From: Modestobacter lapidis
GTDB lineage: Bacteria > Actinomycetota > Actinomycetes > Mycobacteriales > Geodermatophilaceae
Assembly: GCA_019779905.1 (NCBI GenBank)
Contig: JABAKE010000008.1
Coordinates: 1-64,000, forward strand
Reading direction: 5' to 3'
Length of the DNA stretch: 64,000 bases
The notes beneath the pieces were generated by a model. It made no database searches, was not told the DNA's origin, and saw only the letters and a program-made list of their open reading frames with translations. This document shows positions 1 to 64,000 of the stretch, one piece after another (the first letter of the stretch is position 1; every line of letters starts with the position of its first letter). A program made the position numbers and the translations under genes.

Positions 1-179
1 ACTCCCTCATCGAAGAAGACGCCACCCTGCTGGCCATGAGCCTGGTCATGAAGGGCGAAGTACTCCCCACCCGCACCACCTGGTGCGGCATCCCCGCCCA
101 GAAGGTCAACCGCCCACCCACCGCACCAGCAGCCGTCGACCGCCGCGGCCGGACCCTCCCCACGGCGGGCCACCGATGA
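1..179 (+). CDS. C-terminal end of a Pls/PosA-like acyltransferase (partial)
   Basis: Only the last ~58 codons are present, in the frame beginning at base 3 and ending in TGA at 177-179. The readable tail contains KGEVLP and TTWCGIPAQK. This matches the end of the left-handed beta-helix acyltransferase domain that closes Pls/PosA-type adenylation proteins (poly-lysine-like peptide or capsule synthetases). The stop overlaps the next start as ATGA, so the two genes are probably translationally coupled. The family is inferred from a short tail, and the rest of the gene lies to the left of the window. Confidence 0.55.
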   Translation, partial: SLIEEDATLLAMSLVMKGEVLPTRTTWCGIPAQKVNRPPTAPAAVDRRGRTLPTAGHR

Positions 180-1528
180 CCGCCGAACCGCAGGCCCCCG
201 AGAACGGGATGCGGCACGCCGGATCGACGGCGACCCGGACGCGCGAGCCGGCTGCCGGCGGGGCCGCCATGCTGGCCCACGCCTGCGAGCCGGTCCCCTC
301 CGGGGACGTCTCGGGCACCCCGCCGAGCACCGCCCCGGCCCAGCGGTCCAAGCCCCGGCTGGTCGGTATCGACACCGCCCGCGGCATCGCGCTGCTGGGC
401 ATGGTCGCGGTGCACAACATCGACGCCACCAACGCCGACGGCACCCTGTCGCTGGCCTGGACGCTGTCGGCGGGCAAGTCCGCGGCGCTGTTCGCCCTGC
501 TCGCCGGGGTCGGCATCGCCTTCGCCAGCGGCGGCCGCCGGCGCCCCACCGGCCGCACCTGGACCGCCAACGCGGCCTCGCTGGCCGTGCGGGCGCTGCT
601 CATCGGCGCGGTCGGGCTCACCATCGGCTACCTGGTCCCAGATGACTACGCCGCGGTGATCCTGCCCTACTACGCGCTGCTGTTCGTGCTGGCCATCCCG
701 CTGCTGGCACTGTCCATCCGCGCCCTGATCGGGCTGGCCGCGGCCATCGCGGTCGCCATGCCCGTGCTCAGCCACCTGCTGCGGGCCGGCACGGACGCCA
801 CCACGCCGGGGAACCTGACCTTCACCGACCTGGCCGACCACCCGGTGCAGGTCGCCCGCGACCTGGCGCTGACCGGCCTCTACCCCGCACTGCCCTGGAT
901 GGCGTACCTGTGCGTCGGCCTGGCCGTCGGCCGCGCCGTGCTCTCCGCCCGGCGCACCGTGGTGTCCTTCACCCTCATCGGCGCCGCTCTGGCCGCCGCG
1001 TCGACCGCGGTGTCCTGGCTGCTGCTCGACGTACTCGGCGGCCGCGGCCGGCTCGAAGAGACCGCGCTGCAGACGATGACCGAAAGCGACATCGCCAGGG
1101 TTCTGCAATCCGGCTGGTCCGGGGTCACCCCCACCGACACCGGCTGGTGGCTGGCCACCATGGCACCGCACTCCAGCACCCCGCTGGACCTGGCCTACAC
1201 GATCGGCGTGGCGCTGGCCGTGCTCGGTGTCTGCATCCTCATCGGCCGCACCACCACCACCCTGCTCCGGCCACTGGCCGCCGCCGGCAGCATGACCCTG
1301 ACCCTCTACTGCCTGCACCTGCTCATGCTCAGCTGGCCGGTCATGCCCGGCGGCCCCACCGGCTTCCTGATCCAGACCGCGGTACTGATCGCCTTCGCCC
1401 TCATCTGGAGCAGAACCCACACCCGCGGCCCGTTCGAGGAGATCGTCGCCGAGGCAGCCGGCGCCGCCCGCCGCAAGGTCCTGGGCGCAGCACCCGCGGC
1501 GGACCGCGGTGCCCGCAGCAGCGCCTGA
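176..1528 (+). CDS. DUF418 / HGSNAT-like multi-pass membrane protein
   Basis: This is a 450-aa integral membrane protein. After ~60 disordered N-terminal residues comes RLVGIDTARGIALLGMVAVHN, the typical first helix of DUF418 and heparan-glucosaminide acetyltransferase-like proteins. About ten hydrophobic helices follow, with a late TLTLYCLHLLML segment typical of the DUF418 end. The ATG at 176 was chosen because it overlaps the upstream stop (ATGA); an open GTG at 83 would run inside the upstream gene. The family is thought to move acyl groups or act in envelope glycan modification, but the substrate is unknown. Coupling to an acyltransferase tail suggests a shared envelope pathway. Confidence 0.8.
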   Translation: MTAEPQAPENGMRHAGSTATRTREPAAGGAAMLAHACEPVPSGDVSGTPPSTAPAQRSKPRLVGIDTARGIALLGMVAVHNIDATNADGTLSLAWTLSAGKSAALFALLAGVGIAFASGGRRRPTGRTWTANAASLAVRALLIGAVGLTIGYLVPDDYAAVILPYYALLFVLAIPLLALSIRALIGLAAAIAVAMPVLSHLLRAGTDATTPGNLTFTDLADHPVQVARDLALTGLYPALPWMAYLCVGLAVGRAVLSARRTVVSFTLIGAALAAASTAVSWLLLDVLGGRGRLEETALQTMTESDIARVLQSGWSGVTPTDTGWWLATMAPHSSTPLDLAYTIGVALAVLGVCILIGRTTTTLLRPLAAAGSMTLTLYCLHLLMLSWPVMPGGPTGFLIQTAVLIAFALIWSRTHTRGPFEEIVAEAAGAARRKVLGAAPAADRGARSSA

Positions 1529-1555
1529 GCTGCCGGCCGACGGCCGGGTCGTGCC

Positions 1556-1591
1556 CGCCGGCCGGGGAGGGTGATCCCTCCCCGGCCGGCG
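1556..1591. terminator. Bidirectional hairpin terminator
   Basis: Two perfect 16-bp arms (1556-1571 and 1576-1591) surround a TGAT loop. The hairpin sits between the convergent ends of the DUF418-type gene (stop 1528) and the esterase gene (stop 1619). There is no T-tract, as is common in high-GC actinobacteria. Confidence 0.75.
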
Positions 1592-1618
1592 TCGGGCCGG
1601 CGCCGGGCCGGCTCCGGA

Positions 1619-2854
1619 TCAGCCCGCGTCGATCATCCGGGCGACGGTCGAGCCGAGCCGGCCGAAGAGACCGTGGTCGACCCCGGACGGGTACTCGGAG
1701 GTGGCCCGGACGCCCCGGGCCGCGTACCAGCTCTCCCCGGCCCGCGCGCCCCAGGAAGCGGTCAGCGGAACAGCGGTGTCGGCCGTGCCGGTGAACCAGT
1801 GCCCGCGCACTCCGGCCATCCGGTCGGCGCTCACCGCGGAGGAACTGCCCGCCGGCGGGCCGCCGCCGCCGAACACCACCCAGCCACCACCGACCCGCAT
1901 CAGCTCCGGGTGCCGCGGCACCAGGAAGCGGGTGATCTCCTGCGCGCCCGACGAGAAGCCGGCCAGCCAGATCTCACCGATCGGGTAGCTGCCGTACTGC
2001 TGCTCGATCAGGTCGGCGAGGAAGTCGGCGTAGGCGGCGGTGTCGCCGGAGTGCCAGCACTCGCAGGACTGGTTGGGGCTCTCCACGGCCAGGGTGATCA
2101 TGTTGCGGGCCTTGGCGACGGCGACGAGCCCGGACGACCCGCCCAGCGCGTACGAGGCGTTCGGGTTGTCCACGCCGTACTCGCCGGTTCCGTCGACGTA
2201 GACGACCAGGCCCACCGGGCGCGACGGGTCGACGCCGGCGGCGTAGCGGAGGTACTGGCCGCTCTGCCCGTTGGCGGCGGTGAACTTCGTCCGCTGCTGG
2301 TCGGCGAACGATCCGCCCGAGCCGCCGCTGGCGGCACCGGCTGCGGCCGCGGGCGCGGGCGCGGCTGCAGCCGGTGCGCTCGCCGCCGGCGCGCCGGCCG
2401 ACCGCGTGTCGGTCGACCGCGTGTCGGTCGATTGCCGGCCCGACCCGCCCGACCGGCTGCGCGAGCCCTGGTGCTTCGGAGCAGCGGCGTGGGTGCGCAC
2501 CTTGTCCGCGGCCTCGGTGACGGGCTCGGCCGGCGCCTGCTCGGTCGTCGGCTCGGCCACCGGCTCGGTCTCGGCAGTCGGCTCCGGCAAGGTCTCGACC
2601 GGCTCCTCGACCGGCGGAACCGGCGCCGGGGCAGGGGCAGGGGTCTCCTCGACCGGCGGGACGACGGGAACGGCCGGGACCTGCTCGCCGGCTCCGGACG
2701 CGGACTGCGCGCCGGCTTCTGCGGCCACCGGCGCAGCGGCGCCCGCGCCGAGGGCGCTCAGGTCGCCGGGGCCGCAGGCCGCCGTCAATGCGACCAGCGT
2801 CGCGGCGGTGAACACCAGGGCGGGACGCCTGGCCATGGAGAGAGAAGAGCGCAC
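1619..2854 (-). CDS. Lipoprotein alpha/beta-hydrolase (PHB-depolymerase-like esterase)
   Basis: This is a 411-aa exported lipoprotein. The signal peptide ends in the lipobox LTAAC near residue 27. Residues ~30-180 are a low-complexity Ala/Pro/Glu spacer, probably crossing the cell wall, with a short DNA tandem repeat encoding STDTRSTDTRS. The C-terminal half is an alpha/beta-hydrolase resembling the LpqC/poly-3-hydroxybutyrate depolymerase family. It has a nucleophile elbow GFSSGAQ, an acid loop GTADTAVP and a catalytic histidine in VDHG. The natural ester substrate cannot be read from sequence. The gene is transcribed away from the M1 peptidase gene. Confidence 0.8.
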   Translation of the reverse strand: MRSSLSMARRPALVFTAATLVALTAACGPGDLSALGAGAAAPVAAEAGAQSASGAGEQVPAVPVVPPVEETPAPAPAPVPPVEEPVETLPEPTAETEPVAEPTTEQAPAEPVTEAADKVRTHAAAPKHQGSRSRSGGSGRQSTDTRSTDTRSAGAPAASAPAAAAPAPAAAAGAASGGSGGSFADQQRTKFTAANGQSGQYLRYAAGVDPSRPVGLVVYVDGTGEYGVDNPNASYALGGSSGLVAVAKARNMITLAVESPNQSCECWHSGDTAAYADFLADLIEQQYGSYPIGEIWLAGFSSGAQEITRFLVPRHPELMRVGGGWVVFGGGGPPAGSSSAVSADRMAGVRGHWFTGTADTAVPLTASWGARAGESWYAARGVRATSEYPSGVDHGLFGRLGSTVARMIDAG

Positions 2855-3124
2855 GAGAGAAGTTCCTCTGGTCGTCCGTCACTGCGAGCAACGGTCCGTA
2901 TTTATGAAGTGACGGAGAGATGTTGGCACATACTCTCTGCATCGGAAAGGTCACGGTGGGGTCATGGTTGTCTCATCTGACCCGCTGGTCCCGCGCGTCA
3001 CTTCCGCCTGCCGATGAGGGTTCGAATGGGAAGCTCCCGGTGGCTCGCGGCGCGGATGTCGCAGGCGCGGGATGCTGGGTCGAGCGATCGGGCCGACCGG
3101 CCAGGCCTCGACCCGAGGACGGGA
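2855..3124. other. Divergent intergenic region between esterase and M1 peptidase genes
   Basis: This 270-base gap separates two divergent lipoprotein genes and should hold both promoters. I see no confident -10/-35 pair. A direct repeat GTCAC-N6-GTCAT at 2950-2965 has the spacing of actinobacterial MtrA boxes (GTNAC-N6-GTNAC), which would suit two envelope genes, but a match this short could be chance. Confidence 0.3.
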
Positions 3125-4582
3125 ATGCGCGGAACTCGATGGTGGTGGCGCCTGGCTGCCCTGGCCGGCGCGGTGCTCCTCATGGGCGGGTGCACCGGGA
3201 CGTCACCGGACCCGGATCCGGCGACGCCCACAGCGGGACCGACCACGGCTCAGCCGCCGGCCCCGTCGTCCACTCCCGAGCCCTGGCCCGACCGCCCGGT
3301 GGTGGAGCTGCGCTTCGAGGTGGCCGACGACCTGGCCTCGGTGGCGGGGTGGGAACGCATCACGTTCACGCCCGACCTCCCGACGTGCCAGGTGGTCCTG
3401 CGCGCCTGGCCGAACAAGCCGATCACGGCGCGGGCCGGGAACTCCCTGGTGGTGTCCGAGGTGCGCGTCGACGGCCGGCCGGCGGACCCGGTGGACATCG
3501 CCGCCGGCGCCCCGGAGGCCGCGGAGGCCGGCACGCTGCTGGAGGTCCCGCTCGAGAACTGTGCCGCCGCCGGCGACGAGATCACCGTGGAGGTCGAGTT
3601 CGACGTCGAGCTGGGCGAGGACACGAACGAGCGGATGGGCACCTCCGCCGACGCGGAGGTGGCGTGGTTCGCCACGGCATTCCCCCTGCTCGCCTGGGAA
3701 CGCGGCCGCGGCTGGGAACGCGGCCCCGCGGTACCGGTCAGCGGCGAGATGGCGGTCAGCGAGGACTTCAGGCTGGACAGCCTGGAGGTGGTGGCCCCCT
3801 CGGAGTACGAGGTGCTCGGCACCGGCCGCGCGGTCGGCACGGAGGACGGCCCGGACGGGACGACCGTGCACCGCTACGCCGCTCCGGCCGTGCGTGACGT
3901 GGCGGTGTCGGTCGGGGACCTCGACGTGGTCGAGGAAGAGATCGACGGGGTCCGGGTGCACCTGGGCCTGGACCAGGAGGTCGACCAGGCGGACGCGGCG
4001 GACTGGCTGGACCAGATCGCCGAGTCCAAGCGCGCCCTGGTCGACCTGCTGGGCCCCTTCCCGTACGACGACCTCTGGGTCACGGTGCTGTCCAGCCAGA
4101 CGAGCGGCATCGAGTTCCCCGGCGCAGCGCAGTTCGGCGACGTGGACCCCGACGCCCGCCGGGGCCTGGTGACGCACGAGCTGGCGCACATGTGGTTCTA
4201 CGGTCTGGTCGGCAACGACCAGGGTGATGACCCGTGGCTGGACGAGTCCTTCGCGACGTTCGCCCAGATGGTGGCCGACGACGACGAGCCGGTCTACGCC
4301 CACGTGTCCGAGGACGTCAGGCCACCCGTGGGTGGCTCGATGACCTCGTGGACCGAGTTCCGCCGGCCCAGCAGCACCTACTACGACACGGTCTACACCC
4401 TCGGCGGCACGGCCCTGGTCAAGGCCCGGAACGAAGCGGGGCACGAGGCCTTCGACGCCGCGCTCGCGCAGTACCTGCAGGAGAACGCCTACACCGTCGC
4501 CACACCCGACGACGTCCGGGAGGCGTTCGCCGAGCTGCCGGAGGTGCTCGCGGTCCTCCGCGACGTCGGCGCCCTGTCGTGA
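3125..4582 (+). CDS. M1-family metallopeptidase lipoprotein
   Basis: This is a 485-aa zinc aminopeptidase-like lipoprotein. The start at 3125 follows GAGGACGGGA and gives a clean signal peptide ending in the lipobox LMGGC; upstream ATG/GTG codons would bury it. After a Pro/Thr spacer come an M1 N-terminal beta domain and the catalytic HELAH at ~351-355, followed exactly 18 residues later by the third zinc ligand in WLDESFATF. A GAAQ-like exopeptidase motif appears as EFPGAAQF. The protein is shorter than cytosolic M1 enzymes (~850 aa) because the C-terminal helical domain is missing, as in other actinobacterial exported M1 proteins. It probably trims peptides outside the membrane. Confidence 0.85.
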   Translation: MRGTRWWWRLAALAGAVLLMGGCTGTSPDPDPATPTAGPTTAQPPAPSSTPEPWPDRPVVELRFEVADDLASVAGWERITFTPDLPTCQVVLRAWPNKPITARAGNSLVVSEVRVDGRPADPVDIAAGAPEAAEAGTLLEVPLENCAAAGDEITVEVEFDVELGEDTNERMGTSADAEVAWFATAFPLLAWERGRGWERGPAVPVSGEMAVSEDFRLDSLEVVAPSEYEVLGTGRAVGTEDGPDGTTVHRYAAPAVRDVAVSVGDLDVVEEEIDGVRVHLGLDQEVDQADAADWLDQIAESKRALVDLLGPFPYDDLWVTVLSSQTSGIEFPGAAQFGDVDPDARRGLVTHELAHMWFYGLVGNDQGDDPWLDESFATFAQMVADDDEPVYAHVSEDVRPPVGGSMTSWTEFRRPSSTYYDTVYTLGGTALVKARNEAGHEAFDAALAQYLQENAYTVATPDDVREAFAELPEVLAVLRDVGALS

Positions 4583-4860
4583 CGACGACCCGCCGGCCGC
4601 GGCTCAGCCGCATGCCGACCGCCCGACCGGGGCGCTGACGCTGCACAGCCGCCGCACAGCCCGCACCTCGGGGAACCGCACGCACCCCGCCGACACTGCT
4701 CGGCATGCCCGCCCGACGACGCCCTTCCCGCGGCCGACCGCCGACGCTCCCCCGGCCCTCGCCGCATGTGTCATCGTGCCCTCGGACGGGCAGCCGGACG
4801 CTCGTCCGCTCACCGACGTGGGCCACCCCGAGCGCCGCGCCGGACCAGGCAGGAGGGGCC

Positions 4861-5118
4861 ATGACGCAGCCCACTGCCTCCCATCCACCTGACCACTGCG
4901 CGGGGCGTGGGTGTTCCTGGCACCATCCCAGCGACCACCACATGCGGAACTGGCCCAAGGTCTGGCGCGCGTACTACGGCTACTTCGACCGCGTGTGCCC
5001 GCACGGCATCGGGCACCCCGATCCCGATGACATCGTCGATCTCCAGTCGGTCGGTGGCGCCTCCGCCGCCCACTCCTGCGACGGTTGCTGCATCGCCCCG
5101 CTGAGGGACACCCGCTGA
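4861..5118 (+). CDS. Small Cys/His-rich hypothetical protein
   Basis: This 85-aa protein is not recognised. The ATG follows a strong AGGAGGGG ribosome site seven bases upstream, which supports it being real. It holds clustered Cys and His residues (HCAGRGCSWHHPSDHH, VCPHGIGHPD, SCDGCC), suggesting zinc or another metal. It has no signal peptide or membrane segment. The 278 bases upstream (4583-4860) contain no gene I can support. It stands alone between the M1 peptidase gene and the vapBC pair, which is on the other strand. Confidence 0.55.
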   Translation: MTQPTASHPPDHCAGRGCSWHHPSDHHMRNWPKVWRAYYGYFDRVCPHGIGHPDPDDIVDLQSVGGASAAHSCDGCCIAPLRDTR

Positions 5119-5190
5119 CCGCACCGGCAGCCGTGGCTCACCCCGTCGGAACGCGCCTGGTGGGGCGACGACCCTGCCGGGACCCAGGCC

Positions 5191-5595
5191 TCAATCCGGC
5201 AGCTGCAGCACGGGCAGGTCGGTGCGAGGGAAGTCGTCGCCGACACACAGGATCGAATACCCGGTGCGCTCCGCGAGGGCGTAGGTGACGCAATCACCCA
5301 GGTTCAAGGCAGCTGCCGAACGGCCCTTGCCGAAGCGCCGCCATGCGTCCTGGGCGCGGTCGGCCAGCTCCTCGTCGAACGGCACGACCCGCACACCAGC
5401 GTCTCGCAGCGCCCGCCCGGCGATGCCGATCGCCGCCGGCGCGCGGGCCTCCAGCACGATTCCCAGCTCGAGGACGGTCGGGGCAGCAACGATCCGATCG
5501 GGCGCCGCACCGAGCTGGGTCGACAGCCACTGGCCTCCTGGCTCACCGGTCAGGATGGCCACCATCGCCGACGTATCGACGACCAGCGCGGTCAA
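5191..5595 (-). CDS. vapC: VapC PIN-domain ribonuclease toxin
   Basis: This 134-aa PIN domain has the four conserved acidic positions: VVDTSAMV at the N terminus, [17 protein letters not shown] and CVGDDF. VapC toxins cleave tRNA or rRNA using magnesium held by these residues. The start overlaps the vapB stop by four bases (5592-5595), so the toxin is translated only when the antitoxin has been. Length and gene order match classical vapBC pairs, and no key residue is missing. Confidence 0.92.
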
Positions 5596-5840
5596 CCCGG
5601 GAGCCCCGCGGAGTCGTAGCCGACGATCTCCTCCGCGCTGCGTCGATCGACAACCGACATGGCCGCATACTCGGCGGCCAGGCGCGCGAGGCGGGCCGGT
5701 ACGTCATCCTCCTGCGCCCTGACCCGCGCCAATCGCTCCCGGAGGGCCGTGGTGACTGCCGCCGTCAACGTCTCATGAGTGGCGGCAGCGAGCTCCCGGG
5801 CCAGGGCATCAGCTTCCGTCGTCTTGATGCTCAGAGCCAT
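5592..5840 (-). CDS. vapB: VapB antitoxin (PSK family)
   Basis: This 82-aa antitoxin begins [18 protein letters not shown], the usual N-terminal DNA-binding/dimerisation segment of PSK-type VapB proteins. An acidic C-terminal half should wrap the toxin. It is the first gene of the pair and overlaps vapC by four bases. There is no ribosome site. A -10-like TAGAAT (5852-5847 on this strand) lies only six bases before the ATG, which fits a leaderless transcript. Confidence 0.9.
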
Positions 5841-5846
5841 GATCGA

Positions 5847-5877
5847 ATTCTAGACGGAGCAACCACCTTCTAGAAGG
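5847..5877 (-). promoter_or_regulatory. vapBC promoter with paired TTCTAGA operator
   Basis: A perfect 12-bp palindrome CCTTCTAGAAGG lies at 5866-5877, and a second TTCTAGA at 5848-5854 starts exactly 20 bp away, about two helix turns. The second copy overlaps the TAGAAT -10-like element, so VapB-VapC bound to both boxes would cover the promoter. This matches the known autorepression of vapBC operons; the binding itself is inferred. Confidence 0.6.
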
Positions 5878-5895
5878 CGGGCCGGGACGAACACC

Positions 5896-6996
5896 TCAGC
5901 GGGTGACGGCGCGCGCCTCGCCCTCGGCGGCCTGCGCGTTGCGGGCCTCGAGCCGCTCCCGCTGCGGGACGACGGTGTACTTCGGGTCGCGGGCGCTGGC
6001 CATGCCGGCGTCGAACACGCCGAAGCGGGTCAGCAGCGAGCCGGCGGCCAGCAGCGCACCGGAGACCACCGCCCCGGCCCGGGTGCGGCCGGCCACCACG
6101 GTCAGCCCGGCGCCGCCGGCGGTGCACGCCTTCGCGGCCTTCATCAGCGTGCCGGCCCGGCCCAGGTGGTACGGCTCGCTGACGATGCCGTGGTCGTGCT
6201 CCACCTTGTGCATCGCCGCCAGCTCGACCGCCGCCCCGGCGACCGCCATCTTCCGCGCCGGACCGGCTTCCGCAACCGGGGTGAACGCCATGCAGATCCC
6301 GCCACCGGCGGCCATGCCGGAGCCGGCGAAGACGAACGGCAGCTCCTTGTACGGCTCGTGCCACGACGGCACCGCGGTGTTCGCCAGCAGCACCGCCGTG
6401 TAGGTGGTCATCGGGCCACCGAAGACGGCCGAGGCCGTGCCCGCGACCTTCCGCAACCCGGGGAACCAGCCGGCGATCCGCCGCAGCCCGAACTTCTGCA
6501 GCCCGGGGAAGGCGTCCAGCAGCTGGATGCCCGCGGTTCCGGCCGCCAGCGCGCTGAACGGCGCCAGGATGTAGGAGCCCACCGACAGCGGGGAGGTCGG
6601 CTTGATCACCCGCAGCATGTGCAGGAAGCGTGCCGGCCGGCCCAGGTCGTGGATCAGCCACGCCACCGACGCCAGCGCACTCCCGCCCGCGGTGTAGTGC
6701 GCGGCCCGGGTCAGCGCCGGGCGACCGGTCACGTCGGCGATCGCGCCGAGCACCGCCGACGTGCCCGCCGCGCCGCCCAGGAACAGGTACAGCGGCACGT
6801 CCGGGGTCTTCCACACCGGCGGCTTGATGATCGGCCGGCCGTAGTAGGAGGTGAACTCGGCCTCCTCGACGGTCGGGTCGCCGTCCCGCGCGCCGCCACG
6901 GCGGCCGCCCCTGCGCCGCTTCTTCTCCCGCGCCTGGGCGGGCGGCCCGTCGGCCCGCCGCCAGCCGGCGCCCGGCGTGGCCAGTCCCTCGGTCAC
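5896..6996 (-). CDS. NrfD-type membrane anchor of formate dehydrogenase
   Basis: This is a 366-aa polytopic protein of the NrfD/polysulfide-reductase family, which anchors molybdoenzyme complexes and passes electrons to menaquinone. After a basic Ala/Arg N-terminal tail comes the conserved GRPIIKPPVWKTPDVPLYLF entry, then about eight to nine hydrophobic helices. The GTG at 6996 is chosen because GGGAGGAG precedes it. An in-frame ATG nine codons upstream lies inside a palindrome and has no ribosome site. It is the last gene of fdhA-fdhB-nrfD. Confidence 0.85.
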   Translation of the reverse strand: MTEGLATPGAGWRRADGPPAQAREKKRRRGGRRGGARDGDPTVEEAEFTSYYGRPIIKPPVWKTPDVPLYLFLGGAAGTSAVLGAIADVTGRPALTRAAHYTAGGSALASVAWLIHDLGRPARFLHMLRVIKPTSPLSVGSYILAPFSALAAGTAGIQLLDAFPGLQKFGLRRIAGWFPGLRKVAGTASAVFGGPMTTYTAVLLANTAVPSWHEPYKELPFVFAGSGMAAGGGICMAFTPVAEAGPARKMAVAGAAVELAAMHKVEHDHGIVSEPYHLGRAGTLMKAAKACTAGGAGLTVVAGRTRAGAVVSGALLAAGSLLTRFGVFDAGMASARDPKYTVVPQRERLEARNAQAAEGEARAVTR

Positions 6997-7008
6997 AGCT
7001 GCTCCTCC

Positions 7009-7030
7009 CACCAAAATGGCCATTTTGGTG
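7009..7030. repeat. 22-bp perfect palindrome between fdhB and nrfD
   Basis: The sequence is fully self-complementary about a GGCC centre, with AAAAT/ATTTT arms that stand out as AT-rich here. It fills most of the 46-base gap between the fdhB stop and the nrfD start and could form a hairpin that tunes nrfD translation or processes the transcript. Confidence 0.7.
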
Positions 7031-7042
7031 CTTCGGGGAGGG

Positions 7043-8146
7043 TCATCGGCGCAGCCCCTTCCTGGACCCGAGGATCGCGGAGAGCGCGACCCCGACCACC
7101 ATGACCGCCCCGCCCACCGCGTGCTTCCACATCGACGGCAGGTCGCGGGTGGTGACGATCGGGTCCGGCGGCAGCCCGTAGACCTCCGGCTCGTCGAGTA
7201 GCAGAAAGAACGCCCCCGCGCCGCCCACGCCGTCGTCCTCGTCCCGCCCGTAGAGCCGGGCGGTCTCCACCCCCTGCTCCTTGAGCGTGGCCAGCCGGGC
7301 GTCGGCCCGGGCCTGCAGCTCGTCCAGGTCGCCGAACTGGATCGACTGGGTGGGGCAGGCGGTCGCGCAGGCCGGCTGCAGCCCGTCGGTGAGCCGGTCG
7401 TAGCACATCGTGCACTTGAAGACCCGGCCGTCGTCCTTGCGCTGGTCGATGACGCCGTAGGGGCAGGCCGGGACGCAGTAGCCGCACCCGTTGCAGATGT
7501 CCTGCTGCACCACGACGGTGCCGAACTCGGTGCGGAACAGCGCACCGGTGGGGCAGACGTCCAGGCAGGCGGCGTGCGTGCAGTGCTTGCAGACGTCGGA
7601 GGACATCAGCCAGCGGATCTCCCGGTCGGCCGAGTGACCGGTCTGCGGGTCGAACTCGCTGAGCGCCTCGACGTTGAGCACGCTGGCCTGCGCGGTCAGC
7701 CCGCCGTCGGCGTTCCCGCCGTGCGACGTGGCGTGCGCGTCACCCGGAGCCTGACTCTCGCCGTGCCGGCCGGCACCCTCGGCGCCCGCACCCGGCAACC
7801 CGACCGTCGGCATCGGCAGGTCGACCGCCCGGCTCTGCTCGACGAACGCCACGTGCCGCCAGGAGTTGGCCCCGAGCATCCCGGTGTTGTCGTAGGACAT
7901 CCCCGACAGGCCCATGGCGTCCCGGTTGCCGTCCGCGTCGTCCATCGGGAGGGTGTTCCACTCCTTGCAGGCCACCTCGCAGGCCTTGCACCCGATGCAC
8001 ACCGAGGTGTCGGTGAAGAAGCCGACCCGGGCCGGGTGGTCCTCGGCGTACCCGGCCTCCCCGCTCACGTCCGGCAACGGGCCGTAGAGCCGGTTGGCCG
8101 GGTCGTTCCCGGTGAGCGCCGGGCTGGCCGAGCTGACGGTGGTCAC
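7043..8146 (-). CDS. fdhB: Formate dehydrogenase iron-sulfur subunit
   Basis: This 367-aa protein has four cysteine motifs for four [4Fe-4S] clusters: CIGCKACEVACKEWN, CKHCTHAACLDVCP, CNGCGYCVPACP and CTMCYDRLTDGLQPACATACP. It ends in one hydrophobic helix (AVGGAVMVVGVALSAIL), like the FdnH/FdoH single transmembrane anchor. It carries electrons from the FdhA molybdenum site to the membrane subunit. The GTG start follows GGAGGAG 31 bases after fdhA. A ~60-residue His/Gly-rich insertion lies between the first and second motifs. Confidence 0.93.
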   Translation of the reverse strand: MTTVSSASPALTGNDPANRLYGPLPDVSGEAGYAEDHPARVGFFTDTSVCIGCKACEVACKEWNTLPMDDADGNRDAMGLSGMSYDNTGMLGANSWRHVAFVEQSRAVDLPMPTVGLPGAGAEGAGRHGESQAPGDAHATSHGGNADGGLTAQASVLNVEALSEFDPQTGHSADREIRWLMSSDVCKHCTHAACLDVCPTGALFRTEFGTVVVQQDICNGCGYCVPACPYGVIDQRKDDGRVFKCTMCYDRLTDGLQPACATACPTQSIQFGDLDELQARADARLATLKEQGVETARLYGRDEDDGVGGAGAFFLLLDEPEVYGLPPDPIVTTRDLPSMWKHAVGGAVMVVGVALSAILGSRKGLRR

Positions 8147-8177
8147 GAGCGCTTCTCCTCCATCGGGTCGATCGGCA

Positions 8178-11100
8178 TCAGGTCTTCCCCTCCACCGGCG
8201 CGCGGCCGCCGGTCGGGATCAGACCCGACGGCACACCTGCCCGCAGCCGGTGCTCCTCCACGAACTGCACCAGCGCCTTGCCGCGCGGACGGCGCCCGGG
8301 CTGGATGTCGCAGGTGGCCACCTTGGTCTCCTGGATGTGCACGTTCGGGTCCATCACCACCCCGAACAGGTCGTTCCCGGAGTCGCCGGTGGACAGCCCC
8401 TGCTCACCCCAGTGGTACGGGATGCCGATCTGGTGCACGATCTGCCCGCCCTTGAGCCGCAACGGCCGGATCCGCTCGGTGACCAGCACCTTCGCCTCGA
8501 TCGCGGTACGCGCGCTGACCAGCGTCGCCCAGCCACCGTTCTCCAGCCCGCGCTCCTCGGCCAGCTGCGGGCTGACCTCGACGAAGAACTCCGGCTGCAG
8601 CTCGGACAGGTAGGGCAGCGTGCGGCTCATCCCGCCGGCGGTGTGGTGCTCGGTGAGCCGGTAGGTGGTCATCGCGTAGGGGTAGACGTCGCTGCGCGGC
8701 GGGTTGCCCCGGTTCCACGGAGCCTGGATCTCCTCCCGCCCCGGGTTGGCCTGCTGGCCGTACAGGGCGTTCGCCACCGGCGACTCGGCCGGCTCGTAGT
8801 GCGCCGGCATCGGCCCGTCGGCCAGCCCGGCCGGCACGTAGAGCCAGGCCTTCCCGTCGGCCTGCATGACGAACGGGTCCGTTCCGCCCAGGCCGGCCTC
8901 GGCGACCGCGCCGTCCGGCGGCACGTAGTCGGGCCGCTTGGTCGCCTCGAAGTCGGGGACGTCATGACCGACCCAGCGGCCGGTTCCGTCCTCACCTGCC
9001 TCCTCGTCCCACCAGACGTAGGCCTTGCGCTCGCTCCACGGCTTGCCGTCCGGGTCGGCGGACGCGCGGTTGTACAGCGTGCGGCGGTTGGCCGGCCAGG
9101 CCCAGCCCCACTCGGCGGCCACCCAGTCCTGCTCGCGACCGGGCTTGCGGCGGGCCGACTGGTTGACCTCGTCGGCGTAGACACCGGTGTAGATCCAGCA
9201 GCCGCCGCTGGTGGAGCCGTCGTCCTTCATGTCCAGGTAGCTCGACAGCGCCCTACCGTCCGGGCCGACGCCGTTGATCTCGCGCAGCACCGCCTCGGCG
9301 CTGGGGTCCTCGGTCTCCCCGTGCGTCGGGTAGTCCCAGGTGAGGTCCAGCAGCGGACGGTCCCGCGGGTCGGTGGAGCCGGCCAGCTTCTCCCGGAGCC
9401 GCCGCCCGAGGTGGTAGTAGAACCACAGGTCGCTGCGGCTGTCGGCCGGCGGCTCGACCGCCTTGTGCCGCCACTGCAGCAGCCGCTGGGTCTGGGTGAA
9501 GGTGCCCTCCTTCTCCACGTGCGTGGCCGCGGGCATGAAGAAGACCTCGGTGGCGATGTCCTCGGTGACCAGTTCCCCGGTCTCGATCTCCGGGGCGGTC
9601 TTCCAGAACGTCGCCGACTCGATCATCTGCAGATCGCGGACGACGAGCCACTCCAGGTTGGCCAGGCCGAAGCGCTGCATGCGCCCGTTGGCGCTGCCCA
9701 CCGCCGGGTTCTCGCCCACCAGGAAGTAGCCGGGCACCTTCCCCTGGATCATGTCGGCGACGGTGGTGTACGTGCCGTGGTCGCCGGTCAGCCGGGGCAG
9801 GTAGTCGAAGGCGAAGTCGTTCCCCGGTTGCGCCGCGTCGCCCCACCAGGCCTTGAGCAGGCTGACGGTGTACGAGCGCATGTTGCCCCAGAAGCCGACC
9901 CGGTCGTCGCTGGAGGCGCAGAAGCTGTCCAGGTCGGTGTGCTGCTGGGCGTGGGGCATCGGGATGTAGCCGGGCAGGATGTTGAACAGCGTCGGGATGT
10001 CGGTGGAGCCCTGGATGCTGGCGTGACCGCGCAGCGCCAGGATCCCGCCGCCGGGCCGGCCCATGTTGCCCAGCAGCGCCTGCAGGATCGACGCCGTCCG
10101 GATGTACTGCACGCCCACCGTGTGGTGCGTCCAGCCCACCGAGTAGACCCACGCCGTCGTCCGGTCGCGGTTGCTGTTCGCGGTGACCCACTCGGCGACC
10201 TTGAGGAACACCTCGGGCTCGATGCCGCAGATGTCGGCGACCATCTCCGGGGTGTAGCGGGCGTAGTGCCGCTTGAGCACCTGGAAGACGCAGCGCGGGT
10301 GCTGCAGCGTCTCGTCCCGCTGCGGCTTGCCGTGTATGTCGGCCGAGCCCTGGGCGCCCTGCTGCTGGTCGGCCTCCTTGACGCCCTCGGTCTCGTCGTC
10401 GGATCCGTCGTTCGCGGTGCCGTCGTTCGCGGCGTCGTCGGGCCGGTCGCCCTCGTCGTCGGTGCGGAAGGCCGACCCGCCCGGCAGGCTCGGGGAGCGC
10501 TGACCGGCCGAGGAGGGCACGTTGACGCCCTCGTACTGCCAGCTGGTCTCGTCGTACTGCCCGGTCTCCGGGTCGAAGCCGGAGAACAGGCCGTCGAGAT
10601 CCTCGGTGTCCTGGAAGTCCTCACGCAGGATCGCCGCCGCGTTGGTGTAGGCGACCACGTACTCGCGGAAGTCCAGGTCGTTGTCCAGGACGTACTTGAT
10701 CAGCCCACCGAGGAACGCGATGTCGGTGCCCGCGCGCAGCGGCACGTGCAGGTCGGCCAGCGCGCTGGTCCGGGTGAACCGCGGGTCGATGTGGATGACC
10801 TTCGCGCCCCGCGCCTTGGCCTCCATCACCCACTGGAATCCCACCGGGTGGCACTCGGCCATGTTGGAACCCTCGATGACGATGCAGTCGGAGTTCACCA
10901 GGTCCTGCTGGAAGTTCGTGGCGCCGCCACGACCGAACGAGGTCCCCAGACCGGGGACCGTGGCGGAGTGCTATATGCGGGCCTGGTTCTCGATCTGGAT
11001 CGCGCCCATGGCGCTGTAGAGCTTCTTCATGAGGTAGTTCTCCTCGTTGTCGAGGGTCGCCCCTCCGAGGCTCGCTATCCCCAGCGTGCGGTTGACCTGC

Positions 11101-11531
11101 TTCCCCTCGTGCTCGTCCTGCCAGCCCTTGCGGCGGGCATCGAGCACGCGGTCGGCGATCATGTCCATCGCCGTGTCGAGGTCGAGGTCCTCCCACTCCG
11201 TCCCGTGCGGGCGGCGGTACTTGACCGTGGTGACCCGGGTGGGGCTCGTGACCAGTTGCTTGCTCGCGCTGCCCTTCGGGCACAGCCGGCCACGGCTGAT
11301 CGGGGAGTCGGGGTCGCCCTCGATCTGGACGACCTGCTCGTCCTTCACGAACACCCGCTGCCCGCAGCCGACCGCGCAGTACGGGCAGACCGACTGCACG
11401 ACCCGGTCGGCCGTCGCGGTGCGGCTGACCACCGCCTCGGTCGCCTTGCTGCGGGCCGCCTTGCCGCGACCGAGCGGATCGTCCCCAGTGAGCTGCCGGA
11501 ACACCGGCCACGCATCCAGCCACGTCTTCAC
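8178..11531 (-). CDS. fdhA: Formate dehydrogenase catalytic subunit, selenocysteine at an in-frame UAG
   Basis: The gene reads as 1117 residues if the TAG at 10973-10971 is decoded. The first part (11531 to the TAG) ends GAIQIENQARI. After the TAG the frame continues HSATVPGLGTSFGRGG, exactly the sequence that follows the active-site selenocysteine or cysteine in formate dehydrogenases, so the TAG is residue 187. The N-terminal cluster motif is CPYCAVGCG...LCPKG. The rest spans the bis-MGD molybdopterin domains, with an Asp-rich insertion at ~350-400. A SECIS-like hairpin follows the TAG. No twin-arginine signal is visible. UAG-decoding tRNA-Sec is reported for Geodermatophilus and Blastococcus. 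The GTG at 11531 lacks a strong ribosome site and is a best guess. A pseudogene is the less likely alternative. Confidence 0.9.
10924..10966 (-). promoter_or_regulatory. SECIS-like element in fdhA mRNA
   Basis: Four bases after the UAG the message forms an outer stem CCGCCACG/CGTGGCGG (10966-10959 with 10931-10924). An apical stem GGTCCCC/GGGGACC (10959-10953 with 10947-10941) is closed by the loop GGUCU; the base at 10959 can pair in either stem. The loop starts 18 bases after the UAG, within the usual bacterial range. GGUCU is the apical loop of the E. coli fdhF SECIS, where SelB binds. Confidence 0.8.
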
Positions 11532-11596
11532 AGCGGAGAGCTTGCCACCCGATGGTGCGCGCCGCGCGTCCGGCGGTACGCGGGGCGTTGCGGCGC

Positions 11597-11806
11597 TCAG
11601 CCGGCCGGCCGCCGGGCCAGGACGGCGAGGGCCAGCAGCGCCACCAGCCAGCCGGCGAGCACGAACAGGTCGCCCTCGTGCAGACCGTGGTTCGCGGTCA
11701 CCTGCACCAGCACCGGGCCGTCGTTGAGGTAGCGCCCGGTGATCAGCAGGAACGCGAAGGCGGTGAGCACGCCGGCGGGGACGAGGGCACACAGCCGGCG
11801 CAGCAC
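11597..11806 (-). CDS. Small two-helix membrane protein upstream of fdhA
   Basis: This 69-aa protein is not recognised by family. It has two clear hydrophobic segments (VPAGVLTAFAFLLITG and FVLAGWLVALLALAVLA) joined by a short loop containing GLHEGD. It is on the same strand and 65 bases upstream of fdhA, so it may be the first gene of the formate dehydrogenase transcript. The GTG start at 11806 is a judgement, since the frame is open further upstream. Confidence 0.5.
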   Translation of the reverse strand: MLRRLCALVPAGVLTAFAFLLITGRYLNDGPVLVQVTANHGLHEGDLFVLAGWLVALLALAVLARRPAG

Positions 11807-11893
11807 GCGCGAACGGTAACCGCGGCCGGCCGGCCCGGCCCGGGAACGCCGTCCGGCGTCATCAGTCCGGGGGGCTGGCGGTACTGAGTAGCG

Positions 11894-12151
11894 TTGATCC
11901 CGAGGAACAGGAGGCTCGCCATCGCCATCGAGGCCGGACGCTGCGCACACGACCATCTCGGCTGCACCTGCGGGGGCGACGAGGCCACCCACTCCGAACG
12001 TTCCCAGGAGATCGGCGACGCCCGCTCCCCGGAGCTGGTCGAATGCCCCGAGTGCGGCGAGCCCAGCAACCCGCTGCCCATCGTCAACTGGGGGCACTGC
12101 CGCGTCTGCCGGACGGCGGACTCCCGGGCGAAGAGCCCGCTGCGCTGGTGA
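11894..12151 (+). CDS. Small zinc-ribbon hypothetical protein
   Basis: The protein is up to 85 aa. Its C-terminal half has a zinc-ribbon pattern (ECPECGEPSN, then HCRVCRTA), and an extra CAHDHLGCTC lies near the N terminus. The given start is a TTG without a ribosome site. A strong AGGAGG at 11909-11914 instead points six bases on to an in-frame ATC at 11921, so the true start may be non-standard. It diverges from the formate dehydrogenase operon. Function is unknown. Confidence 0.5.
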   Translation: MIPRNRRLAIAIEAGRCAHDHLGCTCGGDEATHSERSQEIGDARSPELVECPECGEPSNPLPIVNWGHCRVCRTADSRAKSPLRW

Positions 12152-12250
12152 CCCGGCCGGCACACCTCCGACGACGGGCCCCCTCCCCCTTCGGGTGACC
12201 CGGGGCACGCCCCGGTCCAGAGCGCTGCGGAGCCGCCCGACAACTGCAGG

Positions 12251-14911
12251 GTGACCACCGGAACCCCCGCCACCCCGGCGCCTGCCGGCGGCCCCGGCGC
12301 CGGCCCGAGCCGCTCCGTGGGCCGCCCCCTGGCGCTGGCCGGGCTGGCCGCCGCCGTCACCACGGGGGCCGGCCTCGTCCCCGGCCAGCTCGGGGTCGGC
12401 CTCGCCGTCACGCTGAACTTCGCCGCGGTCGTCGTGGTGACCCTGCTCCTCGCCCGTGCAGCCGGGCGCTCCGCCCACCCGGCGGGCTGGCGCTGGTTCA
12501 CCGCCTTCGTCGCGGTCGGTGCGATCGGTGCCGCCCTGGCGGCGTCCGTCCTGCCGTGGGGGCAGAACGCGCTGGGCAGCATCCCCGGCCAGCTGCTCGC
12601 CGTCGTCGCGATCCTGCACCTGCTCGACCGCGACGCCGTGCGCTGCGCCCGGGCGCAGCTGGCCGCCCTGCTGGGGCTCTTCGTCCTCGCCGACGTGCTC
12701 AGCGTCTACGCGCTCTACCGCCTCACCGTCCACGGCCGCGGCCTGCTGACCGCGTCGGAGACGGTCGCCCTGTTCGCCCTGCTCTGCAGCATCGCGATCG
12801 CCACCGGCGTCGCGCTGGTGATGGTCTCGGTCAGCCGGCCGCACGAGCGGCTCGTCGCCGGCCTGGTGCTCGCCTCGCAGATCGCCAACACGCTGGCCGG
12901 CGCCTTCTCCTCGATCACCACCGGACCGGGGCTGCTGCAGGCGCTGGCCTGCGGGTGCAGCGTGCTCGGCATGGCCCTGCTGCCGGTCGCCTGCGGGCTG
13001 GACCGCCCCGCGCCGACCGCCGCCCAGGCGTCCGCCGTCCGGGGCGGCTCCGTCGTCGGCGCGCTGCTGCCCCACATCACCGCCGTGGTCGGCGGGTCGC
13101 TGCTGCTGCTCAGCGTGCAGGTCACCGGCCGGCTCACCGGCTTCGGGAGCCTGCTGGGCTTCCTCGGGCTGAGCGCCCTGCTGGCCCACCAGTCGGCGTC
13201 CTGGCGCACCCAGCGACGGCTGACCGCCGACCTGCAGCGCAGCGAGGCCTACTTCCGCACCCTGGTGCGGGGCAGCGTCGACCCGATCGTCATCCTCGAC
13301 GAGGGCCTGACGTTGCGCTGGAGCTCGCCGTCGATCACCGACCTGCTCGGCCTGGACCCCGCCCGCACGGTCGGCCTGACGCTCACCGACGTCCTGCACC
13401 CCGACGACGTCCCCGGGCTGCTCGCCGGGCTGGACGCCGTGGCGGTGCCCGGCGACCCGGAGACCAAGATCCGCACCGCGCGGGTGCGGCACGTCGACGG
13501 CCACTGGCGGATGATCCAGGCCCGGGTCCACGATCTGCGCCGCGATCCCGACGTCGGCGCTCTGGTGCTGTACTGCCGCGACGCCGGCGCGGCCACCCCG
13601 TCGCCGGTCTCCGACGCCGACCTGGCCGCCTTCAGCACCGTCGACCCCGCCACCGGGCTGCCCAACGGCGCCGCGCTGAGCCTGCGGCTGGCCGCGTCGC
13701 TGCGCGCCCCGGCGACCGGCTCGACCGCCCTGGTCGTCCTCGGCGTCGACGGGCTGCCCGACACCGACGCCGGCGAGGTGCTGCGCGAGCTCACCGCCCG
13801 GGTGTCCCGGGTGCTGCGGAGCGACGACTGGCCGGCCCGGATCGCGGTCAGCGAGTTCGCCGTCCTGGTCAACGGCACCGTCGCCGACGCCGAGATCGTG
13901 GCCGCCCGGCTGGTCGGCGCCGTCGAGCCGGTCGCCACCCGCGCCGGCACGGTGCGCCTGACCGCCGCCGCCGGCGTCACCCCGCTCTCCGCCGACGTCG
14001 ACGCCGGCGAGGCGCTGCGCCGCGGCCACCTGGCGCTGCGCAGCGCCTGGGCCGCCGGCCCCGGCCGGGTCCACCGGCACGACGACGCCCTGCGCATCAC
14101 CCAGGACCGGCAGGACGCGCTGCGCACCGACCTGGCCCGCGCGCTGGAGGGCGACCAGCTGCACCTCGTCTACCAGCCGGTGGTCGACCTGGCCCTGCAC
14201 CGCACCGTCTCGGTGGAGGCCCTGCTGCGCTGGCGCCACCCCGTCTACGGCGACGTCTCCCCCGCGGAGTTCATCCCGCTGGCCGAGGAGTCGCCGCTGA
14301 TCACCGAGCTGGGCCGCTGGGTGCTGGCCACCGCCGCCACCACCATCGCCGCCCTGCCCCACCCCGACCTGGGGGTGGCGGTCAACGTCTCCGCGCGGCA
14401 CGTGCGCAGCGGCGAACTGGTCGGCCACGTCCTGGCCGCGCTGGAGGCCAGCGGGCTACCGGCCTGCCGGCTGGTGCTGGAGATCACCGAATCGGTGCTG
14501 CTCGACGACGGGCACGTCACCGCCGACCTGGCCACCCTGCGCCGGATCGGCGTCCGGATCGCCGTCGACGACTTCGGCACCGGCTGGTCGTCGCTGGCCT
14601 ACCTGGTCGGCCTGCCCATCGACATGCTGAAGATGGACCGGCAGTTCCTCGCCCACGTCGAGACCGACCCGCAGCGCCGGGCGCTGTGCAGCTCCGTGCT
14701 GCACCTGGGCAGCAGCCTGGGGCTGTCGGTGGTCGTGGAGGGTGTGGAGACCCCCGCGGAGCTGCGGCTGCTGCGCGACATGGGGCACCGGTTCATCCAG
14801 GGCTTCCTGCTGGCCCGGCCGGTCGACGCGGGCGCCCTCGCCCGCGAACTGCCCGGCGACACCTGCGCAGCGCCCGCGGCCGCGCACCAGCACCCCGGCG
14901 GTGCCGCGTGA
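12251..14911 (+). CDS. Membrane PAS-GGDEF(degenerate)-EAL c-di-GMP phosphodiesterase
   Basis: This 886-aa protein has about eight N-terminal membrane helices (to ~residue 320), a PAS domain from ~330, a GGDEF-type domain from ~455 and an EAL domain from ~630. The GGDEF signature is lost (AVSEFAVLV), so no cyclase activity is expected. The EAL domain keeps every catalytic position I can check: YQP, VEALLRW, VNVSARH, EITES, DDFGTG, LKMDR, VVEGVET and QGF. It should therefore cleave c-di-GMP at the membrane in response to a signal sensed by the helices or PAS. Its stop overlaps the next GTG by four bases. Confidence 0.88.
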   Translation: MTTGTPATPAPAGGPGAGPSRSVGRPLALAGLAAAVTTGAGLVPGQLGVGLAVTLNFAAVVVVTLLLARAAGRSAHPAGWRWFTAFVAVGAIGAALAASVLPWGQNALGSIPGQLLAVVAILHLLDRDAVRCARAQLAALLGLFVLADVLSVYALYRLTVHGRGLLTASETVALFALLCSIAIATGVALVMVSVSRPHERLVAGLVLASQIANTLAGAFSSITTGPGLLQALACGCSVLGMALLPVACGLDRPAPTAAQASAVRGGSVVGALLPHITAVVGGSLLLLSVQVTGRLTGFGSLLGFLGLSALLAHQSASWRTQRRLTADLQRSEAYFRTLVRGSVDPIVILDEGLTLRWSSPSITDLLGLDPARTVGLTLTDVLHPDDVPGLLAGLDAVAVPGDPETKIRTARVRHVDGHWRMIQARVHDLRRDPDVGALVLYCRDAGAATPSPVSDADLAAFSTVDPATGLPNGAALSLRLAASLRAPATGSTALVVLGVDGLPDTDAGEVLRELTARVSRVLRSDDWPARIAVSEFAVLVNGTVADAEIVAARLVGAVEPVATRAGTVRLTAAAGVTPLSADVDAGEALRRGHLALRSAWAAGPGRVHRHDDALRITQDRQDALRTDLARALEGDQLHLVYQPVVDLALHRTVSVEALLRWRHPVYGDVSPAEFIPLAEESPLITELGRWVLATAATTIAALPHPDLGVAVNVSARHVRSGELVGHVLAALEASGLPACRLVLEITESVLLDDGHVTADLATLRRIGVRIAVDDFGTGWSSLAYLVGLPIDMLKMDRQFLAHVETDPQRRALCSSVLHLGSSLGLSVVVEGVETPAELRLLRDMGHRFIQGFLLARPVDAGALARELPGDTCAAPAAAHQHPGGAA

Positions 14912-17505
14912 CCGCCACCCAGCGGATCGCCCGGGAGCACCTGCTGGTCGTGGCCGCCGCGCTGGCCGGGATCGCGGTCACGCTGCCGTTCAGCCCGGGC
15001 GACCAGACCCCGCAGTGGGACAACCTCGTGCTCGCCGCCGTGTCCGCGTGGGCCACCGAGCGCGTCGTCCGGCTCACCCGGGCGATGACGCCGGCCGCCC
15101 GCCGGCCGTGGACGGCGATCATCGTCAGCGGGCTGCTGTTCACCGCGGCCAGCCTGCTGACCGGGCTCGGGGTGGGCGGTGTCTTCGCCCGCTCCAGCCT
15201 CGGCGACGTGCTGCTGATCCTGGCGGTGGTCGGCCCGATCATCTGCGCCGGCCTGCTCGCCGGGCGGGGCAGCGGCACCCGCTGGCCGGTGCTGGCCCTC
15301 GACGGCGTCCTGGTCGTGGTCGCGCTGGTGGTGGTGGCCGACGTGCTGCTGCTACACCCCGCGCTGCGGCCCGGAGCGATCGACCCCGGCCTGTTCCTGC
15401 TCGTCCTCGGCTACGCCATCTACCCCGCCATCGCGCTCGGGCTGGTCGGCGCGCTGTGCACGGTGACCAGCCGGGCGGTGCGCCGGTCGGCGACCGCGAT
15501 CATCGGGATGACCGCGTTCCAGGGGCTGGCCGCCGCGATGCTCGCGGTGCTGGTCGTCGAGCGCGGCACCGTGTGGGTCGGCATCGCCGACGTGGCCAGC
15601 GTGCTGGCGCTGAGCACCGCGGTGCTCGCCGTCCAGCTCGCCCCGGCCGACGTCCCCGACCCGTCGTCGCCGGCCGGCCGGCCGGCGCCCACCGCCGCCG
15701 GCCTGCTCGTCACCTGCGGTGCGCTGTTCGGCGTGCCGGTCACCCTGGTCGCCGCGCTGCTGCTGGGCCTGACCATCCCCCCGGGGGCGATCGCGCTGTC
15801 CGCCGCGCTGATCGCGCTGCTGCTGATCCGCCTGGTGGTGCGCATCCGCGACAGCGGGCGCATGTCGGAGGACCTGCTCCGCAGCGAGGCCGACTTCCGC
15901 GGCCTGGTCGAGGCCAGCTCCGACGGTGTCGCGATCGTCGACGGCGGGTTCCGGCTGGAGTTCACCTCCCCGGCGGCCCGCACCCTGCTGGGCCTCACCC
16001 CCGAGCTCGGCCCCCACCCGGTGCTGCTGGACCTGCTGCACGCCGACGACCGGGCCCGCGCCCGCGCCGAGCTGACCGGCGTCGTCGGCGACGTGGCCCC
16101 CGCGGTGCTGCTGCGCGTGCGGCCGGCCGGCAGCGACCCCCGCGACCTCGAGGTGACCCACCACGAGCGCCCCGGCAGCGGTCGCCGGGTGCTGCACCTG
16201 CGCGACGTGACCACCCGGCGCCGTCGCGAGCGCGAGCTCGAGCGGATGGCCTTCTCCGACCACCTCACCCGGCTGCCCAACCGCGCCATGCTCTTCCAGG
16301 AGCTCGCCGAGCTCGGCCCGGCCGACGGCGACCGCAGCCTGCTGGTGCTCGACCTCGACGGGTTCAAGGCGGTCAACGACTCCGCCGGCCACGAGGCCGG
16401 TGACCTGCTGCTGGTCGAGGTCGCCCGCCGGCTGCAGGGCCTCATGCGCAGCGAGGACCTGGTCGCCCGGCTCGGCGGCGACGAGTTCGCCGTCCTCCTG
16501 GTCGGCGGGGAGCAGGCCGCCGTGGAGGCCGCCCAGCGCATCGTCGAGGTGCTCGCCCAGCCCTACCGGGTCGGCGACCGGACCTTCTCCGTCGGGGCCA
16601 GCGTCGGCCTGTCCCGGGTCCGCCCCGGCGGCGGGCAGCTGGCCTTCCGCGAGGCCGACACCGCGCTGCGGTCGGCCAAGCAGGCCGGCAAGGGCTGCTG
16701 GCGGGTGCACTCCAGCGACCGGCTGGCCCTCGCCGCCGCCACCAGCGACGTCGCGGTGGCGCTCGCGGACGGCGACGTCGAGCTGCGGTACGACCTCGTC
16801 GTCAACGGCGACACCGGCGTCTACGTCGCCGCCGGCGCCACCCCCGTCTGGGTCCATCCCGAGCTGGGCCCGCTGCCCGCCGCCGAGCTGTACGCCGCCG
16901 CCGAACGGCAGGGCCACACCGGCCTGCTGCAGCAGTGGGTGCTCACGCAGAGCTGCGCCGAGGTCGCCGCGATCAGCGACCGGCTGCTGCTGTGCGTCGA
17001 CCTGCCCGCTGGGTACGTGCACGCCGATGACCTGACCGGGGACGTGACCGCGGCGCTCGCCGGGGCCGGGCTGGCCCCCGACCGGCTCACCCTGACCTTC
17101 ACCGAGGAGGCGCTGCAGACCGCGTCGGCCGCGCTCATCCCCGCGCTGCACACCGTGCACGAGACAGGCGTGCAGCTGGCCCTCAGCGACTACGGGATGG
17201 GCGCCACGCTGTGGGCTCACCTGGCCCGGCTGCCGCTGGACGTCGTCATGGTCGACGTCCGCGACCTGGCCCCGGCCGGGCAGACCGAGCGCGCGCTGAA
17301 GGTGCTCACCGGCATCTACAACAGCACCAGCACCTTCGACGTCCGCACCGTCGTCACCGCGGTCGCCACCACCGAGATGTTCGCCGCCATCCACGCCCAG
17401 GGACTCGTCGCCATCGGCGGCCCGGTGCTGCCCACCGGGCTCTCCGCCGGCGCGCTGGACGGCCTGCTGCGCCACACCCCGGTCGCCGCCGTCGCGGTGT
17501 CCTGA
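14908..17505 (+). CDS. Membrane PAS-GGDEF-EAL(degenerate) diguanylate cyclase
   Basis: This 865-aa partner of the preceding gene has the same build: membrane helices to ~315, PAS from ~324, GGDEF domain from ~449 and an EAL-like domain from ~611. Here the cyclase site is intact (ARLGGDEFAVLL at ~520), with a product-inhibition I-site RSED five residues before it. The EAL part is decayed: the EAL motif reads AGATP, the catalytic Asn and Lys are missing, and DDFG has become SDYG. It should make c-di-GMP. The GTG start overlaps the upstream stop (GTGA), so the two enzymes are probably made in step. Confidence 0.88.
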   Translation: MTATQRIAREHLLVVAAALAGIAVTLPFSPGDQTPQWDNLVLAAVSAWATERVVRLTRAMTPAARRPWTAIIVSGLLFTAASLLTGLGVGGVFARSSLGDVLLILAVVGPIICAGLLAGRGSGTRWPVLALDGVLVVVALVVVADVLLLHPALRPGAIDPGLFLLVLGYAIYPAIALGLVGALCTVTSRAVRRSATAIIGMTAFQGLAAAMLAVLVVERGTVWVGIADVASVLALSTAVLAVQLAPADVPDPSSPAGRPAPTAAGLLVTCGALFGVPVTLVAALLLGLTIPPGAIALSAALIALLLIRLVVRIRDSGRMSEDLLRSEADFRGLVEASSDGVAIVDGGFRLEFTSPAARTLLGLTPELGPHPVLLDLLHADDRARARAELTGVVGDVAPAVLLRVRPAGSDPRDLEVTHHERPGSGRRVLHLRDVTTRRRRERELERMAFSDHLTRLPNRAMLFQELAELGPADGDRSLLVLDLDGFKAVNDSAGHEAGDLLLVEVARRLQGLMRSEDLVARLGGDEFAVLLVGGEQAAVEAAQRIVEVLAQPYRVGDRTFSVGASVGLSRVRPGGGQLAFREADTALRSAKQAGKGCWRVHSSDRLALAAATSDVAVALADGDVELRYDLVVNGDTGVYVAAGATPVWVHPELGPLPAAELYAAAERQGHTGLLQQWVLTQSCAEVAAISDRLLLCVDLPAGYVHADDLTGDVTAALAGAGLAPDRLTLTFTEEALQTASAALIPALHTVHETGVQLALSDYGMGATLWAHLARLPLDVVMVDVRDLAPAGQTERALKVLTGIYNSTSTFDVRTVVTAVATTEMFAAIHAQGLVAIGGPVLPTGLSAGALDGLLRHTPVAAVAVS

Positions 17506-17547
17506 AAGGCGCTGTTCCGCGCCATGATCAGCGCCGATACTGGCCGG

Positions 17548-18417
17548 GTGAGCGCACCCGCCGATCAGCCCACCGGAGGTGGTCCGGCTCCCCAGCGGAA
17601 CTGTGACCTGCACTTCCTGGGCCACTCGACCGTGCGGGTCGAGCTGGCCGGGCGCGCCGTGCTCACCGACCCGCTGCTCACCCCCCGGCTGGGCCCGCTG
17701 CGCCGGGTGGTCGACCCGCCACCGGCCGACAGCTGGGCCGACGTGGACCTGGTGCTCGTCTCGCACCTGCACAACGACCACCTGCACCTGCCCTCGCTGC
17801 GGCGGCTGGGCCGCGGCGTGCCGATCATCGTCCCGCGGGGCGCCGGGCGCTGGCTGCGGTCGAAGGGCTTTCCCGCCGTCGAGGAGCTCGCCCCCGGCGC
17901 GACGCTCACCGACGGCGACCTGACCGTCACCGCCACCGAGGCCCGGCACAGCGCGCACCGGTGGGGCCCGCGGCTCACGCACGGTCCGCACGCCCCCGCC
18001 GTCGGGCACCTGCTGCGCGGCGGTGGATCCTCGGTCTACCTGGCCGGTGACACCGACCTGTTCCCGGGCATGGCCGGGCTCGGCGGCCCCGCGCCGCTCG
18101 ACGTGGCGGTGCTGCCGGTGTGGGGCTGGGGCCCCAGCCTGGGCCCCGGTCACCTCGACCCGGTGCGCGCGGCCGCGGCGGTGGCGCTGCTGCGCCCGCG
18201 GGTCGCCGTCCCGGTGCACTGGGGCACGCTCGCCCTCGCCGGGCTCAGCTCGCTGCCCAGCCCCTGGCGGGCCCGGATGCGCGCGCTGCTCACCGAGCCG
18301 GCCGAGCAGTTCGCCGCCGCGGTGGCCGCCGGCGGGTCCGGCGCCACCGTGGCGCTGACCCGGCCCGGCGCCCGGGTGCAGCTGCCCGCCGCCGTGCCCC
18401 CGGGGACGGCGACGTGA
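17548..18417 (+). CDS. MBL-fold metallo-hydrolase (UlaG/NAPE-PLD-like)
   Basis: This is a 289-aa metallo-beta-lactamase-fold enzyme. It has the metal motif SHLHNDHLH, later ligands in TEARHSAH and LAGDTDLF, and a final PVHWGT. The overall pattern resembles UlaG and N-acyl-phosphatidylethanolamine phospholipase D-like hydrolases. An ATG at 17524 would add eight residues; neither start has a clear ribosome site. It is the first gene of a three-gene chain joined by GTGA overlaps with two membrane proteins, so a phospholipid or envelope phosphoester substrate is plausible but unproven. Confidence 0.8.
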   Translation: MSAPADQPTGGGPAPQRNCDLHFLGHSTVRVELAGRAVLTDPLLTPRLGPLRRVVDPPPADSWADVDLVLVSHLHNDHLHLPSLRRLGRGVPIIVPRGAGRWLRSKGFPAVEELAPGATLTDGDLTVTATEARHSAHRWGPRLTHGPHAPAVGHLLRGGGSSVYLAGDTDLFPGMAGLGGPAPLDVAVLPVWGWGPSLGPGHLDPVRAAAAVALLRPRVAVPVHWGTLALAGLSSLPSPWRARMRALLTEPAEQFAAAVAAGGSGATVALTRPGARVQLPAAVPPGTAT

Positions 18418-19067
18418 GCACCGTCCCGCTGGCCGTCGAGTGGACCGACGCCTCGTCGCTGGGTTACCCGCTGCTCTTCGGCGGCGTGCTGCTCGGCTCG
18501 GTGGTGCCGGTGGTGCCGACCGGTGCGGTGGTCGGCGCGACCGCCGCAGTCGCCGTCACCACCGACTCGCTGTCGCTGCCCCTGGTGCTGCTGCTGTCCA
18601 CCCTCGGCGCGTTCGTGGGCGACGTCCTCACCTTCGCCGTCTGCCGGTTCGGTGGCCCGGCCGCCGTGCGCCGGGTGTCCCGCGGGCAGCACGCCGAGCG
18701 GCTCGACGAGGTGCGCGGGCAGTTCCGGCAGCACGGCTGGCAGATCATCATCGCCGGCCGGCTGCTGCCCGCCGGCCGCATCCCGGTGCTGGTCGCGGCC
18801 GGCGCGCTGGCCTATCCGTGGCGGCGGCTGCTGCCGGCGTCGCTGGCCGCCGGGCTGATCTGGGCGGTGGCGTACGCGCTGCTCGGCGTGGTCAGCGGCG
18901 GGATCTTCGACTCCCCGCTGATCGCCACGCTCATCGCCACGATGCTGGTACTGCTGGTCAGCGTCGTCCTCAACGTCGTTCCGCACCGCCGGCGGACCCC
19001 GCCGGGTGCGGACCCGCTCCCCGACCCCGAGGCCGACCCGTCCCCCGCCGGGTGCGAGCCGCGGTGA
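18414..19067 (+). CDS. DedA/VTT-domain membrane protein
   Basis: This is a 217-aa polytopic protein of the VTT (SNARE-associated/DedA) class. It has an N-terminal re-entrant hydrophobic region rich in Pro/Gly (GSVVPVVPTGAVVG), FVGDVLTFAVCRFGG, and the characteristic GRLLPAGRIPVLVAAGAL segment. DedA proteins take part in lipid-carrier or phospholipid flipping. The start overlaps the metallo-hydrolase stop and the stop overlaps the next gene, so the three are coupled. Confidence 0.82.
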   Translation: MSTVPLAVEWTDASSLGYPLLFGGVLLGSVVPVVPTGAVVGATAAVAVTTDSLSLPLVLLLSTLGAFVGDVLTFAVCRFGGPAAVRRVSRGQHAERLDEVRGQFRQHGWQIIIAGRLLPAGRIPVLVAAGALAYPWRRLLPASLAAGLIWAVAYALLGVVSGGIFDSPLIATLIATMLVLLVSVVLNVVPHRRRTPPGADPLPDPEADPSPAGCEPR

Positions 19068-21208
19068 GCGGGGCCCGCTCCCCCGGCCGGGTGCTGCGCG
19101 GCGGCCGGACCCTCGCCCGGGTGCTGCTCGTCTGGACCGTCGCCACCGCCGCGCTGACCGTGCTCGACGGCTGGCTGTCCGGCTTCGCCATGCGCTCGTG
19201 GTGGCAGCCGCCCGTCGCGGCGCTGCTGCTCGGCGTGCTGGCCGCCGTCGTCTGGCCGCTGGTGATGCGGGTCGCGCTGCCGGTCGCGGTGTTCACCCTG
19301 GGCCTGGGCGGGTTCCTGCTCATGGGCGCCGGGGTGCTCGCCGTCTTCACCGTCATCCCCGGCGTGGTGGTGACCAGCTTCGCCACCTCCGTCGTCGTCG
19401 CGCTGGCCATGGCCGGCGTCGCCGGGGTGATCAGCAGCGTGCTGGCCGTGAACGAGGACGAGGTCTTCTTCCGCCGCGCCCGCCGCCGGGCCGGGGCCGC
19501 CGAGCTGGCCGATGCCCCGCCCGGCGTGCTGTTCCTGCAGATCGACGGCCTCGGGCACGACGTCGCCCGCCGCGCCGTCCGGGACGGCTCGATGCCCACG
19601 CTGGCCGCCTGGCTGCGCGCCGACAGCCACGTGCTCACCTCCTGGCACACCGACTGGAGCTCGCAGACCGGGGCCAGCGTCTGCGGGATCCTGCAGGGCA
19701 GCAACGACGACGTGCCCGGCTTCCGCTGGTACGAGAAGGACCGCGACAAGATCGTGGCGGTCTCCCATCCCGCCGACGCCGCCGAGGTGGAGCGCCGGCA
19801 CTCCGACGGGCGAGGGCTGCTCGCCGTCGACGGCGCGGGCCGGGGCAACCTGTTCACCGGCGACGCCCCGCACGTGTCGCTGACGATGAGCTCGCTGCCC
19901 GTCGTCGTCGCCCGGGGCTCGCGCCGCCGGCCGCACCGGATCGGTGCCGGCTACTACGCCTACTTCGCGAACCCGGTGAACGCGCTGCGCACGCTGGGCG
20001 TCTCGCTGGTCGACGTCTACCGGGAGCTGGCTGCCGCCGCCCGCCAGCGGCGGGCCGACGTGCGGCCCCGGGTCAGCCGCGGGGGCAGCTACCCGCTCGC
20101 CCGCCCGGGGACGACGGTCATCGCCCGGGACATCGTCGTCGCCGCCCTGCTGGAGGACATGCTGGCCGGCCGCCCGGTGGTCTACGCCGACTTCCTCGGC
20201 TACGACGAGGTCGCCCACCACTCCGGCGTCGAGCGCTTCGACACCCTGGAGGTGCTGCGCAGCATCGACCAGCAGATCGGCCGGCTGTGGCGGGCCACCC
20301 AGCTCGCGCCGCGGCCGTACCACCTGGTCTGCCTGTCCGACCACGGGCAGACCCAGGGGGAGGCGTTCACCGCCCGGTTCGGGGAGTCGTTCCCGCAGCT
20401 GGTCGGCCGGCTGTGCGGCGGGCCGGTCGCCCCGGCGCCGCGGCGCGGGCTGTTCGGCCGCCGTCCCGTCGAGGACAGCCGCCGCCCCGCCGAGGGCTGG
20501 CAGATCACCTCCGCGCTGGCCGAGGCCGCCTCCGGCGGCGGGCCGATCGCCCGCCGGCTGCGCGACCGGGTGGAGCGCGCCGGCACCGCGTCGGCCGCCA
20601 CCCCGGCCGGCGACCACGGTTCGGTCGCCCGGATCGCGCCCGGCGTGGTGGCGACCGTCTCCGGGCACATGGCGGCCATCTCCTTCGCCGACCTGCCCGG
20701 CCGGGTGCCGCTGGAGACCATCGAGCGGCACTGGCCGCACCTGCTGCCCACCCTGGTCGACCATGACGGCGTCGGTTTCCTGCTCGTGCACTCCACCGAG
20801 TTCGGGCCGGTCGTGCTCGGCCGCAACGGGCTGCGGCGGCTGGGCAGCGGCGTGGTGATCGGGGCGGACCCGCTGGCGCCCTACGGCCGGCACGCCGCGG
20901 ACCTGGTCGCGCGGTACTCGGGCTTTCCGCACTGCGCCGACGTCGTGGTCAACAGCCGCTACGACCCGGTCACCGACGAGGCCTCCCCGTTCGAGCCGCA
21001 CGTCGGGTCGCACGGCGGGCTGGGCGGCGGGCAGCAGCGCGGCTTCCTGGTGCACCCGACGTCGTTCGCCGACCCCGGCGAGATCGTCGGCGCCGAGCAC
21101 CTGCACCGGGTGCTGCGCGGCTGGCTGACCGACCTGGGGCACCCGGAGCCGGCCGGCGACCGCGACGCCCGGCACGCGCCCCTCACCCCCTGGCCACTGC
21201 CCGCCTGA
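19064..21208 (+). CDS. Phage-holin-4_2-like membrane domain fused to a phosphodiesterase
   Basis: This 714-aa protein carries four hydrophobic helices in residues ~10-125 (LLVWTVATAAL, VAALLLGVLAAVVW, AVFTLGLGGFLLMG, VVALAMAGVAGV) matching the YvlD/holin-4 superfamily. A large alkaline-phosphatase-superfamily domain follows. Its metal sites are visible as LQIDGLGHD, WSSQTGASV, FLGYDEVAHHSG and LSDHGQTQG, as in nucleotide pyrophosphatase/phosphodiesterases, with GSHGGLGG near the end. The enzyme domain probably hydrolyses a phosphodiester at the membrane face. The GTG start overlaps the VTT gene stop. Despite the name, nothing here indicates a phage. Confidence 0.82.
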   Translation: MSGARSPGRVLRGGRTLARVLLVWTVATAALTVLDGWLSGFAMRSWWQPPVAALLLGVLAAVVWPLVMRVALPVAVFTLGLGGFLLMGAGVLAVFTVIPGVVVTSFATSVVVALAMAGVAGVISSVLAVNEDEVFFRRARRRAGAAELADAPPGVLFLQIDGLGHDVARRAVRDGSMPTLAAWLRADSHVLTSWHTDWSSQTGASVCGILQGSNDDVPGFRWYEKDRDKIVAVSHPADAAEVERRHSDGRGLLAVDGAGRGNLFTGDAPHVSLTMSSLPVVVARGSRRRPHRIGAGYYAYFANPVNALRTLGVSLVDVYRELAAAARQRRADVRPRVSRGGSYPLARPGTTVIARDIVVAALLEDMLAGRPVVYADFLGYDEVAHHSGVERFDTLEVLRSIDQQIGRLWRATQLAPRPYHLVCLSDHGQTQGEAFTARFGESFPQLVGRLCGGPVAPAPRRGLFGRRPVEDSRRPAEGWQITSALAEAASGGGPIARRLRDRVERAGTASAATPAGDHGSVARIAPGVVATVSGHMAAISFADLPGRVPLETIERHWPHLLPTLVDHDGVGFLLVHSTEFGPVVLGRNGLRRLGSGVVIGADPLAPYGRHAADLVARYSGFPHCADVVVNSRYDPVTDEASPFEPHVGSHGGLGGGQQRGFLVHPTSFADPGEIVGAEHLHRVLRGWLTDLGHPEPAGDRDARHAPLTPWPLPA

Positions 21209-21214
21209 TCCACC

Positions 21215-21248
21215 CCCGGCGGCCGGAATGGCCGTTTCCGCCGCCGGG
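21215..21248 (+). terminator. Hairpin after the holin-phosphodiesterase gene
   Basis: CCCGGCGGC (21215-21223) pairs with GCCGCCGGG (21240-21248), with extra GGAA/TTCC pairing inside. It begins seven bases after the stop of the three-gene operon. Confidence 0.55.
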
Positions 21249-21336
21249 ACGGCCACCCGGGTACGCCGCGTGAAGACTGCGTGAACGGCGGCGACCGGAG
21301 GTGCGCGGACACCGCCCGGTGACCGACAGTGGGCGC

Positions 21337-22314
21337 ATGCGACCCGATGCCCGCGCATGGTTCGAGCACCGCACCACGGCGGCCACCTCGCTGGCCGACA
21401 TCGACGTCGACGCCCTGCTGCTGGCCAAGCGCCGGGGCGGGCACCGGATCAGCGTCGTCCTGCCGGCCCGGGACGAGGCGGCCACCGTGGGCAGGCTGGT
21501 CGCCGACCTCGCCGACCGCTGGGTCACCGGCGTCCCCCTCGTCGACGAGCTGCTCGTCGTCGACTCCGACTCCACCGACGACACCGCGGCGGTCGCCCGG
21601 GCCGCCGGCGCCGAGGTCGTCGCCGCCGCCGACGTGCTGCCGGCCTGCGGCAGCCGGCGCGGCAAGGGCGAGGCGCTGTGGAAGTCGCTGGCCGCCACCA
21701 CCGGCGACCTCGTCGTCTTCATCGACGCCGACCTGCTCGGCGACATCGGCCACTACGTGCCCGGGCTGCTCACCCCGCTGCTGACCAACCCCAGGGTCGA
21801 CTACGTCAAGGGCTGCTACACCCGGCCGCTGGACGTCGGCGGCGAGCACCGCCCGGCCGGCGGCGGGCGGGTCACCGAGCTGACCGCCCGGCCACTGCTC
21901 AACGCGCTGTGGCCGGAGCTGGCCGGCTTCGTGCAGCCGCTGGGCGGCGAGTACGCCGGCCGCCGCTCGGTGCTCGAGCAGGTGCCGTTCGCGTCCGGCT
22001 ACGGCGTGGAGGTGGGCCTGCTGGTCGACCTGCTGCAGGTGTGCGGGCTCGGCGGGCTGGCCCAGGTCGACCTGGGCACCCGGCGGCACTCGCACCAGAC
22101 CGACGAGGCGCTGGGCCGGATGGCCGGGCAGATCGTGTCGGCGGTGCTGGCCCGCGCCGGGCGCGGCCGGCTGGAGCCCGGCGGGCTGCTCACCCAGTTC
22201 ACCCACGACGGCACCGGGTTCGTGCCGCACAGCAGCACCGTGGCCGCCGACCAGCGCCCGCCGCTGGCCGCGGTGCCCGAGTACACGGCACTGCGGGCCG
22301 GCGTCGTCGGCTAA
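21337..22314 (+). CDS. gpgS: Glucosyl-3-phosphoglycerate synthase
   Basis: This 325-aa GT-A glycosyltransferase transfers glucose from an NDP-glucose to 3-phosphoglycerate. It is the first step toward glucosylglycerate and the methylglucose lipopolysaccharides of actinobacteria. It shows VVLPARDEAATVG, VDSDSTDDT, RRGKGEALWKS, the metal-binding FIDADLLG, and GEYAGRRSVLEQVPFASGYG typical of GpgS. GTG codons at 21301 and 21319 are alternative starts; the ATG at 21337 gives the usual N terminus. It ends TAA, sharing bases with the stop of the opposing HAD gene. Confidence 0.88.
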   Translation: MRPDARAWFEHRTTAATSLADIDVDALLLAKRRGGHRISVVLPARDEAATVGRLVADLADRWVTGVPLVDELLVVDSDSTDDTAAVARAAGAEVVAAADVLPACGSRRGKGEALWKSLAATTGDLVVFIDADLLGDIGHYVPGLLTPLLTNPRVDYVKGCYTRPLDVGGEHRPAGGGRVTELTARPLLNALWPELAGFVQPLGGEYAGRRSVLEQVPFASGYGVEVGLLVDLLQVCGLGGLAQVDLGTRRHSHQTDEALGRMAGQIVSAVLARAGRGRLEPGGLLTQFTHDGTGFVPHSSTVAADQRPPLAAVPEYTALRAGVVG

Positions 22315-22982
22315 GGAAAGGCCAGCGGCGTCTCGTCGAGGGCGGCGGCGAGGTCGGCCGGGGTGTCGTAGAGGGCGATCGCGCCGGCACTGCGCAGTTC
22401 GTCGTCGCCGAAACCCCCGGAGCGGACGACGATCGCCGGCATCCCGGCCTTCTTCGCCGACTCCACGTCCCATACCGAGTCACCGATCAGCACGGCGGCG
22501 GCGTCGGCCGGGGCGCCGAGCTTCTCCAGTGCCACCTGCAGCAGGTCCGGCGCCGGCTTGGAGGCCTCGACGTCGTCGGTGGAGGTCCAGTCGTCGGCGA
22601 GGTCGCGGGCGTCGAGCAGGTCGAGGAAGGCATCGACGTGCTGCGGCTTACCCGAGCTGGCCAGCACCAGCCGGTGACCACGCTCCCTGATCGCCACCAG
22701 CAGGTCGCGGGCGCCGGGCAGCGGCGCCACCTCGCCGATCAGCCGGTCGAACTCCTCGACCCAGCGCTCCCGGGCCTGCCCGCCGACCCGCTCCTCGAGC
22801 CCGTCGCCGCCGAGCGCGCCCACCAACTTGTCACCGCCCATCCCGATCAGCCGGTGGATGCGCCAGATCGGGAAGGTCTCCCCCAGCGACCGCAGTGCGC
22901 GGTACCAGGCCAGCGCGTGCTGGTAGTTCGTGTCGACGAGGGTGCCGTCGACGTCCAGGACCGCGATCGTGGGCTCGTTCAC
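22311..22982 (-). CDS. HAD-family hydrolase (phosphoglycolate-phosphatase-like)
   Basis: This 223-aa HAD phosphatase has motif I DVDGTLVDTNY, motif II LASSG, a motif III lysine in EASKPAPD and motif IV IGDSVWDVESAKKAG. A helical cap follows motif I, as in the Gph/beta-phosphoglucomutase group. The substrate cannot be told. The GTG start is the only sensible one. The TAG stop (22313-22311) overlaps the gpgS TAA by two bases tail to tail. It is followed by 76 bases containing a 36-bp palindrome. Confidence 0.85.
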   Translation of the reverse strand: MNEPTIAVLDVDGTLVDTNYQHALAWYRALRSLGETFPIWRIHRLIGMGGDKLVGALGGDGLEERVGGQARERWVEEFDRLIGEVAPLPGARDLLVAIRERGHRLVLASSGKPQHVDAFLDLLDARDLADDWTSTDDVEASKPAPDLLQVALEKLGAPADAAAVLIGDSVWDVESAKKAGMPAIVVRSGGFGDDELRSAGAIALYDTPADLAAALDETPLAFP

Positions 22983-23017
22983 GGTGCCGTGCCTGCCCGC
23001 CCGGCCACCCGTTCACC

Positions 23018-23053
23018 CCTCGAGGGCCAAAGTCGCGACTTTGGCCCTCGAGG
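23018..23053 (-). terminator. 36-bp perfect palindrome downstream of the alcohol dehydrogenase gene
   Basis: Perfect dyad symmetry centred on TCGCGA with 18-bp arms begins six bases after the dehydrogenase stop, so it probably ends that transcript. Its inner 22 bp (GGCCAAAGTC-CG-type centre) recur, with one base changed, inside the dppD coding sequence at 51282-51303. Confidence 0.7.
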
Positions 23054-23058
23054 AAGGC

Positions 23059-24165
23059 TCAGTGCTGGTGCTGCAGGACGCCGCGGATGGTGGTGCCGTC
23101 GCGCTGGTCCTGGTAGCCCTGGTTGATCTCGTCGAGGCCGTACCGCTTGGTGATCAGCTCGTCGACCTTGAGCTTCCCCTCCTCGTACATGCGCAGCAGC
23201 CGCGGGATGTCGCGGTAGGCGTTGCACATGCCGTAGAGCGCGCCCTGCACCCGCTGCTCGAAGACCGTGGCGATGTTGCCGGGCAGCACCACGGTGGTGT
23301 CCATGGCATGGTCGGACAGCCCGGTGAGCACCAGCGTGCCGCCCTTGCCCAGGCAGCCGTAGGCGCCGCCGACGATCTCCGGGCTGGTGACCCCGGTGGC
23401 GAGGACGACGACGTCCGCGCCGGTGCCGCGGGACAGCGCCCGGGCCAGCGCGGCGGCCTCCTCCGTGCTCGCCACGGCGTGGGTGGCGCCCAGGGTCTGG
23501 GCGAACTCGCGCCGGAAGGGCACCGGGTCGACGGCGATGACGTGCTGCGCGCCGACGCTCGCCGCACCCTGCACCGCGTTGCAGCCCACGCCGCCGGTGC
23601 CGACGACCACGACCACGTCACCCACCCGCACCGGGCCGGCGTTGACCGCCGAGCCCCAGCCGGTGGGCACGCTGCAGGCCATCAGCGCGGCGACGTCCAG
23701 CGGGTAGTGGTCGTCGATCCGCACGCAGGAGAACTGGGAGAGCAGCGAGGTCTGAGCGAAGGCGCCCACGATGCAGAAGCCGCCGAGCGGCTCGCCGTCC
23801 AGCGTGAAGGGGAACGACCCGTCGGGCAGCTGACCGGTGGTGATGGTGGCACCCAGGTCGCAGAGGTTGGAACGGCCCGAGGCGCACCAGCGGCAGTGGC
23901 CGCAGGCCGGCAGGAAGGTGGTGACGACGTGGTCGCCCGGCGCGACGTTCGTGACACCCGCCCCCACCGCGCGGACGACGCCGGCGCCCTCGTGCCCACC
24001 GACGATCGGGTACCGCGCGCTCTCGAACCGCAGGTGCTCGTCGGAGTGGCACAGGCCCGCGTAGGCCATGTCGACCAGCACCTCACCCGGCCCGGGGTCG
24101 CGGACCTCGAGCTCGACGACCTCCCAGTCGCCCGGGCCCCGCAGCACCGCGCCCTGCGTCTTCAT
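23059..24165 (-). CDS. Zinc NDMA-dependent-type alcohol dehydrogenase
   Basis: This is a 368-aa medium-chain dehydrogenase. It has the catalytic zinc site CHSDEH and GGHEGAGVV, the structural zinc set CGHCRWC...C, and the cofactor motif GTGGVGCNA. Length and the sequence around GNIATVFEQRVQGALYG match the Rxyl_3153-type NDMA-dependent alcohol dehydrogenases. These keep NAD(H) tightly bound and often work with the redox cofactor mycofactocin. The ATG at 24165 follows GGAGGACGC; upstream codons would add a Cys/Arg-rich tail. A TetR gene lies upstream on the same strand. Confidence 0.87.
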   Translation of the reverse strand: MKTQGAVLRGPGDWEVVELEVRDPGPGEVLVDMAYAGLCHSDEHLRFESARYPIVGGHEGAGVVRAVGAGVTNVAPGDHVVTTFLPACGHCRWCASGRSNLCDLGATITTGQLPDGSFPFTLDGEPLGGFCIVGAFAQTSLLSQFSCVRIDDHYPLDVAALMACSVPTGWGSAVNAGPVRVGDVVVVVGTGGVGCNAVQGAASVGAQHVIAVDPVPFRREFAQTLGATHAVASTEEAAALARALSRGTGADVVVLATGVTSPEIVGGAYGCLGKGGTLVLTGLSDHAMDTTVVLPGNIATVFEQRVQGALYGMCNAYRDIPRLLRMYEEGKLKVDELITKRYGLDEINQGYQDQRDGTTIRGVLQHQH

Positions 24166-24342
24166 CCGTGCGTCCTCCGGAGGCTCGAACCCACGCCGCC
24201 GCCCTCGGACGGGGCGCCGGTGGCCACCCGCCCGGACGCCGTTCCGGCCCGCGCAGCAGGTGACGCACCGCACGTTAGGCGCCCGTCCGCCACGCCCGCG
24301 CGCCGGGGTGGCACCCGGTGCCGGCGGGGTCGGCCGATCCGG

Positions 24343-24972
24343 TCAGACCGGGTCGGGAACCGGCTCCGGGTCGGTGATCGGCAGGAGGACGTCGGCCACC
24401 AGCTGCCGGACCCCGTCGGCGTCCAGCGGTGCTTGCTCGAAGGCGGTGTAGCGCTGCCACCACAGCGCCTCGAGCACCGAGCCGAGCAGCGACACCCGGT
24501 CGGGGGCGAGCTCACGGCCGCGGCGGGTCTCGCGCGCGGCGATCTCCCGGACCACCGCGGCGAGCGGGCGGACCAGCGCCTCCTCCAGGCCGGCGCGCAG
24601 CTGCTCGTCGTGCCGGGCGGCGCTGACCAGGCTGGCCGCCGCCCGCTCGGCGCGGCCCAGCGGGCGGGTCCACGGCTCCAGCAGGCCGGCCAGGTCGGTG
24701 CGCAGCGAGCCGGAGTCGGCCGGCAGCTGCACCAGGGTGGACCGGGCCAGCGCGTGCCGCGCCAGGGCCGCCATGGTGGGCCAGCGCCGGTAGATGCCGG
24801 CCTTGCCGGCCTTCGCCCGGGCCGCGATGCGGTCGCTGTTCAACCGGCCCCAGCCCTCGTCGGCCAGGATGTCGACGGCCACCGAGAGCAGCTGGTCGGA
24901 CAGCTCCGCGGACATCGGCCGGCCCGGAGGACGGTTGACAGCGGTGCGCGCGGGCTGGCCGGTCGTGGTCAC
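24343..24972 (-). CDS. TetR-family transcriptional regulator
   Basis: This 209-aa regulator has an N-terminal helix-turn-helix at ~25-70 (VAVDILADEGWGRLNSDRIA, AKAGKAGIYRRWPTMAALA). The helical ligand-binding half includes a TetR_C-like region (ALWWQRYTAFEQAPLD). The GTG at 24972 is preferred to one twelve codons upstream because it gives a normal N terminus. It lies 177 bases before the alcohol dehydrogenase gene in the same direction and may control it. No clear operator palindrome was seen. Confidence 0.85.
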   Translation of the reverse strand: MTTTGQPARTAVNRPPGRPMSAELSDQLLSVAVDILADEGWGRLNSDRIAARAKAGKAGIYRRWPTMAALARHALARSTLVQLPADSGSLRTDLAGLLEPWTRPLGRAERAAASLVSAARHDEQLRAGLEEALVRPLAAVVREIAARETRRGRELAPDRVSLLGSVLEALWWQRYTAFEQAPLDADGVRQLVADVLLPITDPEPVPDPV

Positions 24973-25066
24973 GGTGCAATCGTGCCCAGGAGGACACGTC
25001 GACCACAACCGGGTGGCTCGCCGACCGGCCCGGCGGGTCCGTCCGCCGTCCGCCGTCCGGCGCCGG

Positions 25067-25399
25067 TCAGCCGCTCGCGGCGGTCTCCACGTGGGCCTGC
25101 AGGCTGGCTCCGTCGTCGCCCACCCAGCCCTTGCCGCGGGCGTACTCGACCATGCCGTCGAAGTTCGCCCCCCAGTCCGCCGCGGAGGCCTGCGGTTCCG
25201 CCGCGGCGCGCAGCGCCGCCACGTCCAGGAAGGCCGTGTCGGCGCCGGACAGCCGGCCCAGACCCGCCGCCCGCAGCGCCTCGTCGGCCTCCTCGGGGGT
25301 CACCGCCCCCACGGCCAGGTGCAGCCGCTTCAGCTCGTCGACGTCGGACACCCGGACCTCGGGTGCCGATCCGGCACCCCCCACCACCTCGACGATCAT
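25067..25399 (-). CDS. Hypothetical acidic protein
   Basis: This 110-aa protein has no signal peptide or membrane helix. The ATG follows GGAGGGACGCAG, a good ribosome site. The sequence is Ala/Asp/Glu-rich and includes ADWGANFDGMVEYARGKGWV near the C terminus. I do not recognise a family. It lies between menB and the TetR gene on the same strand, separated from menB by a hairpin, so it probably has its own promoter. Confidence 0.6.
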   Translation of the reverse strand: MIVEVVGGAGSAPEVRVSDVDELKRLHLAVGAVTPEEADEALRAAGLGRLSGADTAFLDVAALRAAAEPQASAADWGANFDGMVEYARGKGWVGDDGASLQAHVETAASG

Positions 25400-25442
25400 C
25401 TGCGTCCCTCCATAGGTATGGCTCCTGCTGACACCTGGAAGG

Positions 25443-25493
25443 CCCCCGTGCAGGGGCCCGCCGCGAGCTTGCGAGTGGTGGGGGGCACGGGGG
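25443..25493 (-). terminator. Repeat-containing hairpin after menB
   Basis: CCCCCGTGC (25443-25451) pairs with GCACGGGGG (25485-25493), starting four bases beyond the menB stop. The enclosed 37-bp core (25451-25487) is repeated with one mismatch at 30018-30054. Confidence 0.65.
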
Positions 25494-25496
25494 TCC

Positions 25497-26387
25497 TCAG
25501 ACGTGCCACGGGAACCGGGAGAAGTCGGCGTCGCGCTTCTCCAGGAACGAGTCGCGCCCCTCGACGGCCTCCTCGGCCATGTAGGCCAGCCGGGTCGTCT
25601 CCCCGGCGAACAGCTGCTGGCCGACCAGTCCGTCGTCGATCAGGTTGAACGAGTACTTGAGCATCCGCTGCGCGGTCGGGCTCTTCGCCACGATCCGCCG
25701 CCCCCAGTCCAGCGCGGTGGCCTCCAACTCGGCGTGCGGCACCACCCGGTTCACCATGCCCATCGCCTGGGCGTCCGCGGCGGAGTACTCCTCGCCGAGG
25801 AAGAAGATCTCCCGGGCGAACTTCTGCCCGACCTGGCGGGCCAGGTAGGCCGAGCCGAAGCCGCCGTCGAAGCTGCCGACGTCGGCGTCGGTCTGCTTGA
25901 ACCGGGCGTGCTCGGCGCTGGCCAGGGTCAGGTCGGAGACCACGTGCAGGCTGTGCCCGCCGCCGGCGGCCCACCCGGGGACGACGCAGATGACCACCTT
26001 CGGCATGAACCGGATCAGCCGCTGCACCTCGAGGATGTGCAGCCGTCCGCTGACCCCGGCACCGGCCTCGTAGCCGTACCTGCCCCGCACCCGCTGGTCA
26101 CCGCCGGAGCAGAAGGCCCAGCCGCCGTCGGACTCGCTCGGGCCGTTGCCGGTGAGCAGCACGCAGCCCACGTCGGTGGACAGCCGGGCGTGCTCGAGGA
26201 CGGCGAGCAGCTGGTCGACCGTCTGCGGGCGGAAGGCGTTGCGCACCTCCGGCCGGTCCAGGGCCACCCGGACGACGCCGGCGTCCACCGCGCGGTGGTA
26301 GGTCAGGTCGGTGAGCTCCGCGAACCCGTCGACCGCCTCCCAGGCGGCTGGGTCGAAGATCTCCGAGACGTCCGCGCGCGCACTCAC
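25497..26387 (-). CDS. menB: 1,4-Dihydroxy-2-naphthoyl-CoA synthase
   Basis: This 296-aa crotonase-fold enzyme closes the second ring in menaquinone synthesis from O-succinylbenzoyl-CoA. It shows the MenB-specific series NAFRPQTVDQLL, WAFCSGGDQRVRG, VICVVPGWAAGGGHSLHVV, DADVGSFDGGFGSAYLARQVGQ and the C-terminal DADFSRFPWHV. Length is typical of the actinobacterial form. It is alone; no other men gene is in the window. Menaquinone is the expected electron acceptor for the formate dehydrogenase at 6-11 kb. Confidence 0.95.
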   Translation of the reverse strand: MSARADVSEIFDPAAWEAVDGFAELTDLTYHRAVDAGVVRVALDRPEVRNAFRPQTVDQLLAVLEHARLSTDVGCVLLTGNGPSESDGGWAFCSGGDQRVRGRYGYEAGAGVSGRLHILEVQRLIRFMPKVVICVVPGWAAGGGHSLHVVSDLTLASAEHARFKQTDADVGSFDGGFGSAYLARQVGQKFAREIFFLGEEYSAADAQAMGMVNRVVPHAELEATALDWGRRIVAKSPTAQRMLKYSFNLIDDGLVGQQLFAGETTRLAYMAEEAVEGRDSFLEKRDADFSRFPWHV

Positions 26388-26461
26388 CAGGGGAACCTAT
26401 CGGCCGGTCCGGTTCCCCGCTGTCCCGCAGGTCAGCGGCGGCGGGGGCTACCGTTCGGCCG

Positions 26462-27250
26462 ATGCGGGTCGGGACGCTCAACCTCGCGTCCGGGCGGGAC
26501 GCCACCGGCCGCTGCCTCGACGGCGCCGGGCTGGCCGCCGCGCTGGCCGGGGTGGACGTCGACGTCCTCGCCGTCCAGGAGGTCGACGCCGGCCAGCCCC
26601 GCTCGCACGGGCTGTCGCAGCCGGCCGTGGTGGCCGCGGCCCTGAGCGCCACCGACTGGCGGTTCGCGCCCACCATCGACGGAACACCCGACCCGGTCCG
26701 CAGCTGGCGTCCGGTCGACCCGGCGGTGCTCGGCGGCCCGGACGACGACCCGGCCGGCCCGCGCTACGGCATCGCGCTGTTCACCCGGCTGCCGGTGCGC
26801 CGCTGGTCGGTGCACGCGCTGGGCGCCGGCCGGGCCCGGCTGCCGATCCGGGCGCCCGACCCGCGCACCGGCGTTGCGCGCTGGTGGTCGTTCCCCGACG
26901 AGCCGCGGGTCGCGCTGGCCGCCGAGCTGGCCGGCTGCACCGTCGTCGGCACCCATCTGTCGTTCGCCCCGCACACCGCCGCCCGGCAGCTGCTGCGGCT
27001 GCGCGGCTGGGCCCGGCAGCTGCCCGGGCCGGTGCTGGTGGCCGGCGACCTCAACCTGCCCGGCCCCGCCCCGGCCAGGCTGACCGGGGGGCAGCGCCTG
27101 GTCACCGCGCCGACCTATCCGGGGCCGGCCCCGCGGGTGCAGCTGGACCACCTGCTGGCGCTGGGCGCGCTGACCGCCAGCGACGTCGAGGTCCGCGAGC
27201 TCGCCGTCGGCGACCACCGCCTGGTCACCGCCACCGTGCACCCCGCCTGA
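26462..27250 (+). CDS. Endonuclease/exonuclease/phosphatase-family protein
   Basis: This 262-aa EEP-fold hydrolase has the motifs in order: RVGTLNLASG, AVQEVDAG, VVGTHLSF, VLVAGDLNLPG, QLDHLLALG and VGDHRLVTA. These give the metal and catalytic residues of the DNase I/phosphatase superfamily. It has no signal peptide, so it is cytoplasmic. The substrate, nucleic acid or a small phosphoester, cannot be told. The gene diverges from menB with a 74-base gap and ends at a large palindrome. Confidence 0.82.
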   Translation: MRVGTLNLASGRDATGRCLDGAGLAAALAGVDVDVLAVQEVDAGQPRSHGLSQPAVVAAALSATDWRFAPTIDGTPDPVRSWRPVDPAVLGGPDDDPAGPRYGIALFTRLPVRRWSVHALGAGRARLPIRAPDPRTGVARWWSFPDEPRVALAAELAGCTVVGTHLSFAPHTAARQLLRLRGWARQLPGPVLVAGDLNLPGPAPARLTGGQRLVTAPTYPGPAPRVQLDHLLALGALTASDVEVRELAVGDHRLVTATVHPA

Positions 27251-27265
27251 ACGGGCTCACCCGCC

Positions 27266-27323
27266 GCCCCTGTGCTTTTTCGGGCTCAAGTACGCGTACT
27301 TGAGCCCGAAAAAGCACAGGGGC
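27266..27323. terminator. 58-bp perfect palindrome between convergent genes
   Basis: All 58 bases are self-complementary about a TACGCGTA centre. The arms contain CTTTTT/AAAAAG tracts, so transcripts in either direction form a long stem with U-rich content. It lies 15 bases after the EEP stop (27250) and six before the opposing NUDIX stop (27330). Confidence 0.85.
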
Positions 27324-27329
27324 AGGGGG

Positions 27330-27803
27330 TCAGGGCAGGAGGAGGGGGCGCAGCGTCGGCAGGGAGGCGGCCAGGCCGGGGTGCAGCCGGACGTCGGCCA
27401 GGGCGGCCAGCGGGAACCAGCCGACGTCGACGCTCTCCGCGTTGAGCTCCAGCAGCCCCGGGTCGAGCAGCCCGACCGGGGTGGCCAGCACGGTCGTGTA
27501 GGTCCAGCCACCGTGGTCGTCGACCGACCCGGGCCCGAGGACGACGTCGGCCCGGCGCAGCCCCAGCTCCTCGCCGGCCTCGCGCAGCGCACCGTCGACC
27601 GCCGGCTCGTGCCGGTGCAGCGCCCCACCCGGCGTGCCCCAGGTGCCGCCGTGGTGCGACCACTCGACGCGCAGCTGCAGCAGCACCTCGACGCCGTCGG
27701 GGCCGGGCCGGTGCAGCAGCAGCCCGGCCGCGCCGGCCAGCCCCCAGTGCCGGTGGCCCTGGGCGCACGTCGTCCAGCCGTCGGTCGGGGAACGGTCGAA
27801 CAC
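27330..27803 (-). CDS. NUDIX hydrolase
   Basis: This 157-aa protein carries a complete Nudix box, GALHRHEPAVDGALREAGEELGL, fitting G-x5-E-x7-REUXEEXGU. The enzyme should hydrolyse a nucleoside diphosphate linked to another group. The GTG start gives MFDRSPTDGW, in keeping with actinobacterial relatives; longer forms would overlap the opposing gene at 27846. Confidence 0.85.
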   Translation of the reverse strand: MFDRSPTDGWTTCAQGHRHWGLAGAAGLLLHRPGPDGVEVLLQLRVEWSHHGGTWGTPGGALHRHEPAVDGALREAGEELGLRRADVVLGPGSVDDHGGWTYTTVLATPVGLLDPGLLELNAESVDVGWFPLAALADVRLHPGLAASLPTLRPLLLP

Positions 27804-27845
27804 GCCTCGAGTCTGCCTGAACCTCCCGCGGGGCAGGATGGGCGG

Positions 27846-28142
27846 ATGACCACCGTTCAGCTGCGCCGCTACGACGTCGAACCCGGCCGGATGGCCGACT
27901 TCCTGGCCTGGTTCCCGACCCTGGCCCCGGTGCGGGCCGAGTACGGGTTCCGGCTGCTGTTCGCCTACGCCGACGACGTGAACGACACCTTCACCTGGGC
28001 GGTCGAGCACGATGGCGACGAGGCGCAGTTCCGCGAGGTGGAGGCCACCTACAACGCCTCCCCCGAGCGCGCCGCGGTGTTCGAGACCTTCCCGGCGTGC
28101 ATCACCACGATGCAGATCGGGTTCGTCCGCCCGGTGCTGTGA
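27846..28142 (+). CDS. NIPSNAP-like / ferredoxin-fold small protein
   Basis: This 98-aa protein starts MTTVQLRRYDVEPGRMADFL. It has the alternating beta/alpha pattern of dimeric alpha-beta-barrel (NIPSNAP/Dabb) proteins, with the middle strand FRLLFAYAD and a final TMQIGFVRPVL. These folds are common in small monooxygenase-like or stress proteins, but no catalytic residue is clear. It faces the IclR gene tail to tail, with only three bases between the stops. Confidence 0.65.
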   Translation: MTTVQLRRYDVEPGRMADFLAWFPTLAPVRAEYGFRLLFAYADDVNDTFTWAVEHDGDEAQFREVEATYNASPERAAVFETFPACITTMQIGFVRPVL

Positions 28143-28145
28143 CGC

Positions 28146-28895
28146 TCAACTGGTCGACAGCACCCGGCTGATCGCCCGGGCGGCGGCCCGCACGCCCGGG
28201 GCCATCGCCCGCACCGCGCCGGGCCCGTCGCCGCGCACCACGATCGACAGCGCGGCGACGACGGTGTCCCGTTCGGTGATCGGCGCGGCGACGGACACCG
28301 CGTCCGCGGTGACCTGCCGGTCGCTGATCGCCACCCCGGCGCGCCGCACGTCGGCCAGCACCCGGCGCAGCTGCGCCGGGTCGGTGATGGTCCAGGGCGT
28401 GTAGCGCCGCAGCGGGCCGGCGAGCACCTGTTCCTGTACCTCGGCCGGCGCGGCGGCCAGCAGCACCAGCCCCACGCCGGTCGGCGCCAGCGAGAAGCGC
28501 CCGCCCACCTCGCTGAGCACCGGGACGGCGTTCCGCCCCGCGAACCGCTCGACGAAGACCACGTCGGTGTCGTCCCGGACGGCGAGCTGCACGTTCTCGT
28601 GGGTGACCTCGTAGAGGTCCTCCATGAACGGCAGCGCCGCCTCGCGCAGCCCGAGCGCGCGCGGCGCGAGCGCGCCGAGCTCCCACAGCCGCAGCCCGAT
28701 CCGGTAGCGGCCGTCCTCGTCCCGCTCCAGACCGCCCCACGCGCACAGCTCGGCGATCAGCCGGTGCGCCGTCGACAGCGGGACGTCGATGGCGCGGGCG
28801 ATCTCCGACAGGTTCAGCGACCGCCGCTCGCGGCCGAACGCGTCCAGGACGTCGAGCAGCTTGGTGCCCGCCGTCCGCCGGCCCGCGGCAGCCAC
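28146..28895 (-). CDS. IclR-family transcriptional regulator
   Basis: This 249-aa regulator has an N-terminal winged helix-turn-helix (LNLSEIARAIDVPLSTAHRLIAEL, ~residues 22-50) and the IclR effector domain with NVQLAVRDDTDVVFVERF and the final SIVVRGDGPGAVRAMAPGVRAAA. The GTG start follows a GAGGG site 11 bases after the reductase stop, so it is co-transcribed with the VanB-like gene. The likely target is the 23-bp palindrome upstream of vanA at 31578-31600, whose TTCCA-N5-TGGAA core fits IclR operators. The effector may be an aromatic acid. Confidence 0.86.
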   Translation of the reverse strand: MAAAGRRTAGTKLLDVLDAFGRERRSLNLSEIARAIDVPLSTAHRLIAELCAWGGLERDEDGRYRIGLRLWELGALAPRALGLREAALPFMEDLYEVTHENVQLAVRDDTDVVFVERFAGRNAVPVLSEVGGRFSLAPTGVGLVLLAAAPAEVQEQVLAGPLRRYTPWTITDPAQLRRVLADVRRAGVAISDRQVTADAVSVAAPITERDTVVAALSIVVRGDGPGAVRAMAPGVRAAARAISRVLSTS

Positions 28896-28906
28896 CGCAG
28901 CTGCCC

Positions 28907-29890
28907 TCAGAGCTCGAGGACCAGCTTGGGGCAGGCCGCGCGGGAGACGCAGATGAACATCGTGTCGTTCGCCGCCTGCTCCTCGGGGGTGAGCAGCGAG
29001 TCGCGGTGGTCGACCTCGCCCTCCACCACCGGGGTCTCGCAGGTGCCGCAGGTGCCCTCCTGGCAGGAGGAGAGGACCGGGACGCCGGCCTCCTCCACCG
29101 CCTCGAGGATCGACTTCTCCGGCGGCACGGTGAGCGTCATCCCGGAGACGGTCAGCTCGACCTCGAAGCTGCCGCTGAGCACGCGCTCGCCCTGCTCCTT
29201 GGGCGAGAAGCGCTCCACGTGCAGCGAGCCCGACGGCCAGCCGGCGGCGGCGACGCGCTCCTCGACGGCCTTGAGCAGCGGCTCGGGGCCGCAGCAGTAG
29301 ATCTTGGTGTCGGGCTGCACGGTGCCGAGGATCCGGTCGAGGTCGATCAGCCCCACCTCGTCCTGCGGGTGCAGGGTGACCCGGGGGCCGTGGCCGGTCT
29401 TCGCCTCCAGCGCGTCGAGGGCCTCGAGGAACGCCATCGAGGTGCGGGTGCGCCCGCCGTAGTGGAACTCCCATTCGGCGTCGGTCTCGCAGGCGGTGGC
29501 GGCCATCGGCAGGATCGGGGTGATCCCGATGCCGCCGGCGATGAACACGTACCTCGGGGACGGCGCCAGCTCGAAGTTGTTGCGCGGCCCGCGCACGTCG
29601 ATCTCCTCGCCCTCGAGGAGCCGGTCGTGCACGTACGCCGAGCCGCCGCGGCCCTCGGGCTCGCGGAGGATGCCGATCTGCCAGACCGACCGGTCGTGCG
29701 GATCGCCGCACAGCGAGTACTGCCGGACCAGCTCACCGGGCAGCTTCAGGTCGATGTGCGCGCCGGGGCCCCAGGCCGGCAGCTCGGCGCCGGTCGGGTC
29801 GCGCAGTTCCAGGACGGCGACGCCCTCGGCGCCCGTCGTCCGGCGCGCGACGACCAGCCGCAGGTCCACCTCGTCGTGGGTGCTGTGCAC
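28907..29890 (-). CDS. VanB-like oxygenase reductase (FMN, NAD, [2Fe-2S])
   Basis: This 327-aa phthalate-dioxygenase-reductase-type protein has a flavin domain with RQYSLCGDP (~63), a nucleotide domain with FIAGGIGITPILPM and YCCGPEPLL, and a C-terminal plant-type ferredoxin (SCQEGTCGTCETPV, ending CVSRA). It hands electrons from NAD(P)H to a Rieske oxygenase, here the VanA-like protein encoded 0.5 kb upstream. The GTG start follows GGAGAACT. A 177-base spacer with repeats and a hairpin separates it from the hypothetical gene upstream, so it may be transcribed separately or expressed at a lower level. Confidence 0.9.
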   Translation of the reverse strand: MHSTHDEVDLRLVVARRTTGAEGVAVLELRDPTGAELPAWGPGAHIDLKLPGELVRQYSLCGDPHDRSVWQIGILREPEGRGGSAYVHDRLLEGEEIDVRGPRNNFELAPSPRYVFIAGGIGITPILPMAATACETDAEWEFHYGGRTRTSMAFLEALDALEAKTGHGPRVTLHPQDEVGLIDLDRILGTVQPDTKIYCCGPEPLLKAVEERVAAAGWPSGSLHVERFSPKEQGERVLSGSFEVELTVSGMTLTVPPEKSILEAVEEAGVPVLSSCQEGTCGTCETPVVEGEVDHRDSLLTPEEQAANDTMFICVSRAACPKLVLEL

Positions 29891-29918
29891 AGTTCTCCTT
29901 CTCGTCGCCCCGGTCGGG

Positions 29919-30060
29919 ACCCGCCGCGACCTCGCGGGCGGTGCGGGGCAGTCTAGGCCCGCTCCGGGAACCCGCCCCGAGCCTGCGAGCGGTGTGGGGG
30001 CAGGTCAGCCCCCGCTGCAGGGGCCCGCCGCGAGCTTGCGAGCGGTGGGGGGCAGCGGGG
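29919..30060 (-). repeat. Cluster of three related repeats with a terminator hairpin
   Basis: Three copies of a CCGCC-CGAG-TGCGAG-GGTGNGGGGCA-type unit lie at about 29919-29950 and 29968-30002 (both degenerate) and 30018-30054 (good). The good copy is flanked by CCCCGCTGC (30010-30018) and its complement (30052-30060), forming a hairpin just after the stop at 30068. The same unit closes menB at 25.45 kb. Confidence 0.65.
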
Positions 30061-30067
30061 TCCTTCC

Positions 30068-30427
30068 TCAGACCGGGACGGGTGTGTGCGTCCGGATGAT
30101 CGTCGGGTCGGTGATGTAGTGCGCGGGTGGCGGGGGCAGCGGGCCGGTCACGGGCGGCTCGACGGGGCCGCCGGCCGGGTGGTCGGGGTGTGCGAGCAGC
30201 CACTCCCACATCTCCTGCGGGTCGGCGGCCTCGGCCTCGGCACCGCAGAAGCACAGCCCGCGCAGCCGGTCGGAGCCCGGCAACCAGTTCACCCGGAGGA
30301 CGCGCTCCCCCGCCAGCACCTGGCGGGGGGCGGGCAGGCTCAGCACGCCCTGCCGCACCGTGCTCACCTCGGCCGCGTTCAGCGGCACCTCCTCGGCCGG
30401 GACGTCGCCCAGCGGGCCGCCGCTCAC
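30068..30427 (-). CDS. Hypothetical protein coupled to vanA
   Basis: This 119-aa protein is not recognised. Its GTG overlaps the vanA stop by four bases, so it is made together with the oxygenase. It contains LRGLCFCGAEAEAADPQEMWEWLLAHPDH, a CxC followed by an acidic helix, and a proline-rich tail (PPPPAHYITDPT). It has no membrane segment. Its place between the oxygenase and its reductase suggests an accessory role in the demethylase system. Confidence 0.65.
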   Translation of the reverse strand: MSGGPLGDVPAEEVPLNAAEVSTVRQGVLSLPAPRQVLAGERVLRVNWLPGSDRLRGLCFCGAEAEAADPQEMWEWLLAHPDHPAGGPVEPPVTGPLPPPPAHYITDPTIIRTHTPVPV

Positions 30428-31506
30428 CGGCCGGCCGCCGGGACCGCGGCGCTCTCCGCGACGGCCTCGCCGGCGCCCTCGGCGGCCAGCCGGGCGATGA
30501 TCCGCCGGGCGGCCAGGCCACCGGTGTCGATGTTGATCGACAGCTCCTGGTAGCCGTCGGGCTCACCGGTGAGCACGTTCTCGAGCACGTCGAGGGCCAC
30601 GACGTCCTGCAGCACGACGGTGCGGTTGCTCTCCCGCAGGAAGTCCGAGACGCCCTCGTCGTCCAGGGCGAAGTCGCGCGCGACGGCCCAGAAGTCGTGG
30701 GTGCTGTTCTCGGTCTCGGGGGTGATCGCGTAGACGACCTCCACGTGGAAGGCGTCGGGGTCGGTGCCGTCCTCGTTGGGCAGCACGCCCACCGGCGCGA
30801 TCCGGCTGTGCAGCTTGTACAGGCAGGGCGGGGTGAACTCGATGTCCTGCCAGCGGGTGATCCGGCCGGTGATGCCGGTGCTCTTGGCGTAGAACGGCGG
30901 GCAGTCGGCGTCGGCCATGTGCCGGCTGACGTAGACGATCCCGGCCGCGTCGTCGACCTCGGTGGTGATCGGGGTGTTCGCCACCTCCGGCGTCCCGATG
31001 TACCCGCCGTGCAGGTAGGTCTCGTGGGAGAGGTCCATCAGGTTGTCGACCAGCAGGCTGGCCCGCGCGGCGAGCGGCTCCATGCCGGAGACGGCGGTCC
31101 AGCCCTCCAGCTCCAGCCACGGGGCGCGGGGGATCGTGCTGGCGTCGGCCTTCTCCGGCTCGCCGATGAACACCCAGACGAAGCTGTCCTGCTCCACCAC
31201 CGGGTAGGACCGCAGCCGGGCGGTGCGCGGCACACGGGTCTGCCCCGGAACGGCGACGCAGGCGCCCTCGGCGTCGTAGGTGAAGCCGTGGTAGCCGCAG
31301 ACGACGGTGTCGCCGACGAGGTGGCTGGGCTGCTGGGAGAGCGGGAACCGGCGGTGCACGCAGCGGTCGCTCATCGCGGTGACCTCGCCGGCCTCCGTCC
31401 GCCAGAAGAGGATCGACTCCCCGCAGATGGTGCGGCTGAACAGTTCGCGGCTGACCTCGCGGCCGTAGGCCGCGACGTACCACTGGTTCCGGACGATCGA
31501 CGTCAT
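30424..31506 (-). CDS. VanA-like Rieske O-demethylase oxygenase subunit
   Basis: This 360-aa oxygenase begins MTSIVRNQWYVAAYG after a GGGAGGGC site. It has the Rieske cluster CVHRRFPL...CGYHGFTYD (~45-70) and the mononuclear iron site DLMDLSHETYLH-like segment (NLMDLSHETYLHGGYIG, ~155). Length and both motifs match vanillate O-demethylase oxygenase (VanA), which turns vanillate into protocatechuate and formaldehyde using a VanB-type reductase. The nearby feruloyl-CoA-synthetase-like gene favours vanillate or a relative as substrate. Other methoxylated or chlorinated benzoates remain possible. Confidence 0.85.
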   Translation of the reverse strand: MTSIVRNQWYVAAYGREVSRELFSRTICGESILFWRTEAGEVTAMSDRCVHRRFPLSQQPSHLVGDTVVCGYHGFTYDAEGACVAVPGQTRVPRTARLRSYPVVEQDSFVWVFIGEPEKADASTIPRAPWLELEGWTAVSGMEPLAARASLLVDNLMDLSHETYLHGGYIGTPEVANTPITTEVDDAAGIVYVSRHMADADCPPFYAKSTGITGRITRWQDIEFTPPCLYKLHSRIAPVGVLPNEDGTDPDAFHVEVVYAITPETENSTHDFWAVARDFALDDEGVSDFLRESNRTVVLQDVVALDVLENVLTGEPDGYQELSINIDTGGLAARRIIARLAAEGAGEAVAESAAVPAAGR

Positions 31507-31577
31507 GGGGTGCCCTCCCGGCGGTGTCCTCTTCGACTCCTCCCCAGGGTGACTGCGGTCACCGGCGGTCGGCCAGC

Positions 31578-31600
31578 CAGCTTCCATCATATGGAAGCTG
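31578..31600. promoter_or_regulatory. 23-bp palindromic operator upstream of vanA
   Basis: CAGCTTCCAT and ATGGAAGCTG (10-bp perfect arms) surround CAT, 72 bases before the vanA start. The TTCCA-N5-TGGAA core fits IclR-family binding sites, and the cluster encodes an IclR protein at 28.1 kb. Confidence 0.6.
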
Positions 31601-31626
31601 CTCTGGACCCGGGGGTGTCGAGGGAA

Positions 31627-31665
31627 GGCGCCCGCCCGGCCGACTGCAGGGGCCGGGCGGGCGCC
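31627..31665 (-). terminator. Hairpin terminator of the liv-like operon
   Basis: Perfect 15-bp arms (31627-31641 and 31651-31665) with a nine-base loop lie 17 bases past the substrate-binding protein stop, at the end of the six-gene minus-strand operon. Confidence 0.8.
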
Positions 31666-31682
31666 CGATCGATCGGTGGTGC

Positions 31683-32936
31683 TCAGCCGGTGAACTCGTA
31701 CCCTTCGGCGAGCTCGGAGACGAACGAGTCGCCCACGGCCGTCAGGCCACCGGCAGCGGCCGGGTCGGCCCTGGAGATGTAGATCTCGCGGGTCGGCGGG
31801 ACGCTCGGGTCGGAGTAGTCCAGCACGCCGGCGACGGTGCCGCCCGACTCGTAGTCGGTGATGGAGCGCAGCGCCTCCTGCAGCCCCTCCCGGGTGAGCG
31901 CATCCTCCTCGCAGGCCCGGGTGAGGACCTCGTGGATGATCTGCGACGACGCGTAGCCGTACATGGCGCCGTTCTGGATCGGCTCCTCATCGGGGTACTC
32001 CGCCTGGTAGGCGGTCAGGAACTCCTGCACGCCCTCCTCCTCCAGCGAGGGCGGGGCCATCGACGTGGCGGTGTAGAAGTTCTGCTCCAGCGCCGCACCG
32101 GCCGGCGTGTCGAGCAGGTCCGGGGTGAAGGCCGGGCCGTTGCCGACGATGGGGACGTCCAGCCCGATCGAGGCGGCCACGCTCGCGATCGAGGCGGTCT
32201 GCGGCGACGCGGCGGCGACGATGATCGCCTTCACGCCGTCGTTCGCCATCGCGTTGACCTGCGCCGACAGGTCGGTGTCGCTGGGCTTGATCTGGTGCGG
32301 GACGACGGTCAGGCCCAGCTCCTCGGCGGCGTACTCGGCGCCGCGCAGCGAGCTGCCCCCGAAGTCGCCCTCGAAGTACACGACGCCGATGGAGTCGCCG
32401 CTGGTCAGCCCGTGCTCACGGGTCAGCCAGTCGATCGCGTTGATCGTCTCGATGTCGTAGGTGGTGCCGGTGATCTGGAACTGCGGGTCGGGCAGGACGT
32501 CGGAGGTCCACGCCGCCATGCCCACGAGCATGTTGTCCTCCTGGAAGGAGGGCCGCAGCGCCGTGATGACCGACGAGCCCAGCACGGGGGCGATGGCCAG
32601 CACGTTCCCGGACATGGTCTGGTAGAGCGAGACCGCGGTCTGGGCGTCGTAGCCGTGGTCCTGGACGTCGAGCTCGACCTGCCGGTCGCAGACGCCGCCG
32701 TCGGCGTTCACCGCATCCCAGTACAGGTTCGTGCCCTGCAGGATCGACCGGCTGTTCGACGCGAACACCGCGGTGAGGTCCATCAGCGAGCCGAGGGTGA
32801 TCGTGTCCTCGGTGACGCCGGGCACCGCCTCGGCGGCGCCGCCCGCGCTGCCGCCGCTCTGCTCCTCGGCCTTGCCGCAACTCGTCGCGGCGAGCGCGAC
32901 CATCAGACAGACACTCGTGACCAGTGGTCTCTTCAT
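31683..32936 (-). CDS. LivK-type substrate-binding lipoprotein
   Basis: This 417-aa periplasmic-binding-fold lipoprotein has the lipobox LAATSC near residue 20. The type I fold typical of branched-chain amino acid or amide receptors follows (ITLGSLMDLTAVFASN, GDSIGVVYFEGDFGGS, VKAIIVAAASPQTASI). Many LivK-like proteins in aromatic clusters bind phenylpropanoids or benzoates, and the neighbouring ligase and demethylase genes suggest that here. It is unusual in being the last gene of its transporter operon. The ATG overlaps the livM stop by four bases and has GAAGGAG upstream. Confidence 0.87.
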   Translation of the reverse strand: MKRPLVTSVCLMVALAATSCGKAEEQSGGSAGGAAEAVPGVTEDTITLGSLMDLTAVFASNSRSILQGTNLYWDAVNADGGVCDRQVELDVQDHGYDAQTAVSLYQTMSGNVLAIAPVLGSSVITALRPSFQEDNMLVGMAAWTSDVLPDPQFQITGTTYDIETINAIDWLTREHGLTSGDSIGVVYFEGDFGGSSLRGAEYAAEELGLTVVPHQIKPSDTDLSAQVNAMANDGVKAIIVAAASPQTASIASVAASIGLDVPIVGNGPAFTPDLLDTPAGAALEQNFYTATSMAPPSLEEEGVQEFLTAYQAEYPDEEPIQNGAMYGYASSQIIHEVLTRACEEDALTREGLQEALRSITDYESGGTVAGVLDYSDPSVPPTREIYISRADPAAAGGLTAVGDSFVSELAEGYEFTG

Positions 32937-34072
32937 CGAGCCAGCTCCTTCGTGGTGGGCGAATCGGACATCGGGCGATCGGGACTGCCGGGGCCGTCCG
33001 CGTTCCGGCGGAAAGATGAGCCCAGCCGGCGGCCGAGGCCGGCCAGCCCGTCATGGGCGAACAGCAGGATCAGCACGATGGCCAGGCCGTAGATGATCCG
33101 GCTCAGGTCCGCGGCGCTGATCCCACTGGACCCGGGCTGGGCGAGCAGCGGGAGCAGGTCGCTGTAGCGGTTGAGGACCAGCGGCAGCAGCGTGACCAGG
33201 GCGGCGCCGACCACCGCGCCGCCGACCGAGCCGATGCCGCCGATCACGATCATGACGAGGAAGTCGACCGACATGGTCAGCCCGAAGCTCTCCGGGACGA
33301 TCCGGCCGAACACCAGCGCCATCAGCACCCCGCCCAGCGCGGCGTACATCGACGAGACGATGAAGGCGGCGGCCTTGTAGCGGGGCACGTTCACCCCCAT
33401 CACGCCGGCCGCGACCTCGCTGTCGCGGATGGTCGCCAGCGCCCGCCCCGGCCGGCTGCGGACGAGGTTGCGCGCGCACCACCAGGAGACGCCGACCAGC
33501 AGCAGCCCGAGGTACCACAGCCGTTCCAGGCCGCCGAACTGCACGCCGAGGACCGTCAGGCCCTCGGGGGTGCCGTCGGAGAAGCTGAACCCGAACAGGC
33601 TGAAGGGCTCGGCGTTGCGCCCGTTGTAGCCGCCGGTCAGCGGGACGGCGTTGAACAGGATGTGCTGGCCGAGGAACACCAGGCCCAGCGAGGCCAGCCC
33701 CAGGTAGATGCCGCGCAGCCGGCCGGAGATCGGGCTGAACAGCGCTCCGGCGAGCCCGGCGGCCAGCACCGCGCCCAGCAGCGCCAGCACCGGGGGCAGC
33801 CCCAGCCCGGAGGCGAGGGGCGAGGACGGGTCGCCGGCGAGGTAGCAGTACCCGTAGGCCCCGATCGCGACGAAGAACGCGTGCCCCAGCGAGAGCTGGC
33901 CCGAGCGCCCGACCAGCAGGGTCAGCCCGATCGCGCTGATGACGGCGGCCATCGCGAACAGGCCGGACTGCAGCCAGAAGGCGCGCAGGGTCAGCGGGAG
34001 GGCGAGCGCGACGAGGACGACGGCGATGATCGCCAGCGTGCGCACCCGCCGGGTCGTCGGTGGCCTAGACAC
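32933..34072 (-). CDS. LivM-type ABC permease
   Basis: This 379-aa inner-membrane permease of the branched-chain/amide transporter class has about ten helices. It contains GRSGQLSLGHAFFVAIGAYGYC near residue 50 and the permease loop SEVAAGVMGVNVPRYKAAAFIVSS that contacts the ATPase. Its GTG overlaps the livH end by eight bases and its stop overlaps the binding-protein start. A ~30-residue C-terminal tail after AHDGLAGL is longer than usual. Confidence 0.88.
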   Translation of the reverse strand: MSRPPTTRRVRTLAIIAVVLVALALPLTLRAFWLQSGLFAMAAVISAIGLTLLVGRSGQLSLGHAFFVAIGAYGYCYLAGDPSSPLASGLGLPPVLALLGAVLAAGLAGALFSPISGRLRGIYLGLASLGLVFLGQHILFNAVPLTGGYNGRNAEPFSLFGFSFSDGTPEGLTVLGVQFGGLERLWYLGLLLVGVSWWCARNLVRSRPGRALATIRDSEVAAGVMGVNVPRYKAAAFIVSSMYAALGGVLMALVFGRIVPESFGLTMSVDFLVMIVIGGIGSVGGAVVGAALVTLLPLVLNRYSDLLPLLAQPGSSGISAADLSRIIYGLAIVLILLFAHDGLAGLGRRLGSSFRRNADGPGSPDRPMSDSPTTKELAR

Positions 34073-34955
34073 GGGCGACCTCCTTCGTGCCGAACAGCCC
34101 GGACGGTCGGATGAGCAGGACCAGCAGCATCACGGCGTACGGCGTCACCTGGGCGAGGTCGCGGCCGAGGAACGTCAGGTCGCCCTGGTAGCCGGCGGAC
34201 AGCGTGGTCACGACGCCGATGATCAGTCCGCCGACCACCGCGCCGGGGAAGGAGTCGAACCCGCCGAGCACCCAGGCCGGGATCGCCGCCAGTGCGACCA
34301 GTCCCACCGTGGGGCTGATGCCGGGCGACGGGAACGAGGTGAGGAAGATCCCGGCCACGGCCGCCAGCGCGCCCGCGACGCCCCAGGCGCTCGCGGCCAC
34401 CCGGTTGAGCCGGATGCCCATCAGCTCCGCGGTTCCGCCGTCGGCGGCGGCCGCCCGCATCGCGATGCCCCAGTTGGTGAACTGGAACAGCGCCCACAGC
34501 ACCCCGACCACCACGGCCGTCACCAGGGCGGCGATCACCCGGGACAGCGGGATGCTGGAGCCGAGCACGTCGACGGTGCTGGTGCCCCAGGGCGCCCCGG
34601 TGGTGAGGGTGGCGGTGCCCAGCCGTCGGGTGAGCTCGGTGACCATCAGGACGTCGACGCCCAGGGTGAGGATCGCCAGCGTCCCGAGGTCCGCGGCGCG
34701 CACCCGGCGCATGATCACGACATCGATCACCACCGCGGCCAGCGCGGCCACCACGATGCCCAGCAGCAGCGCCGGCCAGAAGCCCAGGGCGTCGTTCGTC
34801 ACGCCCACGACGTAGGCGCCGAGCAGCAGGACCGAGCCGTGCGCGAAGTTCAGCACGTGCGTCGCCTTGAAGATCATGACGAAACCGAGCGCGATCAGCG
34901 CGTAGATCGCGCCCAGCGACAGCCCGTTGAGGACGAGGCCGAAGAGGTTGCTCAC
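34065..34955 (-). CDS. LivH-type ABC permease
   Basis: This 296-aa permease begins NLFGLVLNGLSLGAIYALIALGFVMIFKATHVLNFAHG, the hallmark LivH N terminus. It has seven to eight helices and the ATPase-contact loop RAAAADGGTAELMGIRLNRV. It overlaps the fused ATPase gene upstream by four bases and livM downstream by eight. The stop codon is TAG, which shows that UAG also ends ordinary proteins in this genome. Confidence 0.88.
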   Translation of the reverse strand: MSNLFGLVLNGLSLGAIYALIALGFVMIFKATHVLNFAHGSVLLLGAYVVGVTNDALGFWPALLLGIVVAALAAVVIDVVIMRRVRAADLGTLAILTLGVDVLMVTELTRRLGTATLTTGAPWGTSTVDVLGSSIPLSRVIAALVTAVVVGVLWALFQFTNWGIAMRAAAADGGTAELMGIRLNRVAASAWGVAGALAAVAGIFLTSFPSPGISPTVGLVALAAIPAWVLGGFDSFPGAVVGGLIIGVVTTLSAGYQGDLTFLGRDLAQVTPYAVMLLVLLIRPSGLFGTKEVARV

Positions 34956-36658
34956 CGCTCCTCCTCCTGCTCGGTGCCGAGGTAGGCCCGCAGCACGTCG
35001 GGGTCGGCCTGGACCTCGGCCGGGGTGCCGTCGGCGATCCGCCTGCCGAAGTCGAGCACCGTGACCCGGTCGGCCAGGCCCATGACGAACCGCATGTCGT
35101 GCTCGACCAGCACGATCGAGATGCCCAGCTCGCGCTGCACCGTGCCGATCGCCTCCTCCATCGCGACCGACTCGTTGAAGTTCATCCCGGCCACCGGCTC
35201 GTCGAGCAGCAACAGCCCCGGCTCGGCGCAGAGCGCGCGGGCCAGCTCGACCCGTTTGCGGTCGCCGTAGGGCAGCTCGCTGACCAGCTGGTGCAGCACG
35301 CCACCCAGGCCGAGCAGCTCGGCGGTGCGCACCACCGTCGCCTCCTGCGCGGCGGCCTCCCGGCGGGCGCCGGGCAGCCGCAGCGCGGCCGAGAAGAACC
35401 CCGTGCGCATGTGCCGGTGCCGGGCGACCAGCAGGTTGTCCAGGACCGTCTCGGTCGAGGACAGGGCCATGTTCTGGAACGTGCGGGAGATGCCGAGGGC
35501 GGCGATCTGGTGGCGCGGCAACCGGGTGAGGTCGCGCCCGCCGTACCGCGCTGCCCCCTCGGTCGCGGCGTACACCCCGCTGAGCACGTTCAGGCAGGTG
35601 GACTTGCCCGCGCCGTTGGGGCCGATGAGCGCGTGCAGGGAACCCGGCGCGACGGTGAACGACACGTCGGTGAGCGCGGTGATGCCACCGAACCGCACCG
35701 TCAGGCCCTCGACCACGAGGTCGTGCACCGCGGCGCCCGCCGGCCGCGCCGCTCCGGCATCCGCGGATGGGGCGCCGGTGGCGGTGGCGCCGGTTGGGGG
35801 GACGTCGGTGGCGGTGGCGCCGGCGGCGGGGACGTCGGTGGCGGGGGCGGCCTCCGCGCCCACGCCGAGGTACCGGTCGCGGACCTCGTCGGTGCGGGCC
35901 AGCTCGGCCGCCGGCCCCTGCAGGGAGATCTGGCCGACCTCGAGGACGAACGCGTGGTCGGCCACCCGCAGCGCCATCGCCGCGTTCTGCTCCACGAGCA
36001 CCACGGAGGTGCCCTGCCGGTTGATCTCGGTGATGACCTCACCGATCTGCTCGACGATGAGCGGTGCGAGCCCCAGCGACGGCTCGTCCAGCAGGAGCAG
36101 GCGGGGGCTGCCCATCAGCGCCCGGCCGATCGCCAGCATCTGCTGCTCGCCGCCGGACAGCAGCCCGGCGCGTTGCCGGCGCCGCTCGCGCAGGATCGGG
36201 AACAGGTCGTAGACCTCGCCGCGCGCCCTGTCGCGGGCCGCGGCATCCCGCGCCGCCGTCCCGCCGGCGCGGAGGTTCTCCTCGACGGTGAGGGCGGCGA
36301 AGACCCGCCGGCCCTCCGGTACCTGCAGCACTCCCCGGCGGACGACGTCGGACGCGCCGCGCCGGCCGATCGGCTCCCCACCGACGTGGATGGAGCCGCC
36401 GTCGATGGCGCCGCCCTCCCGGCCGAGCGTGCCCGAGATCGCCCGCAGGAGCGTGCTCTTGCCGGCTCCGTTGTTGCCCAGCACGGCGACGATGCCGCCG
36501 TCGGGAACCCACAGCGAGACCCCGCGCAGCGCCTGCACCGAGCCGGCGTAGGAGACGTGCAGGTCGGTCACCTCGAGCAGGGCATCCCGCGTCCCGGCCG
36601 TCGCGGCCGAGGAGCCGGTGGCTCCGCGCGCCTCAGCCACCGGGCCACCGCCACGCAC
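34952..36658 (-). CDS. Fused LivF-LivG ABC transporter ATPase
   Basis: This 568-aa protein contains two complete ATPase domains. The first (~27-260, LivF-like) has GNNGAGKST, LSGGEQQML and LLLLDEPS. The second (~312-565, LivG-like) has GPNGAGKST, LPYGDRKRVELARAL and LLLLDEPVAGMN. They are joined by a ~45-residue Ala/Thr/Pro linker encoded by DNA repeats at about 35772-35850. LivF and LivG are normally separate genes; the fusion fixes a 1:1 ratio. The GTG at 36658 has GGAG seven bases upstream. Confidence 0.88.
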   Translation of the reverse strand: MRGGGPVAEARGATGSSAATAGTRDALLEVTDLHVSYAGSVQALRGVSLWVPDGGIVAVLGNNGAGKSTLLRAISGTLGREGGAIDGGSIHVGGEPIGRRGASDVVRRGVLQVPEGRRVFAALTVEENLRAGGTAARDAAARDRARGEVYDLFPILRERRRQRAGLLSGGEQQMLAIGRALMGSPRLLLLDEPSLGLAPLIVEQIGEVITEINRQGTSVVLVEQNAAMALRVADHAFVLEVGQISLQGPAAELARTDEVRDRYLGVGAEAAPATDVPAAGATATDVPPTGATATGAPSADAGAARPAGAAVHDLVVEGLTVRFGGITALTDVSFTVAPGSLHALIGPNGAGKSTCLNVLSGVYAATEGAARYGGRDLTRLPRHQIAALGISRTFQNMALSSTETVLDNLLVARHRHMRTGFFSAALRLPGARREAAAQEATVVRTAELLGLGGVLHQLVSELPYGDRKRVELARALCAEPGLLLLDEPVAGMNFNESVAMEEAIGTVQRELGISIVLVEHDMRFVMGLADRVTVLDFGRRIADGTPAEVQADPDVLRAYLGTEQEEER

Positions 36659-36757
36659 CCGCGCACTCCACCCGCACGACCATCTGCTGCTCCCGACCCG
36701 TCATCCCGCGGAACTTCCCGATCGGCAGCGACCTGCCCGTCCTGGCGCCCGGACGCC

Positions 36758-38563
36758 TCATCCGCGCACGACCACCTGGGGCGGGAGCGGCTCCGCGTCG
36801 AGCAGGGCCACCAGGTCGGCCCGCCGCTCGCGCACGGCGGCCTGGTTGACGTAGCCCTTGTCGGTGATCTCCCCGGCGTCGAGGACCGGCGGCTCGCGCA
36901 GGACGAGGAGCCGCTCGACCCGCTGGGAGGAACCGCCGCCCTGGTCGGCCAGGTGCTGCATCGTCTGCGCCAGCTCCCGGCGCAGGGACTCCGCCGGCAC
37001 CCCGTCGGCATCGCAGCGTTCCGCGGCGTCCGGGCGCAGCCAGACCATCGCGGTCACGCAGTCGCCGTCCTGGCCGCAGATCACCGCGTCGGTGAGCAGG
37101 CCCTCGGAGGCGGACAGCAGGGCCGGCCGCAGCGTGCCGACGCTGACGAACGTGCCCGTCGACAGCTTGAAGTCCTCCGCGATCCGGCCGCGGAACAGCA
37201 GCCCGGCGGCGACGTCGGCGGGGTCGGCGAGCGTCACGGCGTCGCCGGTGCGGAAGAAGCCCTCCTCGTCGAAGGCGGCGGCGGTCAGGTCGGGACGGCC
37301 GTGGTAGCCGGGGGTCACGTTCGCCCCGCGCACCCGCAGCTCGGTCTTCTCCCCCACCGGCACCAGCGCCAGCTCCACGCCGGGCAGCGGCACGCCGAGG
37401 ACGTCGCTGCGGGTGATCGGGAAGTGCGCCGACGTCGCCGCGGGCGCGGTCTCGGTCAGCCCCCAGGAGGTGGTCATCTGCATCCGGGAACCGTGCTCGG
37501 CGGCCAGCGCCTGCAACCGGTCCCACAGGCGCTGCGGCAGGGCGGCCGCGGCGAAGAAGCCCAGCCGCAGGCGGTCGAGGAACGCCCGGGCCGCCTCCGG
37601 GTCCTGCTCGAGGGCCGGGAGCAGCGCGGCGTAGCCGGCGGGGACGTTGAAGTAGAGCGTCGGCCGGGCGTCGGCGAGGTTGCGCACCGTCCGGCCGATC
37701 AGCGGTGGTGCGGGCCGCCCGTCGTCGATCCACAGGGTGCCGCCGTTGACCAGCACCATGTTCAGGTCGTGGTTGCCGCCGAAGGTGTGGCTCCAGGGCA
37801 GCCAGTCCAGCAGCACCGGCGGCTCGTGCTCGAGGAACGGCCACGCCTGGCGCATCTGCTGCTGGTTGGCCATGAGCATGCCGTGGGTGTTGACGACGCC
37901 CTTGGGCTGGCCGGTCGATCCCGAGGTGAACAGGATCTTGGCGACGTCCTCCCGCCGCAGGGCGGCGCAGCGGCGGTCCACCTCCGGCGTGGGCTCGGCG
38001 CCGAAGCCGTCGAGGGCGACCGAGCCGGGCAGGTCGCCGTCCCGGCTCACGACCGGGCGGTTCCCGGCCACCGCGGCGACCGCATCGGCGAAGGTGGCGT
38101 CCTCGGCGACGATCAGGCCGGGGTCGACCACGTCGACCATCGCGCGCAGCTTGGCGTGGTCGGTGCTCTGCAGCGAGTAGGCGACGCTGGCCGGCACGAC
38201 CGGTGCGCCCACGGTCATCGCGGCCAGCGTGGCCACCAGGTGCAGCCGGCTGTTGCCCGAGACCACCATGACCGGCCGGTCGGCCAGCCCGTGGTCGAGC
38301 AGGCCCTGGGCCATCCGGTCGGCTGCCGCGCGGGCCTCGCCCCAGGTCAGCCGGAGCCAGCTGCCCTCGCCTCCGCGCTCGGCGGTCAGCAGGCGATCGG
38401 GGTGCTCGTCGCTGCCCCGGCGGAACTCGTGCACCGGGCTGACCGGGTGCGGGGCCAGCGGCACGGCCGACCGGATGACGAGGCGACCGTCCGGCCGCTG
38501 TTCCGCGGTGATCTGCGGCGATGCGAACGAGGCCTGCTCGCGGGTGTCCGAGCCAGCTGTCAC
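36758..38563 (-). CDS. Feruloyl-CoA-synthetase-like acyl-CoA ligase
   Basis: This is a 601-aa adenylate-forming ligase. The P-loop ILFTSGSTGQPKGVVNTHGMLMANQQQ and the following LLDWLPWSHTFGGNHDLNMVL are characteristic of feruloyl-CoA synthetases. It also has SWGLTETAPA, the ATP-binding RTGD and the hinge FRGRIAEDFKL. Expected reaction: ferulate or another hydroxycinnamate plus CoA and ATP to the CoA ester. It starts with GTG overlapping the thiolase stop and is followed, after 99 bases, by the transporter genes. Confidence 0.85.
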   Translation of the reverse strand: MTAGSDTREQASFASPQITAEQRPDGRLVIRSAVPLAPHPVSPVHEFRRGSDEHPDRLLTAERGGEGSWLRLTWGEARAAADRMAQGLLDHGLADRPVMVVSGNSRLHLVATLAAMTVGAPVVPASVAYSLQSTDHAKLRAMVDVVDPGLIVAEDATFADAVAAVAGNRPVVSRDGDLPGSVALDGFGAEPTPEVDRRCAALRREDVAKILFTSGSTGQPKGVVNTHGMLMANQQQMRQAWPFLEHEPPVLLDWLPWSHTFGGNHDLNMVLVNGGTLWIDDGRPAPPLIGRTVRNLADARPTLYFNVPAGYAALLPALEQDPEAARAFLDRLRLGFFAAAALPQRLWDRLQALAAEHGSRMQMTTSWGLTETAPAATSAHFPITRSDVLGVPLPGVELALVPVGEKTELRVRGANVTPGYHGRPDLTAAAFDEEGFFRTGDAVTLADPADVAAGLLFRGRIAEDFKLSTGTFVSVGTLRPALLSASEGLLTDAVICGQDGDCVTAMVWLRPDAAERCDADGVPAESLRRELAQTMQHLADQGGGSSQRVERLLVLREPPVLDAGEITDKGYVNQAAVRERRADLVALLDAEPLPPQVVVRG

Positions 38564-39744
38564 TCGGTCACCTCGATCACGAGCGCGGCGCCGGTGTCAC
38601 CCGCGGCGCAGCCGGTGAACAGACCGATGCCACCGCCGCGCAGCCGGAGGGTCTCGATCAGCTCGGCGATGGACCGCAGACCGGTGGGCCCCTGGGGGTG
38701 ACCGAAGACCAGGCTGCAGCCGTAGACGTTCATGTCCTCGACCTTCGCCCCGGTCTCGCGGGCGAAGAACAGGTCGTTGACGGCGAAGGGGTTGTGGGTG
38801 GTGATCGCCTGCACGTCGCCCATGTCCAGCCCGGCCGACTGCAGCGCGGACAGCGCGGCCGGCACGGGGGCCTGGGGCATCCGGCTCTTGGCCACCCGCG
38901 CGAAGCCGCTGGACAGGATCCGCACGATGCCCTCGCCGGAGAGCTCCCGCGCCCGGTCGGCCGTGGTGACCACCGCGCCGGCGCAGCCGTCGGCCGGGTG
39001 GGTCTGGGAGGCGAAGGTGTGCAGCGCGCCCGGTGCCGCGGGGGGCAGGGCGCCGATGCCGTCCCGGGTCTTGGGGCGGATGCCCTCGTCGGCGTCCAGG
39101 GTGAGCGGCTTCTTGCGCTGCGGGATCTCCACCGGCACCTGGTAGCGCCGCTGGAACGCCCGGTCCTCGGCGAGCCCGGCGGCGTACTGCTCCCAGCGCA
39201 GGGCGGTCAGGTCATCGAGCTCCTCGCGCGTGACGCCCATCTCCGCGGCGACCGCCTCGGCCGCGGCCAGCATGCCGGCACCGGCCCACGGGTCGCGGGC
39301 GAAGCTGTCGAGCACCCAGTGCGAGGTGACCGGCGCGCCGCCCATGGCGGCGGGCGCCGGCCAGGACAGCGTCGGCCCGTTGGAGATCCGGTCGGTGCCG
39401 ACGACCAGCTGCGGCCCCGTGCCCGCGGCCACCGCCCCCGCGGCGGCGTGCAGCGCCGCCACGCCGGTGGCGCAGGCCTGGCTGACCATCGGGCCGGTCA
39501 GCCCCTCGGCACCGAGCCTCGCCGCCAGGGTGGGGGCGCCGTAGAAGATGTCCCGCTGGGGCACCGTCCAGCCCAGCACCACCCCGTCGAACCCGGCCAG
39601 GTCCACCGACCGGTCGGCCAGCGCGCGGGAGGTCACCGCGACCGCCAGGTCCAGGCTGTTCACCTCGGCGAGCGTTCCCTGCCACTTGGCGAACGGCGAG
39701 GACCATGCGTGGCCCAGCGGGATCGCCACGTCGGCGTACTGCAT
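38560..39744 (-). CDS. Thiolase-family acyltransferase
   Basis: This 394-aa thiolase has the nucleophilic cysteine in SQACATGVAALH (~90), and later HNPFAVND, GCSLVFGHPQGPTG and the second catalytic cysteine in FTGCAAGDTGAALV. It should cleave or make a beta-ketoacyl-CoA; with the ligase next to it, cleavage of a shortened cinnamoyl side chain is likely. The ATG at 39744 follows GGAGG. It is the first gene of the minus-strand operon running to 31683. Confidence 0.83.
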   Translation of the reverse strand: MQYADVAIPLGHAWSSPFAKWQGTLAEVNSLDLAVAVTSRALADRSVDLAGFDGVVLGWTVPQRDIFYGAPTLAARLGAEGLTGPMVSQACATGVAALHAAAGAVAAGTGPQLVVGTDRISNGPTLSWPAPAAMGGAPVTSHWVLDSFARDPWAGAGMLAAAEAVAAEMGVTREELDDLTALRWEQYAAGLAEDRAFQRRYQVPVEIPQRKKPLTLDADEGIRPKTRDGIGALPPAAPGALHTFASQTHPADGCAGAVVTTADRARELSGEGIVRILSSGFARVAKSRMPQAPVPAALSALQSAGLDMGDVQAITTHNPFAVNDLFFARETGAKVEDMNVYGCSLVFGHPQGPTGLRSIAELIETLRLRGGGIGLFTGCAAGDTGAALVIEVTE

Positions 39745-39930
39745 CTTGCGCCTCCACCCGATCGGAATGTGATCCCGGCCATCCATTCATGGAACGGTCA
39801 CCCGGTCAAGATGGACAGGCGTCTAATACTTTGGGCGATGGAACGGGTGTGGCTGCGGGCCGGCACGCCCGCACCCATCCGAGGTAACGGCCGGCTCGCC
39901 GCCGTCGCGCCGGCCCGGCCGGCCGCGCCG

Positions 39931-40356
39931 TCAGCCGGCGGAGTCGACGACCCGGGAGAGCAGCGCGCGCAGCGTCGCCTGCTCCTCCTCGTTCAGGCAG
40001 CCCAGCGGACGCTGCTGCCCGCGAGTGGCCCGCCGGGCGGCCTGCCGGCGGACGCGCTGCCCCAGCGGAGTGCCCGCGACGAGCTTGGTGCGGCGGTCGG
40101 TGGCCGAGGGGCGGCGCTCGACCAGCCCGGCGTCGGCCAGCTCGTCGACCAGCTGGACGACCTGGCTCGGGTCGAGACCGAGCCGGCAGGCGAGATCGCG
40201 CTGCGACATCCCCTCGGCCGCACCGCACGCCAGCACGAGGACGGAGTAGTGCCGCACCCGGAGGCCGTGCTCGGCCAGTGCGGCATTCGTCGCCCGGGCG
40301 ACCAGACCGCTGGCGCGCGACAGGAGGAAGCCGGCGTCGTCGGTCAGTTCGGTCAC
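39931..40356 (-). CDS. MarR-family regulator (CouR/FerC-like)
   Basis: This 141-aa winged-helix regulator has RHYSVLVLACGAAEGMSQRDLACRLGLDPSQVVQLVDELADAGLVERRPSATDRR, the MarR core with its wing, at ~30-90. The GTG at 40356 follows GAGGGAGGC. It is divergent from the SDR-amidohydrolase-ligase operon and next to the thiolase-ligase operon. This is the same setting as CouR of Rhodococcus, a repressor released by p-coumaroyl-CoA. The effector here is inferred. Confidence 0.85.
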   Translation of the reverse strand: MTELTDDAGFLLSRASGLVARATNAALAEHGLRVRHYSVLVLACGAAEGMSQRDLACRLGLDPSQVVQLVDELADAGLVERRPSATDRRTKLVAGTPLGQRVRRQAARRATRGQQRPLGCLNEEEQATLRALLSRVVDSAG

Positions 40357-40369
40357 GCCGCTGCCTCCC

Positions 40370-40406
40370 TCAATGATTGACAAGCTCCACGATATCGCCC
40401 TAGCGT
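40370..40406 (+). promoter_or_regulatory. Promoter and MarR operator for the SDR operon
   Basis: A -35 TTGACA (40377-40382) and a -10-like TAGCGT (40401-40406) are 18 bases apart, 73 bases before the SDR start. The inverted repeat TCAATGATTGA (40370-40380) overlaps the -35, a position where a MarR repressor would block RNA polymerase. Confidence 0.55.
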
Positions 40407-40478
40407 CGGCCGCGGGAGTTCGAGGCCCGCCAGCGCGCCCCTCCCCGACACCCCGGTACGCACCGAGAAGGAGCCATC

Positions 40479-41390
40479 GTGGACCTGTCCGGCAAGGTAG
40501 CCATCGTCACCGGCAGCGGACGGGGGCTCGGCCTGGCCTACGCGCAGGAGCTGGCCCGCGCCGGCGCCGCCGTGGTCGTCAACGACGTCGACGAGGCGGT
40601 GGCCACCGCCGCGGTCGGGTCGATCACCGCCGCGGGCGGCACCGCCGTCGCCGAGGTGGTCGCGGTGGGCACCAGCGAGGCCGCGCAGGCCCTGGTCGAC
40701 CGGGCGGTGGGCGAGTTCGGCCGGCTCGACGTGCTGGTCAACAACGCCGGCATCCTGCGCGACACCACGCTGTGGAAGATGACCGACGAGCACTTCGACG
40801 CCGTGCTCACCACCCACCTGCGGGGCACCTTCACCTGCACCCGGGCCGCCGCGATCCGGATGCGCGAGCAGGGCGAGGGCGGCCGGATCATCTGCGTCGG
40901 CTCCCCCACCGGCCAGGTCGGCAACTTCGGCCAGACCAACTACGCCGCGGCCAAGGCCGGCATCGTCGGCATGGTGCGCACCTGGGCGATGGAGCTGGCC
41001 CGCGCGGAGATCACCGTCAACGCGATCGTGCCCGTGGCGGCCACCGCGATGACCGAGACCGTTCCGTTCGTGCAGCCCTACATCGAGATGCTGAAGAACG
41101 GCGAGCCGCTGCCGGCCTTCGCCCGGCAGGAGCTCGGCTTCGGCACGCCCGAGGACGCCGCCGGCCTGGTCGCCTTCCTCGCCTCCGACGCGGCGTCCGG
41201 GATCACCGGGCAGGCGGTCGGGATCGGCGGCGACCGGCTGGCGCTGTGGAGCCATCCCAGCGAGGTCGTCGTCGAGTTCGCCGAGGGCACCGGCTGGTCG
41301 CCCGACGCGATCGCCGAGGTGTGGCCGGAGAAGTTCGCCTCCGCTCAGCAGACCGTGGGCCAGCAGCTTCCGCAGGAGCCGGGCAAATGA
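40479..41390 (+). CDS. SDR-family hydroxyacyl-CoA dehydrogenase (CouN-like)
   Basis: This 303-aa short-chain dehydrogenase has TGSGRGLGLAYA for NAD(P), NNAG, a catalytic YAAAK (NYAAAKAGIVG) and serine in ICVGSPTG. It has a ~50-residue C-terminal extension after GGDRLALWSHP, typical of the MFE-2-type hydroxyacyl-CoA dehydrogenases. It would oxidise a 3-hydroxy-3-arylpropanoyl-CoA. The GTG follows AGAAGGAG, and the stop overlaps the amidohydrolase start. Confidence 0.84.
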   Translation: MDLSGKVAIVTGSGRGLGLAYAQELARAGAAVVVNDVDEAVATAAVGSITAAGGTAVAEVVAVGTSEAAQALVDRAVGEFGRLDVLVNNAGILRDTTLWKMTDEHFDAVLTTHLRGTFTCTRAAAIRMREQGEGGRIICVGSPTGQVGNFGQTNYAAAKAGIVGMVRTWAMELARAEITVNAIVPVAATAMTETVPFVQPYIEMLKNGEPLPAFARQELGFGTPEDAAGLVAFLASDAASGITGQAVGIGGDRLALWSHPSEVVVEFAEGTGWSPDAIAEVWPEKFASAQQTVGQQLPQEPGK

Positions 41391-42259
41391 CCGGCCTGGA
41401 CCTCGAGAAGCTGGTCGCGATCGACGTGCACGTGCACGTCGAGCAGGACCTGCACGGCCACCTGTCGATGGACGCCGAGCTGCTGGACGCGGCCGCCAAG
41501 TACTTCAAGGGCGAGCCGAACCACCCGACGGTGCCGGAGATCGCCGCGCACTACCGCGACCAGCAGATGGCCGCGATCGTCTTCACCGTCGACTCCGAGC
41601 TGGCCACCGGGCACCCGACGCTGTCCAACGAGGAGATCGCCGAGGCCGCCGCCCAGCACCCCGACGTGCTCATCCCGTTCGGCTCGATCGACCCGGCCCG
41701 GGGCGCGTCCGGCGTGCGGCTGGCCCGCCGGCTGGTCGAGGAGCACGGCGTCCGCGGGTTCAAGTTCCACCCGTCGATCCAGGCCTTCGAGCCCAACGAC
41801 CGGCGGCACTACCCGCTGTGGGCGGAGCTGGAGAGCCTCGGCGTCCCGGCGCTGTTCCACACCGGCCAGACCGGCATCGGCTCCGGCCTGCCCGGCGGGC
41901 GCGGGATCAAGCTGCGGTACTCCGACCCGATGCTGCTCGACGACGTCGCCGCCGACTTCCCGGGCCTCACGGTGATCATGGCGCACCCCTCCGTGCCCTG
42001 GCAGGACGCCGCGATCTCGATCGCCCAGCACAAGGCCAACGTCTACATCGACCTGTCCGGGTGGTCGCCCAAGTACTTCCCGCCGCAGCTGGTGCGGGCC
42101 GCGAACACGCTGCTGAAGAACAAGGTGCTCTTCGGCTCGGACTACCCGCTGCTGTCCCCCGAGCGGTGGATCGCCGACTTCGCCAAGCTGGAGATCCGCG
42201 ACGAGGTGCGGCCGCTGATCATGAAGGACAACGCCGTCCGCGCCCTGAAGCTGGGCTGA
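41387..42259 (+). CDS. Amidohydrolase-2 family hydrolase (CouO-like)
   Basis: This 290-aa TIM-barrel metal hydrolase of the ACMSD/amidohydrolase-2 family has the metal HxH in AIDVHVHVEQD, then GFKFHPS, FHTGQTG, IMAHPSVPW and the final FGSDYPLLSPERW. In the Rhodococcus cou pathway a protein of this family cleaves the aryl-beta-ketopropanoyl-CoA to the benzoic acid and acetyl-CoA; the adjacent SDR, ligase and MarR genes support that role. The start overlaps the SDR stop (ATGA) and has AGGAG upstream. Confidence 0.83.
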   Translation: MTGLDLEKLVAIDVHVHVEQDLHGHLSMDAELLDAAAKYFKGEPNHPTVPEIAAHYRDQQMAAIVFTVDSELATGHPTLSNEEIAEAAAQHPDVLIPFGSIDPARGASGVRLARRLVEEHGVRGFKFHPSIQAFEPNDRRHYPLWAELESLGVPALFHTGQTGIGSGLPGGRGIKLRYSDPMLLDDVAADFPGLTVIMAHPSVPWQDAAISIAQHKANVYIDLSGWSPKYFPPQLVRAANTLLKNKVLFGSDYPLLSPERWIADFAKLEIRDEVRPLIMKDNAVRALKLG

Positions 42260-42261
42260 GC

Positions 42262-43788
42262 GTGCGCAACGCGGGCATCGGCTCCTGGCCGGAGCGGCGG
42301 CTGCGCATCTCCCCGGACAAGGACGCGCTCTGGTTCGAGGGGACGACGACGTCCCACGGCGCCTTCGCGCTGCGGGTGCGGCGCACCGTGTCGGCGCTGG
42401 CCGCCCTCGGCGTGCAGGCCGGCGACCGGGTGGCCTGGGTCAGCGGCAACCACCCGTCGGCGCTGGAGACGCTGTACGCCTGCGGGCAGCTCGGCGCGAT
42501 CTGGGTGCCGGTCAACGGGCGGCTCACCGCGACCGAGGCGGAGTTCGTGCTGCAGCACTCCGGCGCCTCGGTCGTCGTCCACGGCCGCGACCACGGCACG
42601 GTCGCCGACGCGCTGCGCGACCGGCTGCCCGGCGTGCGCGCCTGGGTCGCGGCCGAGCCGCCGGTCGCCGGCGGCTCCGACTCGCTGCCCTACGAGGACC
42701 TGCTCGCCGCGGCGGCCGAGGAGTCCCGCGACGAGCCGGTGACGCTGGAGGACCCGTGTCTGATCATGTACACGTCCGGCACCACCGGGCGGCCCAAGGG
42801 CGCGGTGCTCACCCACGGCAACATGACGTGGAACGCGGTCAACCAGGTGCTGGGCATGGACTTCACCGCCGACGAGCGGACCCTCGCCCTCGCCCCGCTG
42901 TTCCACATCGGCGGGCTCAACGGCACGGTCAACCCGACGCTGCTGCGCGGCGGGTGCGCCGTCGTCGTCCGCGGGTTCGACCCGGCCGGCACGCTGGAGG
43001 TCATGGAGGCGCAGCGGGTGAACTCCTTCTTCGCCGTCCCGACCATGCTGGACGCGATGGCCCGCGAGCCGGGCTTCTCCACCCGCGACCTGTCCGCGAT
43101 GCGCACCATCGGCGCGGCCGGCGCGCCGCTGCCGCTGTCCACCCTGCGCACCTGGCAGAACCGGGGCATCACCATGCAGCAGGCCTACGGGATGACCGAG
43201 GCCGCGCCGGGCTGCACCGTGCTCGACTCCACCGACGCCGAGCGGAAGCTCGGCTCGGCGGGCAAGCCGTGCTTCTTCACCGACGTCCGGGTGCTCGGCC
43301 CCGACGGAGCCGCGGTGGCGCCGGGTGAGGTCGGCGAGGTCGTCGTCCAGGGGCCGAACGTGATGGCCGGCTACTGGAACGAGCCCGAGCAGACCGCCGC
43401 CGTGCTGCGCGACGGGTGGTACCACACCGGCGACGCGGGCTCGGTCGACGAGGAGGGCTTCCTCTACATCCGCGACCGGTACAAGGACATGATCATCTCC
43501 GGCGGGGAGAACGTGTACCCGGCCGAGGTCGAGTCGGCGCTGCTGGAGCTGCCCACGGTGCAGGAGGCGGCGGTGATCGGCGTCCCCGACGACAAGTGGG
43601 GTGAGGTGGGGCTGGCGATCGTCGTCGCCACCCCCGGCGCGGGCGAGGACGTCGAGGCGCTACGCACCGCGCTGCGGGCCCGGCTGGCCGGGTTCAAGAT
43701 GCCGCGCCACTTCCAGTTCGTCGACGAGCTGCCCAAGACCGCCACGGGAAAGATCCGCAAGCCCGATCTGCGGAGCCGGTTCCGCTAA
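42262..43788 (+). CDS. Acyl-CoA ligase (CouL-like)
   Basis: This 508-aa class I adenylate-forming enzyme has IMYTSGTTGRPKGAVLTHGN, QQAYGMTEAAPG, WYHTGD, RYKDMIISGGENVYPAEVE and the catalytic lysine in KTATGKIRKPDL. Expected role: CoA activation of a hydroxycinnamic or related aromatic acid. It is the second ligase in the cluster and only ~25-30% like the 601-aa one by eye, so they may serve different substrates. The GTG starts two bases after the amidohydrolase stop. Confidence 0.85.
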   Translation: MRNAGIGSWPERRLRISPDKDALWFEGTTTSHGAFALRVRRTVSALAALGVQAGDRVAWVSGNHPSALETLYACGQLGAIWVPVNGRLTATEAEFVLQHSGASVVVHGRDHGTVADALRDRLPGVRAWVAAEPPVAGGSDSLPYEDLLAAAAEESRDEPVTLEDPCLIMYTSGTTGRPKGAVLTHGNMTWNAVNQVLGMDFTADERTLALAPLFHIGGLNGTVNPTLLRGGCAVVVRGFDPAGTLEVMEAQRVNSFFAVPTMLDAMAREPGFSTRDLSAMRTIGAAGAPLPLSTLRTWQNRGITMQQAYGMTEAAPGCTVLDSTDAERKLGSAGKPCFFTDVRVLGPDGAAVAPGEVGEVVVQGPNVMAGYWNEPEQTAAVLRDGWYHTGDAGSVDEEGFLYIRDRYKDMIISGGENVYPAEVESALLELPTVQEAAVIGVPDDKWGEVGLAIVVATPGAGEDVEALRTALRARLAGFKMPRHFQFVDELPKTATGKIRKPDLRSRFR

Positions 43789-43798
43789 CGTCGGGTCG

Positions 43799-44911
43799 GT
43801 GCAGGTGGACGTGCTGGTCGTCGGCGGCGGTCCGGCGGGGGCGGCCTGCGCCGCGGCCGCGCTCCGCGCCGCCCCCGGCTGCCGGGTGCTGGTGGTCGAC
43901 CGGGCCGACTTCCCGCGGGACAAGGTCTGCGGCGACGGCGTCGCCCTCGAGGCGCTCGACGTCCTGGCCGGGCTCGGCCTGGACGCCGAGGCGCTGGTCG
44001 AGGGCTTCCCGGCCGTTCCCCGGCTGCGGCTCACCTCCCCGCGCGGGACGATGGTCGAGCGCGCGATGCACCGCCCGGCCCGGACGGTCCCGCGCGCGGT
44101 GCTCGACGGCCGGCTGCTGGGCCAGGTGCTCGCGGCCGGTGCGGAGTTCACCCGGCACACCGTCCGCCGGGTCACCGCCCACCCCACGCACGTCGACGTC
44201 GACGGCCGGTTCACCGCCGGGGTCGTGGTGGGCGCGGACGGCGCGGAGTCCGCCGTCCGGAGATCGCTGGGCCTGCCGGGCAACGCACCCGACCGGCTGG
44301 CGGTGGCGATCCGCGGCTACGCGCCCGAGTTGCCCGGCCAGGCGGGCGTCCAGGTCATCGCCACCACCGGGCGGCGCTGGCCGGCGTACGCCTGGTCGTT
44401 CCCAATCGGCGACGGCCGGGCCAACGTCGGCTACGGCGAGCTGGTCACCGGGGACGTGACCCGCGCCGGGCTGGTCGACGGGCTGCACCGGCTGCTGCCG
44501 GGCGCGGCGCCGTCCGGGCTGCGGGCGCACCGGCTGCCCCTGTCGACCGGCCGGCCCCGGCTGCCCGACGGCCGAGTACTGCTGGCCGGCGACGCGCAGT
44601 CGCTGATCAACCCGCTCACCGGGGAGGGCATCTTCTACGCGGTGCTGTCCGGGGCGCTGGCCGGCGCGGCCGCCGCGCACGGGGCGGCGGCGGGCCGGGC
44701 GCACCGGCAGCTGCTGCGGGCGCGGCTGGGCCGGCACCTGCGCGCGTCCGGCGCCGCGTCGCAGCTGAGCCGGTGGCCGGCCGTGATGGACGCCGCGGTG
44801 CAGGCGGCTGCGGCCGACCAGCGGGTGTTCGACGACGTCGTCGCGCTCGGGCTGGCCGACGGCCGGCTGACCGCGCGCACCCTCGCCGGGGCGGCGCGGC
44901 GGCTGCGCTGA
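43799..44911 (+). CDS. Geranylgeranyl-reductase-family flavoprotein
   Basis: This 370-aa FAD-dependent oxidoreductase has the N-terminal dinucleotide motif VVGGGPAGAACA, FPRDKVCGDGV, GADGAESAVRRSLG and the FAD-phosphate motif VLLAGDAQSLINPLTGEGI. Family members reduce isoprenoid chains, for example menaquinone side chains or archaeal-type lipids, or hydroxylate aromatics. In actinobacteria a menaquinone-reductase role (MenJ-like) is common. The start is a GTG at 43799 or 43805. It lies 10 bases after the ligase and could be a passenger on that operon. Confidence 0.82.
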   Translation: MQVDVLVVGGGPAGAACAAAALRAAPGCRVLVVDRADFPRDKVCGDGVALEALDVLAGLGLDAEALVEGFPAVPRLRLTSPRGTMVERAMHRPARTVPRAVLDGRLLGQVLAAGAEFTRHTVRRVTAHPTHVDVDGRFTAGVVVGADGAESAVRRSLGLPGNAPDRLAVAIRGYAPELPGQAGVQVIATTGRRWPAYAWSFPIGDGRANVGYGELVTGDVTRAGLVDGLHRLLPGAAPSGLRAHRLPLSTGRPRLPDGRVLLAGDAQSLINPLTGEGIFYAVLSGALAGAAAAHGAAAGRAHRQLLRARLGRHLRASGAASQLSRWPAVMDAAVQAAAADQRVFDDVVALGLADGRLTARTLAGAARRLR

Positions 44912-44965
44912 GCAGCCGTCGGCCGGGAGCGACGGCGACCCGGTCGCGCGGTGGGTCGCTGCTGG

Positions 44966-45718
44966 TCAGCCGATCGACGTGGCCACCGTGGTCAGCCCGG
45001 TGACCAGCACCAGACCCAGGGTGAGCAGCCGGAACGGGGCGAGGGGCAGCCGGGAGCCGTAGGTCACCCCCACGACGTTGCCGAGCACCGCGCCGGGCAG
45101 CCAGCACACCAGCAGCAGCCCCACCCGTTCCCACGACAGGCCACCGGCCAGCCCGATCAGGGCCAGGGCGAGGGCGTTGCACACGAGCAGGTACACCGCC
45201 ATGTCGGCGATGAACTCCCGGGGTGCCACGTTGCGGTGCGACAGCAGGATCACCGGCGGCGGGCCGTTCATCGAGGTGGTGATGCCGAGGAACCCGCCCA
45301 GCATCCCGGCGACGCCCGGCGCGACGCGGGACGGGGCCTCCGGCGCGCCGGAGCTCACGGCCGGCCGCCGGAGCAGCAGGAAGACGGCGGCGACGACCGC
45401 CACGCTCCCGGCCGTCACCTTGAGCGCGTTCTCGTTCACCAGGTCGAGGACGAGGTAGCCCACCAGCAGGCCGGGCACGCAGCCGGCCAGCAGGTAGGTG
45501 GAGCGCTGCCGGTTGACCGAGTGCCGCAGCCGCAGGACGGCGCCCAACCGGGTCGCGACGCCGACGCTGAGGTTGACGACGACCACGTCGACCAGTGGGA
45601 TGCCGGCGAGCAGCAGCAGCGGGGCGCACACCAGGGAGTAGCCGAAGCCCGTGCCGCCGGCCAGCACGCTGGCGAGGAAGACGACGATGCCGCCGGCCAC
45701 CAGCAACGCTACGTCCAC
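44966..45718 (-). CDS. TauE/SafE-family anion exporter
   Basis: This 250-aa membrane protein has about eight helices in two repeats. Each repeat opens with a Gly-rich segment (VLAGGTGFGYSLVCAPLLLLAG; GMLGGFLGITTSMNGPPPVILL). The family exports sulfite, sulfoacetate and related organic anions. The GTG at 45718 sits seven bases after GGAGG; another GTG at 45724 is too close to that site. It faces the flavoprotein gene tail to tail. No sulfur genes are nearby. Confidence 0.83.
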   Translation of the reverse strand: MDVALLVAGGIVVFLASVLAGGTGFGYSLVCAPLLLLAGIPLVDVVVVNLSVGVATRLGAVLRLRHSVNRQRSTYLLAGCVPGLLVGYLVLDLVNENALKVTAGSVAVVAAVFLLLRRPAVSSGAPEAPSRVAPGVAGMLGGFLGITTSMNGPPPVILLSHRNVAPREFIADMAVYLLVCNALALALIGLAGGLSWERVGLLLVCWLPGAVLGNVVGVTYGSRLPLAPFRLLTLGLVLVTGLTTVATSIG

Positions 45719-45763
45719 GCACACCCTCCACGGTCGAGCTGCCGGCCGTTCAGGCGAGCTGAG

Positions 45764-45850
45764 CGGAGGGCGTGGGATTCGAACCCACGATGGGTGTTAC
45801 CCCATAGCGGTTTTCAAGACCGCCGCCATCGGCCACTAGGCGAGCCCTCC
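45764..45850 (-). tRNA. tRNA-Ser(UGA)
   Basis: The 7-bp acceptor stem GGAGGGC/GCCCTCC, anticodon stem GCGGT/ACCGC around the loop CTTGAAA (anticodon TGA), a long variable arm (TATGGGGTAACACCCATC) and T-arm GTGGG-TTCGAAT-CCCAC give a complete cloverleaf. G at 45764 is the discriminator. CCA is not encoded. Confidence 0.96.
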
Positions 45851-45930
45851 TCCAGACCCCCTGACCGCCGCAGCGGCGCAGCAGGAGACCGGAGAGGGGA
45901 GCGTATCCGGGCTCGGCCTAGCGTTGCGCC

Positions 45931-46170
45931 GTGGCCACCGCTCCGTTCCGCCCGCCCTGGTTCGAGCACAGGGGTGTGCAGGTGCTCGCCGCCGGCGCGC
46001 TCCTCTACAACCTCGTGCAGGCGGTGCTGCACCTCGTGGGCGCCGAATGGGGGGAGGCGTTCCTCAGCTGCGCCTGGAGCGTGCTGTTCGGCTACGTGCT
46101 GATCGAGTCGCTGCGCTTCCGCCAGCAGCAGGACGCCGCCCGGGACGAGCCCGCCGGACCGGGCGACTGA
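45931..46170 (+). CDS. Small membrane protein, hypothetical
   Basis: This 79-aa protein has two likely helices (GVQVLAAGALLYNLVQAVLHLVG and FLSCAWSVLFGYVLIESL) and a charged C-terminal tail. The start is GTG without a strong ribosome site. No family is recognised. It lies just upstream of a hairpin and faces the first LAYTG surface protein gene. Confidence 0.55.
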   Translation: MATAPFRPPWFEHRGVQVLAAGALLYNLVQAVLHLVGAEWGEAFLSCAWSVLFGYVLIESLRFRQQQDAARDEPAGPGD

Positions 46171-46182
46171 CCGGGCAACGGG

Positions 46183-46219
46183 CACCGGCCCCGCCCGCGG
46201 GTGCGGGACGGGGCCGGTG
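46183..46219. terminator. Bidirectional hairpin terminator
   Basis: CACCGGCCCCG (46183-46193) pairs with CGGGGCCGGTG (46209-46219), with further GC pairing inside. It lies between the convergent stops at 46170 and 46246. Confidence 0.7.
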
Positions 46220-46245
46220 GCCTGGTATTGAGGTAGTGCTGGAGA

Positions 46246-47910
46246 TCAGGCCTGGCGACGACGGGAGACGACCAGCAGGCCGCCACCGACCCCGAGGGCC
46301 AGCACGCCGGCACCCACGAAGGGCAGCGCGGTGAAGCCGGTGTAGGCCAGGCCGCCGGTGGTGGCGAGGGAGGTGCTGTCGGAGACGACAGCCGCCACGG
46401 CCGCGACGCCGCCGGTGACGGTGACCTCGACGACCAGGTACCGCGGGTTGCCGTCCTCGTCGACGCCGGCCGCCACCAGGTTGTGCGTGCCGTCGGCCAG
46501 GCCCTCGGGCACGGTCACGATCGCAGTGAAGTCGCCGTTGGCGTCGGCCACGACCGTGGCGAGGACCTGGGGGGTCGAGTACATGACGATGTCGACCGAG
46601 GAGCCCGGCAGGTAGCCGGAGCCGTTCACCTTGACCAGCTCGCCGACCGCGACCGACTTGTCCGCGTCCGTGGTCGCCAGCGGCGCGGACGCCGTGGGCA
46701 CCGCGGTCGGCGCCACGAAGCCGGGCACCGTGCCGCTCCGGACCGGCTCGGAGCCGGTGTTGCGGTAGTCGCCCTCGGCCAGCGCGGCGACGCCGACGTA
46801 GTAGTTCCAGCCCGCCTTCACCGGGAAGGTGCAGTTGTAGTCGTCGGCCTCGGTGGCGCACGTGCCGACGGCGAGGTCCTGGCCCTGGGGGTCGCCCTCG
46901 AACTGCGGGTACGCCTCGACGCCCCAGCCGGTGATTCCCGCGCTGTCGGCAGGCGCCTTCCAGCTGACGGTCAGGGACCTGACCCCGGTCTTGACGGTCA
47001 CGTCGCTGGGGGCGGGGTAGGTGTGCACCGGCGTGGCGGTGACGACGGCGCTCTCACCGCCGACGCCCACGATGCTGGTGGTGCGCAGCTGGACGGTGTG
47101 CGCGGTGCCGTTGGTCAGGCCGGTGACGGTGGCGTACAGCGCCTCGTCCTGGGCGTCGTCCGCATCGCGCACCGGGGTGATCGGCGCCCAGGCGCCGCCG
47201 TCGACCTTGATGTCGTAGCCGGTGACGTCGGCGTAGGGCATGCCGCTGCCCTCGTAGTCCCGGAGCTGCTCGCCCTCCCACGAGGTTCTCGGCTCGAAGA
47301 AGCGCACGGTGATCGAGTTCTCCCCGACCTCGGTGTCGGTGAGCTCCACCTGCGGTGCCGGCGGCGCGCTGCAGAGCACGCCCTCGCCCGCGACGAGGCC
47401 GGCACCGGTTGCGTTCGAGCCCTCGAGGGTGTTGCCCTCGGCGGCGCCCGAGGAGTCGTAGAACGGCTGGCTCCCCGGCCAGGGCACCAGGATCTCGTTC
47501 TGCGGCTGGCCGAGCCCGGCCAGCTCCCCGCCGGCGGCGATCAGGACCTCGGCCCCGGCCAGGGTGACCACGCTGTCCGCGCCGGCGGTGCCCGTGCCGG
47601 CGGCGCCGGCCGACAGGGTGAAGTCCTCTCCGGCGGAGACCTCGGTGGTGACCCTCAGCTCGCCACCGGGCTGCCCGGGCGCGCCGTCGACGTCCACGCC
47701 ACCCTCGCCGCCGATGACCCGCCAGGCGATGCCGCAGATGCCCTCGGGCACCGCTCCCGAGGTCGTGTCGCCGTCCACGGTGGAGAAGGACAGGGCCGGG
47801 ACCGGCGTCGCGGAAGCGACGCCAGAAACGCTGAGGACTGCGGTGGACATGCCGATCGTGGCGACGGCCAGCAGGCCGGCCGCACGACGGGATGGGGATG
47901 CTGTGCGCAC
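46246..47910 (-). CDS. LAYTG-anchored surface protein with fibronectin-III-like domains
   Basis: This is a 554-aa exported protein. Residues 1-34 are a signal peptide (SPSRRAAGLLAV...GVASA). A Gly-rich N-terminal domain follows, then two fibronectin-III-like domains (VELTDTEVGENSITVRFF; APSDVTVKTGVRSLTVSWKAP) and an Ig-like C-terminal domain with SVDIVMYSTPQVLATV. The end is LAYTG (521-525), a hydrophobic helix and RRRQA, the sorting signal of class E sortases (LAxTG). The GTG at 47910 follows GGGAG. Signal, C-terminal domain and leader resemble those of the protein at 58024-60183. It is presumably displayed on the cell wall. Confidence 0.85.
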   Translation of the reverse strand: MRTASPSRRAAGLLAVATIGMSTAVLSVSGVASATPVPALSFSTVDGDTTSGAVPEGICGIAWRVIGGEGGVDVDGAPGQPGGELRVTTEVSAGEDFTLSAGAAGTGTAGADSVVTLAGAEVLIAAGGELAGLGQPQNEILVPWPGSQPFYDSSGAAEGNTLEGSNATGAGLVAGEGVLCSAPPAPQVELTDTEVGENSITVRFFEPRTSWEGEQLRDYEGSGMPYADVTGYDIKVDGGAWAPITPVRDADDAQDEALYATVTGLTNGTAHTVQLRTTSIVGVGGESAVVTATPVHTYPAPSDVTVKTGVRSLTVSWKAPADSAGITGWGVEAYPQFEGDPQGQDLAVGTCATEADDYNCTFPVKAGWNYYVGVAALAEGDYRNTGSEPVRSGTVPGFVAPTAVPTASAPLATTDADKSVAVGELVKVNGSGYLPGSSVDIVMYSTPQVLATVVADANGDFTAIVTVPEGLADGTHNLVAAGVDEDGNPRYLVVEVTVTGGVAAVAAVVSDSTSLATTGGLAYTGFTALPFVGAGVLALGVGGGLLVVSRRRQA

Positions 47911-47932
47911 GCCGGACTCCCAGGAATGGTGT

Positions 47933-48051
47933 GCCCGGAACGCCGGGCCTCGTCGGTCCGGGGTGCCGGACACGGGGAGGACTGGACCACCGGCCCCGGC
48001 CCCGCCCGGGTGGCGGCGCGACGATGGTGTGAGCCGTTATCGAACCGTGAT
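47933..48051 (-). promoter_or_regulatory. Leader/promoter region shared with the other LAYTG gene
   Basis: A 16-base inverted repeat GCCCGGAACGCCGGGC (47933-47948) lies 22 bases before the start codon. A box GTTATCGAACCGTGAT (48036-48051) lies ~126 bases before it. Both recur at nearly the same distances before the gene starting at 60183. The rest of the 372-base gap to the helicase start (48052-48282) shows no supported gene or clear promoter. Confidence 0.55.
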
Positions 48052-48282
48052 CTGCGCTGCATGGTGCAGTTTGACCCCAACTTGTGCCAACTGTTATGAG
48101 TCGAAACCGGATCGTTTCCGCGTTCGGAGTGGTGAGGACTGCTGACAACGGCCCGTCGGAACCGTCAGGTCGGCGAAACGGGCATGATCAGGCCGCTGCG
48201 GGCGTTCACCATTTCGGACGGTCCGCGCACGGGCGCGTCGACGTCCCCCAGAGCCCGCCTGATCGAAGGACACCGCCTGCCT

Positions 48283-50079
48283 GTGACCGCCCCCCAGCCG
48301 TCCACCCGCCGCCGCGAGCGCAGCGCGGGCCGCGAGGCCGCCACCCGCGACGCCGACCGCGTCGAGGCGCGCAACGAGAAGCGCGCCCAGCAGATCTGGG
48401 TCGACGGCGCCGCGCCCGCCCTGCCGGCGCGCACCACCCGCCCCGAGGAGGTCGTGTTCCACCTCGGGCCCACCAACTCCGGCAAGACCTACGAGTCGCT
48501 GCAGGCCCTGGCCCGCACCGGCAGCGGCGTCTACGCCGCGCCGCTGCGCCAGCTGGCCCACGAGGCCTACGCCCGGCTGTCCGCCGAGCTGCCCCCCGGC
48601 ACCGTCGGGCTCTCCACCGGCGAGGAGGAGATCGACCCGAACGCGCCCATCGTGTGCTGCACGGTGGAGAAGGCCCCGATGCGCGGGGAGATGCTCGTGC
48701 TGGACGAGTCGCACTGGGTCGCCGACCCCGACCGCGGCCACCACTGGGCCCGGCTGCTGCTCACCGGCGACTACCGGGTGATGCACCTGATCTCCGCCGC
48801 CGAGGCCTACCTGTTGCTCAAGCCGCTGGTCGCCGATGCCAAGCACGTCGAGGTGGTCAACCACAAGCGGCTGTCCCGGCTCGACGTGCTGCGCGCCCCG
48901 GTGCGGGCGAACGGGGTGCGGCCGCAGACGCTGGTCGTCGCGTTCTCCCGCAAGGCCGTCTACGCCGTCGCCGCCGAGCTCGACCAGCACCGGCCCGGAA
49001 AGGTCGGCGTCCTGTACGGGGCGCTGCCCCCGGCCACCCGCCGCGAGGTCATCGAACGGTTCACCACCGGCGAGCTCGAGGTGCTGGTCACCACCGACGT
49101 GATCGGCCACGGGATCAACGTCCCGGCGACCACGGTGCTCTTCGCCGAGACCACCAAGTTCGACGGCACCGAGATGCGCCCCCTGCGCACCTGGGAGACC
49201 GCCCAGATCGCCGGCCGGGCCGGCCGCTACGGGCTCACCGGGCACGGCCAGGTCGGCATCCTGATCGGCGTCGCCGGGCTCAAGCCCTCCCAGGGGCTGC
49301 TCATGGCCGGTGCCGAGGTCGCCCGCGGCGACGCGATCAGCGACCTGCCCCGCCGCGCGCCCCGGCTGCGTCCCGAGCTCGCCGACCTCGGCGCCTTCGA
49401 GCCCCAGGACCTGCCCGAGGCGCTCACCCGGTGGATGGCCTGGGCCCGCGCCGCCACCCGCGACGAGGCGATGACCGCCGACGACGTCACCAGCCTCGTC
49501 GTCCGGGTGCACGCCCTGCTGCCGCTGCTGCGCGGGCCGCTCGGCGCGGCCGGTGACCTCGACACCGTCTGGCGCCTGGTCAACCTGGCCATCGACTACA
49601 ACCCGCCGCGGCGCACCCGCTGGCTGGTGCTGGCCAAGGCAGCGCTGCAGCACGCCGTCGGGCTGCCCGTAGCGCCGGAGACGGTGCTCCCCGACGTCCC
49701 GGTCGGCGGCACGGTCGAGGAGTTCGAGCAGGCCGCGGCCGGCGCGCGCGACGCCCAGACGCTGCTGCGGCAGTTCCCCGGGGTCGCCGGCCTGAGCAGC
49801 GACGACGCCGCCTGGGTCGAGGAGGAGTGCGCCGAGACGATCACCGAGCTGCTGCCCGGCGCGATCGCCCTGGGCCGGTCGGGCAAGTGCGCGGAGTGCG
49901 GAACGGCGATCGCCCCGTGGTTCAGCACCTGCCGGCCGTGCAGCGGACCGCCGGCCGGCCGGGGCGGGCGGGACGGCAGCGACCGGGGCGGTCCCGGCCG
50001 CGACCAGCGGCGTCCTCGGCCCGGCTCCCGCTCCGGTTCCCGGCAGGGCCGGCGTCCCAGCCGCAGCGGCCGGGGCTGA
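48283..50079 (+). CDS. Suv3-type RNA/DNA helicase
   Basis: This 598-aa superfamily-2 helicase has Walker A GPTNSGKT (~62-69), the Suv3 form. Motif II is LDESHW, followed by STGEEE-type motif Ib, then VLYGALPP, TTDVIGHGINVPA and AQIAGRAGRYG. The C terminus adds a zinc ribbon (CAECGTAI...CRPC) and an Arg/Gly tail. Suv3 proteins unwind RNA for degradation in mitochondria; the bacterial role is not known to me. The GTG at 48283 has GAAGGA 12 bases upstream; an ATG at 48184 would add 33 residues. Confidence 0.82.
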   Translation: MTAPQPSTRRRERSAGREAATRDADRVEARNEKRAQQIWVDGAAPALPARTTRPEEVVFHLGPTNSGKTYESLQALARTGSGVYAAPLRQLAHEAYARLSAELPPGTVGLSTGEEEIDPNAPIVCCTVEKAPMRGEMLVLDESHWVADPDRGHHWARLLLTGDYRVMHLISAAEAYLLLKPLVADAKHVEVVNHKRLSRLDVLRAPVRANGVRPQTLVVAFSRKAVYAVAAELDQHRPGKVGVLYGALPPATRREVIERFTTGELEVLVTTDVIGHGINVPATTVLFAETTKFDGTEMRPLRTWETAQIAGRAGRYGLTGHGQVGILIGVAGLKPSQGLLMAGAEVARGDAISDLPRRAPRLRPELADLGAFEPQDLPEALTRWMAWARAATRDEAMTADDVTSLVVRVHALLPLLRGPLGAAGDLDTVWRLVNLAIDYNPPRRTRWLVLAKAALQHAVGLPVAPETVLPDVPVGGTVEEFEQAAAGARDAQTLLRQFPGVAGLSSDDAAWVEEECAETITELLPGAIALGRSGKCAECGTAIAPWFSTCRPCSGPPAGRGGRDGSDRGGPGRDQRRPRPGSRSGSRQGRRPSRSGRG

Positions 50080-50100
50080 CCTGCCGGCGGGCCGGGCTCT

Positions 50101-50160
50101 TGCGGTTCTGCCACCGGTCCTGCGGTGGTGCAGCACCGCAGGACCGGCAGGAGAACCGCA
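50101..50160. terminator. Long bidirectional hairpin
   Basis: The inner arms CCGGTCCTGCGGTG (50114-50127) and complement (50134-50147) close on GTGCAG. The outer arms TGCGGTTCT (50101-50109) and AGAACCGCA (50152-50160) extend it. It sits between the convergent helicase and dppF stops. Confidence 0.8.
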
Positions 50161-50164
50161 GGAC

Positions 50165-51208
50165 TCACGGCCTCCGGGACGGCGCCGCCGCGTCCTGCTC
50201 CTGCGCCACCGGCGTCCCGACCACCCCGTGCAGGTGGCAGGCGGCCACCTGACCGGCGGCACCGGCCGGCTGCAGCGCCGGGTCGACCCGGTCGCACGGC
50301 TCGAAGACGTACGGGCAGCGCGTGCGGAACCGGCAGCCGCTGGGCACCGCCGCCGGTGACGGCACGTCCCCGGTGAGCACGATCCGCTCGCGGGCACGCT
50401 CCTCGGCCGGCTTCGCCAGCGGCACCGCGGACAGCAGCGCCTGGGTGTAGGGCATCTGCGGGTCGCCGCCCACCGCCGCGGCCGGACCGACCTCGACCAC
50501 GCGCCCGAGGTACATCACCGCGATCCGGTCCGAGAGGTACCGCACCGCCGACAGGTCGTGGGAGATGAACAGGTAGGTCAGCCCCAGCCGGCGCTGCAGG
50601 CGGCGCAGCAGGTTGAGCACCTGGGCCTGCACGCTCACGTCCAGCGAGGCGATCGCCTCGTCGCACACCAGGAAGTCCGGCTCACCCGCGAGCGCCCGGG
50701 CGATGCCGACGCGCTGGCGCTGCCCCCCGGAGAACTCGTGCGGGTACCGCCCGGCCACCGCCGGGTCGAGCCCGACCAGCTCCAGCAGCTCCCCCACCCG
50801 GGCGGCGCGCTCCCGCTTGCCGGACCGCAGGCCGTGCACCTCCAGCGGCTCGGCGACGGTCTGGGCCACCGTGCGGCGCGGGTCGAGGGATGCGAACGGG
50901 TCCTGGAACACCATCCCGGCGCGGCGGCGCAGGTCGCGCAGCCCGCGGGCGGAGAGCCCGGTGACGTCGGTGCCGTCGAAGGTCACCGAGCCACCGGTCG
51001 GCTCGACCAGCCGCAGCAGCGCGTTGCCCAGCGTGGACTTCCCGCAGCCGGACTCCCCGACCAGGCCGAGGGTCTCGCCGCGACGGATGTCCAGGTCGAC
51101 CCCGTCGACCGCGCGCACCGCACCGGTGGTCCGGCGCAGCAGGCCGGAGCCGCGGACCGGGAAGTGGACCTGCAGCCCCCGCGCGGAGACCAGGACGTCG
51201 TCGCTCAC
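50165..51208 (-). CDS. dppF: Dipeptide ABC transporter ATPase (DppF-like)
   Basis: This 347-aa ATPase has GESGCGKST, the signature [28 protein letters not shown] and FISHDL. It has the C-terminal oligopeptide/dipeptide domain with cysteines ([16 protein letters not shown]) that binds an iron-sulfur cluster in some relatives. The GTG start overlaps the dppD stop by four bases and has GGAGGA upstream. It is the last gene of dppABCDF. Confidence 0.9.
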
Positions 51209-52257
51209 CGGTCCTCCTCCGTCGTCCCCGGGGCCCCGCCGTCCTCGGCGCACCAGGTCGCCGCCCGGTGCGCCAAGGAGGGGCCAAAGTCACGACTTTG
51301 GCCTCTGACGTGGGCGAGCGGGGGTTGCTCGGTCTCGCACCGGGGGTCGGCCCGCACCGGGCAGCGCGGCCAGAACACGCAGCCCGCCGGCAGGTCGGTC
51401 GGCGCGGGCGGCGTGCCCGGCACGGTGGCCAGGTCGGGGAGCCCGCCGTCCGCGCGCGCGACGGCCAGGTCGGGCAGGGCGCCGAGCAGCCCGCGGGTGT
51501 AGGGGTGCGCGGGCCGCTCCAGGACGTCGTCCACCGTGCCGTCCTCCACGCACCGCCCGCCGTACATGACCAGCACCCGGTCGGCGATCCCGGCGACGAC
51601 CCCCAGGTCGTGGGTGATCCAGACGACGCCGGTGCCGTGGTCGGCCTGCAGCCGCTGGACCAGGTCGATGATCTGCGCCTGCACGGTGACGTCGAGCGCC
51701 GTGGTCGCCTCGTCGGCGATCAGCAACGCCGGGGAGTTGCTCAGCGCGATCGCGATCATGACCCGCTGGCGCATCCCGCCGGAGAGCTCGTGCGGATAGC
51801 GGTCCACGGCCTTCTCCGGGCCGGGCAGCCCGACCTCGCCGAGCAGCTCGACGGCGCGCCGGCGGGCGACCGCCTTCGGGACGTCGACGTGCGCCCGGAT
51901 CCCCTCGACCAGCTGCCGGCCCACGGTCAGCACCGGGTTCAGCGAGGTCATCGGGTCCTGGAACACCATGCCGACACCGGGCCCGCGCAGCTGGCGCAGC
52001 CGGTCGGCGGGCATGGCCAGCAGGTCCTCGCCGTCGAGCAGCGCCCGGCCGGTCACGGTCGCGACGCCGGCCGGGAGCAGCCCCAGCAGGGCGAGCACCG
52101 AGACGCTCTTTCCGCTGCCGGACTCCCCGACCACCGCCACGGTCTCGCCCGCACCCACGGTGTAGCTGAGCCCGTTGACCACCGACGCGGTGCCCCGCGG
52201 CGTGCGCAGCCGGACGTGCAGGTCCTCGACCTCCAGCAGCGGCGCAGTCACAGTCAC
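51205..52257 (-). CDS. dppD: Dipeptide ABC transporter ATPase (DppD-like)
   Basis: This 350-aa ATPase has [37 protein letters not shown] and WITHDLGVV. The C-terminal oligopeptide domain has [17 protein letters not shown]. Between PPLA and [11 protein letters not shown] is an extra stretch, [12 protein letters not shown], encoded by the palindrome at 51282-51303, a sequence otherwise seen between genes. The insertion keeps the frame and lies near the C terminus, so the protein is probably active. The GTG overlaps the dppC stop. Confidence 0.9.
51282..51303. repeat. Palindromic repeat inside dppD
   Basis: 10-bp perfect arms GGCCAAAGTC/GACTTTGGCC flank AC. Twenty-one of 22 bases match the core of the terminator palindrome at 23025-23046. 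Here it is translated in frame in dppD. Confidence 0.75.
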
Positions 52258-53240
52258 TGGCGGCCCCCGCTCATCGCGGTGCGCTGCCGCGGGTCGAGCA
52301 CGTCCCGCAGCCCGTCGCCGAGCAGGTTGAACGACAGCACCAGCAGGAAGATCGCCAGCCCGGGGAAGACCGCGATCCACCAGGCCAGCTCGATGTACCC
52401 GCGGCCCTCGGACAGCATCAGACCCCAGGAGGGGTCCGGCGGCTGGGTGCCCAGGCCGAGGAAGGACAGCGCCGCCTCGGACAGGACGGCGAAGGCGAGG
52501 CTGACCGACGTCTGCACGATGATCGGCGGCGCCGCGTTGGGCAGCACGTGCCGGGCCAGCAGCCGCACGTCGGAGGAGCCGACCGAGCGTGCGGCGCGCA
52601 CGTACACCTCCTCCCGGACGCCGAGCACGCTGGACCGGGTGACCCGGGCGAAGATCGGGATGTAGACGATGCCGATGGCGATGGTGGTGTTGGTCAGGCC
52701 CGGGCCGAGGATGGCGACGATGGAGATCGCCAGCAGCACCGCGGGAAAGGCGAACAGCATGTCCATCAGGCGCATCAGGACGTCGTCCACCCACTTGCCG
52801 TAGAAGCCGGCGAGCAGGCCGATCAGGGTGCCGACGACGAGGGAGATGCTGACCGCGATCAGCCCCACCCGCAGCGAGACCGCGGCCCCCAGGATGACCC
52901 GGGAGAACACGTCCCGGCCCAGGTCGTCGGTGCCGAACGGGTGGTCCGGGCTCGGTGGTTGCAGCCGGGCGCCAACGTCGATCTCGTTGGGGCCCTCCGG
53001 GGCCAGCTGCTCGTCGAGCAGGGCGACGACGATCATCCCCAGCACCACGAGCGCGGCGATCAGCGCGGTGGGGTTGCGGGCCAGCAGGCCCAGCGTCTCG
53101 CGCCAGCGCGGCCGGGCCGGCCGCAGCGTTCCCGCAGCCGTGTCCGAGCCCGCACCGGGTGGCCGGTCGGTCACCGTCTGCGGCGCCGGCTGCGTCGAGG
53201 GAACGGTGCGGCCGGGGCCCGGGTCGGCGGGGGTGGTCAT
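52254..53240 (-). CDS. dppC: Dipeptide ABC permease (DppC-like)
   Basis: This 328-aa permease has an N-terminal Pro/Thr-rich cytoplasmic segment, then a first helix (LIAALVVLGMIVVALL). HPFGTDDLGRDVFSRVILGA and the conserved loop YVRAARSVGSSDVRLLARHVLPNAAPPI, which contacts the ATPase, follow. It has five to six helices. The ATG overlaps the dppB stop and its own stop overlaps dppD. Confidence 0.9.
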   Translation of the reverse strand: MTTPADPGPGRTVPSTQPAPQTVTDRPPGAGSDTAAGTLRPARPRWRETLGLLARNPTALIAALVVLGMIVVALLDEQLAPEGPNEIDVGARLQPPSPDHPFGTDDLGRDVFSRVILGAAVSLRVGLIAVSISLVVGTLIGLLAGFYGKWVDDVLMRLMDMLFAFPAVLLAISIVAILGPGLTNTTIAIGIVYIPIFARVTRSSVLGVREEVYVRAARSVGSSDVRLLARHVLPNAAPPIIVQTSVSLAFAVLSEAALSFLGLGTQPPDPSWGLMLSEGRGYIELAWWIAVFPGLAIFLLVLSFNLLGDGLRDVLDPRQRTAMSGGRQ

Positions 53241-54181
53241 CGGCGGGCGATCCGCGGATCGAGCCGGCTGTAGAGCAGGTCCACCACCAGGTTGACGAGC
53301 AGGAAGACCAGGGCGAACAGCAGCACGGCGCCCTGCAGCACCGGGTAGTCGCGGGCCTGCACCGCCTGCAGTGCCAGCTGCCCGAGCCCCGGCCAGGCGA
53401 AGACGATCTCCACCACCACCACCCCGGAGAGCAGGTAGGCCAGCTGCACGCCGGTCACGGTGACCAGCGGGAGCAGGGCGTTGCGCAGCACGTGCCAGCT
53501 GAGCACCTGCCGGGCCGGCAGGCCCTTGGCCTGCGCCGTCCGGACGTGGTCCTGGCCCAGCGCCTCCAGCACGCTGGAGCGGACGAACCGGGTGATCACC
53601 GAGCCGGAGACCACCCCGGTGACGATCGCCGGCATGATCAGCCGTTGCAGCCAGCCCCACGGGTCCTCGGTCAGCGGGACGTACCCGCCCGAGGGCAGCC
53701 AGCCCAGGGTGCCGGCGAAGACCAGGATGAAGACGATGCCCATCCAGAAGTCGGGCACCGAGATGCCGATCTGGCTGAGCACGGTGGCCCCCCGGTCGAC
53801 CAGCGACCGGGGGCGCAGCGCCGACAGGGTGCCCAGCGGAACGGCGATCAGCAGGGCGACGAGGATCGCCGCCAGCGCCAGGGTCAGGGTGGCCGGCAGC
53901 CGCTCCAGGATCAGCGCGGTCACCGGTTCACCGCTGCGGAAGCTCACCCCGAGGTCGCCGGTGAGCGCCCGCCCGGACCAGGTGAAGTACTGCTGCAGGA
54001 CGGGTTGGTCCAGGCCGGACCGCTCGAGCAGGGCGTCGTAGGTCTCCTGGGAGAAGCGGGTGCCCAGGGCCAGGCGCACCGGGTCGCCGGGGACGAACTG
54101 GATCAGGGCGAACACGATGATGCTCACCCCGATCAGCACGACGACCGACTGCCCGGTGCGCCGCAGCAGGTACCCGGTCAG
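53237..54181 (-). CDS. dppB: Dipeptide ABC permease (DppB-like)
   Basis: This 314-aa permease begins TGYLLRRTGQSVVVLIGVSIIVFALIQFVPGDP, the standard DppB N terminus, and has the ATPase-contact loop YVRTAQAKG-type segment (HVRTAQAKGLPARQVLSWHVLRNAL). The only codon in the right place is CTG at 54181, overlapping the dppA TGA as CTGA, with GGAG five bases upstream. A CTG start is rare but well placed; the next internal start would lose the first helix. Confidence 0.85.
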   Translation of the reverse strand: MTGYLLRRTGQSVVVLIGVSIIVFALIQFVPGDPVRLALGTRFSQETYDALLERSGLDQPVLQQYFTWSGRALTGDLGVSFRSGEPVTALILERLPATLTLALAAILVALLIAVPLGTLSALRPRSLVDRGATVLSQIGISVPDFWMGIVFILVFAGTLGWLPSGGYVPLTEDPWGWLQRLIMPAIVTGVVSGSVITRFVRSSVLEALGQDHVRTAQAKGLPARQVLSWHVLRNALLPLVTVTGVQLAYLLSGVVVVEIVFAWPGLGQLALQAVQARDYPVLQGAVLLFALVFLLVNLVVDLLYSRLDPRIARR

Positions 54182-55701
54182 GGCAGCTCCACGTCCTCGA
54201 AGTTGATCGCCTTGTCCGGCCGGATCGTGTACCCGCTGAGCCCCGGCGTCCAGGCCTGCACGACGTCGGGGTTGTACAGGTACACGTACGAGGCGTCGTC
54301 CACGATGAGCTGGGCGGCCTGGTCGTAGAGCTCCTTGCGGGCCTCCCGGTCGGTCTCGCCGGCCGCGGCGGTGAGCAGCTGGTCGACCTGCGGGTTGCTG
54401 TAGCCCTGGTAGTTGCTCGCCCCGCCGGTGATGTGCTGGGAGTGGTAGTAGTCGAACGGGTCGATGTTGCCCAGCCAGCCGAGCAGGAAGGCGTCGAAGT
54501 CGCCCTGGGCCTGCCGGTCCAGCCAGGTGGCGAAGTCGACCGTCTGGACGTCGACGTCGATGCCGATGGGCTGCAGCTGGCTGGCGATCACCTGGGCGGC
54601 GGTCACCGTCTCGGGGAACTCGTCGGTGACCATCAGCCCCATGCTGATCGGGGTCTGCACCCCGGCCTGCTGGAGCAGCTGCTGCGCGGCCTGCGGGTCG
54701 GCGTCGTACGGCGCGTAGTCGGTGTGGAAGTAGCTGTCCTCGGGGATCGCCGTCTGGTTCGGCTCGGCCGCGCCGAAGCGGGCCGCCTCGGTGACCGCAC
54801 CCCGGTCGATCGCGGTGGCGATCGCCTGGCGCACCTGCGGGTTGCCGAACGGCTCGCGCGCGTAGTTCATCGACAGGTACCAGTAGTCGACGCTCGGGGT
54901 GGTCGCCAGCTCGACGGCATCGCTGTCGGAGAGCGGCTCGATCTGCTGCGGCGGGATGTTGTCGGTCCACTGCACCTCGCCGTTCTCCAGCGCGGTGAGC
55001 GCCGCGGCGGGCTCGGTGATGTACCGGAACTCGACCCCGCCGATGCCGGGCGCGCCACCCCAGTAGTCCTCGTAGGCGGCGAGCTCGGTGCTGCTCGCGT
55101 CGGAGCTCTCCAGCGTGAACGGCCCGGTGCCCACCGCCTCGGTGGTGAGGTCGTACTCCTCGGCGGCGCCCTCGGGGAGGATCGCCATCCCCTTGAAGGC
55201 CCCGATCAGCGCCGGCAGGTTCGGCGTCGGCCGGCTCACCTGGATGACCACCGTGCCCGGGCCGTCGGCGGTGACCGACTCGACGTTGGCGAACCGGTAG
55301 GCGTTGTTCAGCTCCTCGTCGATGATCCGGTTGTACGAGTAGACGACGTCGGCGGAGTCGAACGTGCTGCCGTCGTGGAAGGTGACGTCGTCCCGCAGGG
55401 TGAAGGTCCAGGTCAGCCCGTCCTCGCTGGTCTCCCACCCGGTCGCCAGGCTCGGCTCCATCGTGAGGTCCTCGGGATTCGGGACGGCGAGGGTGTCGTA
55501 GACGTTCTCGAGCACCTGGAAGCTGGGGTAGGCGCTGGTCACGTGCGGGTCGAACTGGTCGGGCTGGGCACTGACGGCGGCGACCAGGACGTCTCCGCCG
55601 CCGCCGTCACCCCCGCCCGTGTCGACGCTCTCGCCGCCGCCGCAGGCGGTCAGGGCGAGACCGCCCGCGGTGGCGAGCAGCAGGATTCGTGGACAGCGCA
55701 C
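54178..55701 (-). CDS. dppA: Dipeptide/oligopeptide-binding lipoprotein (DppA-like)
   Basis: This 507-aa family-5 solute-binding protein has the lipobox LALTAC (~residue 20), a Gly-rich spacer, then DQFDPHVTSAYPSFQVLENVYDTL, WTFTLRDDVTFHDGSTF and a late WLGNIDPFDYYHSQH segment. It delivers peptides to DppBCDF. The GTG follows GGAGGTAA, the strongest ribosome site in the operon. The gene diverges from a dipeptide epimerase, which points to L-Ala-D-Glu-type cell-wall peptides as cargo. Confidence 0.88.
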   Translation of the reverse strand: MRCPRILLLATAGGLALTACGGGESVDTGGGDGGGGDVLVAAVSAQPDQFDPHVTSAYPSFQVLENVYDTLAVPNPEDLTMEPSLATGWETSEDGLTWTFTLRDDVTFHDGSTFDSADVVYSYNRIIDEELNNAYRFANVESVTADGPGTVVIQVSRPTPNLPALIGAFKGMAILPEGAAEEYDLTTEAVGTGPFTLESSDASSTELAAYEDYWGGAPGIGGVEFRYITEPAAALTALENGEVQWTDNIPPQQIEPLSDSDAVELATTPSVDYWYLSMNYAREPFGNPQVRQAIATAIDRGAVTEAARFGAAEPNQTAIPEDSYFHTDYAPYDADPQAAQQLLQQAGVQTPISMGLMVTDEFPETVTAAQVIASQLQPIGIDVDVQTVDFATWLDRQAQGDFDAFLLGWLGNIDPFDYYHSQHITGGASNYQGYSNPQVDQLLTAAAGETDREARKELYDQAAQLIVDDASYVYLYNPDVVQAWTPGLSGYTIRPDKAINFEDVELP

Positions 55702-55861
55702 GGGTTACCTCCAGCGGTTCGACGGTCTCGCGCACCCCCGACCCTGTTCCTCGCGCTCCGCCGGCGCACAGGCAGGCGCGGGATCGTTGCCCGTTCGAGA
55801 TCTTGCCGGCCGCCTGCCAGGGTGGGGCCCGCCGCCCGGAGCGGCCCGCCGACGAGGAGCG

Positions 55862-56902
55862 ATGCCGATGGCCCGCGACACCGTGGCCGTGACCTGCCGG
55901 GCACGGACGCTGCACCTGCGCGACACCTTCACCATCGCCCGCTCGTCGGTGGACACCGAGGAGGTGCTCGTCGTCCGGGTCGACGCCGCCGGCGCGACCG
56001 GCCACGGCGAGGGTGCGCCGGTGGGCTACGCCGGGGAGTCGGTGGCCGGGATGGCCGCGGCCGTGGAGGCCGACGGCGCGGCCCTGCTCGGGAGCGACCT
56101 GCGCGACCTGGAGGGCATCGCGCGCCGGCTGCGGGCCTGGGACGGGCCGCAGGGCGCGAAGATGGCCCTGGACGGCGCGGCGCACGACTGGGTGGGGCGG
56201 CACTACGGGCTGCCGGTCTGGCGGCTGCTCGGCTTGGACGGCCGGCAGCCCCCGACCAGCTTCACGATCGGCATCTCCAGCGTCGAGGAGACGGTGGCCC
56301 GGGTGCGCCGGGCACCTGGGTTCGAGGTCTACAAGGTCAAGGTGGGCGGCCCGGACGACCTCGGCCGGCTGGCCGCGATCCGTGCGGTATCCCCTGCTCG
56401 ACTGCGGGTCGACGGGAACGAGGGCTGGACGCTGGACGGCGTCCGGGAGCTGCTGCCGCGGCTGCGCGAACTCGGCGTGGAGCTGATCGAGCAGCCCTTC
56501 CCCGCCGCCGACCTGGACTCCTTCGCCCGGTACCGCGAGCTGCCCGGCCGGCTGCCGGTCTTCCTCGACGAGGGGTGCACCGACCTGGCCTCGGTGCCCG
56601 CAGCCGCCCGGCACGCCGATGGCGTCGTCGTGAAGCTCGCCAAGTGCGGCGGCATCCGCGAGGCGCACCGGATGCTGTCTGCGGCGGCGGCCCTGGGTCT
56701 GCGGGTCATGCTCGGCTGCATGATCGAGTCGCAGCTGGGCATCGCCCAGGCCGCCCAGCTCGGGTCGCTGGCCGACCTGGTCGACCTGGACGGGCACCTG
56801 CTGATCTCCGACCAGCCGTTCACCGGCCTGGGCCTGGACGCCGGCCGGGTCGTCCTCCCCGACGCCCCCGGGCTCGGTCTCACCCCGGCGGAGGCCCGAT
56901 GA
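55862..56902 (+). CDS. Dipeptide epimerase (enolase superfamily, L-Ala-D/L-Glu epimerase-like)
   Basis: This 346-aa enolase-superfamily enzyme has the catalytic KxK (VYKVKVGG), metal ligands in RVDGNEGW, LIEQPF and FLDEGC, and the opposing lysine in VVKLAKCGGI. The pattern matches dipeptide epimerases, which convert L-Ala-D-Glu from peptidoglycan to L-Ala-L-Glu. The ATG follows GAGGAG. The stop overlaps the DUF1611 start (ATGA), and the divergent dipeptide transporter would supply the substrate. Confidence 0.87.
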   Translation: MPMARDTVAVTCRARTLHLRDTFTIARSSVDTEEVLVVRVDAAGATGHGEGAPVGYAGESVAGMAAAVEADGAALLGSDLRDLEGIARRLRAWDGPQGAKMALDGAAHDWVGRHYGLPVWRLLGLDGRQPPTSFTIGISSVEETVARVRRAPGFEVYKVKVGGPDDLGRLAAIRAVSPARLRVDGNEGWTLDGVRELLPRLRELGVELIEQPFPAADLDSFARYRELPGRLPVFLDEGCTDLASVPAAARHADGVVVKLAKCGGIREAHRMLSAAAALGLRVMLGCMIESQLGIAQAAQLGSLADLVDLDGHLLISDQPFTGLGLDAGRVVLPDAPGLGLTPAEAR

Positions 56903-57936
56903 GCGTCGACCGGCTGGCCGTGCTCACCGCCGGTCAGCTGACCGAGTCCTACGCCAAGACCGCGCACGGGGTGCTCCGCTACGGCACACGCGAGGTGGTG
57001 TGCGTCGTCGACCAGGTGCACGCCGGGCGCCGGGCCGTCGACGTCGTGCCGTTCTGCGACCACCCCGCCCCGGTGGTCGCCGACGTGGCCGCGGCCGCGG
57101 AGCGCGGGGCGACCACCGTGCTGCTGGGAGTCGCGCCGCTGGGTGGCCGGCTGACCCCGGAGTGGCACGCGCTGCTGGCTGGGGCACTGCGGCTGGGCTT
57201 GCACGTGGAGGCCGGGCTGCACACCGACCTGCGCACCGACCCGACGCTGGCCGGGCTGGCCCGCGAGCACGGTGCGGAGATCCGGAACCTGCGCGCCGCC
57301 CCGGCGGACCTGGACGTGCCCCGCTCGGAGCCGCTCGCCGCCCGGGTGGTGCACACGGTCGGCTCGGACTGCGCGATCGGGAAGATGAGCGTCGTGCTGG
57401 AGCTGGACCGGGCGGCCCGGAACCGCGGCCGGCGATCGGTGTTCGTGGCGACCGGCCAGACCGGGGTGGCGATCTCCGGCTGGGGCATCGCCGTCGACTC
57501 GGTGGTCTCCGACTACGTCGCCGGGGCCGCCGACCGGCTGGTGCGGGAGGGCGCCGCCCGCGGGGACCTGCTGTGGCTGGAGGGCCAGGGCTCGATCTAC
57601 CACCCGGCGTACTCCGGCGTCACGCTCGGTCTGCTGCACGGCTCCTCGGCCGACGCCCTGGTGCTCTGCCACCGGGCCGGGCAGACGGCGATCGTCGACT
57701 ACCCGCGGACCCCGCTGCCGGGGCTGGCCGACATCGTCCGCGGCTACGAGCAGGCGGCCGGCTGGGTGCGGCCGGCGCCGGTGGCGGCGGTCGCGCTGAA
57801 CACCGCCCACCTGGACGGGGCCGGGGCCCGGGCGGCGATCGCCGAGGCCGAGGCGGCGACCGGCCTGGTCGCCGACGACGTCATCCGGTTCGGGCCCGAC
57901 CGGGTGCTGGACGCCGTCCTCGCCGCCCTGCCGTGA
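56899..57936 (+). CDS. DUF1611-family P-loop protein
   Basis: This 345-aa protein of the DUF1611/COG3367 type has an N-terminal Rossmann-like domain (to ~150) and a C-terminal nucleotide-binding domain with the P-loop variant VGSDCAIGKMSV (~154-165) and WLEGQGSIYHPAYSGVTLGLLHGS. Relatives are often paired with dipeptide epimerases, as here, where the genes overlap by four bases. The reaction is not established to my knowledge; an amide- or peptide-bond ATPase acting on cell-wall peptides is a guess. Confidence 0.82.
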   Translation: MSVDRLAVLTAGQLTESYAKTAHGVLRYGTREVVCVVDQVHAGRRAVDVVPFCDHPAPVVADVAAAAERGATTVLLGVAPLGGRLTPEWHALLAGALRLGLHVEAGLHTDLRTDPTLAGLAREHGAEIRNLRAAPADLDVPRSEPLAARVVHTVGSDCAIGKMSVVLELDRAARNRGRRSVFVATGQTGVAISGWGIAVDSVVSDYVAGAADRLVREGAARGDLLWLEGQGSIYHPAYSGVTLGLLHGSSADALVLCHRAGQTAIVDYPRTPLPGLADIVRGYEQAAGWVRPAPVAAVALNTAHLDGAGARAAIAEAEAATGLVADDVIRFGPDRVLDAVLAALP

Positions 57937-57957
57937 CGGAGGGCCGCTGATGACGCA

Positions 57958-57993
57958 GTTCGGGCCCTGCTCCGAGAGGAGCAGGGCCCGAAC
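57958..57993. terminator. Bidirectional hairpin terminator
   Basis: Perfect 16-bp arms (57958-57973 and 57978-57993) with a GAGA tetraloop lie between the convergent stops at 57936 and 58024. Confidence 0.85.
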
Positions 57994-58023
57994 CGTGGTG
58001 CTACCGCCTACCGGCGGCGGAGG

Positions 58024-60183
58024 TCACGCCTCCTGGGTGTTGCGGCGGCGCGAGGCGACGAGCAGCCCGCCACCGAGGCCGAGGGCGGCCAGGCCACCGA
58101 TCAGCGGGACGGCGACCGAGGCGCCGGTGTAGGCGAGCCCACCGCTGCTGGCGGCGGCGACGCCACCGGTGACGGTGAAGTCCGCACGGACGACGTAGGG
58201 GTTGCCGTTCAGGTCCACGCCGCTGGCGACCAGGCTGTGCTCGCCGTTCACCAGGTTGGCCGGGATCGTGACGTCGACGGTGAAGTTGCCGTTCTCGTCA
58301 GCCGTGACGTTCTGCAGGAACGTGGGCTCCGAGTAGACGTAGAGGGCGACCGTGGAGAAGGGCAGGTAGCCCTCGCCCTTGAGGGTCATCTTCTGGCCGG
58401 CGGTGACCTTGGAGATCGCCGTGCCGTCGCTGTTCTTGAGCGCGGTGCTGCCCGGGGTGGCGGCCGGCACGGTGGTGGCCTTGACCGGGGCCGGAACCAC
58501 GGACGTCTCGAGGAAGCCGGCGGACTCGCTCAGGTTGGCGTCCTTGTCGAACGCGTAGACGCCGACGGTGTAGGCCACGTCGGCCTGGACACCGAGCAGG
58601 CAGGTGCGGACGGCGGCGCTGACGATGCAGGACACCAGGTCCTGGCTGCTCTGCGCGCCGACCGGGTTGGCGAAGGCCTCGTAGCCCACGACGGCCGAGT
58701 CGTCGGCCGGCGCGGTCCAGCTGACCAGGATCGACGAGGTGCCGACGACGGCCTTGACGTCGCGGACGGCGCCGATGGAGGCCTGCGGAGCCTCCGGCGT
58801 GGTGACCTCCGGCGTGGTGGGGATGGTGGGGATGGTCGGGATGGTCGGGGTCACCGGCGGGAGGGTGCCGTCGGTGGTGCAGTCCGTGGCGGCAGCGACC
58901 GTGGCGATGGTCGCGGCGGCCTTGCCCTCACCGAGGGTGTACAGCGCCGCGCCAGTGGAGATGCCGGCGGCCGCGGCGGCCGCATCGGCCTCGGCCTGGG
59001 CCGTGACGGCGTCGGCCTCGGCCTTGTCGGCGGTGGCCTGCGCCTCGGTGGCAGCAGCCTCGGCGGCCTCGGCGTCGGCGGCAGCGGCCAGGGCGGCAGC
59101 GTCCTTGGCGACAACCTCCTCGGCGGCAGCGGCAGCGGCCTGGACGGCAGCGGTCTCGGCGGCTACGGCCTCGTCGGCGGCGCCCTGCGCGGCCGTGAGA
59201 GCCACCTGAGCCTCCCCGGCCGCGGTCTCGGCCACGGTGAGGTTCGTGAGAGCGTCCGTGAGGGCCTGAGCGGCCAGGGTGTTGGCCGCGGCAGCGTCGG
59301 TGTCAGCCTGAGCGGCCAGCACGGCGTCGGCCTCAGCCGCAGAGGCATCGGTCGCAGCGGTGGCCGCGGCGTCGTGAGCGGTCACAGCATCGGCGGAAGC
59401 GGTGGCGGCCAGGCCGGCAGCGGTCGCAGCCTCCTCGGCAGCCGTCACGGCGAGAGCGGCAGCCTCGTCGGCAGCGGTCTGGTCTGCGGGATCACCGGAA
59501 GCGTCGGCAGTGGCCTGGGCCTCGTCAGCAGCGGTCTGGGCGCTGGTGGCAGCGGTCTGGGCGTTGTCGGCAGCGGTCTGAGCGGCGTCCGCGTCGGCCT
59601 GCGCGTCGGCGGCGGCAGTGTCGGCGGTGAGCTTGGCCTGGGCCGTGGTGTCGACCAGCGCGTCGGCGGTCACCAGGGCGGCGGCAGCGAGCTGAGCGCT
59701 CGCCGCGGCCTCATCGGCAGCGGTCTGCGCGGTACCGGCAGCCGTCTGGGCGGCGAGGAGGTCGGTATCGGCAGCCGCGGCGTCGGCCTTGACGAGGTCG
59801 AGGGCGGCGAGAGCGTTGACAGCAGTCGCCTTGGCTTCGTCGGCCAGGAGGGCAGCGGCCTCGGCGGCTGCAGCAGCGGTCGCGGCGTCAGCGAGAGCCG
59901 CGGTAGCGGTGGCAGTCGCGACGGCGGCGGCCTCGGCGGCATCGACGGCGGCGGCAGCGGCGGCGTCGGCAGCGGTCCGGGCCACCAGAGCGGCCTCGGC
60001 AGCAGCAGCGGCGGCGGCAGCAGCGGCGGCGTCGGCGTCGCCCGGGTCCACGCAGACGGGGGTGGTGACCGGGTCGGTCTCGGCGTTCGCGACGCCGGAG
60101 ACGCCGAGGACAGCGGTGGACAGGGCGATGGTGCTGGCAGCCAGCAGGCTGCCCCAGCGCCGGGACGGGCTCTTGATGCTCAC
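58024..60183 (-). CDS. LAYTG-anchored surface protein with a long Ala-rich coiled coil
   Basis: This 719-aa exported protein has a signal peptide (SPSRRWGSLLAA...GVANA). About 360 residues (~45-405) follow that are roughly half alanine with regularly spaced Asp/Glu/Thr/Gln, reading as heptad-like units such as AADEAQATAD and AADNAQTAAT; a long helical stalk is likely. A TPTIPTIPTIP linker, one fibronectin-III-like domain and an Ig-like domain (TVALYVYSEPTFLQNV) precede LAYTG (683-687), a helix and RRRNTQEA. LAxTG marks a class E sortase substrate. The GTG follows GGGGGAG. It is probably a wall-linked spacer or adhesin. Confidence 0.85.
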   Translation of the reverse strand: MSIKSPSRRWGSLLAASTIALSTAVLGVSGVANAETDPVTTPVCVDPGDADAAAAAAAAAAAEAALVARTAADAAAAAAVDAAEAAAVATATATAALADAATAAAAAEAAALLADEAKATAVNALAALDLVKADAAAADTDLLAAQTAAGTAQTAADEAAASAQLAAAALVTADALVDTTAQAKLTADTAAADAQADADAAQTAADNAQTAATSAQTAADEAQATADASGDPADQTAADEAAALAVTAAEEAATAAGLAATASADAVTAHDAAATAATDASAAEADAVLAAQADTDAAAANTLAAQALTDALTNLTVAETAAGEAQVALTAAQGAADEAVAAETAAVQAAAAAAEEVVAKDAAALAAAADAEAAEAAATEAQATADKAEADAVTAQAEADAAAAAAGISTGAALYTLGEGKAAATIATVAAATDCTTDGTLPPVTPTIPTIPTIPTTPEVTTPEAPQASIGAVRDVKAVVGTSSILVSWTAPADDSAVVGYEAFANPVGAQSSQDLVSCIVSAAVRTCLLGVQADVAYTVGVYAFDKDANLSESAGFLETSVVPAPVKATTVPAATPGSTALKNSDGTAISKVTAGQKMTLKGEGYLPFSTVALYVYSEPTFLQNVTADENGNFTVDVTIPANLVNGEHSLVASGVDLNGNPYVVRADFTVTGGVAAASSGGLAYTGASVAVPLIGGLAALGLGGGLLVASRRRNTQEA

Positions 60184-60206
60184 GCGGTGCTCCCCCGAGG
60201 GACATG

Positions 60207-60323
60207 GCCCGGAACGCCGGGCACGTCGACCCGGGTTCCCGGGTGCAAGAGAACAACACCATGCGGGAATCACCGCAACATGCGCCGACGCGACGGTGTT
60301 ACGTCGCGTTATCAAACCGTTAC
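60207..60323 (-). promoter_or_regulatory. Leader/promoter region of the Ala-rich surface protein gene
   Basis: The inverted repeat GCCCGGAACGCCGGGC (60207-60222) lies 23 bases before the start. The box GTTATCAAACCGTTAC (60308-60323), with a further GTTAC at 60298-60302, lies ~125 bases before it. The two elements and their spacing match the region at 47933-48051. Read on the gene strand the box is GTAAC-N6-ATAAC, resembling MtrA direct repeats. Confidence 0.55.
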
Positions 60324-60445
60324 ATGGAGATATCCAGGCCTTCCCTTGGCTTGTTCTGCCAAATCAACTGGCGGCTACCTGGATACCGGCTGTGCGCCGG
60401 CGACCCGCTGACCTCGGCGGGGACCACACCACCGAAGATGGCCAC

Positions 60446-61684
60446 GTGAGTTCATCGTCGAGCGTCGGCCCCGGCCCGCGCGCCACTCGCGCCGGTGGGC
60501 GGCTGCGGTTCCTCGCTCCCGCCGCGGCGCTCGTACTGATCGCCCTGTGCCTGCGCGGCCCGTTCTCCGCCGTCGGACCGGTGGCCGCCGACCTCCGCGC
60601 CGAGTTCGAGCTGTCCACCGCCGCCCTCGGGGCGCTCACCGCCCTGCCGCTGGTCTGCTTCGGCCTGGTCTCCCCCTTCGCCCCGGCGCTCGCCGCCCGG
60701 CTCGGCGTGCACCGCGCAGTGCTGGCCGCCGCGGTGGTCCTGTCCCTCGGTGTGGCGGTCCGGCTGGGCGGAACGGCGGGGCTCTTCCTCGGCACGGTGC
60801 TGCTCACCGGCGGCATCGCGGTGTGCAACGTGCTGCTGCCTGCGGTGGCCCGCGCCGAGTACGGCGAGCGCGCCCCCACCGTCATCGGGGTGGTGGTGTG
60901 CTCGATGGCCCTGTCGGCGGCCATCGGCGCCGGGCTGGCCCAGCCGCTCACCGCGGTCAGCGGCAGTGCGGGCACGGGGCTCGCGCTGTGGTTGCTGCTC
61001 ACGGTCCCCGCGGCGGCCGCGATCGCCGTCCTCGCCCGGGCCCGGCCCCACACGGCCGCGCCGGCCCAGCCGACCCGGCGCGCCATCCTGCGCGACCGCG
61101 TCGCGCTGCTCGTGACGCTGTTCTTCGGACTGCAGTCGCTCAGCTTCTACTCGATGCTGGCCTGGCTGCCCGACGTCCTCCAGACCGAGGCCGGCATCTC
61201 CCCCGTCGCCGCCGGCGGGCTGCTGGCCCTGGCCGCCGCCGTGGGCGCGCCGGCGTCGCTGGTCGTGCCCACCCTCGCCGCGCGCCATCCGAACCAGGGG
61301 CGCTGGGTGCTGCTGGCCGGTGGGCTGATCGCGGCGGGCATCCTCGGACTGCTGGTCGCCCCCGGTACGGCACCCGTGCTGTGGGCGCTGCTCTACGGCC
61401 TGGGCACCGGCGTCGCCTTCCCGCTGGCCATGACCCTGATCCTGCTGCGCACCCGGGACGTCGCCCAGACCGGCCGGCTGTCCGCGGCCGCGCAGAGCAC
61501 CGGCTACCTGCTGGCCGCCACCGGGCCACTGAGCGTCGGCCTGCTGCACGACCTGACCGAAGGCTGGAACCTCGGGCTGGCGCTCCTGCTGGTGCTCGTC
61601 GTCGCCCAGACCGCGGTTGGCCTGGCCGCTGCCCGCCCGCGCCTGGTCACCGAGCGGCTCGTCACCGCGCCGTCCGCGCCGTAG
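60446..61684 (+). CDS. CynX/NimT-family MFS transporter
   Basis: This 412-aa transporter has twelve helices. It opens with LVLIALCLRGPFSAVGPVAADLRAEFELSTAALGALTALPLVCFGL, the signature N terminus of the CynX/NimT (COG2807) group, and has YSMLAWLPDVLQ after the central loop. Members export or import small compounds such as cyanate or nitroimidazoles; the cargo is unknown. The GTG at 60446 is the only workable start. The gene ends in TAG. Confidence 0.87.
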   Translation: MSSSSSVGPGPRATRAGGRLRFLAPAAALVLIALCLRGPFSAVGPVAADLRAEFELSTAALGALTALPLVCFGLVSPFAPALAARLGVHRAVLAAAVVLSLGVAVRLGGTAGLFLGTVLLTGGIAVCNVLLPAVARAEYGERAPTVIGVVVCSMALSAAIGAGLAQPLTAVSGSAGTGLALWLLLTVPAAAAIAVLARARPHTAAPAQPTRRAILRDRVALLVTLFFGLQSLSFYSMLAWLPDVLQTEAGISPVAAGGLLALAAAVGAPASLVVPTLAARHPNQGRWVLLAGGLIAAGILGLLVAPGTAPVLWALLYGLGTGVAFPLAMTLILLRTRDVAQTGRLSAAAQSTGYLLAATGPLSVGLLHDLTEGWNLGLALLLVLVVAQTAVGLAAARPRLVTERLVTAPSAP

Positions 61685-61699
61685 GCCGACCCCTCCGGC

Positions 61700-61767
61700 C
61701 GAGTGGGCAGTTGCGGTCGGCGACACCGGCAGACCCGCCGGGCGCAGCGACCGCAACTGCCCACTCG
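61700..61767. terminator. Long-arm bidirectional hairpin
   Basis: Perfect 20-bp arms (61700-61719 and 61748-61767) enclose 28 bases between the convergent MFS (61684) and MaoC (61782) stops. Confidence 0.8.
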
Positions 61768-61781
61768 AGCCACGCGGAGGG

Positions 61782-62645
61782 TCAGCGCGGGCGGACCGTG
61801 CCGACCAGGTGCTCCGCGCCGCTGCCGGCGTTGCGAACGGCGAGGTCCCAGCCGCCGTCCACCTGCTCGGTGCCGAGCGTGACCGTCGAGGGCAGGAAGA
61901 GCGGCTTGCGGAAGGCGACGTCCACGTCGGCCGCCTCGGGCAGCCGGCCCGACAGCGCCGCCAGCGCCCGGGCCTGCACCCACATGCCGTGCGCGATGGC
62001 CCGCTTGAACCCGAACGCCTTCGCCGACAGCGTCGACAGGTGGATCGGGTTCACGTCACCGGAGACCTTCGCGTAGCGTCGGCCGGTGTCGGCGGGCACC
62101 CGCCACTGGGCCGCGGTCCGGTCCAGGGCGACCACGTCCACCGTGACGTCGGCGTCCGGGGCACCCGCCGGCGCGGTGGCGCCGCGGGCCAGGTACGTCG
62201 ACCGGCCGCGCCACACCTCCGTGCCGCCGGTGGACACCGACGCGCACAGGTCCACCGTCGCGCCCCGCACGTGCGCAGCGAACCGCTCGGCCCAGACCTC
62301 GACGTCCAGCTCCGCCGACGCCCGGACGGGCCGGATCGACGAGATGGAGTTGCGCACGTGCACCAGCCCGGGCAGCGCGAGCGGAAAGGCCGGGTCGGCC
62401 ATCAGGGCGACCTGCAGCGGAAAGGCGAGCAGGTGCGGAAAGGTCACCGGCAGGGTGTCGGTGAGCGGGAAACCGCAGACCCGCGCGTAGTCGGCGGCCT
62501 GCGCGGCGTCCACCGGGACGCCCACCCGGGCCAGCCGGGTCGCCGGCAGGTCGCCGCCGCGGCCACGCGCGCTCAGCGCGGCCCGGCCGAACAGCGCGGG
62601 CAGGTTCGGTGCCTCCGCCAGCACGGTGCGCTCGGCCACGGTCAC
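61782..62645 (-). CDS. MaoC-like (R)-hydroxyacyl dehydratase, HtdX-like
   Basis: This is a 287-aa double hot-dog-type hydratase. The C-terminal half has GDVNPIHLSTLSAKAFGFKRAIAHGMW, the MaoC catalytic Asp/His motif; the N-terminal half is the non-catalytic repeat (LLAFPLQVALMADPAFPL). Length and order next to a FabG4-like gene match HtdX-FabG4 of Mycobacterium tuberculosis (Rv0241c-Rv0242c). It probably interconverts 3-hydroxyacyl- and enoyl-thioesters. The GTG start overlaps the reductase stop by four bases. Confidence 0.82.
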   Translation of the reverse strand: MTVAERTVLAEAPNLPALFGRAALSARGRGGDLPATRLARVGVPVDAAQAADYARVCGFPLTDTLPVTFPHLLAFPLQVALMADPAFPLALPGLVHVRNSISSIRPVRASAELDVEVWAERFAAHVRGATVDLCASVSTGGTEVWRGRSTYLARGATAPAGAPDADVTVDVVALDRTAAQWRVPADTGRRYAKVSGDVNPIHLSTLSAKAFGFKRAIAHGMWVQARALAALSGRLPEAADVDVAFRKPLFLPSTVTLGTEQVDGGWDLAVRNAGSGAEHLVGTVRPR

Positions 62646-64000
62646 GCCCCCAGCAGCGACTGGCCGCAGACCCGCACGACCTGGCCGTTGACCCCGCCGC
62701 TGGCCGGCTGCGCCAGCCAGGCGATCGTCTCGGCCACGTCGACCGGCAGGCCACCCTGCTGCAGCGAGTTCAGCCGCGCACCGACCTCCCGGGTGCCGAC
62801 CGGCATCGACGCCGTCATCTCGGTGACGATGAAGCCCGGTGCGACCGCGTTGATCGTCGCGCCGCGCCCGGCGAACTCCGGCGCCCATGCGCGCACCATG
62901 CCGATCACCCCCGCCTTGCTGGCCGCGTAGTTGGTCTGGCCGCGGTTGCCGGCGATCCCCGACTGCGAGCTGACGCAGACCACCCGGGCGGCCGGCCGCA
63001 GCAGGCCGTCGGCGTCCAGCAGCGCCTGCGTGAGGTCGAGCTGGGCCTGCAGGTTGACCGTCATCACCGTGTTCCAGCGGTCGGCGTCCATGTTCACCAG
63101 CAGCTTGTCCCGGGTGATGCCGGCGTTGTGGACGACGATGTCCACGCCAGGGCCTACGCCCGCGTAACGCCGCTCGCGCAGGTGCTCGACCAGCCGGCTC
63201 GCGGCGTCCGCGGCGGTGATGTCCAGCTGCAGCGCTGCTCCGCCGACCTCGTTGGCGATCCCGGCCAGCGCCTGACCGGCGGCCGGCACGTCGACGGCGA
63301 CCACGTGCGCGCCGTCCCGGGCCAGCACCCGGGCGATCGCCGCGCCGATGCCGCGGGCCGCGCCGGTGACGACGGCGACCTTGCCGGTCAGCGGCCGCTC
63401 CTCGTCCTGCACCGCAGGGGCCACCGGGGCCGACACCGTGACCTGCTGGCCGTCCACGTAGGCCGACCGGCCGGAGAGGAAGAACCGCACCGGCGCGGCC
63501 AGCGCCTCCTCGGCGCCGGCCGGGACGAGCACCAGGTTGGCCGTCGACCCGCCGCGCAGCTCCTTGGCGACGGACCGGACCAGCCCATCCAGGGCCTGCC
63601 GGGCCGCGGCCTGGGCCGGCGTGGCCGCCTCGGCCGGTGGGTCGGCCAGCACGAGCACCCGCCCGCTCGGCCGCAGCCGCTTGACCGCCGGGGCCAGAAA
63701 GGCGTGCACGCCGGCGAGGTCGGCCGGGCCGGTCAGCCCCGTCGCGTCGAGCAGGACGGCGGCCGGGCGCTCGCCGTCCTCGGGCCCGTCTGCGGTGCCG
63801 AGCGACTGCACCGGCACCCCGGCGTCCTGCAGCAGCGCGGTCAGCCGGTCGGCCAGCCGCCCCGCGGCCGCCGAGCCGACCACGGCCGGGCCGGGCAGCA
63901 GCGGCTGGCCGGGCTCGTACCGGCGCAGCACGGCCGGCCGGGGCAGGCCGAGCTGCCTGGTGATCGTCGTCCCGACGCCGGAGTTGGCGAAGTTGCGGTA
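62642..64000 (-). CDS. FabG4-like 3-oxoacyl-thioester reductase (5' end outside the window)
   Basis: At least 452 residues are present, and the start lies beyond base 64000. The frame stays open to the edge, reading YRNFANSGVGTTITRQLGLPRPAVLRRYEPG, which matches the start region of FabG4-type proteins. An N-terminal flavodoxin-like domain (to ~200) precedes the SDR domain with TGAARGIGAAIA, HNAGITRD, serine in CVSSQSGIAG and NYAASKAG. It reduces 3-oxoacyl-CoA/ACP. It is upstream of and coupled to the MaoC gene. Confidence 0.88.
   Translation of the reverse strand, partial: YRNFANSGVGTTITRQLGLPRPAVLRRYEPGQPLLPGPAVVGSAAAGRLADRLTALLQDAGVPVQSLGTADGPEDGERPAAVLLDATGLTGPADLAGVHAFLAPAVKRLRPSGRVLVLADPPAEAATPAQAAARQALDGLVRSVAKELRGGSTANLVLVPAGAEEALAAPVRFFLSGRSAYVDGQQVTVSAPVAPAVQDEERPLTGKVAVVTGAARGIGAAIARVLARDGAHVVAVDVPAAGQALAGIANEVGGAALQLDITAADAASRLVEHLRERRYAGVGPGVDIVVHNAGITRDKLLVNMDADRWNTVMTVNLQAQLDLTQALLDADGLLRPAARVVCVSSQSGIAGNRGQTNYAASKAGVIGMVRAWAPEFAGRGATINAVAPGFIVTEMTASMPVGTREVGARLNSLQQGGLPVDVAETIAWLAQPASGGVNGQVVRVCGQSLLGA

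Follow-up and report, generated by a model that had tools for sequence, protein, structure and literature searches.

The in-frame UAG at codon 187 of fdhA in the genome of Modestobacter lapidis is, on the combined sequence data, almost certainly decoded as selenocysteine (Sec). The gene lies in the window, that is, the whole 64,000-nt stretch of DNA that was analysed, and this reading is supported by the codon itself, a tRNA-Sec with anticodon CUA, the sel genes, a conserved hairpin and the agreement of codon and anticodon across the family Geodermatophilaceae.

With TAG translated as a residue, the fdhA frame contained one internal stop only, the TAG at residue 187, which was read directly on the reverse strand in the context CAG GCC CGC ATA TAG CAC TCC GCC ACG (Table 1). 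The peptides ENQARI and HSATVPGLG, given as the flanks of this codon by an earlier reading made from the sequence alone (the sequence-only reading), both matched the translation, and so did its residue number. Formate dehydrogenase sequence on either side of the TAG, also claimed there, was borne out by a match to the NCBIfam family NF041513 (actinobacterial formate dehydrogenase) that spans residues 4–1095 and scores 1956 bits at a cut-off of 1400, which makes the protein a member of that family; the Pfam domains Molybdop_Fe4S4, Molybdopterin, and Molydop_binding were found as well. Two further subunits are encoded downstream of fdhA on the same strand, one of the 4Fe-4S type and one an NrfD-like membrane protein. 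Adjoining the fdh genes is also a VapBC-like pair, consisting of a PIN-domain gene (window positions 5191–5840, reverse strand) and an Rv0623-like gene before it.

Table 1. Positions in the window of fdhA, its recoded codon and the accompanying features.
Feature	Position	Strand	Remarks
fdhA, formate dehydrogenase catalytic subunit	8178..11531	-	1117 aa with UAG as a residue; GTG start putative; NF041513
In-frame TAG, residue 187	10971..10973	-	Inferred Sec codon
ATA (Ile186)	10974..10976	-	Codon 5′ of the TAG
SECIS-like 7-bp hairpin	10941..10959	-	GGUCCCC-GGUCU-GGGGACC; begins 11 nt past the UAG
fdhB-like 4Fe-4S subunit	7043..8146	-	TIGR01582 best match, below its cut-off
ORF with NrfD-like membrane subunit	5896..7545	-	Pfam match at about 6289-6816; start uncertain

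A scan of named genomes with fdhA gave at least 597 stretches from at least 590 relatives, and the best 80 of these relatives were analysed. At codon 187 they carried TGA in 54 cases, TAG in 26, and a sense codon in none, showing that the TAG sits exactly at the Sec site, as had been proposed. By name, the TAG rows belonged to Modestobacter, Geodermatophilus, Blastococcus, Klenkia, and one Frankiales bacterium MAG (L016), and the TGA rows to other actinobacterial names; the closest named relatives among the matches listed were five Modestobacter records with 90–94% identity. Within Geodermatophilaceae, 98 of 112 genomes gave an fdhA row in which a TAG lies over codon 187, a tally from a hand-copied row list, and the exact codon was confirmed as TAG in 30/30 family loci and then in 20/20, divergent copies included. 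The recoding, described by the sequence-only reading as rare, may therefore be so among bacteria, but within this family it is not. Chance and a sequencing error were considered as the source of the TAG and rejected, since the same codon is TAG in other genomes. As for irregular loci, the fdhA pieces on contigs C4 and C12 of genome G080 (L217) are both missing the region that surrounds the Sec codon, owing to a deletion or an assembly problem, and an additional TGA occurs in the fdhA rows from both G062 and G052.

The hairpin that follows the UAG, whose loop we presume to resemble that of the E. coli fdhF SECIS, was assayed in an alignment of 32 sequences (18 with TAG, the window included, and 14 with TGA; 31 distinct), hand-picked from the window and 110 fdhA loci. 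Paired bases occupied 95.9% of the cells vs. 31–60% with slid partners, and 17 cells were changed on both sides, which was reached in 0/500 shuffles. In detail, pair 18:30 occurred as CG, GU, UA, GC, and UG, while pair 15:33 was broken in 9 of the 31 distinct rows; four of the seven pairs are invariant and so uninformative on covariation, and two of the five measures were not clearly beyond the shuffles (157/500 and 77/500). The family locus L404, reading CCG-GGT-CTC, shows a compensatory exchange of the top pair from C-G to G-C. Synonymous conservation was then evaluated over the loci of the best 80 of at least 590 relatives, at the 310 positions where one residue with four or six codons fills at least 90% of the rows. 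Codon entropy was below 0.1 bit only at CCC193 and CTG195, both within the hairpin and both identical in 80/80 loci; at codon 194, the same 80 loci had 71 GGT and 9 AGT. The element downstream of the UAG thus qualifies as a SECIS hairpin, though single-sequence folds alone are weak, being mildly better than shuffles at four cuts (z of -2.49, -1.19, -1.78, and -2.15).

The tRNA-Sec and sel genes that the sequence-only reading proposed to look for elsewhere in the genome, a draft of 383 contigs given as 100% complete, were both found, so that its claim withstood these sequence-based checks. Six matches were obtained with the Rfam tRNA-Sec model, of which one exceeded 60 bits (67.7) and carries the anticodon CUA; the five weaker ones (33.9–48.2 bits) are three tRNA-Ser, a tRNA-Tyr, and a tRNA-Leu according to ARAGORN, with one tRNA-Ser at 48.2 bits marginally above the Rfam cut-off of 47. 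The CUA gene is accordingly the sole tRNA-Sec among the six, and no UGA-reading one was present among them in this 383-contig draft. It is bordered by the selA-selB pair and, at its other end, by selD, all three above their NCBIfam cut-offs: selA with 426.4 bits (cut-off 267.9), selB with 278.1 (242.25), and selD with 386.5 (125). The C-terminal SelB winged helix is present, and one SelB above the cut-off was found in the genome.

In the bacterial Sec pathway, SerRS charges tRNA-Sec with Ser, which SelA converts to Sec using selenophosphate supplied by SelD, and SelB carries the Sec-tRNA to the ribosome on binding a hairpin just after the codon. Because the tRNA-Sec anticodon is CUA, the Sec codon here is UAG. 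The CUA tRNA would be charged by SerRS, SelA, and SelD and delivered by SelB at the fdhA hairpin, so that UAG would be read as Sec and the FdhA protein would contain Sec at residue 187. Elsewhere UAG would still terminate genes; it ends 4 of 40 genes in a crude gene set, so the recoding looks context-dependent.

That UAG terminates just those 4/40 genes would also suit near-cognate or general amber suppression inserting an ordinary residue, e.g., Cys, Ser, or Gln. Such suppression is nevertheless very improbable here, given that a CUA tRNA-Sec, SelB, and a conserved hairpin all exist and that codon 187 is a Sec-type stop in 80/80 of the best 80 of at least 590 named relatives. Decoding as pyrrolysine has a smaller chance yet: ARAGORN labels the CUA tRNA as tRNA-Pyl on this anticodon, but the 67.7-bit tRNA-Sec match was the sole above-cut-off Rfam match reported at the locus, the tRNA body is close to the UCA tRNA-Sec of other family genera, the gene sits among sel genes, and TGA occupies codon 187 in 54 of the best 80 (of at least 590) named relatives. 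The view that UAG is a true stop, leaving fdhA truncated or a pseudogene, is just as hard to credit, as the stop does interrupt the frame but the frame is intact on either side with more than 900 codons past the TAG, TAG recurs in 98/112 family genomes, and synonymous conservation just 3′ of it is strong.

Decoding of UAG as Sec was further placed in the context of the family by reading the anticodon of every listed tRNA-Sec match above 60 bits in 112 Geodermatophilaceae genomes. A CUA tRNA-Sec was present in 101 of the 112 genomes, UCA alone in seven (genera g6, g7, and g8; 190–550 contigs each), and CUA together with UCA in one, G059, which is included in the 101; tRNA-Sec above 60 bits was absent from G068, G072, G097, and G098, which are 72–82% complete. 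Among the 98 genomes with a TAG fdhA row, 96 have a CUA tRNA-Sec, the others being G097 and G098 (72% and 80% complete, respectively). Relative to the UCA tRNAs of the family, the CUA tRNAs have the anticodon loop CUCUAAA in place of CUUCAAA and, in a neighbouring stem pair, C-G in place of U-A. A quick tree was built from 52 SelA rows out of 80 loci (more than 300 residues matched, no stop, two duplicates removed). Its 32 CUA rows all formed one side of a branch with an SH-aLRT of 100, so a single origin of CUA is compatible with the tree; the picture is not a simple one, however, as the four UCA family rows fell among the outgroup, away from those with CUA, and the outgroup did not itself form one side of a branch. 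We infer that codon and anticodon probably switched together, from UGA/UCA to UAG/CUA, once in the family.

Outside the family, 43 tRNA-Sec-like loci (the best 30 plus 13 hand-picked) carried UCA in 42 cases and ACA in one. The latter is a second tRNA-Sec-like gene of G386, a genome of another family in the same class, with 66.8 bits (L382, 4034–4127, forward strand), directly followed by an ORF that was labelled selB-like by eye. It would read the Cys codon UGU, and a UCA tRNA-Sec is present in G386 too. A UGU-Sec case is described for Aeromonas salmonicida (PMC10778597).

The codon preceding the fdhA TAG was ATA at all 26 named TAG loci of the best 80 of at least 590 relatives, and in the family at 30/30 loci (L117–L146) and 20/20 loci (L395–L414). 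The named and family sets share genomes, and the 20 later loci include nine divergent fdhA copies, whose aligned pieces are 61–77% identical to the query. Before TGA, at the 54 loci of the same best 80, the codon was ATT in 37, GTT in 10, ATA in 6, and ATC in 1. At all other positions of the aligned named genes, Ile (n = 3116) was encoded by ATC 3040, ATT 40, and ATA 36 times, while in the window's own fdhA ATA is less rare, with 3 of 39 Ile codons including Ile186. At UGSC loci the TAG was preceded by GAT (13/22) or GAC (9/22), GAT making up 26 of 367 nearby Asp codons, and in the AhpD-like families by TAC (15/15). The ATA-TAG context of fdhA is not shared by these other UAG families. From the codon counts, keeping so scarce a codon before UAG would be hard to square with descent alone.

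Other UAG-Sec gene families were also found in Geodermatophilaceae. UGSC (NF041046) had matches in 54 of 112 genomes, with TAG in 48 and TGA rows in none; in 30 fetched loci, the U position of the motif was TAG in 22 and the Cys codon TGC in 8. In six genomes, none of the UGSC matches contained a stop (G031, G032, G061, G067, G073, and G108), and a motif search gave no UGSC-type motif in four of the six. AhpD-related CFYU proteins (NF041238) carried TAG at the Sec site in 6/112 genomes (L234–L239), and a CMD-domain protein with C[HF]Y-TAG occurred in 9/112 (L383–L391), its gene adjoining tRNA-Sec by coordinates in G093, G057, G058, and G065. In the window's genome, UGSC gave 0 matches, the C[HF]YU family 0 matches at E 1e-12, the AhpD-related family one match with no stop, and AhpC-TSA four matches, none with a stop; that these families yielded no second UAG-Sec gene there is a point against the Sec reading. 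Of single rows, the TGA of the G061 AhpD-like match looks terminal on its reading frame, and a weak row of G104 in the C[HF]YU search contains a TGA.

The genome with both anticodons, G059, has a CUA tRNA-Sec with adjoining sel genes, a TAG fdhA, a TAG UGSC gene, and one SelB above the cut-off. Its second tRNA-Sec (UCA, 81.8 bits; L147, 1169–1263, reverse strand) is very unlike the CUA one and lies about 300 bp from an AhpD-like frame (L147, about 1582–2157, forward strand) that has TGA at CxxU and scores above the TIGR01926 cut-off; a second TGA in the translated stretch is probably the real end. This UCA locus occupies the left terminus of contig C17, where GC is lower and transposase-like ORFs (named by eye) are present. 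At 42–48 kb, 6 kb of C17 aligned near full length, at 75–77%, to G023, G001, and G003, so the contig belongs to the family there, while its end may be chimeric. Folding after the TGA was no better than shuffles (z of 0.22 and -0.47), giving no convincing hairpin there, which counts against a dual code. Relatives of the UGA gene product (P0002) were absent from 394 class genomes at E 1e-25, a search with no known positive and so uninformative, as well as from plasmids at E 1e-20 and from viral contigs. A tentative proposal that we hold to be rather doubtful is a family-wide UAG-Sec code with an obligate AUA before the fdhA UAG, to which G059 would have added a UGA-reading tRNA-Sec of foreign origin close to a UGA selenoprotein gene; a single cell, in which one SelB was found, would then read both UAG and UGA as Sec.

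A UAG-decoding tRNA-Sec was reportedly described in Geodermatophilus and Blastococcus by Mukai et al. in 2016, as the sequence-only reading stated; here, the closest named relatives listed are Modestobacter. That the variant was already published for Geodermatophilaceae was confirmed from the available part of the Secmarker survey (PMC5330540), which gives three tRNA-Sec with CUA in this family and Sec-TAG in FDH, UGSC, and one AhpC selenoprotein. The system described by Mukai et al. and the one here are alike in the CUA tRNA-Sec and in an FDH whose Sec site is encoded by UAG (PMC5330540). Unlike in the known system, no UGSC gene was found in the window's genome. Beyond the three CUA tRNA-Sec and the FDH, UGSC, and AhpC families named in that part of the survey (PMC5330540), the present data add CUA in 101/112 family genomes, two AhpD-like UAG families (NF041238 and C[HF]Y-TAG), the CUA and UCA tRNAs of G059, and the AUA before the fdhA UAG. 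No paper pairing Modestobacter with selenocysteine was found in a search whose coverage leaves out most subscription papers, and none on a CUA and UCA genome or the AUA-UAG context was among the matches listed.

The UGA-Sec FDH of other actinobacteria shares the enzyme, the site, and the hairpin with the window's fdhA, but has a TGA codon preceded mostly by ATT, whereas every TAG locus read has ATA. Annotation that knows only UGA-Sec probably truncates such enzymes, and ARAGORN gives the CUA tRNA of this genome as pyrrolysine-specific. Since UCA-only genera and one dual-tRNA genome share the family with the CUA genomes, the steps of the codon reassignment are testable. The UAG-Sec fdhA of Modestobacter lapidis is a further case of the variant known since 2016–2017 in the same family, and the data support that a non-canonical amino acid has moved naturally to another codon, as seen in 101/112 genomes of a single bacterial family.
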